DNA of 32,108 bases from Deltaproteobacteria bacterium (GTDB lineage Bacteria > Lernaellota > Lernaellaia > JACKCT01): the NCBI GenBank assembly GCA_020845895.1, contig JADLEX010000033.1, positions 1 through 32,108 on the forward strand, written 5' to 3'. The notes under the pieces are model-generated. The model did no database searches. It was not told the origin of the DNA and worked only from the letters and a program-made list of their open reading frames with translations. Both the position numbers and the translations under genes were made by a program. Below are positions 1 through 32,108 of the stretch, piece after piece. The number at the start of each line of letters is the position of its first letter. The stretch's first letter is position 1.

Positions 1-71
1 AGGACGACGGCCACGTGCTCGTCACCGCGGACGGCGACGATCTGGTCGTGGAGACGTTCCCGACCGAGTAG
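1..71 (+). CDS. C-terminal end of an unidentified protein (partial)
   Basis: An open frame enters from the left edge (codons from base 3) and stops at TAG 69-71. The last residues read DDGHVLVTADGDDLVVETFP-TE, alternating acidic and beta-strand-like residues. The codons are strongly GC-ending, like those of the genes to the right. Only 22 residues are visible, so no family can be named. It stops before the promoter at 107-135, so the next gene probably starts its own transcript. Confidence 0.5.
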   Translation, partial: DDGHVLVTADGDDLVVETFPTE

Positions 72-106
72 ACGGCGGGCGCTACGCCGGAACGCAACGT
101 CGCCCC

Positions 107-135
107 TTGGCAACCGGGTCGTTCGTTGCCACAAT
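107..135 (+). promoter_or_regulatory. Sigma-70-type promoter for the membrane protein gene
   Basis: TTGGCA (107-112) matches the -35 consensus at five of six positions. A 17-base spacer leads to CACAAT (130-135), which matches the -10 at four of six. The predicted transcript start is near 142, 25 bases before the ATG at 167. The TTG at 107 and the ATG at 134, both in frame with the downstream gene, lie inside the promoter, which argues against them as start codons. Prediction from motif only. Confidence 0.5.
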
Positions 136-166
136 GCGTCGTTTTCCAACACGCGGGGTTTGGGCG

Positions 167-697
167 ATGCAGGGCAATCTGTCGGTCCAAGAGCTTCAGT
201 TCAAGAAGGTCATGGGGGTCCTCGCGATCCTCTTTTTCGTCGCGCTCGGCGTCATGACATTCAGCCCCGAGTGGTACACTCACGGCGTGAACGTCGTTGC
301 GAAAGTTTTCGGCCAGCCGCAGGCGCCCGTGACCATGCGCGTGCCGGCCGAGGCCGTGTGGGGCGCGGTGTACGTGAACGCCGAGCGGCCCGAGAACACC
401 CCCGCGAAACCCTACGCCGAGCGTACGCACGTCGCCTTCACGTGCACGTCGCTGCTGCTGCTCACGCTCATCGCGGCAGGCTGTTGGATCAATCCGCGCC
501 GGTACATGGAGTACATTCCGGTGCTGCTCTTCGTGAAGCTCGTGCCGTCGATTTTCTCGCTCGGCTTCTACTTCTTCGTCGCGAAGTACTTCGTCCACAT
601 CCTGACACCGATCCTCGACGTGCCGCTCTTCGGGCTCATCCTGGTGATGTGGCTGCGTGCGAAGGGTCCCGCCAAGGCGGAGACGGCGCCCGTCTGA
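167..697 (+). CDS. Four-helix integral membrane protein, unknown function
   Basis: A 176-residue protein starting MQGNLSVQEL. The ATG at 167 was chosen over in-frame starts at 107 and 134 because those fall in a promoter-like element and because GGGG lies about 10 bases upstream of 167. Hydrophobic stretches near residues 15-32, 90-108, 117-140 and 145-160 predict four membrane helices. A polar loop of about 55 residues lies between the first two. There is no cleavable signal and no catalytic motif was recognised. The C-terminus is short and basic/alanine-rich. rarA starts 20 bases downstream on the same strand and may be co-transcribed. I cannot assign a function; a small DoxX-like or other orphan membrane family is possible but unsupported. 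Confidence 0.75.
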   Translation: MQGNLSVQELQFKKVMGVLAILFFVALGVMTFSPEWYTHGVNVVAKVFGQPQAPVTMRVPAEAVWGAVYVNAERPENTPAKPYAERTHVAFTCTSLLLLTLIAAGCWINPRRYMEYIPVLLFVKLVPSIFSLGFYFFVAKYFVHILTPILDVPLFGLILVMWLRAKGPAKAETAPV

Positions 698-717
698 ACA
701 CGCCCAAGGGGGCAGCC

Positions 718-2076
718 ATGACCGGCGATCTGTTCGGCACGCCGGAAACCGATTCAGGCGAAACGTCCCGGACCGCGCGCGCGCCGCTGGCCGACCGCAT
801 GCGTCCGAAGACGCTCGACGACGTGGTCGGGCAGGACGAGGTCGTCGGTCCGGGAACGATGCTGCGTCAGGCGGTCGAGAGCGGGCAATTGCCCTCGATG
901 ATATTCTGGGGTCCGCCGGGATCGGGAAAAACCACCATCGCGCGCATCCTCGCCGGGGTCACGGGCAGCCGCTTCGTCGCGTTTTCCGCAGTGCTCTCGG
1001 GCGTAAAAGAGATTCGCCAGATCGTCGAGGCCGCGCGGGCGCACCGCGCGCGGGGCGGCGGACGCACCATTCTTTTCGTCGACGAAATCCACCGCTTCAA
1101 CAAGAGCCAGCAGGACAGTTTTTTGCCCCATGTCGAGGCCGGCGTCATCACGCTCGTCGGGGCGACGACCGAGAACCCGAGCTTCGAAGTTAACGCGGCG
1201 CTGCTCTCGCGCTGCCGCGTGCTCACGCTCCGGCCCATCGACGAGGCGTCGCTGCGCAAGGTTGCCGAGAAGGCGCTCGCCGACCCGACCGATGGCCTCG
1301 GCGCGGATCGCTGGAAGCTCGAGGACGAGGCGTGGGCGCAGCTCACCGGCAGCGCCGACGGCGATGCGCGGCGCGTGCTCAACACGCTCGAGGTCGTGGC
1401 GGGGCTTCGCCTGCGCGAGGAAGACGGCGCGCGGGTCGTCACGGCGGCCGATGTGCGCGAGGCGCTGCAGACGAAGTCGCTCGTGTACGACAAGTCCGGC
1501 GAGGAGCACTACAACGTCATCTCGGCGTTCATCAAGAGCCTGCGCGGATCGGACCCCGACGCGGCGCTCTACTACCTCGCGCGCATGGTCGAGGCCGGCG
1601 AGGACGCCGTGTTCATCGCGCGGCGCATGGTGGTGCTCGCGAGCGAGGACATCGGCAACGCAGACCTGCGCGCGCTGCCGCTCGCCGTCGCAACCATGCA
1701 GGCCGTGCACATGATCGGCATGCCCGAGGCGCGCATCAACCTCGCGCAGTGCGCAACGTATCTGGCGACCGCGCCCAAAAGCAACGCGAGCTACATGGGA
1801 CTCGAAGCCGCCGTCGCCGAGGTGCGCGACACCGGCGCGCTGCCCGTGCCGCTCGCCGTGCGCAACGCGCCGACGCGCCTGATGAAGGAGCTCGGCTACC
1901 ACCAGGGTTATCGCTACGACCACGACTCGCCCGGTCGCCACGCGGCCCAGCAGTTCCTGCCCGACGAGCTGGCCGATCGACAATTCTACGAACCCACCGG
2001 CGAGGGACACGAGGAGGCGATCCGAAAGCGCCTCGAATGGCTGCGCTCGCGAAAAAAGAGCCGACCCGATGAGTGA
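718..2076 (+). CDS. rarA: Replication-associated recombination protein RarA (MgsA), AAA+ ATPase
   Basis: A 452-residue AAA+ clamp-loader-like ATPase of the RarA/MgsA/WRNIP1 family, which acts at stalled replication forks. Visible motifs are Walker A GPPGSGKTT (65-73), the family-typical SAVLSGVKEIR (90-100), Walker B ILFVDEIHRFNKSQQD (118-133), sensor-1-like GATTENPSF (148-156) and an SRCRV segment (164-168) containing the expected arginine finger. The C-terminal half has the family's DEHYNVISAFIKSLRGSDPDAA-type tetramerisation region and ends in a charged tail. The length is normal (E. coli RarA 447). AAGGGGG sits about 5 bases before the ATG. The gene follows the membrane protein by 20 bases and ends 20 bases from the convergent EamA gene. 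The short gap at 2077-2096 has a small GC hairpin but no T-run. Confidence 0.96.
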   Translation: MTGDLFGTPETDSGETSRTARAPLADRMRPKTLDDVVGQDEVVGPGTMLRQAVESGQLPSMIFWGPPGSGKTTIARILAGVTGSRFVAFSAVLSGVKEIRQIVEAARAHRARGGGRTILFVDEIHRFNKSQQDSFLPHVEAGVITLVGATTENPSFEVNAALLSRCRVLTLRPIDEASLRKVAEKALADPTDGLGADRWKLEDEAWAQLTGSADGDARRVLNTLEVVAGLRLREEDGARVVTAADVREALQTKSLVYDKSGEEHYNVISAFIKSLRGSDPDAALYYLARMVEAGEDAVFIARRMVVLASEDIGNADLRALPLAVATMQAVHMIGMPEARINLAQCATYLATAPKSNASYMGLEAAVAEVRDTGALPVPLAVRNAPTRLMKELGYHQGYRYDHDSPGRHAAQQFLPDELADRQFYEPTGEGHEEAIRKRLEWLRSRKKSRPDE

Positions 2077-2096
2077 TGCCGGGCCGCCGGCGCGCG

Positions 2097-3065
2097 TCAG
2101 CGCGTGCCCACGCGCGCCCCGGCGAATCCCGGCGCGGAGGCGCGGCGCGTCGCAAACGCCAGCACCACGCCCGCCACGATGACGAGCAACGAGCCCGCCC
2201 ACTGGATGGGGCTCGTGCGTTCGCCGAACATCGGTATCGCCATCACGTGCGTGATGATGATGCCGAGGTACGACAGCGCGCTGATCGTGGCGGCGCGGTC
2301 GAGCGAGTACGCGCGCGTCATGGCGAGCTGGCCGAATCCCGCGGAGATCCCCGTGAGCGCAAGCACGGCAAGACCGGCCGGATCGGGCGTAACCCAAACG
2401 GGAATCGAGAGTGCGATCATCACGATCGCGCCGAAAACGGAGAAATGCAGGACGATCGCTTCGTGACTCTCGTTTTTTCCCAGACGGCGCAGATAGATCA
2501 TCGCCACGCCGTAGCTCATCGCGCCCGCCGTGGAGATCGCCGCGAGCTGAAGCGCCACGTCGAAACTCGGTTTGACGACGAGCGCGACGCCGACGATGGA
2601 CAGAGGGACCGCGAGAAAAACAGCCCGCGACACGCGCTCGCCGATGAGCGGCCAGGAGAGCAGCGCGACGAAGACGGGGCCGGTGGAGTTGAGCGTAACC
2701 GCGTCGCCCAGCGGGATACGCGGCGACGAGAGCGTGTAAAAGATCGCGAGCGCCGAGCCGGTGCCGAAGATGGTGCGCACCCATGCCACGCGTCGGTTTT
2801 CGATGCGCAGCGACGCGCCGCGCAGCATGGCGAATCCCCACGCGATGAGCGCGCCGATCACGAAGCGCGCCGCGGCGACCTCCATCCACGGCACGTGCCG
2901 CGCGCCCATGCGCGTGAAGACGCTCATGAGCGAGAAGAGCACCTGCGCGACCAGCATCCACGCGATGCCGCTGTGCAGCAGCGAGCGCGATTTCGCGGGT
3001 GCCGCGGGAGGCTCGTCGATCAGCGGATCGTCTTCGCGATCCGAAGTGGGCGTTTGGGATTTCAC
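2097..3065 (-). CDS. EamA/DMT-family transporter
   Basis: A 322-residue drug/metabolite-transporter superfamily membrane protein. After a polar N-terminal tail of about 30 residues there are ten hydrophobic segments arranged as two EamA repeats. The first repeat contains the MARFVIGALI-like helix (AAARFVIGAL) and the second ends with SALSYLGIIITHVMAIPMFGE. The GTG start at 3065 lies 8 bases after the galE stop; no strong ribosome site is visible, so translation probably depends on galE. The same frame is open far upstream, but that part overlaps galE and is a shadow. The superfamily includes amino-acid, metabolite and, in eukaryotes, nucleotide-sugar exporters, so a role with the sugar genes is attractive but inferred. 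It is the last gene of the polysaccharide run. Confidence 0.85.
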   Translation of the reverse strand: MKSQTPTSDREDDPLIDEPPAAPAKSRSLLHSGIAWMLVAQVLFSLMSVFTRMGARHVPWMEVAAARFVIGALIAWGFAMLRGASLRIENRRVAWVRTIFGTGSALAIFYTLSSPRIPLGDAVTLNSTGPVFVALLSWPLIGERVSRAVFLAVPLSIVGVALVVKPSFDVALQLAAISTAGAMSYGVAMIYLRRLGKNESHEAIVLHFSVFGAIVMIALSIPVWVTPDPAGLAVLALTGISAGFGQLAMTRAYSLDRAATISALSYLGIIITHVMAIPMFGERTSPIQWAGSLLVIVAGVVLAFATRRASAPGFAGARVGTR

Positions 3066-3073
3066 GGAGGCTC

Positions 3074-4051
3074 TCAGGCGTAGCCGCGCGGATGGTCGCG
3101 GTGCCACTCCCAGGCCGACGCGATGATGTCCTCGATGGACGGGATCTCGCAGGCGAATCCGAGTTCGCGCGCGATTTTTTCGGTCGTCGAAACCAGCTCC
3201 GGCGGGTCCCCCGGGCGGCGCGGCGCTTCGATCGCCGGAATCTCGCGCCCGGTGACGCGCCGCGCCGCGTCGATCACCTCGCGCACGCTGTAGCCCGATC
3301 CGTTGCCGAGGTTGTAGTGGTCGAAGCCGGTTCCGGCCGGCGCGGAGAGCGCGGCGACGTGCGCGCGGGCGAGATCGCGGATGTGGATGTAATCGCGAAT
3401 CGCCGTGCCGTCGCGTGTGGGGTAATCCGTCCCGAAGATCGACACGTGCTCGCGCTGCCCGAGCGGCACCTGGAGCACGAGCGGGATCAAATGCGTCTCC
3501 GGCTGGTGGTCCTCGCCGAGGCCGCCGTACGCGCCGCACGCGTTGAAGTAACGCAAAATCGTGACGCGCAAGCCGTGAATGCGCTGGTACCACGCGAGCA
3601 TCCGCTCGAACATCAGCTTCGATTCGCCGTAAACGCTTTCGGGCGTTTGCGGATCGTCCTCGCGAATCGGCAGCGTTCGCGGCGTGCCGTAGGTCGCGCA
3701 GGTGGACGAAAAGACGATGTGGGGCGTTCCCTCGGCGCGCATCGCTTCGAGCACGCGCAGCCCCGTGGCGACGTTGTTGTCGAAGTAGAGTTCGGGCTTT
3801 TCCATCGACTCGGGGACAAGGCTATGCGCCGCGAAGTGCAACACGCAGGTGACGCGGTGCTCGCGCAGCGCGCGGCGCAGGCGGTCGGTGTCGGCGAGTT
3901 CGCCCTGGACGAATTGCGCGCCGGCTGGAACGGCCTGCCGATGACCGCGCGAGAGGTTGTCGTACACCACGACGTCGCGACCCGCTTCGATCAGCACCTT
4001 CGCGGTGACCGAACCGATATACCCCGCGCCGCCGGCGACGAGCACGCTCAC
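3074..4051 (-). CDS. galE: UDP-glucose 4-epimerase
   Basis: A 325-residue extended short-chain dehydrogenase that interconverts UDP-glucose and UDP-galactose using bound NAD+. The NAD fold has GGAGYIGS (7-14). The catalytic site shows SSTCATYG (115-122) and YxxxK at Y141/K145. RYFNACGA (167-174) and the [10 protein letters not shown] segment are typical of GalE. The length is slightly below E. coli GalE (338). The GTG start at 4051 overlaps the stop of the upstream decarboxylase gene by four bases (GTGA), so the two are probably translationally coupled. The ATG-initiated longer frame to 4141 would extend into the neighbour and add residues before the nucleotide-binding strand, so it was not chosen. 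Confidence 0.93.
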
Positions 4052-5001
4052 TGCGCGGCCGGATTCAGTCGGTCGATTCGGGACCGGAAGTAGTCGAAGG
4101 TGATTTTCAGACCGTCTTCGAGCGATACCTCGGGCTGCCAACCGAGAATTTCCTTCGCGAGCGAGATGTCGGGTTGGCGGACCTTGGGATCGTCCTCGGG
4201 GAGCGGTTTGAACACGATCTCGCTACGGCTCCCGGTGACCTCGATGATCTTCTTCGCGAATTCGAGAATCGTCATCTCGCGCGGATTGCCGAGGTTGACG
4301 GGCAGCGGGTAGTCGCTCATGAGCAGACGGTCGATGCCGCGCACGAGGTCGGAGACATAACAGAACGAGCGCGTCTGCCGGCCGTCGCCGAAGACGGTGA
4401 TCGGCTCGCCGCGCAGCGCCTGGCTGCCGAACGCGGGTACCACGCGACCGTCGCGCAGACGCATGCGCGGACCGAAGGTGTTGAAGATGCGCACGATGCG
4501 CGTCTCGACGCCGTGGAAGCGCTGATAGGCCATCGCGATCGCCTCGGCGAAGCGCTTGGCTTCGTCATAAACGCCGCGCGGGCCGATGGGGTTGACGTTG
4601 CCCCAGTAGTCCTCGGTCTGCGGATGCACCAGAGGATCGCCGTAGACCTCGCTCGTGCTCGCGAGCAGGAACCGCGCGCCCTTGGCCTTGGCGAGGCCGA
4701 GGGTGTTGTGCGTGCCGAGCGCGCCGACCTTGAGCGTCTGGATCGGCAGTTCGAGGTAGTCGATGGGCGACGCAGGCGACGCGAAGTGCAGGATGTAGTC
4801 GAGCGGCCCGTCGAGGTAGATGTAGCTCGTGATGTTGTGCTTGATGAACGTGAAATTCTCGGCGGTGATGTGCGCGATGTTGTCGACCGAGCCGGTCAGC
4901 AAATTGTCCATCGCGATGACGTCGAATCCCTTGGCGACGTAGTAGTCGCACAGGTGCGATCCGATGAATCCCGCGCCGCCGGTGATGAGAATGCGCGGCA
5001 T
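4048..5001 (-). CDS. UDP-glucuronate decarboxylase (UDP-xylose synthase)
   Basis: A 317-residue short-chain dehydrogenase/decarboxylase converting UDP-glucuronate to UDP-xylose and CO2. It has GGAGFIGSH (8-16) and the family-diagnostic [20 protein letters not shown] (72-91). The active-site segment is STSEVYGDP (115-123), with Y145 and K149 in [18 protein letters not shown] and the [16 protein letters not shown] block also match the UXS group rather than dTDP-glucose dehydratases. It lies 3 bases after the UDP-glucose dehydrogenase gene, which makes its substrate, and overlaps galE by four bases. The cytoplasmic UXS domain is full length with no ArnA-type formyltransferase, so the expected product is UDP-xylose rather than the 4-keto pentose. 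Confidence 0.94.
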
Positions 5002-5004
5002 CGA

Positions 5005-6360
5005 TCAGGCGTCCCGCGCGGCGAGCACGGCGGGGCGGCCCACCGAGTAATAGTCGATGCGGTGCCGCCGCGCGATCTCCTCGTCGAAAAGGTTGCGTCC
5101 GTCGATGACGACGCGCGTTCGCAGGTGCGTCGCGATGCGATCGAAATTCGGCTGGCGGTACTCGTTCCACTCGGTGCAGATCACGAGCGCGTCCGCGCCT
5201 TCGAGCGCCTCGTAGTTGTTTTTGTGAAGCTCCACCGCGCCGCTCGTGATCGCGTCCGCGAACACGCCATGCGCGACCTCGAGCGCCGCGGGGTCCGTCG
5301 CACGCACCCGGGCGCCCGCCGCGACGAGGCGCTCGATCGTCACCACCGACGGAGCTTCTCGCATGTCGTCGGTCTGCGGCTTGAACGCGAGTCCCCACAC
5401 GGCGACGGTTCGGCCGGAGAGGTCGTCGCCGAACACCGCGAGGACCTTGTCGGCGAGCCAGTTCTTCTGCAGGTCGTTCACCTCGTCCACCGCCGTGGCG
5501 ATCTTCATGTGGCGACCGGACTCCTCGCCGATGCGGATCAGCGCCTTCACGTCCTTGGGAAAACACGAGCCGCCGTATCCGACGCCCGGGAAGATGAACT
5601 GAAACCCGATGCGCCGGTCGTGGCCGATGCCCTTGCGCACCATGTTCACGTCGGCGCCGACGCGCTCGCACAGCGCGGCGATCTCGTTCATGAAGCTGAT
5701 CTTCGTCGCCAGCATCGCGTTGGCCGCGTACTTGGTCATCTCGGCGCTGCGCACGTCCATGACGAGAATCGGATTCTCATTGCGCACGAACGGCCTGTAC
5801 AACTCGGTCATGACCTCGGCGACGTCGGGGTCGTCGGTGCCGATCACCACGCGGTCGGGCTTGAGAAAGTCGAGCACCGCCGCGCCCTCTTTCATGAACT
5901 CGGGATTCGAGACCACGTGGAAGGGTTTGTTGGTGATCGACGCGATCGTCTCGCGCACCATGTCCGCCGTGCCCTCGGGGACCGTGCTCTTGTCGACGAC
6001 GATTTTCGCGTGGCCCGACTTGTCGTCGCGCAACGTCTCGCCGATTTGCCTGGCGACCTGGAGCACGTACTTGAGATCGGCGCGGCCGTCGTGGTCCTGC
6101 GGCGTGCCCACGGCGACAAAGACGACGCGGCTCTTCAGGACGGCGGGGCGCAGATCAGTCGTGAACGCGAGGCGTCCCTCGGCCTGATTGCGCCGCACTA
6201 AATCCTCGAGCTCGGGTTCGTAGATGGGGATTTCGCCGGCGTTCAGCTTCAGGATCTTCGCGGCGTCCACGTCGACGCACACGACGTCGTTGCCGGTCTC
6301 GGCGAAACACGTGCCCGCGACGAGCCCGACGTACCCCGTACCAATGACGCAAATCTCCAT
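5005..6360 (-). CDS. ugd: UDP-glucose 6-dehydrogenase
   Basis: A 451-residue NAD-dependent enzyme oxidising UDP-glucose twice to UDP-glucuronate. The N-terminal Rossmann domain shows GTGYVGLVAG (7-16). VGTPQDHDG follows at 84-92 and DKSTVPEGT at 123-131. The catalytic cysteine is C266 in GYGGSCFPKD (261-270). The C-terminal nucleotide-binding domain begins near residue 310 (VAVWGLAFKPQTDDMR-like segment). The length is normal. The ATG at 6360 is preceded by GAGGGGAG about six bases upstream. The order ugd, decarboxylase, galE with 3-base and overlapping junctions indicates one operon making UDP-GlcA, UDP-Xyl and UDP-Gal. Confidence 0.96.
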   Translation of the reverse strand: MEICVIGTGYVGLVAGTCFAETGNDVVCVDVDAAKILKLNAGEIPIYEPELEDLVRRNQAEGRLAFTTDLRPAVLKSRVVFVAVGTPQDHDGRADLKYVLQVARQIGETLRDDKSGHAKIVVDKSTVPEGTADMVRETIASITNKPFHVVSNPEFMKEGAAVLDFLKPDRVVIGTDDPDVAEVMTELYRPFVRNENPILVMDVRSAEMTKYAANAMLATKISFMNEIAALCERVGADVNMVRKGIGHDRRIGFQFIFPGVGYGGSCFPKDVKALIRIGEESGRHMKIATAVDEVNDLQKNWLADKVLAVFGDDLSGRTVAVWGLAFKPQTDDMREAPSVVTIERLVAAGARVRATDPAALEVAHGVFADAITSGAVELHKNNYEALEGADALVICTEWNEYRQPNFDRIATHLRTRVVIDGRNLFDEEIARRHRIDYYSVGRPAVLAARDA

Positions 6361-6408
6361 CCCACTCCCCTCACGACCCTCGAAGGCGATTCCGGCGAGG
6401 CGGCGAAC

Positions 6409-7812
6409 CTAGTAGGCGTTCTTGTCGACAAATCCCCGCGCCAGGGTCATCCAGATAATGCGAATGTCCAACCAGAGCGACCAGTTCTCGATGTAGTAGA
6501 TGTCGCACTCGATGCGACGCCGCAGGTCGGTGTTTCCGCGCCAGCCGTTGGCCTGAGCCCAGCCGGTTATACCAGCTTTGACGCGGTGCCTCAACATGTA
6601 CTTGGGGATCTGCGTGCGGAATTGCTCAATAAAAACGGGCCTTTCCGGACGCGGACCCACCAGGCTCATGTGCCCGGCCAGCACGTTGAGGAGCTGCGGC
6701 AGCTCGTCGAGGTTCGTGCGCCGCATGAACGTGCCGATGCGCGTTCGGCGCGGATCGTCCTTGACCGCCCACACCGCTCCGGTGGCCGACTCGGCGTCCG
6801 TGCGCATCGACCGGAACTTCAGGATGCGGAAGGTGCGCCCGTCGAGGCCCATACGCTCCTGGGCGTAGAAGACGGGACCGCGGCTCGTGAGTTTGACCAG
6901 CGCCGCCAGGCCGAGCAGCAACGGGGAAAGAACCACGAGGCCGATGGATGTCGCGACGAGATCGAACGCGCGTTTCACCAAGGCATTCCACCCGTGCATC
7001 GGCGTGTCGCGCAGGCTGACGATCGGCAATCCCTCGAATTCCTCGACCGCCGCACGCAGCGTGACGTACTGATACAGGTCGGGCACGACCTTGACGTCCA
7101 CGAGCTCCTCGTCGAGGGCTTCGAGCACCTTGCGCAAACGATCGGCCGCAAAGAGCGGCAACGCGACGAGCACGAGTTCGATCCGCTCGGCGCGCACGAC
7201 GTGGGCGACGTCCTCCGGCGCGCCGTAAACGGGCCGGTCGAGGACGCGCTCGGGCATGGGTGCGTCGTCCGAAAGGAACCCGATAATTTCAAGGCCGAGC
7301 TCGCGGTGATCGAGCAGGCGCGACGCGAGCCCGCGGCCGAGCTCCCCCGTTCCGACGATCAGCGCGCGACGCACGCCGATACCTCGCCGATACCGCGCGA
7401 TCAGCGCGCGGCGAAACAAGACGTGTGTCGCGATGAGGGTGGCCGTCGAGAGCACGAAGAAGAGACCGAAGACGATACGGCTTGGCTTGTACTGCGCGAG
7501 AAAGAACGTGACGACGACGAAAACGAGAAACGAAATCGCGTGCGCACGCAGGACGAATGCGACCTCGCGGAACAGGCTGGGTACGGTCTTTTCGAGATTC
7601 GCGAGATTGGCGCGGAACACAACCGCCCAGATGAGCGCGACGAGCGCGCCGATCCACGCGTAGGTCGAAAACGCGGGCACGTGCGGCACGCGCAGCGCGA
7701 TGAGCCCGCTTTGGAATCGGATCGGATACGCGACGAGCCAGCATGCCACCACGACGACGAGATCGATCGCGAGATTCAGACTCGACTGGAACTGGCGGCG
7801 GCGACCCAGCAC
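6409..7812 (-). CDS. WcaJ-type polyprenyl-phosphate sugar-1-phosphate transferase
   Basis: A 467-residue polyprenyl glycosylphosphotransferase, the membrane enzyme that starts lipid-linked polysaccharide synthesis by putting a sugar-1-phosphate on undecaprenyl phosphate. Four hydrophobic helices lie in the first 135 residues. A Rossmann-like soluble domain starts at RRALIVGTGELGRG (148-161). A re-entrant/membrane helix is at 285-308. The catalytic sugar-transferase domain has RGPVFYAQERMG (311-322), ILKFRSMRTDAE (330-341), NLDELPQLLNV (367-377), GPRPERP (386-392) and ITGWAQANGWRG (415-426). Donor sugar (glucose, galactose or other) cannot be read from sequence. The start is GTG 7812, one base after the stop of the upstream glycosyltransferase gene. 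The gene is 48 bases from ugd. Confidence 0.93.
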   Translation of the reverse strand: MLGRRRQFQSSLNLAIDLVVVVACWLVAYPIRFQSGLIALRVPHVPAFSTYAWIGALVALIWAVVFRANLANLEKTVPSLFREVAFVLRAHAISFLVFVVVTFFLAQYKPSRIVFGLFFVLSTATLIATHVLFRRALIARYRRGIGVRRALIVGTGELGRGLASRLLDHRELGLEIIGFLSDDAPMPERVLDRPVYGAPEDVAHVVRAERIELVLVALPLFAADRLRKVLEALDEELVDVKVVPDLYQYVTLRAAVEEFEGLPIVSLRDTPMHGWNALVKRAFDLVATSIGLVVLSPLLLGLAALVKLTSRGPVFYAQERMGLDGRTFRILKFRSMRTDAESATGAVWAVKDDPRRTRIGTFMRRTNLDELPQLLNVLAGHMSLVGPRPERPVFIEQFRTQIPKYMLRHRVKAGITGWAQANGWRGNTDLRRRIECDIYYIENWSLWLDIRIIWMTLARGFVDKNAY

Positions 7813-7813
7813 G

Positions 7814-10147
7814 TCATACGCCCATGCGTTCGTGCCCGAACGCGGCGAATCGCTCGTCCACGAACGCGCGGATCTTTCGCGCGAACTCCTCGCGCGCGAA
7901 GGGCTCGGCGTGCGCGCGGATCGCGGCGGGATCGAAACGGCCCGCGTTCGCCTCGAACCAGCGGATGGCGGCGAGCAACGACTCGGCGGTCTGCTCCCCG
8001 AAAAAGACGCCCGTCGCGCCGGGAGGCACCGCTTCGCCCGTTAACGCGCCGCGCACGGTTTCGAGCGCGCCGCCCTTGGCGTACGCGATGACAGGCTTGC
8101 CGCACGCTTGCGCCTCGAGTGGCGTAATGCCGAAGTCCTCTTCGCCGGGGAACAGAAACGCGCGGCAGCCCCGGTAGAGCTCGGCGATTTCGTCGTCGGT
8201 GCACCAACCGAGAAACTCGACATTCGCGGGCGCGCTCGCACGAAGTCGTTCGAGGTCTTCGCCCGAACCCGCGACCTTGAGCGCGAAGCCGCCAATGCGG
8301 GCCGCTTCGAGTGCGAGATCGAGTCGCTTGTACGGCGCGAACGCCGAGACGATGAGATAGTAGTCACCGCTTGCGCCGCCGAGCGCGAAGCGGCCGAGAT
8401 CGACGGGCGGATGAATCACCGTCGCGTCGCGTCCGTAGAATTTGCGGATGCGCCGGGCGACGTGCGCGCTGTTGCAGGTGTATGCGTCCACGCGCGACGC
8501 ACTCGCCGCGTCCCACGTGCGCAGATGGTGCGCGAAGAACGCGATCGCCGCGCGTTTGAGGCGGCTCTTGACACGCGCCGGGCCGAAATACTGATCGTAT
8601 TGATCCCACACGTAGCGCATCGGAGTATGCAGATAGCTGACGTGGCACGTGTCGGGCCCGGTGATGACGCCCTTTGCCACGCAGTGCGACGTCGAAATCA
8701 CGAGGTCGTAGTTGCGAAAGTCGAATTGCTCGATCGCGTACGGGAAGAGCGGCAGGTAGTTGCGATAAGCCGTGGCCGCGCGCGGGAGCTTTTGCACGAA
8801 GCTCGTGAAGATCCGGCGTCGCTCAATCACGGGCGACAATTTGCCGGGCAGGTAGAGCAGCGTGAACAAATCGGCATCGGGCCACAGCTCGCACAGCGAT
8901 TCGAGCACCTTTTCGCCGCCGCGCATGCCCGTCAGCCAATCATGAACGAGCGCGACCCGCGTACGCGGTTTCGCCAACGCGTTCATCACCGCAACCCCGA
9001 TGCTTTCCACTCGCGCCGGCCAGTCGTGGGCGCGGGCCTCGGCAATGCGCGCCGCGACGACCGACGCGTCGCCCGGATCGGCGAGCGCCGCGCGAACCTC
9101 TTCGACAAACGCCTCCGGCGTCGCCGCAAGGCGGCACAGGTCGGGCCGATCGCGATACGCGGCGAAGCTCGGAAGATCGGTCGCCACGATCGGTTTGCCG
9201 CACGCCATGTATTCGTAGAATTTCATGGGAAAGCTGGCGCGCGTCGAGGCGTTATCCGCGAGCGGCAGCAACCCCACATCGAATGCGCGCACGAACGCTG
9301 GAAGGTTCGCGCGATCCTGCCGCCCGGCGAAAACGACGTTCGGTTTGACGCGCAGTTCGCCGAGATCGGTGGACGGATCGCCCCACCCTTCGGGACCCAC
9401 GAGCGCGAGCACGGCATCCGGGAACGCATCGGCGACGCGCGCGAGGAGCGGCAGATCGGTCTTGTAGCCGCTCAGATTCCCGTGATAGCCGATCACCTTG
9501 CGTCCCGCGAATTGGTCGCGGGCGCCGAGCGGCAATTCGGCGCTCGCCGTTTCGAAGTGGGCGACGTCGGCGCAGTTCGGAGAATAGAACACATTCGCCG
9601 CGCGCGCGCGTTTGGCCTCGGCCAGCGCCGGGCGCGTCACGATCACGAGATCGGCGAGCGATTCCAACCGGCGCTCGGCATCGGTCAGCGACGCGACGTC
9701 CACGCCCGGGTTCGCGGCGTAGTCGTCCACGCACTGGTAGATCACCGCCGATTCGCCCAATTGCTTCACGAGTTCAATACCGGTGGGCAGAAACGTCCAC
9801 AGAATCGGCCGCGTCATGCCGAGCTTCGCGGCCCAGCGTTTCACGCGGCGGCGCAGCAGGATGCGGTTGAGCGCGCGCACGAAAGCGAAACGGTGCAGCG
9901 GAATCGTGACGGGCGACAGCACGAAGACGTTGGGCTCGACCTCGCGCGCGCCGGCAAACCATCCGCGCAGCCTCGCGACAATTTTCGCAAAGTCGGACTT
10001 CGACGCGCCGGGGGGACGCAGGCCGGGATTGTTGATGTAGAGGATGCGGTTTCTCGCCGCGAGTCTGTGCATCAGGTGCTGGGCGTTCACCCACAGCGCG
10101 TCCCAGTTCGCGGACGCGACGCACACGATGTCCCGGCCTTCGAGCAT
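7814..10147 (-). CDS. Two-domain (fused) glycosyltransferase
   Basis: A 777-residue protein made of two complete GT-B glycosyltransferases in one frame. Residues 1-390 resemble TuaH-type enzymes: RDIVCVASANWDALW (5-19), YQCVDDYAANPG (137-148), GYHGNLSGYKTDLPLL (220-235), and FYEYMACGKPIVATD (310-324) at the donor site. Residues 396-777 form a GT4 enzyme with the WbaZ/mannosyltransferase-like opening RVALVHDWLTGMRGGEK (397-413), SYLHTPMRYVWDQY (504-517), and the donor motif GEEDFGITPLEAQACGKP (668-685). The link at 385-396 is very short. An in-frame ATG at 8986 (residue 388) could start a separate second protein, so fusion versus internal initiation is unresolved. The acceptor and sugar are unknown. 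A soluble or peripheral location is expected because no membrane helix is seen. Confidence 0.88.
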   Translation of the reverse strand: MLEGRDIVCVASANWDALWVNAQHLMHRLAARNRILYINNPGLRPPGASKSDFAKIVARLRGWFAGAREVEPNVFVLSPVTIPLHRFAFVRALNRILLRRRVKRWAAKLGMTRPILWTFLPTGIELVKQLGESAVIYQCVDDYAANPGVDVASLTDAERRLESLADLVIVTRPALAEAKRARAANVFYSPNCADVAHFETASAELPLGARDQFAGRKVIGYHGNLSGYKTDLPLLARVADAFPDAVLALVGPEGWGDPSTDLGELRVKPNVVFAGRQDRANLPAFVRAFDVGLLPLADNASTRASFPMKFYEYMACGKPIVATDLPSFAAYRDRPDLCRLAATPEAFVEEVRAALADPGDASVVAARIAEARAHDWPARVESIGVAVMNALAKPRTRVALVHDWLTGMRGGEKVLESLCELWPDADLFTLLYLPGKLSPVIERRRIFTSFVQKLPRAATAYRNYLPLFPYAIEQFDFRNYDLVISTSHCVAKGVITGPDTCHVSYLHTPMRYVWDQYDQYFGPARVKSRLKRAAIAFFAHHLRTWDAASASRVDAYTCNSAHVARRIRKFYGRDATVIHPPVDLGRFALGGASGDYYLIVSAFAPYKRLDLALEAARIGGFALKVAGSGEDLERLRASAPANVEFLGWCTDDEIAELYRGCRAFLFPGEEDFGITPLEAQACGKPVIAYAKGGALETVRGALTGEAVPPGATGVFFGEQTAESLLAAIRWFEANAGRFDPAAIRAHAEPFAREEFARKIRAFVDERFAAFGHERMGV

Positions 10148-10200
10148 GGTTCGGGCGACCTTTCGCCGACGAGAATCGCGCGCACCTTATCGAAGCGGCG

Positions 10201-11367
10201 TTACGATTTCAACGACGCGCCATGGCTCCATGCCGCGTGAAACACCTCGGACATGCGCTCGAATGTGAATTCCGTCGTGGCGAGCAGGCGACCGCCTTTG
10301 CCCAGACGCGCGGCGAGATCCGCGTCGTTCAGCATCCTGTCCAGCGCGTCGCGCAGGGCAACGGGGTCCGTGGGATCGACGAGCAGGCCGTTGACGCCAT
10401 CGCGAACGGCCTCGGAGACGCCGCCGGAGTCGCCGCCGATGACGGGCTTGCCGAACGCGCCCGCCTCGACGAAGACGAGGCCGAAGCCTTCGATGTCGTC
10501 GCCCTCGCGACGGCTCGGCATGACGAACACGTCGCACCGAGCATACAGCGCGCGAAGCTCCTCGGGTTCGACGCGCCCGGCGAATACGATCCGATCTGCG
10601 ACGCCGCATTCCCCGGCAAGCGATTCCAACCGCGCGCGATCGGGCCCGTCGCCCGCCACGAGGTAAATCGTGTCGCCGCGCCGCCCGCCCGCGTCGCCCA
10701 GCGCGCGGATCACCGTGTCGAAGCCCTTGCGCGCCACGAGCCGCCCGACCGACAGCACGACACGCCGATTCGCGTGATCGACCCCGCGCCAAGGGTTCGG
10801 CAGCGGTGGGGGATCGTACGCCGAGACGGTGCATCCGAGAGGAATCTTCACGACGCGCGCGCCGGGCTCCATCGCACCCAGGATTTCGACGAGCGGTTCG
10901 GCGATGGTCGCGACGAAATCAGCGTCGCGCAGGATGCGCCGCCACGCGAACGACCACATCGAGTCGCGCGCACGGACGATTTCGGTGCCGTAAGTGAGCA
11001 CGGTGTAGGGCACGCCGAAGAGCCCTCGCCAAATCCAGGCGACCGGCCCGGCGAAGGCGAGGTAGCCGCAGACGATGCGGCCGAAGCGCTTCGTACGCCA
11101 CGCGCGAAAGACCGCGAGGAAGAGCGCGATCTGGCGGAGGATTGGACGCAGCGCTCGCGGGCCGTGCTCGCTCGCGGCGATGCGCGTCAACACGGCCGGA
11201 AAGTCCCGATCGAAGGCCTCGTCGCCCGGCGTGCGGCGCGCGATGACGCGCGTGTTCGGCGTTCGCGCGGCGAGTTCGGAGACGACGGTCTGCACCCCGC
11301 CGATGTCGGGCGGGAAGTCGCGGGCGAGGACCAGTGTCGCTATTGGCGTTTCGCCTTGCTTCGCCAC
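10201..11367 (-). CDS. PimB-like GT4 glycosyltransferase
   Basis: A 388-residue GT-B retaining glycosyltransferase. The N-terminal acceptor domain opens with LVLARDFPPDIGGVQTVV (12-29), typical of PimB/PimA-like and other GT4 enzymes. The donor domain has VLSVGRLVARKGFDTVI (204-220), LVAGDGPDRARLE (236-248) and the EX7E motif E293...E301 in EGFGLVFVEAGAFGKPVIGG (293-312). The start GTG 11367 was chosen because it gives the usual short lead before the first strand and follows GGAAAC weakly. It overlaps the upstream TuaH-like gene by 28 bases, suggesting coupled translation. A longer frame to 11781 would run through that gene and is not credible. The gene probably extends the lipid-linked glycan begun by the WcaJ-type enzyme; its sugar is unknown. 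Confidence 0.9.
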   Translation of the reverse strand: MAKQGETPIATLVLARDFPPDIGGVQTVVSELAARTPNTRVIARRTPGDEAFDRDFPAVLTRIAASEHGPRALRPILRQIALFLAVFRAWRTKRFGRIVCGYLAFAGPVAWIWRGLFGVPYTVLTYGTEIVRARDSMWSFAWRRILRDADFVATIAEPLVEILGAMEPGARVVKIPLGCTVSAYDPPPLPNPWRGVDHANRRVVLSVGRLVARKGFDTVIRALGDAGGRRGDTIYLVAGDGPDRARLESLAGECGVADRIVFAGRVEPEELRALYARCDVFVMPSRREGDDIEGFGLVFVEAGAFGKPVIGGDSGGVSEAVRDGVNGLLVDPTDPVALRDALDRMLNDADLAARLGKGGRLLATTEFTFERMSEVFHAAWSHGASLKS

Positions 11368-12497
11368 GACGTTTCCAGATGACCGAGAATCGTGGAGATG
11401 CGCTTCTCCCACGAATTCTCGCGGGCGATTTCCACGCGCCGCCGCCGGTCTTCCTCGTGGTCGCCGTGCAGGCAGCGCTCGATCGACTCGACGAAGGCCT
11501 GAGCGTCGCCCGCGAGTTCGACGACATGCGCGTAGTCCTCGAGCTCGGGAAGGCGCGTCGCGACCACAGGTTTGCCGGTCGCGAGATACTCGAACAGCTT
11601 CATCGGCAGCACGCCGCGCGTGTAACGGTCGATCTTGTAGGGGATGATGCACACGTCCATGCCGGCGAGGTACGCGGGCAGTTCCTCGATGCTCTTTTTC
11701 CCGACGAAGTGGACGTTGTGATAGTGGATGAAGTGCTCGATTCCGAAGCCCCGATCCGGGCCGACAAACACGAAATTCCACTCGGTGCGCGCCTCGAACA
11801 GGCGCTCCAGCAGGTGATCGTCGAGCTTGTAGTTGAGCGCGCCGACGAAGCCGATCACCGGGCGGCGCAGACCCTCCAGCTCCGGCGCCGGGCTCGCCGA
11901 CGACGCGCGGTGAAAGTGCTCGAAATCGGCCACGTTGGGCACGTGGTGCGTGTTCTTGTTGTGCAGAACCTTGTCCTCATACAGCGAGCGCGCGGTGGTG
12001 AAGACCGCGTCGACGCTCTCGAGCATCTTGCGTTCCATCTGCCGCGTCACCTGAAGCCACGCCCCAGGCATCGCCGAATACTCGTCCACGCAGTCGTAAC
12101 ACGAGAGCGCGGGTTCGAGATGCTGCAGGTAGGGCGCGGCGGTCGGCGGATACAGCCAGAGGATGTAGTCCTTGAAACCGAGTTGCTCCAGCCGTTCCTT
12201 GATGACGGGGGACACGAGCCGATGGTTGATCTCGTTGACCTGCGGAATCTTCTGGCCGAAGGGCACCGTGCCCGGCGGACGCAGCACGTGCACGCCGGAC
12301 GGATCGCGCCAATAGCGGTGCGTGTAGCCACGCCGCCCATCGGCGAGACTCGCGAGCGGCTCGACGTAGAGCACGCGAAAATCGGAAACGAGGCGCGAAG
12401 CGATCTGCTGCTTGTTGGTCCACAGCGGCGCGTCCCAGTCCGCGGTGCTGATCATCACCACGTCCCGAGGCAGATCGAAGTTGGCAAACGGGCCCAT
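11340..12497 (-). CDS. TuaH-like glycosyltransferase
   Basis: A 385-residue glycosyltransferase of the group containing Bacillus TuaH. RDVVMISTADWDAPLWTNKQ (11-30) is followed by LYVEPLASL. The conserved SCYDCVDEYSAMPG block lies near the middle, with GFVGALNYKLDDHLL beginning the donor domain and KLFEYLATGKPVVATRLPE near the sugar-nucleotide site. This layout matches the N-terminal half of the fused enzyme at 7814-10147, so the two look like paralogues. The ATG at 12497 has GGAGGGGG about 4 bases upstream, the strongest ribosome site in the sugar cluster, consistent with it being the first gene. The acceptor and donor are not predictable. Confidence 0.88.
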   Translation of the reverse strand: MGPFANFDLPRDVVMISTADWDAPLWTNKQQIASRLVSDFRVLYVEPLASLADGRRGYTHRYWRDPSGVHVLRPPGTVPFGQKIPQVNEINHRLVSPVIKERLEQLGFKDYILWLYPPTAAPYLQHLEPALSCYDCVDEYSAMPGAWLQVTRQMERKMLESVDAVFTTARSLYEDKVLHNKNTHHVPNVADFEHFHRASSASPAPELEGLRRPVIGFVGALNYKLDDHLLERLFEARTEWNFVFVGPDRGFGIEHFIHYHNVHFVGKKSIEELPAYLAGMDVCIIPYKIDRYTRGVLPMKLFEYLATGKPVVATRLPELEDYAHVVELAGDAQAFVESIERCLHGDHEEDRRRRVEIARENSWEKRISTILGHLETSWRSKAKRQ

Positions 12498-12533
12498 GAT
12501 CCCCCTCCGGCGCGGAATACCCCTTGGTACCGG

Positions 12534-12561
12534 ATGCTATCAGACGTGGGGACGAACGCAA
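12534..12561 (-). promoter_or_regulatory. Possible promoter of the polysaccharide operon
   Basis: On the minus strand TTGCGT (12561-12556) and TAGCAT (12539-12534) are spaced 16 bases apart, about 36 bases before the TuaH-like start. The match to -35/-10 consensus is partial (3/6 and 4/6). The 100-base gap is the largest separation between the lipoprotein block and the sugar block, so a promoter is expected somewhere here. Confidence 0.3.
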
Positions 12562-12597
12562 GAACCTGTAACGAAGATCACATGGCGGAACCGAGGG

Positions 12598-13266
12598 TTA
12601 TCTTTTCACGACATCTCGCCAGTCGAAGTCGCAATACCACACCTCGCCGACGTTGATCCACCGCTGCTTGACGAGAATGGTGTCCACGCTGGCGCTGGGC
12701 ACCAGGTTGCGGTTGATATAGCGCACGAGCACGGTGCCGTAGTAGACCTTGTTCTTGCTGGGCTTGCCGCCCTTTTTACGGTCGATTCCGGTATCGGCGA
12801 GCGACTTGTCGGTGCTGGGGATCTTGGCGTCCTGGACCGCGCGCACGGCCTCTTCCTTGGGCATCAGGTCACGGTCGGTCTCGCCGGGCGCGGGAGTCGG
12901 CGTGGGCACCGCGCCGTCCTCGGGAATGCTCGTGCCCGGCAGGTCGAGGTCGGAGGGCGGCGGCGGGTTCTCGTCCACCTGGCAGACGACCACGGCGAAG
13001 TTTTCGATCTGCACCGCGCCGCCGTATTTTTCGGTATCCATGAGAAAATCGATGCGGCGATTGGGCACCACCATCAGGCTTACCGGCGCGTAGTGGTGCC
13101 AGATCACGAGCTTGTTGAAGTCGTTCGCCGTTTCGCACAGCTCGTCGGAAAGATCCTGGATCTTCTTGGTTTCCTTGCGGCGATCGCAGGACGCGGCGCC
13201 GACCAGCGACATGGCCAGCAGCGCCACGATCCCCACCACCAGCGCCCGTGTCCATCGCGTGTTCAT
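12598..13266 (-). CDS. Lipoprotein of unknown function with Pro-rich linker
   Basis: A 222-residue predicted lipoprotein. The signal peptide has two arginines, a hydrophobic core (9-22) and a loose lipobox GAAS-C27. Asp is at the position after the lipidated Cys, which in E. coli would favour inner-membrane retention; whether that rule applies here is unknown. A Pro/Asp-rich linker spans about 98-128 (PPPPSDLDLPG, PTPTPAPGETD). The C-terminal part contains VLVRYINRNLVPSASV and ends VKQRWINVGEVWYCDFDWRD, a beta-strand pattern like NTF2-fold proteins. The next lipoprotein upstream ends with a similar QRW...G..WY motif. The ATG at 13266 has GGGGAAG upstream and lies 24 bases after that gene. No known family was recognised. 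Confidence 0.82.
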   Translation of the reverse strand: MNTRWTRALVVGIVALLAMSLVGAASCDRRKETKKIQDLSDELCETANDFNKLVIWHHYAPVSLMVVPNRRIDFLMDTEKYGGAVQIENFAVVVCQVDENPPPPSDLDLPGTSIPEDGAVPTPTPAPGETDRDLMPKEEAVRAVQDAKIPSTDKSLADTGIDRKKGGKPSKNKVYYGTVLVRYINRNLVPSASVDTILVKQRWINVGEVWYCDFDWRDVVKR

Positions 13267-13290
13267 GGCTTCCCCGTCCTTCGCTTCCGG

Positions 13291-13770
13291 TCAGTAGGCA
13301 TCGGGGCGCAGATACCAACGCCCGCCGGACTTTTCCCACCGCTGGCTTTCGTGGATTCGCGCGTACCACAAGAAATAGATGCGGCCCCAGATGTCGATAT
13401 CCACATGCGCCACCGCGCCGTTGGGCTCGATCTTGATGTCGTTCACGCGGTACTTCAGCACGATCTCCCGCGAGAAGTCGTTCTTGCGCATGAGCGACGC
13501 GTAAATCGCGATGAAATCGGTCTGATCCTTTTCGTTCTCGAAGTACGGGCGAATCTTCCCGCGCGTGATGTACGCCGTGAGCTTCTGGTCCTCGAGCCCG
13601 GACCACAGGCCGTCGACCCGGCCGCGCAGATCCTGCGCGCGCACCGACGCCTCGTCCTCGGGCATCGCGGCCACGGCTTCGTATTCGTCGAGACGCAGCT
13701 TCTCGTTCTTGAGGGCGCACCCGGCCATCGCCACAAGGACGAGGCCGACCACCGCCATACGCCGGATCAT
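13291..13770 (-). CDS. Small lipoprotein, possible NTF2-like fold, coupled to lgt
   Basis: A 159-residue predicted lipoprotein with a short signal peptide and a clear lipobox VAMAG-C18. The mature part is charged and helical at first (residues 20-60) and then shows alternating strands ending IYFLWYARIHESQRWEKSGG and RWYLRPDAY. The QRW-G-RWY ending resembles SnoaL/NTF2-like and ketosteroid-isomerase-like domains, but this is an impression only. Its ATG overlaps the lgt stop (ATGA at 13770-13767), so its translation is probably coupled to the lipidating enzyme. A second in-frame ATG at residue 5 could also start it. Function unknown. Confidence 0.82.
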   Translation of the reverse strand: MIRRMAVVGLVLVAMAGCALKNEKLRLDEYEAVAAMPEDEASVRAQDLRGRVDGLWSGLEDQKLTAYITRGKIRPYFENEKDQTDFIAIYASLMRKNDFSREIVLKYRVNDIKIEPNGAVAHVDIDIWGRIYFLWYARIHESQRWEKSGGRWYLRPDAY

Positions 13771-14738
13771 CGTTTCTTCTTTCCGCCTTTTTTCGTGGAC
13801 CGCGCCCGGTCGCCGCCCCCGTTCGGTTTTGCGGCGGGCGCGCCGGCCGGAATCATCTTAGAAACGGCCTGCGTCTTTCGCAACGTCGCCCAGAGGACGG
13901 CCGACACGCCGAACAGGAGAAGGCTCACGACCTGGCTCTCGGAGAGCCGAAACGCGTAAAGCCCCGGCCCGGTCTCGAAAAGCGCCTCCGTCGCGAGCAG
14001 CAGCTTCCACAGACCCGTGGCGGACGCGGCGGTAAGCCCCGCCGTCGCGCTCACGTGGAAGAGCGTCATGAATCCGCGTGGATCGGCGCGGAAAAACTCG
14101 AGGCCGATGCGCGCGAGGCCGTAGAGCACCAGAAACGACGCAATCACCTGTCCGTGAAAGCGCTTGCGCGGACGCACCACGAAATACAGGAACAGGCAGA
14201 TCGCGTAGGAGAGAATCGATTCGGCGAACTGCGTGGGATAGAGCGGCACGCCGGAGAGCCCGACGGACTGCGGCGGGAAGGTCACGCCGAACGGAAAATC
14301 GGCCGGGCAGGTCTTGCCGTGGCAGCAGCCCGCGAGAAAACACCCGATGCGCGCCGTGCCGAGGCCAAACGCGATGCCGGGAGCGACGAAGTCCGAATAC
14401 ATGGCGAGCGGGAGTTTCTGACGACGCAGGTACGCGAGGCCGGCGATCGCCCCGCCGATGAGCCCGCCGTAATACACGAGCCCGCCCTCGCGCACGTTCA
14501 GGATCTGCAGGGGGTTGTCCTTGTAGTGATCCCAAAATACGAAGCAGTGGAAAAGTCGCGCGCCGATCATCGACAGGATGACCACGTAGATGGCCATGTT
14601 GCTGATGTGCTCGGGGTCGCCGCCCGCTTCCTTGACCTGTCGGCTCGCGATCCAGATCGCGCCCAAAAACGCGCAGGCCAGCATGACGCCGTACGCATGC
14701 ACGGGCACGCCGAAGATTGTGAACAGGACCGGATGCAT
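13767..14738 (-). CDS. lgt: Prolipoprotein diacylglyceryl transferase
   Basis: A 323-residue polytopic inner-membrane enzyme that attaches diacylglycerol from phosphatidylglycerol to the lipobox cysteine of prolipoproteins. Recognisable features are VPVHAYGVML (11-20), IGARLFHCFVFWDHY (58-72), REGGLVYYGGLIGG (83-96) and the signature region GTARIGCFLAGCCHGKTC (127-144), where the E. coli-type GRIGNFIN is replaced by RIGCFLAGCC. R217 in EFFRADPRG (214-222) fits the conserved C-terminal arginine. Compared with E. coli Lgt (291) there is an extra segment around 228-265 and a Lys/Gly-rich tail (303-323). The ATG 14738 shares one base with the lspA stop (TGATG). It is also overlapped by the next lipoprotein start, forming a tight chain. 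Confidence 0.94.
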   Translation of the reverse strand: MHPVLFTIFGVPVHAYGVMLACAFLGAIWIASRQVKEAGGDPEHISNMAIYVVILSMIGARLFHCFVFWDHYKDNPLQILNVREGGLVYYGGLIGGAIAGLAYLRRQKLPLAMYSDFVAPGIAFGLGTARIGCFLAGCCHGKTCPADFPFGVTFPPQSVGLSGVPLYPTQFAESILSYAICLFLYFVVRPRKRFHGQVIASFLVLYGLARIGLEFFRADPRGFMTLFHVSATAGLTAASATGLWKLLLATEALFETGPGLYAFRLSESQVVSLLLFGVSAVLWATLRKTQAVSKMIPAGAPAAKPNGGGDRARSTKKGGKKKR

Positions 14739-15253
14739 CAGCGCGCCTCGGCCTTGCGCCCGGCGCGCAGGTTTTCGATGAGAAAGACGATGACGCCGAC
14801 GACGATGGCGATGTCGGCGACGTTGAACGCCGGCCACGCGACCGACCGGTAGTGGAAGAGCAGAAAATCGACCACGCCGCCGACCGCGAGTCGGTCCCAC
14901 AGATTGCCGAGCGCGCCGCCCATGACGGCGCCGAGCGCCCAGATTTGCACTCTGTCCTCGGGGCCGAGTTGCACCAGAAACGAGATCAGCGCGGCGATGG
15001 CGAGGCCCGAAACGCCGAGAAAAAACAGCACCGGGCTCGAATCGAAGAGGCTGAAAGCCGCACCGGTGTTGTACCGCAGCGTCAGGTCGAACAGGCCGGG
15101 AATCACCTCACGCAGCTCGCCCTCGGAAAACGCTCCGCGCGCGAGGACCTTCGTCCACCGGTCGAGCGCCATCACGGCGGCGCAGATCGACACGACCGGC
15201 AGCACCTTCACGCGCCAGACCGACGTCGCATTCCCACGCCGTTCCGCCGTCAC
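14738..15253 (-). CDS. lspA: Signal peptidase II, copy 1 (downstream)
   Basis: A 171-residue lipoprotein signal peptidase, an aspartic protease of the inner membrane that cleaves before the lipidated Cys. Four hydrophobic helices are visible. Conserved parts are LDRWTKV (30-36), YNTGAAFSLF (61-70), GGALGNLWDRL (112-122), the catalytic Asp D129 in GVVDF and D147 in FNVADIAIVVG. Both catalytic aspartates are present, so it looks active. The GTG start at 15253 overlaps the stop of the second lspA gene (GTGA). The last base pairs overlap lgt. It shares layout but only moderate identity with the copy upstream, so the duplication is not recent. Confidence 0.94.
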   Translation of the reverse strand: MTAERRGNATSVWRVKVLPVVSICAAVMALDRWTKVLARGAFSEGELREVIPGLFDLTLRYNTGAAFSLFDSSPVLFFLGVSGLAIAALISFLVQLGPEDRVQIWALGAVMGGALGNLWDRLAVGGVVDFLLFHYRSVAWPAFNVADIAIVVGVIVFLIENLRAGRKAEAR

Positions 15254-15804
15254 GGAGTCTCCTCACGCAGGTCGGGCGGGGGAAGGATCGCGTCGTCGTT
15301 CGGCGGCTGGTCGTGACGTCGCGAATCCCACTGCATCTCATGGCGGCTCATGTCCCACAAAAAGAGCAGCACGCCCACGACGATCACGATGTCGGCCACG
15401 TTGAAGGTCGGCCAGATGCGACTACCGAACCGGAGATCGAGGAAATCGACGACCGCGCCGATGCGCAGCCGGTCACTGATGTTGCCGAGCGCGCCGCCGA
15501 GAATCATCGACAGGGCGACCGTGAGACGCAGCCGGTCGGGCGCGACCCGCGACACGAAATAGACAATGAAGCCGAGTGCGATGACCGACACGACGAGAAA
15601 AAACGGCAAGGGCTGGCCCCGGAAGAGCCCGAAGGCCGCGCCGGGGTTGAGCTTGTGCGTGATGTGGAACGTGCCCTCGACGACCGCGACGCTGCGCTCG
15701 AACGGGAAATGGCGCAGCACCCAGAACTTGGTGATCTGGTCCAGCGCGAGGCACGTGAGCGCGCCGTAGGCGACCACGAGAAACTTGTTGCGATAAACGG
15801 ACAA
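15250..15804 (-). CDS. lspA: Signal peptidase II, copy 2 (upstream)
   Basis: A 184-residue signal peptidase II with four membrane helices. Visible motifs are LDQITKFWVL (21-30), LNPGAAFGLF (52-61), GGALGNISDRL (103-113), catalytic D120 in AVVDF and D138 in FNVADIVIVVG. A polar, Pro/Asp-rich tail of about 30 residues (155-184) is extra compared with the usual 160-170-residue enzyme and with its neighbour. The start is TTG 15804, supported by GGAGG five bases upstream and by the position of the first helix; no ATG or GTG is better placed. It overlaps the second lspA gene by four bases. The pair could divide substrates or simply be redundant. Confidence 0.92.
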   Translation of the reverse strand: MSVYRNKFLVVAYGALTCLALDQITKFWVLRHFPFERSVAVVEGTFHITHKLNPGAAFGLFRGQPLPFFLVVSVIALGFIVYFVSRVAPDRLRLTVALSMILGGALGNISDRLRIGAVVDFLDLRFGSRIWPTFNVADIVIVVGVLLFLWDMSRHEMQWDSRRHDQPPNDDAILPPPDLREETP

Positions 15805-15809
15805 ATCGG

Positions 15810-15814
15810 CCTCC
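15810..15814 (-). promoter_or_regulatory. Ribosome binding site that sets the TTG start of lspA
   Basis: GGAGG on the minus strand with a five-base spacer to TTG (15804-15802). The textbook spacing decides for the rare TTG codon. Use of TTG in the first gene of a coupled chain may hold down expression of the whole lspA-lspA-lgt set. Confidence 0.7.
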
Positions 15815-15845
15815 AGGCCGCCCGAAAAAGTCGCCCCTCACTAAC

Positions 15846-15884
15846 GGAAAGGCCGCGCACGGTCAAGCCGCGGCGGCCTTTTCC
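15846..15884 (-). terminator. Hairpin terminator after the 340-residue lipoprotein gene
   Basis: Inverted repeat GGAAA-GGCCGC (15846-15856) against GCGGCC-TTTTCC (15873-15884), with a one-base bulge and a 16-base loop. It lies 23 bases past the lipoprotein stop codon. In minus-strand RNA the stem ends in UUUCCGUU, a short and imperfect U tract. A TTGACC sequence (15866-15861) lies in the loop and could be the -35 of a promoter for lspA, though the matching -10 (TAGTGA) is poor. Confidence 0.6.
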
Positions 15885-15907
15885 ATTCGTGTCGCGAGCG
15901 ACCGTGT

Positions 15908-16930
15908 TCAGCCAAAAACCGGGCAGTCGCCCTCGTCGCCTTCCTCTTCGAGCGTCAGCGGATCGCCGGATTCGAAGCGGACTTCGATCCGGTAGTAGGT
16001 GCGTCCGAAGAGTTCGTCCCAGCACTCGATCCCGCCGATCTCGGTCACGTTCGAGCCGAACGTGTCGTCGCTGCCGATATCGCCGCCGCTCGCGGCGAAC
16101 TCCGAGGTGCCCGCACCGGTCGGCTCCCACTGCGTGACAACGGACGCGCGTTCGGGGTCCGAAGAATTTCCGCCGTCGATTTCGACGTCGAAGATGTACG
16201 AGAACTCGCCCGAGTTGTCCGCGTGGTTGTGATAGTGGTAGGTGCCGGTGGACGGATACCCCGAGTCCTCGCCGACGAAATCGGTAAACTCGATGTCGAT
16301 GCGCCGCCCGTCGGTGTAGGTGTCGTAGTCCACGTCGAAGCGGCCCGAGGCATCCCAAGTGGGATCGAGCCCCTGAAGCGCCGTGAAGTCCATGTAGAGG
16401 TTGCCCACCCCACGCCGCGCGGTATCGGTGGCGGGCGTGATCTCGCCGCCCCACACCGCCGTGAATTCGCCGTCGGTGTTCTTGGGCCGGTGCGACCACG
16501 TGTAGTCGAACTGCGTGTCGGAGACCTGCGTCATTTCGAACTGCGCCTCGACCGGCGACAGTCCGCTGGGGATGAAGGGACCCCACGTGCAGGTGTTGTC
16601 GTCACTTTGCGTCGGCGGATAGGTGAGGATCTCGTCGAGAAAACCGAGCTGGCCGAGAATCCAGTGGTTGAGACCGCGGCTGATATCGACCGTCAGATCG
16701 TAATAGACCGGCAGTTGACCCAGCGATTTGGGCCAACTCTTGCCGTCCGCCTCGGGAATCGTCACCTCGAGCGAGTCGGGGTCCGGCGCGGCCTTGAGGC
16801 AGGCGTCGCACAACTCGGTGTTCACGGCTTCGAGGCCGAACGACCCGCCCTCGGGCTCCTGAAAGCACGCCGAAAAATATGCCGCCGCCGCCGCCATCCC
16901 CAGGATGGCGAGCAATCTCAGGGTTCTCAT
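15908..16930 (-). CDS. Large lipoprotein of unknown function
   Basis: A 340-residue predicted lipoprotein. The start MRTLRLLAIL (ATG 16930, GGGAGAGA upstream) gives a typical signal peptide and lipobox YFSA-C22; the longer frame upstream begins with non-signal-like sequence and was not used. A CxxC pair (C41, C44) follows soon after the lipobox. The mature domain is acidic and rich in Gly, Asp, Tyr and Thr with alternating strand patterns (for example TGTYHYHNHADNSGEFSYIF), consistent with an all-beta secreted domain. Further Cys residues (near WDNTCTWG-like and ECWDELFG segments and the C-terminal DCPVFG) may form disulfides. No enzyme motif is recognised. It ends before a terminator-like hairpin. 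Confidence 0.8.
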   Translation of the reverse strand: MRTLRLLAILGMAAAAAYFSACFQEPEGGSFGLEAVNTELCDACLKAAPDPDSLEVTIPEADGKSWPKSLGQLPVYYDLTVDISRGLNHWILGQLGFLDEILTYPPTQSDDNTCTWGPFIPSGLSPVEAQFEMTQVSDTQFDYTWSHRPKNTDGEFTAVWGGEITPATDTARRGVGNLYMDFTALQGLDPTWDASGRFDVDYDTYTDGRRIDIEFTDFVGEDSGYPSTGTYHYHNHADNSGEFSYIFDVEIDGGNSSDPERASVVTQWEPTGAGTSEFAASGGDIGSDDTFGSNVTEIGGIECWDELFGRTYYRIEVRFESGDPLTLEEEGDEGDCPVFG

Positions 16931-17095
16931 GTCGTCTCTCCCGACCGGCTCATGGCCATCGCACGGGGATAGTGAATCGCTTTTGCCGCCGGACGTCAAG
17001 AAACATCCGTGTGACGCAATATGATGCAAACTGTGTTGCAGCGCGGATTGTGGAGAACTTCAGCGTGAGGACGTCAGCCCTGGCGGCCCGTCTCG

Positions 17096-17560
17096 TCAGC
17101 CCTTCCGCCCCGCGTAGTCGCGCAGGAAGATCGTCTCCAGGCGGTCCTTGTGCTTTTCTTCCTCGACCTTCATGTGGGCGAAGAACTCGAAGAGCGGCGT
17201 TTCGCGAAAGGTGTCCATGTAGCGCGAATAGTATTGGACCGCCCGCTCCTCGTGGTGGATCGCAAACGCGATGACCTCCTTGGCGGTCGTGTCCTCGGTG
17301 ATCTCGTGCACGTCGGGGATGCGCAGCGGCGGGCCCTTGCGCGGCTGGTCGCGGCGGCCGAGCCGGTCGAAGTTCTTGTCGGCCAGCGTCATCTCCAGCA
17401 GCTTGATGTGGCCCTCTTCCTCGCGCATCAGCATGGCGAGGGCTTTGTTGCCGTTGTCGTCCTTGAGCCGTCCCTTCCACTGCTTGTACATCTCGTACGA
17501 CAGCCGCTCGCGGTTGACGGACTTCTTGATCATCTCGTCGAGTTCGAAAATCTCGGACAC
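17096..17560 (-). CDS. Ferritin-like diiron protein (rubrerythrin-type)
   Basis: A 154-residue four-helix-bundle protein. Putative iron ligands are E18 in helix 1, the ExxH pair E48/H51 (REEEGHIKLLE), E104 in HHEERAVQYY, and E134/H137 (VEEEKHKDRLE). The pattern is that of rubrerythrin or related ferritin-like domains, which reduce peroxide or store iron. There is no C-terminal rubredoxin CxxC domain. The GTG start at 17560 has GGAGGG six bases upstream. The gene follows the Crp/Fnr-type regulator by 32 bases on the same strand, which suggests that the regulator controls or shares a stress response with it. Whether it is a true peroxidase or a COQ7-like hydroxylase relative cannot be decided here. 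Confidence 0.85.
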   Translation of the reverse strand: MSEIFELDEMIKKSVNRERLSYEMYKQWKGRLKDDNGNKALAMLMREEEGHIKLLEMTLADKNFDRLGRRDQPRKGPPLRIPDVHEITEDTTAKEVIAFAIHHEERAVQYYSRYMDTFRETPLFEFFAHMKVEEEKHKDRLETIFLRDYAGRKG

Positions 17561-17592
17561 GTCGTCCCTCCGAAGTCGGCTTCGCCCAGGCC

Positions 17593-18291
17593 CTAGACCA
17601 GTTCTTCCGGCAGGGTCTGAAGCCGCTCCATGTCCTTGATGTAAATCGTCTTGCCCTTGGTTTCGATGATGCCCTCTTTCGAGAGGCGCGAAATGATGCG
17701 GATGGTCGTCTCGACCGTGCTGCCGACCATGTCGGCGATGTCCTGACGCGTCAGGATCACGGGGATGCGCGTCTTCTTGCCCTCTTCGCGACCGATCCGG
17801 TCGGCGAGCTTGAGCAGCAGATTGACGATACGCCGTTCGACGCGCTCGACCGCGAGACCCTGAATCACCTCCTGCGACTCGCGTAGGCGGCGCGAGAGCT
17901 CCAGGATAATCTCGTAGCTCACGTTGGGATGCCGCCGGACCATGGCGAGGAACTCGAGCCGCGGGATCTTGAGGATGACCGCCGCTTCCATCGTTTTGGC
18001 CGAGAGGGGGTATGCCCGACCGTCGAACAGGGCGATTTCGCCGAAGGTTTCGCCCGCGTCGACAATCCGCAGGATCGTCTCCTTGCCCGACGGGCTCTGC
18101 TTGAACAGCTTCACCTTGCCGCGCTTGAGGATGAGCAGCCAGTGAGGCGGATCACCTTCCCAGAAGACGCTCTCGCCCTTTTTCAGCGACTCCTCCACGC
18201 AGAGGGCGTGGATCGACGAGAGCGCGTCCATGTCGAACGCGGAAAAGATGAAGATGTTTTTCAGAATCTCGAAGTTGTCCACCGCAGCCAC
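17593..18291 (-). CDS. Crp/Fnr-family transcriptional regulator
   Basis: A 232-residue regulator. An N-terminal cyclic-nucleotide-binding-like barrel spans about 10-125, with the PBC-like region GETFGEIALFDGRAYP (79-94). A long dimer helix (about 128-160) follows. The C-terminal winged helix has LTRQDIADMVGSTVETTIR-type recognition sequence (about 180-198) and KEGIIETKGKTIYIKD (wing). Only one cysteine (C31) is seen near the N-terminus, so an Fnr-type iron-sulfur cluster is unlikely. The ligand is unknown. GTG 18291 is used; a second in-frame GTG three codons on is equally possible. The gene sits first in an apparent two-gene operon with the ferritin-like protein. Confidence 0.92.
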   Translation of the reverse strand: MAAVDNFEILKNIFIFSAFDMDALSSIHALCVEESLKKGESVFWEGDPPHWLLILKRGKVKLFKQSPSGKETILRIVDAGETFGEIALFDGRAYPLSAKTMEAAVILKIPRLEFLAMVRRHPNVSYEIILELSRRLRESQEVIQGLAVERVERRIVNLLLKLADRIGREEGKKTRIPVILTRQDIADMVGSTVETTIRIISRLSKEGIIETKGKTIYIKDMERLQTLPEELV

Positions 18292-18337
18292 CCCAAAGAA
18301 TCGATCGACCGAGCACAGTCAAGTCCGAATGGCCCCA

Positions 18338-18366
18338 AATCTACGGGAATCGCGCGCTTTGCACAA
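18338..18366 (-). promoter_or_regulatory. Possible promoter of the Crp/Fnr-ferritin-like operon
   Basis: Minus strand TTGTGC (18366-18361), 17-base spacer, TAGATT (18343-18338). This would start transcription near 18331 and give a 40-base leader. The -10 matches four of six and the -35 three of six. A second -35-like TTGACT nearer the gene lacks a partner. Confidence 0.3.
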
Positions 18367-18376
18367 TCGGTTCAAG

Positions 18377-18395
18377 CGGCCGATTCCATCGGCCG
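18377..18395 (-). terminator. Perfect hairpin just after the glycosidase-domain gene
   Basis: CGGCCGAT-TCC-ATCGGCCG, an 8-base perfect stem with a 3-base loop, begins 4 bases beyond the stop codon at 18399. No U tract follows (CUUGAACC), so it may be a weak or factor-assisted terminator or an mRNA-stabilising hairpin rather than a classic intrinsic terminator. Confidence 0.45.
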
Positions 18396-18398
18396 ACT

Positions 18399-19268
18399 TC
18401 AGCGGGCAAACACCGCGAGCAGGACCGGGACGTTGACGAACCCCCGGATGAGCCTGGCGTCGGTTTCGCCGCGCAGGGCGAGCTGCGTGCTCGTTCCGCC
18501 ATCCAGATTGAGGGCCTGCGCCACGCCGAAACCGCCCTTGCCCTCGGGCAGGGCGAGCACTTCGGCGAAATGGGCCAGCGTGATGCCCGACATGACGGTG
18601 TCGGTGACGACGAAGATCACGCGGCCCTTTTTGTCGGTCGCGACGGCGGAGCGGCGCGTGACGCGGTCCTTGTTGTCGAAGTCCTTGAGAGCCGAACCGT
18701 CGCGCACGAGCCAAGGACCGGACTGAATCGCGTTCGTGACGCCCGAGCCCGTATATCGATCGCGTTCGACGAGATCCGCGCGACCGTCATACACGGCGAA
18801 GACACCCCGGTGATCGCCCGCCTTCACGAGCGGCGAAACCTCGTGCCCCTTCGACACGCACAGCCCGAGAATCCCGAGTTCCTCGTTGAAAAACGACCCG
18901 TTCATCATGGCGATCGCGCCCAGACTCTCGGAGAGCACGCCGATGGGCTTCGTGCCGATCTCCGCGGGTTTGATCGCGACGACCTCGATGCGAACGTGAC
19001 CGGGATCCATGCGCAGGGCCACGAGATCGAGGGCGTGGTCGCCGCCTCGCCGGATCGTCAGGATGCGGCGTTCGACGCCCTTCGCGACGGGCATCCAGTA
19101 CCCGGCCTCGGCGATGGAAAGCTCGCCGAAGACCTTTTCGCGATATGACGAGATTTGCCCCGCCGCAAAGCGGTAGACCAGGTCGGGATAGCGAGTGAAG
19201 GCGACGCCGCCGGTGATGGCGCCGATCACGATGAGTCCGGCCAGTATTCGCCCGATCCATCCCCACAT
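18399..19268 (-). CDS. Membrane-anchored phosphodiester glycosidase-domain protein (NAGPA/DUF2233 family)
   Basis: A 289-residue protein with one N-terminal hydrophobic helix (about 5-25), probably an uncleaved anchor, and an extracytoplasmic domain of the family containing the lysosomal uncovering enzyme and bacterial DUF2233 proteins. Typical motifs are MMNGSFFN (121-128), NAIQSGPWLV (179-188), RRSAVATD (205-212) and NLDGGTSTQLAL (254-265). Members cleave N-acetylglucosamine phosphodiesters, and bacterial relatives act on wall or exopolysaccharide-linked sugars; the substrate here is unknown. The length is compact. ATG 19268 with GGGAG upstream. It is 56 bases downstream of the PEGA lipoprotein gene and ends in a hairpin. 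A link to the sugar genes further left is only a possibility. Confidence 0.88.
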   Translation of the reverse strand: MWGWIGRILAGLIVIGAITGGVAFTRYPDLVYRFAAGQISSYREKVFGELSIAEAGYWMPVAKGVERRILTIRRGGDHALDLVALRMDPGHVRIEVVAIKPAEIGTKPIGVLSESLGAIAMMNGSFFNEELGILGLCVSKGHEVSPLVKAGDHRGVFAVYDGRADLVERDRYTGSGVTNAIQSGPWLVRDGSALKDFDNKDRVTRRSAVATDKKGRVIFVVTDTVMSGITLAHFAEVLALPEGKGGFGVAQALNLDGGTSTQLALRGETDARLIRGFVNVPVLLAVFAR

Positions 19269-19324
19269 GCGATGGACTCCCGGAATCCGGCCCCGGTCCC
19301 GCGCGGTGGGCGCGCGGCGACACG

Positions 19325-19660
19325 TCAGTCGTCGGCCAGATCCGTCTTCTTGGGTTTGGGCAACATCCGCACGTCGATGACCGTCGGCTGACGTCCGGCC
19401 ACGACCTCTCGGGTCTCATTCTGAAAGTCGTCGTGCTCGAAACGCAGCACGTGACCGCCCGCCGTCACCGCCAGCCGGCCCGACTCGCCGTCGAAGCGGC
19501 GTGCGCGACCAATCAATCGACCGTCCAGATAAACCTTGGCGTCGTCCGGCGACACCTTGAGCACGTAATCGGTCGTCGGCCGATCACCGTTCAGTTGATC
19601 GAGCGGGACGGCGCAGGCCGCCAAGGCGACCAGTGAAACGACGACGGCAATGGTTTTCAT
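19325..19660 (-). CDS. Small PEGA-domain lipoprotein
   Basis: A 111-residue predicted lipoprotein: MKTIAVVVSLVALAA-C16 gives a clear lipobox. A PEGA-type beta domain follows: VLKVSPDDAKVYLDGRLIG, then RLAVTAGGHVLRFEHDDF and a closing VIDVRMLPKP strand. PEGA domains occur in surface-associated and secreted bacterial proteins; no enzymatic role is expected. The ATG at 19660 gives a normal signal peptide. A GTG at 19669 is also in frame, three codons earlier and directly after the stop of the upstream gene, and GAGG lies about 11 bases before it. Either start leaves the mature protein unchanged. Confidence 0.82.
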   Translation of the reverse strand: MKTIAVVVSLVALAACAVPLDQLNGDRPTTDYVLKVSPDDAKVYLDGRLIGRARRFDGESGRLAVTAGGHVLRFEHDDFQNETREVVAGRQPTVIDVRMLPKPKKTDLADD

Positions 19661-19669
19661 CAGCGACAC

Positions 19670-20797
19670 TTAGCGAACGACCTCGAAGACCTGCAAACCG
19701 GGACGACCCGGAACGGGGCGCAGTTTGACCGGAGCGCCCTCGATTTTCAAGACGGCATCGGCGAACGACTCGTCCTTGCCGGAAAATTCCACCACGAAGA
19801 CGGCGACCGATCCGGAATGGAACGAATCGAAGGTCACGGAACGTACGCCCTCAACGGCTTTCCAGGCGTCCGTGAGCGCGCGCACCGCGCCCGGCTCGGC
19901 CATCCCGCGCACCTCCACGGTCAATTTGCGGACCGCGTGTGTCTCGAACAGCCCCGCGCCGACCATGGCGTCGCGAATGCGCGCCGCGATGTCCGAGGCG
20001 GCGCTGTCCGGAATGGCGTCGTCGGGCGTTGCGGACCAGCGATACGAGAAATCGGCGAGGGTCGTTTTGGCGACGAGGTCGTGAACACGCACGATCACCG
20101 TTCTCGCGTCGGGATCGCCTCGGCGTTTCGCGGCGTCCTCGCCCGGAATGGGTTTGGTCGGCCGGCGTATGCCGATGGCGACGACACGTACGCCGAAGGT
20201 CTCGTGGATCTTCGCGAGGGGACGCAGATCGCCGCGCACGGCCGCGCCGATCTCCCCGCCTTTCGCGACCGCATCGGCGGCATCGCGGCCCGCGACGCTC
20301 ACGTCCGTTGCGGCGAGCGCATCCGCGACGCGACGGTCGAAATCGGCCAGACGCGTGAAGCCCTCGTCGGTCTCGTCGAACATCAGCGCCAGGATCGAGG
20401 AATCTCCGGTCGCGTACGGCGACGCGAGCGCGTCGAACGCCGCCGTCAGGCGATGCATATCGAAGGAGACCGAGAGACGCACGCGCCACTCGTTTTCCAT
20501 GCGCGCGTCGAAGAGCGTCTGGGAGGTGAGGATAAAACGATCGGCGGCGGGAATCAGCTTCGACCGGATCGCGGAGCGCTTCGCCTCGAGCACGCTCGCG
20601 GGCCAGGTGGCGTCGAGCGCCGCTTGCAGCGCGGCTCGCTTGGCGAGCTTCACCGCTTCATTCCGCGCGTCGCGAACATGGTCGCCGCGAATGGGCACCG
20701 CGGCCTCGCCTTCGTAGCGCGAAACCGCCCAGGCCGTTGCGTCGATCAGCGCGACGCAGAGCATCGCCACGCCGATCGCGACACCGCGCGCGGTCAT
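19670..20797 (-). CDS. Periplasmic protein, FlgT/LPP20-like, unknown role
   Basis: A 375-residue protein with a signal peptide ending ATAWA (about residue 24). The first mature part, with repeated Ala-rich helix DARNEAVKLAKRAALQAALD and then VRLSVSFDM, resembles the N-terminal region of FlgT/LPP20-like proteins. The middle contains a strand-helix domain (ILALMFDETDEGFTR, VVAIGIRRPTK) and the end has VTFDSFHSGSVAVFVVEFSG followed by a strand. No catalytic motif is seen. The ATG 20797 overlaps the hflX stop (ATGA), and the PEGA lipoprotein follows directly after the TAA, so the three are probably one transcript. FlgT similarity is by eye and does not prove a flagellar function; no flagellar genes are in the window. 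Confidence 0.75.
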   Translation of the reverse strand: MTARGVAIGVAMLCVALIDATAWAVSRYEGEAAVPIRGDHVRDARNEAVKLAKRAALQAALDATWPASVLEAKRSAIRSKLIPAADRFILTSQTLFDARMENEWRVRLSVSFDMHRLTAAFDALASPYATGDSSILALMFDETDEGFTRLADFDRRVADALAATDVSVAGRDAADAVAKGGEIGAAVRGDLRPLAKIHETFGVRVVAIGIRRPTKPIPGEDAAKRRGDPDARTVIVRVHDLVAKTTLADFSYRWSATPDDAIPDSAASDIAARIRDAMVGAGLFETHAVRKLTVEVRGMAEPGAVRALTDAWKAVEGVRSVTFDSFHSGSVAVFVVEFSGKDESFADAVLKIEGAPVKLRPVPGRPGLQVFEVVR

Positions 20798-22050
20798 TGC
20801 AGGAATTCCGAGACAATGGCGAGCAGTTTCGGCGACACCCACGCGCGGACGCTCACGCACTCTCCGTCGAGGATTTCGGAGATCACGGTGCCGTCGCGAT
20901 GCAACGCCGACAGCAGGTCCCCGCGCCCCGCGGGAATCAGCACGTCCACCCGGCTGCGTCCGCGATGAAGCCGGTCCGCGAGCATCGATCGCAGTTCGAC
21001 GAGACCCTCGCCCGTTCGCGCGCTCACGGCCACCGCCGAGGGCAACTCGCGCAAAAGACGCGTCACAACGGCGGGATGTTCGCACCGGTCGATCTTGTTG
21101 AGCACGCTGATGACGTCGCCGGTGGGAATGCCGATTTCGCCCAGCACGGCGTGCACGGCCTCGATGTGATGATCGACCGCCTCGTGCGACACGTCGATGA
21201 CGTGCAGCAGGTGCGCGGACGACGTGACCTCCTCGAAGGTCGCCTTGAAGCTCTCGACGAGCTGATGCGGCAGCTTGCGGATGAATCCGACGGTGTCGGA
21301 AACGAGCATGCGCTCGCCGCGCCCGAGGACGATCTCGCGCGTGGCGGGATCGAGCGTCGCGAAGAGGCGGTTCTCGGCCAGCGCGTCCGCGCCCGCCAGC
21401 GCGTTGAAGAGCGTGGACTTTCCCGCGTTGGTGTAACCGATCAGGCTCGCGGTTTCGTAGGGGACGCGTTCGCGCGCGGCGCGGTGAAGCGAGCGCGTGC
21501 GGCGGACATGGTCGAGCCGCTTCTTGATCCGCGTGATCTTTTCCTGAATTCGGCGGCGGTCGATTTCGAGATCGGTTTCGCCGGGGCCGCGCGTTCCGAT
21601 GCCCGCGCCTTGGCGCGACAGGTGCGTCCACATGCCGCGCAGACGCGGGAGCAGGTATTCGAGCTGCGCGAGCTCGACCTGCAGCTTGCCCTCGGCGCTG
21701 CGCGCGCGCATGGCGAAGATGTCGAGGATGAGGCCCGTGCGATCGAGCACCATCTTGCCCGCCGACTCCTCGATGTTGCGCTGCTGCGACGGCGAGAGAT
21801 CGTCGTCGAAGAGAACGAAGTCGACGTCGCCCTCGGCCGCGCGCGTCGAGACCTGCTCGAGCTTGCCCTGCCCGATGAACGTCCGCGCGTTGATGACCGG
21901 CACATCGCACAGGATGCGCCCGACATCCACGCCGCCGGCGGTGACGAGCAGCTCGGCGAGTTCGTCGAGGGATTCGAGGGCGTCGGACGTGGTGACGCCC
22001 CGCCGGCGCGTTCCCACCAGCAGGGCGTTTCTTTGCGTGGCCTGGGGCAT
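20794..22050 (-). CDS. hflX: GTPase HflX, ribosome-associated
   Basis: A 418-residue GTPase that in other bacteria splits stalled or heat-damaged 70S ribosomes. The N-terminal HflX domain covers about 1-150. The family-diagnostic GAGIGTRGPGETDLE lies at 148-162, followed by a coiled linker with KITRIKKRLD. The G domain shows G1 GYTNAGKST (205-213), G3 DTVGF (252-256), G4 NKID (318-321) and G5 SARTGE (343-348). The length is normal. The ATG directly follows the hfq TAA, with CGGGAG before it, so it shares the hfq transcript. Hfq-hflX adjacency is common in Proteobacteria. Confidence 0.96.
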   Translation of the reverse strand: MPQATQRNALLVGTRRRGVTTSDALESLDELAELLVTAGGVDVGRILCDVPVINARTFIGQGKLEQVSTRAAEGDVDFVLFDDDLSPSQQRNIEESAGKMVLDRTGLILDIFAMRARSAEGKLQVELAQLEYLLPRLRGMWTHLSRQGAGIGTRGPGETDLEIDRRRIQEKITRIKKRLDHVRRTRSLHRAARERVPYETASLIGYTNAGKSTLFNALAGADALAENRLFATLDPATREIVLGRGERMLVSDTVGFIRKLPHQLVESFKATFEEVTSSAHLLHVIDVSHEAVDHHIEAVHAVLGEIGIPTGDVISVLNKIDRCEHPAVVTRLLRELPSAVAVSARTGEGLVELRSMLADRLHRGRSRVDVLIPAGRGDLLSALHRDGTVISEILDGECVSVRAWVSPKLLAIVSEFLQ

Positions 22051-22380
22051 TTACTCCCGGTCGCGATCCCGGTCGCGGTCGCCGCGGTGATATCCGCCGC
22101 TGCTGCCGCCGGGGTGATCGCGGTCGCGGTCGCGCGGCGGTTGCGACGCACCCTCTCCGAAGAGCTGGGCCATCTTGCTGCCCGCGGGCACGTTCACGTT
22201 GGTGATCGCGTGTTTGTACACGAGGTGAAAACGCTCGCCGTCGAGAACCACGCAGTAGTTGTCGAAGCTCTTGATGATGCCTTCGACCTTTTGCCCGTCG
22301 GACAATTCCATGGTGATCTTGATGCGCTCGCGTCGAGCCTGATTCAAAAACTGGTCCTGCACGTTGATGCGCGGTCTCAT
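22051..22380 (-). CDS. hfq: RNA chaperone Hfq with charged tail
   Basis: A 109-residue Hfq. The Sm core fills residues 1-70: NVQDQFLNQARRERI (6-20), Sm1 IIKSFDNYCVVLDG, and Sm2 YKHAITNV. It binds A/U-rich sRNA and mRNA as a hexamer. The tail after about 75 is Arg/Asp-rich (RDRDRD repeats) with a Gly/Ser/His stretch, longer and more charged than many Hfqs. Its DNA is locally repetitive (CGGTCGCG units). The ATG at 22380 is preferred because it gives the E. coli Hfq N-terminal length and lies nine bases from AAGGAGG; an ATG at 22386 is only three bases from it. Confidence 0.95.
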   Translation of the reverse strand: MRPRINVQDQFLNQARRERIKITMELSDGQKVEGIIKSFDNYCVVLDGERFHLVYKHAITNVNVPAGSKMAQLFGEGASQPPRDRDRDHPGGSSGGYHRGDRDRDRDRE

Positions 22381-22389
22381 GGCCATACG

Positions 22390-22396
22390 CCTCCTT
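22390..22396 (-). promoter_or_regulatory. Ribosome binding site of hfq
   Basis: AAGGAGG on the minus strand, a near-perfect anti-Shine-Dalgarno match. It sits 9 bases from the ATG at 22380 and only 3 from the ATG at 22386, favouring the inner start. It lies in the 27-base dnaE-hfq gap. Confidence 0.7.
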
Positions 22397-22413
22397 GAAG
22401 GGCAAATCCCAGA

Positions 22414-25400
22414 TTACGAAAACATGACAACGTCGCGGCCGAGAAGTTGCTCGATGTCCGCGATCAGTTCATCACTCGGTTCCACTCCCAGATGCGGCGG
22501 CAACCGCAGCACAGCGTCTCCGACCCCCGGCAGCGCCACGCGCAAAACGGGTCGACATCGTCCGCGCTTCGCGTTCGTGACGATCCGTTTGAGCATGTCC
22601 ACCGCCCCTTCCGACATCCGCTCCGACGCGAGTCGGATATGCAATTCGTCTCCCAGCGACCGCTGTGCCGACGCGAGCGGCGTGACCTCCTCGACGAAGA
22701 TCTTCGGTCCGCGGTCTTCCGGCGCTTCCGCCCGCCCCTTCATCAGAAGCGGTTCGTCGGACTTGATCAGCGATTCGTATTTCGCGCACGGCTCGCTGTA
22801 AACGATCGCCTCGAAACTTCCCGTCAGGTCCTCGACTTCCAGGATCGCCATGCGTCCACGCGGCGTATCCCGGAATTTCCGTTCCGTCACGATCACCCCG
22901 ACCGTCGCGGCGACACTCGCCGTGATCTCGCGGAGCGATTCGCACGTATGCGTCGTGTATTTGCGAATAATCTTCGCATACTGGCGCAAGGGATGTCCAG
23001 TGAGAAAAAATCCGAACGCGAGTTTCTCGTGGTCGAGCTTCTCCTGATCGCTCCACGGCGGCGCTTCCGGCAGCGTCGATTCGACCGGCGCGGCGCTCGC
23101 GGGAGTCGCCGATCCGAAGAGGCTCACCTGTCCGCTCGCGCGGTCGCGCGCTTCGCGGCTCGCGCGCTCCATCACCGTATCGAGTCCCATGAAAAGCCGC
23201 GCGCGGTTCGGCTCCAGTTCGTCGAACGCGCCCGCGCGCACGAGACTTTCCAGCACGCGCCGGTTCACGGTCTGCGTGTCGAGGTGCTCCATCAGGTGCG
23301 AGATCGAGCGGAAGGATCCGGCCTTTGCGCGCGCGCCGACGATGGCTTCGATCGCGCCCTCGCCGATGCCCTTGATTCCCGCAAGACCGTAACGGATGCG
23401 TCCGTCCTCGACCATGAAGTCGAGCACCGAATGGTTGATGTCGGGCGGCAGGATCTCGAGGCCCATCTCGCGCACCTCGTTGACCATCGTGTGCAGCTTG
23501 TCCGTGTCGCCCGCGTCGAGCGTCAGCAGCTCCGCCATGAACTCGATGGGATAGTTCGCCTTGAGCCACGCCGTCTGATACGCGACGACGCCGTACGCCG
23601 CGGAATGGCTCTTGTTGAAGCCGTACTCCGCGAATTTTTCCATCTGATCCCAGATCTTCTCGGCCTTGGCCGCGGGGACCTCGCGCTCGGCCGCGCCCTT
23701 CAGGAATTTCTCGCTGAATGTCACCATCTTGTTCTTGTCTTTTTTGCTCATGGCGCGGCGCATGAGGTCGGACTGGCCGAGCGAGAAGCCCGCCACCGCG
23801 TTCGCCACCTGCATGACCTGTTCCTGATAAACCATCATGCCGTAGGTCTCGCGCAGATACTCCTCGAGCATCGGCAGCTCGTACACCACCGCCTGTTCGC
23901 CTTTTTTCGATGCGATGAAGGTGTCGATCATGCCGGAGCCGATGGGGCCTGGACGGTAGAGCGCGACGAGCGCGACGATCTCGTCGATCGTGCGCGGCGC
24001 GATGCGCAGCAGTAGTTCCTTCATGCCGCGCGATTCGAGCTGGAAGACGCCGGTCGTCAGGCCCTGGCTGAGCAGATCGAACGTCTTCGCGTCGTCCATC
24101 GCGATCTCGTCGATGTCGATCTCGACGCCGCGCGTCGATTTGATCAGCGCGAGCGCCTTGTCGATGATCGTGAGCGTCTTGAGGCCGAGGAAATCGAACT
24201 TGATGAGGCCGCTCTTTTCGACGTCGTTCTTGTCCCACTGCGTCATGACGTAGCCGTCTTTGTCGCGCATGAGGGGAACGAGTTCGGTGAGCGGCTGCGG
24301 GGCGATGACAAGCCCCGCCGCGTGTTTGCCGGGATTGCGTACGGAGCCTTCGAGCGCCCGCGCGCCTTCCATGATTTCCCGCGCCCACGCGTTGGCGTCG
24401 AGGAACGAGCGCAGTTCGGAGTCCTTTTTCACGGCGTCGTCGAGCGTGATGTTCAGGTCGCCCGGGATGAGCTTGGCGAGCTTGTCGACCTCGCCGTAGG
24501 GATAGCCCAGCGCGCGGCCCACATCGCGCACGGCCGCCTTCGCTTTGAGAGTGCCGAAGGTCGCGATCTGGCAGACGTTGTCCTCGCCGTACTTCTTCGT
24601 GACGTACTCGATGACGCGGTCGCGCCCGTGGGCGCAGAAGTCACAGTCGATGTCGGGATTGTCGGCGCGCTCGGGATTCAGAAAACGCTCGAACAGCAGG
24701 CTGTAACGCACGGGGTCGATGTCGGTAATGCCGAGCGCCCAGCACGCCACGCTGCCCGCGGCGCTGCCGCGTCCCGGGCCCACGCGCACGTCGTTGCGCC
24801 GCGCCCAGTTCATGAAATCCTGCACGATGAGCAGATAACCGGCGAAGCCCTTTTCCTCGATCAGCGCGAGCTCACCCGCGAGCCGGTCATCGTACTCCCT
24901 GCGCGCGTTCGTCCACTCGACCGGATCGGAGAACTTTCGCGCGAGCTTCTCGAACCTGCGGTCGAGCCCCTCGCGGGTCATCTCCTCAAAGACCTCGTTG
25001 ATCGCGCGTCCGCCCGTGTCGAACTGCGGATAGATGAACCCGCCCATCGAGATATCGAGGTTGCAGCGCTCGGCGATCTCGGCGGTGTTCGCCGCGGCTT
25101 CGGGATGGTCCGAGAAAAGGTCGTACATCTCCTCGGTGGAACGCAGGTAGAACGCCTCGGACTGATACTTCTTGCGCTTCGTCTCGTGGATCGTCTTGTT
25201 GGTGCCCACGCACAGCAGGATGTCGTGGGGCTTGGCGTCCTCGGGGCGCAGGTAGTGGCAGTCGTTCGTGGCGACGAGGGGCAGGTTCATCCGCGCGGAA
25301 AAATCGAAGAGCGCCCGGTTGATCGTCTCCTGCTCCGCGATCGAGTTGCGTTGCACTTCGAGATAGAAGCGCCCGTCGAAGGTCGCCGCGTGCCATTCGA

Positions 25401-25905
25401 TGAGCGCCTCGGCCTTTTTCAAATCGCCGGCCAGAATCGCCGTCGAGACTTCGCTCGACATGCAGCCCGATGTGGCGATGAGCCCCGCGTTGTACTTCGC
25501 CAGCAGTTCGTGATCGACGCGCGGGCGGTAATACATGCCGTCCAGGTGCGCGGCGGAAACGAGCTTGATGAGGTTGTGATAGCCGGTCAGATCCGACGCC
25601 AGCACCAGCAGGTGGTGGGCTCGTTTGCCCTCGGTCGGCTTGCGTTCGCGGTGCGATCCCGGCGTGACGTACACCTCGCAGCCGATGATCGGTTTGAGGT
25701 CCTTGTCGCGGGCCGCGTTGTAAAACTGGATCGCGCTGCACAGGTTGCCGTGCTCGGTCACCGCGACGGCGCGCTGCCCGTGGGCACGTACCGCGTCCAT
25801 GAGCGGCGATTCCTTCGATTTCGGATCAGTGGGGTGAAGGATCTTGTTCGTCGCGTCGAGGAACGAAAAGTGCGTGTGCAGGTGCAGATGAACGAAGTCT
25901 TTCAT
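22414..25905 (-). CDS. dnaE: DNA polymerase III alpha subunit
   Basis: A 1163-residue DnaE, the replicative polymerase. The PHP domain has HLHLHTHFS (6-14) and TEHGN (50-54), with metal-binding histidines retained. Palm catalytic aspartates are D420 and D422 in NPDIDCDF (416-423) and D571 in KFDFLGLKTLT (569-579). The finger/thumb region includes GPGRGSAAGS (376-385). A clamp-binding motif QVSLF lies at 926-930. An OB-fold follows at about 995-1035 (VGVIVTERKFRDT). The length matches typical DnaE1. GGGGAG is upstream of ATG 25905. It follows guaA by 32 bases, and hfq follows it by 27-33 bases, so a long guaBA-dnaE-hfq-hflX transcript is plausible. Confidence 0.98.
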   Translation of the reverse strand: MKDFVHLHLHTHFSFLDATNKILHPTDPKSKESPLMDAVRAHGQRAVAVTEHGNLCSAIQFYNAARDKDLKPIIGCEVYVTPGSHRERKPTEGKRAHHLLVLASDLTGYHNLIKLVSAAHLDGMYYRPRVDHELLAKYNAGLIATSGCMSSEVSTAILAGDLKKAEALIEWHAATFDGRFYLEVQRNSIAEQETINRALFDFSARMNLPLVATNDCHYLRPEDAKPHDILLCVGTNKTIHETKRKKYQSEAFYLRSTEEMYDLFSDHPEAAANTAEIAERCNLDISMGGFIYPQFDTGGRAINEVFEEMTREGLDRRFEKLARKFSDPVEWTNARREYDDRLAGELALIEEKGFAGYLLIVQDFMNWARRNDVRVGPGRGSAAGSVACWALGITDIDPVRYSLLFERFLNPERADNPDIDCDFCAHGRDRVIEYVTKKYGEDNVCQIATFGTLKAKAAVRDVGRALGYPYGEVDKLAKLIPGDLNITLDDAVKKDSELRSFLDANAWAREIMEGARALEGSVRNPGKHAAGLVIAPQPLTELVPLMRDKDGYVMTQWDKNDVEKSGLIKFDFLGLKTLTIIDKALALIKSTRGVEIDIDEIAMDDAKTFDLLSQGLTTGVFQLESRGMKELLLRIAPRTIDEIVALVALYRPGPIGSGMIDTFIASKKGEQAVVYELPMLEEYLRETYGMMVYQEQVMQVANAVAGFSLGQSDLMRRAMSKKDKNKMVTFSEKFLKGAAEREVPAAKAEKIWDQMEKFAEYGFNKSHSAAYGVVAYQTAWLKANYPIEFMAELLTLDAGDTDKLHTMVNEVREMGLEILPPDINHSVLDFMVEDGRIRYGLAGIKGIGEGAIEAIVGARAKAGSFRSISHLMEHLDTQTVNRRVLESLVRAGAFDELEPNRARLFMGLDTVMERASREARDRASGQVSLFGSATPASAAPVESTLPEAPPWSDQEKLDHEKLAFGFFLTGHPLRQYAKIIRKYTTHTCESLREITASVAATVGVIVTERKFRDTPRGRMAILEVEDLTGSFEAIVYSEPCAKYESLIKSDEPLLMKGRAEAPEDRGPKIFVEEVTPLASAQRSLGDELHIRLASERMSEGAVDMLKRIVTNAKRGRCRPVLRVALPGVGDAVLRLPPHLGVEPSDELIADIEQLLGRDVVMFS

Positions 25906-25937
25906 GGCTCCCCGATTTCACGGCCGCGCGGGCCGGT

Positions 25938-27494
25938 TCACTCCCACTCGATCGTCGCGGGCGGCTTGCTGGAGATGTCGTACACCACGCGGTTGACGCC
26001 CTCGACCTCGTTGATAATGCGGTTGCTGATGCGAGCCAGCAGGTCGTACGGGATGTGCACCCAGTCGGCCGTCATGCCGTCGAGTGAGTGCACCGCGCGT
26101 AGCGCAATCGTATGCGCGTAGGTACGTTCGTCGCCCATCACCCCGACGCTGCGCACGGGCAGCAGCACGGCGAATGCCTGCCAGATGCGATCATACCAGC
26201 CGGACGTGCGCAGTTCCTCGATGAACACCGCGTCGGCGTTCTGCAAAATCTCGATACGCTCGCGCGTCACGACGCCGGGAATCCGAACGGCGAGTCCCGG
26301 CCCCGGGAAGGGATGGCGGCCGAGGACGTCGGCCGGAATGTCCAGCTCACGGCCGACCGCGCGGACCTCGTCCTTGAACAGCTCGCGCAGCGGTTCGACG
26401 AGCTTGAGGCGCAGCGTGTCGGGCAGCCCGCCGACGTTGTGGTGGCTCTTGATGGTCGCCGACGGGCCGCCCTTGGCGCTGATCGACTCGATCACATCGG
26501 GGTAGAGCGTGCCCTGCGCGAGAAACGTCGCGTCGCGGTGGCGTTTCGCTTCGTCGGAGAACACGTCGATGAAGACCTTGCCGATGATCTTGCGCTTGCG
26601 CTCCGGGTCTTCGACGCCCGCGAGCTCGTCGAGAAAGCGGTCGGTCGCGTCCACGTAAACCACCTGCAGCCCGAGGCGCTCGCGGTAATCGCGCAGCACC
26701 TGCTCGGCCTCGCCTTTTCGCAGCACGCCCGTGTTCACAAAAATCGACGTGAGCTGATCGCCGATGGCGCGACGCAGCAGCACGGCGGTTACGGTGGAAT
26801 CGACGCCGCCCGACAGGCCGAGAATCACGCCCTCGGCGCCGATGCGCTCGCGCAGGTCGCGGATCGTGATGTCGATGAAGTTGTGCGCGGTCCAGTTGTC
26901 GCCGCAACCGCAGATGCGGTGGACGAAGTTGGCGAGGATGTCCAGGCCGCGCGTTGTGTGGACGACCTCGGGGTGGAACTGGAGCGCGTAGAACCGCCGC
27001 GTCTCGTCGGCCATGGCGGCGATCGGCGAATTGCCGGATCGTCCCACCGCGCGAAAGCCTTCGGGCATGCGCTCGACGCGGTCACCGTGGCTCATCCAGA
27101 CGGGCAGCGCGCACCCCGGCTCGAAGCCCGTGAAGAGGCCGCCGTCCTCGAGGATCTCGGTGACCGCCGGGCCGTACTCTCGCCGGTCCGATCGCGCGAC
27201 CTCGCCGCCGAAAAGCTGCGCCATGAGCTGCATGCCGTAGCAGATGCCGAGCACCGGCACGCCCGTCTCGAGCAGGTCGCGGCCGATTTTCGGCGCGCCG
27301 GGATCGTAGATGCTCGACGGCCCGCCAGAGAGAATCACGCCTCGCGGTGCAAACTCGCGCACGCGCTCGACCGTCGCGTCATAGGGCCAGATCTCGCAGT
27401 AAACGCGCAGCTCGCGAACCCGCCGGGCGATGAGCTGCGTGTATTGCGATCCGAAATCGAGAATAAGGATCTTTTCGTCAGGAACGGCGTTCAT
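25938..27494 (-). CDS. guaA: GMP synthase (glutamine-hydrolysing)
   Basis: A 518-residue cytoplasmic enzyme that converts XMP to GMP with ATP and glutamine. The N-terminal class I amidotransferase has the catalytic C85 in GICYGMQ (83-89), with H174 and E176 in QFHPEV (172-177). The ATP pyrophosphatase domain has P-loop LSGGVDST (227-234). The C-terminal dimerisation domain ends in the typical KPPATIEWE. The length is normal. It follows guaB by 27 bases and so forms the usual guaBA pair of guanine nucleotide synthesis. No purine-type riboswitch was seen in the short upstream gap. Confidence 0.98.
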
Positions 27495-27521
27495 GGCGCT
27501 GGGGACTCCGCGAAATTCGGG

Positions 27522-29427
<1,906 letters not shown>

Positions 29428-29498
29428 GGTCCCACCCCTTCGTGTTTCGGTCGTTCCGGCGATCGAGCACGCAACGCGCGCATTCGCGGCGCGCGGAC

Positions 29499-30425
29499 CT
29501 ACGCGTCCAGCGTCCCTTCCGGCGGCCAGTCGTCCGCCATGAGGATTCCGTCGAGCAACCCGCCTTCCGACACCATCAGCGCGTCGAATCCCCCGAGGCG
29601 CATGACGGTTCGCACGATCCGAAAACCCGCCACGATCAAATCCTCGCGTCCCTTCTCCAGCCCCGGCAATGCGCCGACGCGTTCGGACGCGGGCAAACCG
29701 ATCAACTGTCCGTAGAGCGCGTCGAGCGCCGTCGCCGACACGCGATGCCGATGCACCTTCGACCCTTCGTAGGGCACGAGACGCAGATCCATCGCCGCGA
29801 GCGTTGTCGCCGTCCCCGCGATGCCCACCAAGGTGTCCGGCACCGGCTCGTCGAAGAACTCGCGGATGCCGTTTTCGATCACGCCATCCACGGCGGCGAT
29901 CTGATCCGGCGTCGGGGGATCGTTTTTCAAAAATCCCTCGGTCACCGTCACGACACCCAGGTCGAAACTCCGTCGGCGTCGAACCTCGCCGCCCGTCACG
30001 ACCACGAGTTCGGTCGAAAAGCCGCCGATGTCGATGAGCAGGAGTTCGGGGACCTCGTCACCCAGGTGATGCGCCGCCCCCATCGCCGAAAGCCGCGCCT
30101 CGGTGTTGCCGCTGATGACGCACGGCGCGAGTCCCGGCAGTTCGTGCAGCGCCGCGAGAAACGCGCTCCGATCGTCGGCGCGGCGCACGACGCCGGTGCA
30201 GGCCGCGCGGACCGTGGACGCTCCCCCATCGATGGCGAACCTTGAAAACTCGCGGGCGGCGTCGACCGTGCGACGCACCGACGCGGGATCGAGCCGGCCG
30301 GAAAAACCGCCGGCGAGCCGCGTGATTCGGCGCCGGACCTCGACGCGGCGAAGCGCCCCGCCCTCGCCGTCGGCGAGGAGAACGCGGACCGTGTTCGATC
30401 CGATGTCCATCGAGGCGCGTAACAT
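29499..30425 (-). CDS. Short Ppx/GppA-family phosphatase
   Basis: A 308-residue protein of the actin-like Ppx/GppA superfamily, which hydrolyses polyphosphate or (p)ppGpp-pathway pppGpp. It shows the phosphate-1 loop MDIGSNTVRVLLAD (6-19), the catalytic-base region CVISGNTEARL (102-112) with E109, the phosphate-2 loop IDIGGFSTELV (131-141), and a later GIAGTATTLAAM. It lacks the C-terminal HD-type domain of the 500-residue E. coli enzymes. The substrate is undecided. Starts at 30425 or 30410 are both in frame; 30425 coincides with the predicted transcription start, so a leaderless message is likely. It is divergent from the beta-barrel gene. Confidence 0.88.
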   Translation of the reverse strand: MLRASMDIGSNTVRVLLADGEGGALRRVEVRRRITRLAGGFSGRLDPASVRRTVDAAREFSRFAIDGGASTVRAACTGVVRRADDRSAFLAALHELPGLAPCVISGNTEARLSAMGAAHHLGDEVPELLLIDIGGFSTELVVVTGGEVRRRRSFDLGVVTVTEGFLKNDPPTPDQIAAVDGVIENGIREFFDEPVPDTLVGIAGTATTLAAMDLRLVPYEGSKVHRHRVSATALDALYGQLIGLPASERVGALPGLEKGREDLIVAGFRIVRTVMRLGGFDALMVSEGGLLDGILMADDWPPEGTLDA

Positions 30426-30431
30426 TTCGGG

Positions 30432-30461
30432 TGTATAGCACACCCCCCATTTGGGCGGCAA
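30432..30461 (-). promoter_or_regulatory. Promoter of the Ppx/GppA gene, apparently leaderless
   Basis: Minus strand TTGCCG (30461-30456), 18-base spacer, extended -10 TGC-TATACA (30440-30432). The +1, seven bases past the -10, falls at 30425, exactly on the ATG. The -35 matches four of six and the -10 four of six with the TGn extension. Confidence 0.5.
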
Positions 30462-30472
30462 GCGCCCTCGCG

Positions 30473-30500
30473 TTGACAGGCCGGGCGGGGATGCTATATC
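30473..30500 (+). promoter_or_regulatory. Sigma-70-type promoter of the beta-barrel gene
   Basis: Perfect -35 TTGACA (30473-30478), 16-base spacer, TATATC (30495-30500), with a predicted start near 30507 and a leader of about 58 bases to ATG 30566. It lies back to back with the Ppx/GppA promoter; the two -35 boxes are separated by only about 11 bases. Confidence 0.6.
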
Positions 30501-30565
30501 TAGTCGTTATTCCGCAGCGGGATACTACATCCTGTTTGTTTCACCCTCGCAGACGGGGTTTGCGC

Positions 30566-31144
30566 ATGCGTCATCAGCGATCGGTTTCCCGGGCGTCCGT
30601 GCTCGTTTTCGCTCTGGTTTTCTTCGCGTTCGCGGGCACGGCGGGCGCGAAAGACCTGTCCCAGCGCATCAGCCTGGGCTACAACAATCAGGCGAGCGTC
30701 GGCTGGATCGGCGGCGCGGATGCGGGCCTGACACAGCAGTTTCTCTACAGCAACGGCATTTCGACCAAGTACTGGCTGAACCGCGACCTCGGGTTCGAGG
30801 GCGTGCTCGGCTACTACACGGCGAAGAACGAGGACGTCGGCGGCTGGGCCGCCCAGATCATGGGCAAGGTCCACTACGTGCTCAATCACGAAGACAACAT
30901 GATGTTCTACACCGGCGCCGGGCTCGGCCTGATGCCGATGAAGGTCGATTACGGCCGCGAAGAAGAAAACGAGACGGGGTTCCTGTTCAATGCGTTCCTC
31001 GGCTGGGAGTTCTTCCTGCAGGGCTTGCCGAATCTGGGCTTCGACGTCGAGGTCGGCCTGCAATACGTCGATGTCGACACCTTCGCGAGCTTCGGCACCT
31101 ACGGCGGCGGATTCGGCATGCTGGGAATCCGCTACTACTTCTGA
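30566..31144 (+). CDS. Outer-membrane-type beta-barrel protein, 192 residues
   Basis: A small secreted protein with a signal peptide (about 1-28, ending GTAGA-K) and a mature part of about 164 residues with alternating hydrophobic/aromatic strands: LGYNNQASVGWIGG, GFEGVLGYYTA, FYTGAGLGLMPMKVDYG, FNAFLGWEFFL and GLQYVDVDTFAS. It ends in GGGFGMLGIRYYF, with the C-terminal aromatic residue typical of barrels inserted by the Bam machinery. It resembles 8-stranded OmpA/OmpW-like porin-type proteins; no ligand is suggested. The ATG at 30566 was chosen for its signal peptide; upstream in-frame GTG would add a non-signal lead lying over the promoter. An efficient terminator follows at 31167. Confidence 0.85.
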   Translation: MRHQRSVSRASVLVFALVFFAFAGTAGAKDLSQRISLGYNNQASVGWIGGADAGLTQQFLYSNGISTKYWLNRDLGFEGVLGYYTAKNEDVGGWAAQIMGKVHYVLNHEDNMMFYTGAGLGLMPMKVDYGREEENETGFLFNAFLGWEFFLQGLPNLGFDVEVGLQYVDVDTFASFGTYGGGFGMLGIRYYF

Positions 31145-31166
31145 CGCCGCGCCTCACCGAAAATCG

Positions 31167-31198
31167 AAACGCGCCGGGGATTGCCTCGGCGCGTTTTT
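31167..31198 (+). terminator. Intrinsic terminator, probably bidirectional
   Basis: AACGCGCCGGGG-ATTG-CCTCGGCGCGTT forms a strong stem of about 12 bases with one mismatch, followed by TTTTTCTTC on the plus strand. It ends the beta-barrel gene, which stops 23 bases earlier. On the minus strand the same stem is followed by TTTCGATTTTC, so it may also end the Asp-rich lipoprotein transcript coming from the right. Confidence 0.85.
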
Positions 31199-31251
31199 CT
31201 TCGATCCGATCGGTGAGAAGCGCTCGGCGAGCGCCTCACCCCAGGCTCAAA

Positions 31252-31962
31252 TCACTGCTTCGTGAATGTGACCGCACTCTTCGTGAACCACGTCCTTGTC
31301 GTCGGGCCATCGGAGCCGCCCGTGATGAGACCAAAATATTTCTGCTCACCGGTTGGAGCGTCATCACAAGCTGCTTCGTCCGGCCAAACGTTCACGGTCA
31401 CAATCAACGTGTCATCGGCGGCATCCCATGTTCCGGTTTCGCGTTCGACGTACACGGGAACGTCCAGACAACTCAGCTCTCCGGTCATCGGGTCGGCTCC
31501 AACGGTCACCCAATAAGTCACGTCGATTTCCGGCGAACCGTTTGGAGTTTTCTTGAACTCAATTGTAGCCTCGTTTCCGTTGATTTCCGTAACCCGTGCC
31601 ACGTAGATCGCATGGCAATCCGTGTTGCCGGCTTCGCAGGTACAAGCTGTGTCAGGGGTATAGTCCGACTGCCATGCATTCAGCGACGGATCTATCGTGA
31701 AATCACAATCCGCGACAGAGTCGTCGTCTGCGTCATCGTCGGCATCATCATCCGCATCGTCGTCTGAGTCGTCATCGGCGTCGTCATCTGTGTCGTCGTC
31801 AGAATCATCGTCGACAGTATCGTCATCAACGGAATCGCCATCGGCGACATCATCATCCGAATCATCATCATCATCATCATCACCGCACGCTTGTACGAGA
31901 AGCCCAATGGTGGCCGCAAAAATGAATACCGAAAGGTACAGCGAAGCGTTTCTCATGCTCAT
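31252..31962 (-). CDS. Asp-repeat lipoprotein, unknown function
   Basis: A 236-residue predicted lipoprotein. Signal peptide with hydrophobic core and lipobox LLVQA-C26. Next comes a tract of about 55 residues (28-82) that is nearly all Asp broken by Ser, Ala, Thr or Val (DDDA/DDDS units). The C-terminal domain of about 150 residues (from 85) has eight or so cysteines (C86, C107, C109, C116 and more) and beta-strand patterns ending GPTTRTWFTKSAVTFTKQ. The acidic tract probably spaces the domain from the membrane and may bind Ca2+; that is inference. DNA is visibly lower in GC than neighbours, a possible sign of transfer or relaxed selection. ATG 31962 has AAGGAGGAG five bases upstream. Unknown family. 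Confidence 0.85.
   Translation of the reverse strand: MSMRNASLYLSVFIFAATIGLLVQACGDDDDDDDSDDDVADGDSVDDDTVDDDSDDDTDDDADDDSDDDADDDADDDADDDSVADCDFTIDPSLNAWQSDYTPDTACTCEAGNTDCHAIYVARVTEINGNEATIEFKKTPNGSPEIDVTYWVTVGADPMTGELSCLDVPVYVERETGTWDAADDTLIVTVNVWPDEAACDDAPTGEQKYFGLITGGSDGPTTRTWFTKSAVTFTKQ
31717..31881 (-). repeat. Asp-coding tandem-repeat tract within the lipoprotein gene
   Basis: About 165 bases of GAC/GAT codons, with units reading DDDA, DDDS or DDDT. GAC and GAT are mixed and the interrupting residues vary, so it is an imperfect coding repeat rather than a perfect microsatellite. Slippage could change the linker length between strains. Confidence 0.8.
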
Positions 31963-32009
31963 CTCGACTCCTCCTTATTGGGTTGATTCGTGACAGGAAA
32001 TATCAAGAC

Positions 32010-32035
32010 GCCGTTTTTCATGGCGAATAAACGGC
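32010..32035 (-). terminator. Hairpin directly after the edge gene, terminator-like
   Basis: GCCGTTTTTC-ATGGC-GAATAAACGGC: the arms GCCGTTT and AAACGGC pair perfectly, and TTC/GAA extends the stem with one bulge. It begins one base after the stop codon at 32037. Following RNA is GUCUUGAUAUUU, with only a weak U tract. It could also be an operator in front of the Asp-rich lipoprotein gene. Confidence 0.4.
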
Positions 32036-32036
32036 A

Positions 32037-32108
32037 TCAATTGCAAGTGTCCTTCGTCAATTCCAAGGTAACCGGCGTAAAGTAGGTTTTGGTCCCTGGA
32101 GCAGTCCC
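32037..32108 (-). CDS. C-terminal end of an unidentified protein (partial)
   Basis: A minus-strand frame enters from the right edge and ends at TGA (32039-32037). The visible 23 residues are GTAPGTKTYFTPVTLELTKD-TCN. The strand-like TLELTKD and a near-terminal cysteine fit a secreted domain, and the ending resembles the style of the neighbouring Asp-rich lipoprotein (AVTFTKQ). The rest of the gene lies outside. The lower-GC codon use matches the neighbour, not the block to the left. Identity unknown; reading as a gene rather than chance is supported by the hairpin immediately after the stop. Confidence 0.5.
   Translation of the reverse strand, partial: GTAPGTKTYFTPVTLELTKDTCN

Follow-up and report, generated by a model that had tools for sequence, protein, structure and literature searches.

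The window (the whole stretch of 32,108 nucleotides that was analysed) holds a surface-polysaccharide cluster, whose features are collected in Table 1. One of its genes carries two complete glycosyltransferase (GT) modules in a single open frame, as defines a dual-module glycosyltransferase, and the fusion in this 777-residue gene is real. A first-pass annotation had claimed the frame at 7814-10147 and gave no strand; the frame is borne out and lies on the minus strand. The two full GT-B enzymes described there (residues 1-390 and 396-777) are also found, with borders at 1-392 and 398-777, and the very short link without a stop between them consists of five residues.

The nature of the two modules was determined from domain and homologue matches. 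Pfam places Glycos_transf_1 in two stretches of the chain, corresponding to two glycosyltransferase C-lobes, Glyco_trans_1_2 at residues 235-382 and Glyco_transf_4, the GT4 N-lobe, at residues 410-586. Full-length homologues match residues 1-388 as TuaH-like and 391-777 as WbaZ-like, and these results agree with the subgroups claimed earlier (TuaH-like and GT4/WbaZ-like). Module 2 matches the solved structure of WbaZ-1 (PDB 2f9f) with an E value of 8.9e-18 and has the E-x7-E motif (E670, E678), as expected of a WbaZ-like GT4. The score of module 1 with the NCBIfam TuaH model (NF047676) is 94 bits, far under the equivalog cut-off of 550 bits; module 1 is classed as TuaH-like and not as TuaH, and since the cut-off is missed, the name tells neither its donor nor its acceptor.

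The presence of WcaJ, UDP-glucose dehydrogenase, UDP-glucuronate decarboxylase and further GTs in the operon points to the assembly of an undecaprenyl-linked glycan. The genes annotated in the window showed no ABC-transporter-dependent pathway with a WbdD-type terminator. The polysaccharide operon closes with a gene for an EamA-type transporter (2097-3593, minus strand), which is also present, further downstream, in G001, a genome described below. Two adjoining frames between the Lgt and GT genes (12598-13857, minus strand) have about 55% identity in another genome, G002, and gave no Pfam match.

Table 1. Features of the window, and fusions of TuaH-like modules at other loci (prefix L).
Feature	Position	Strand	Remarks
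Fused dual-module glycosyltransferase gene	7814..10147	-	777 aa; ATG at 10147, stop at 7814-7816
Module 1, TuaH-like GT-B glycosyltransferase, residues 1-392	8972..10147	-	ends in helix 376-392
Linker KPRTR, residues 393-397	8957..8971	-	follows the last module 1 helix and precedes the first module 2 strand; from secondary structure of the model (helix 376-392, strand 398-402) and junction comparison
Module 2, WbaZ-like GT4, residues 398-777	7817..8956	-	E670/E678 (E-x7-E)
T396 (ACG), at the position where unfused WbaZ-like genes start	8960..8962	-	junction comparison
Internal ATG (M388), proposed second start	8984..8986	-	within helix 376-392
GT4 glycosyltransferase, upstream of fused gene	10201..11430	-	start approximate
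TuaH-like paralogue of module 1	11340..12497	-	about 33% identical; also conserved in operon of relatives
WcaJ-type undecaprenyl-phosphate glucose phosphotransferase, next downstream	6409..7812	-	TIGR03023, 501 bits, cut-off 410.75
Nucleotide-sugar (UDP-glucose type) dehydrogenase	5005..6360	-	TIGR03026, above cut-off
UDP-glucuronate decarboxylase-like (UDP-xylose synthase)	4048..5001	-	best PDB match UDP-glucuronic acid decarboxylase 1, 374 bits
NAD-dependent epimerase/dehydratase	3074..4141	-	PF01370; exact start uncertain; conserved in relatives
TuaH-like + GT4 fusion, class f101	L062:3164-5623		
TuaH-like + GT4 fusion, class f101	L063:4412-6733	-	
TuaH-like + GT4 fusion, class f101	L064:669-3155	-	
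TuaH-like GT module, then DUF218 domain, one frame	L066:2294-4354	-	one of three families
TuaH-like GT module, then DUF218 domain, one frame	L075:1855-3720	-	one of three families
TuaH-like GT module, then DUF218 domain, one frame	L076:2220-4091	-	one of three families

The phylum is probably FEN-1099, also named Ca. Lernaellota or Podoxiota (PMC13248872, PMC11382960). Seven of its genomes, which appear to be metagenome assemblies, were compared: the source genome, two of the same family (G001 and G002) and four of two sister families (G003-G006). The fusion was conserved in all three genera of the family examined. In G001, of a second genus, it lies in one frame with 61% protein identity over 766 residues (2-767), and in G002, of a third genus, the end of module 1 and the whole of module 2 share one frame, so the junction is fused there as well. 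Retention of the junction frame at this identity in a second genus, and again in a third, is more than chance would give. The module 1 frame of G002 is broken at about residue 250; because WcaJ, the TuaH paralogue and the epimerase on the same contig are broken too, this is likely an assembly error, and the frame breaks of G002 are likely indel errors. At this locus (L054, G002:C26), several operon genes are split into two or three frames.

In the sister families (G003-G006), the TuaH-like and WbaZ-like halves are separate genes in different frames, and the stop codon of the TuaH-like gene overlaps the start of the next GT gene, the overlap being ATGA in G003-G005 and GTGA in G006. The operon of G004 (TuaH paralogue, GT4, TuaH, WbaZ, WcaJ, UGD, UXS, epimerase) equals that of the window gene for gene, the sole change being that the two enzymes are separate. 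The earlier proposal to look for split and fused homologues in close genomes was answered on the fused side by the close relatives, G001 and G002; split genes were found only in the sister families. The same order of TuaH, WbaZ and WcaJ recurs as separate genes in two Chloroflexota genomes (L046, L051). In G003 and G006, a second WbaZ-like gene is located between the TuaH-like and WbaZ-like genes (L057:10454-11623 and L058:7164-8327, respectively), whereas neither the window nor G004 or G005 has this extra copy at the locus.

In the tree of module 1 (24 rows; G002 was left out because its broken module is too short), the fused proteins group together as sister to family f3, with a support of 100/99 for the fused group, and the tree of module 2 (41 rows) gives the same placement with a support of 98/96. 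With the fused proteins together beside f3 in both, the trees set a single fusion event on the stem of the source family, which explains the two placements. This event would have joined in frame two neighbouring genes whose stop and start codons overlapped, and removed both that stop and the start of the second gene.

We then considered whether the modules are intact. Among the columns at least 95% conserved in the other TuaH-like rows, which include paralogues and other fusions, 1 of 28 is changed in the fused members (P217), and none of the 34 WbaZ-like columns of the same conservation is changed. An initial alignment (A1) was dropped, since MAFFT put the C-lobes of unfused TuaH-like rows onto module 2, and the rows of later alignments were picked to prevent this misplacement. 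AlphaFold2 with alignment A2 gave the structure prediction of the full chain that had been asked for: two GT-B modules with a mean pLDDT of 85.4, a pTM of 0.60 with unsure relative placement of the modules, a helix at 376-392, a linker at 393-397 and a strand at 398-402. The two GT-B folds are thus predicted to be joined via the last helix of module 1. In a Foldseek search of the PDB, the best whole-chain match was 8qoy, a capsule multienzyme, and the next matches span about one module each. The proposed fusion of two GT-B enzymes is backed by relatives, trees, conserved residues and the structure model, and it is probably functional.

Inspection of the junction bears on two other explanations. 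The end of module 1 (W376, R379, then the helix) can be aligned in all seven phylum genomes; past it, unfused proteins continue to a stop, and the fused ones enter R-V-A-(L/I)-V-H-D within a few residues. The codon at the ancestral start site reads ACG in the fused gene of the window, CCG in that of G001 and GCG in that of G002. It could be argued that a stop codon was lost or the frame shifted through an error of sequencing or assembly, as the source genome is in draft form (171 contigs) and several operon genes are frame-broken in the G002 assembly. However, G001 is a separate assembly from another genus and shows the same in-frame junction at 61% identity, the junction of G002 is fused too, and the replacement of the ancestral start codon in 3 of 3 fused genes makes such an error extremely improbable. 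The ATG at 8986 is present within the frame as had been noted, encoding M388, and had been offered as the start of a separate second protein. It lies 8 codons upstream of the ancestral start site and is unmatched in G001 or G002. Since the ancestral start is lost in all three fused genes and this ATG is not conserved, module 2 is unlikely to be translated separately, and with no stop between the modules, module 1 cannot be made alone; the separate second protein is disfavoured on these grounds. An internal start could also give a WbaZ-like protein alongside the fusion: GGGG, a weak ribosome-site-like sequence, is located 8 nt upstream of the ATG, and the anti-Shine-Dalgarno duplex energy of -5.2 kcal/mol falls inside the range of ordinary gene starts (-1.8 to -9.7, from a handful of starts within the window). 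Nevertheless, the same lack of conservation and loss of the ancestral start apply, and the ATG sits in the last helix of module 1, so we regard this product as unlikely.

One module of the fused chain could also be non-catalytic, helping the other as a scaffold for binding or membrane docking. Module 1 is without the first glutamate of E-x7-E, with A304 at the acid position, and specialised modules are possible in dual-module proteins. However, this glutamate is also missing in the unfused TuaH-like rows inspected, and module 1 retains E312 and nearly all other conserved positions, which makes a scaffold role improbable.

The reading we prefer, and hold to be likely, is that the gene encodes one two-module enzyme of single origin, most likely adding two sugars, probably consecutively, to the lipid-linked glucose of WcaJ. 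The protein would be cytoplasmic and presumably membrane-associated, with two catalytic modules. The acceptor would be undecaprenyl-diphosphate-linked glucose made by the neighbouring WcaJ, and both modules would add sugars to this product or its extension, probably in succession. The fused chain would fix the module ratio at 1:1 and hold both active sites beside one lipid-linked acceptor. Two consecutive sugar additions are likely, although adjacent genes need not add adjacent sugars, which is a point against the consecutive order. Channelling of two successive additions, raised in the first-pass annotation, is plausible. We infer here the activity of both modules, the order of additions, the sugars and donors, and any kinetic benefit.

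Scoring the two best matches of each genome in a sample of 386 revealed no further TuaH-WbaZ fusion, and a pattern-based scan of the genome contigs gave no additional unbroken one. Long open frames in G062, G199, G153, G291 and G272 were rejected as TuaH-WbaZ fusions, having no TuaH-like half. In class f101, of another phylum, each of the seven genomes examined has a TuaH-like module within an open frame 774-829 residues long, and a TuaH-like module followed by DUF218 occurs in three families (Table 1). TuaH-like transferases might form a recurrent fusion hub, joined independently to the next-acting enzyme (WbaZ-like, another GT4 or DUF218), so that the partners reveal the order of sugar additions. 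We put this forward as a doubtful possibility; if true, fusion partners would show the order of sugar addition in uncharacterised glycan loci.

The fused and split orthologues, found in the same operon of sister families, form a natural matched pair, suited to asking whether lipid-linked glycans are assembled at a different rate or with different fidelity once two GTs are joined. The fusion also speaks for joint action of the two neighbouring genes and helps to assign steps in a candidate phylum that, to our knowledge, has no cultured member. Within the surface-polysaccharide cluster, it is a clear-cut example of enzymes fusing, and fusions of this kind are known from other systems.

Dual-module GTs are a well-known kind, represented by WbdA and KpsC, and the TuaH-like and WbaZ-like pairing was not found in the literature searched; searches for TuaH together with WbaZ gave no match, and those for glycans of Ca. 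Lernaellota gave no paper. The sister families and Chloroflexota (L055-L058, L046, L051) have orthologous or homologous halves in the same order at a WcaJ locus, but as two polypeptides. In the class f101 fusions (L062-L064, the three genomes inspected), the same kind of N-terminal module is fused to a downstream GT neighbour, but the C-terminal partner is a different GT4 and a separate WbaZ-like gene follows. The capsule multienzyme of Actinobacillus pleuropneumoniae serotype 3 (PDB 8qoy) likewise has several modules in one chain, but the chain is longer, with 11% identity and a TM of about 0.4-0.5. WbdA, the mannosyl polymerase with two GT4 modules from E. coli O9/O9a and Klebsiella O3, likewise joins modules that differ in specificity in a single chain, which works on an undecaprenyl-linked glycan (PMC11231755). 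It is, however, a polymerase in an ABC-transporter pathway, whereas the present gene adjoins WcaJ and has TuaH-like and WbaZ-like modules, and nothing about it points to polymerase activity. In KpsC, a dual Kdo transferase, a helix similarly connects two GT-B modules, which make few contacts besides according to the published model (PMC10148158). KpsC differs in GT family, lipid acceptor and sugar, and the link in the present protein is the last helix of module 1 and five residues. The two modules of KpsC, which have this connecting helix in common, face the same side, an arrangement that, its authors suggest, assists with membrane-bound acceptors (PMC10148158), and by analogy the two active sites of the fused protein could face one side of the membrane.
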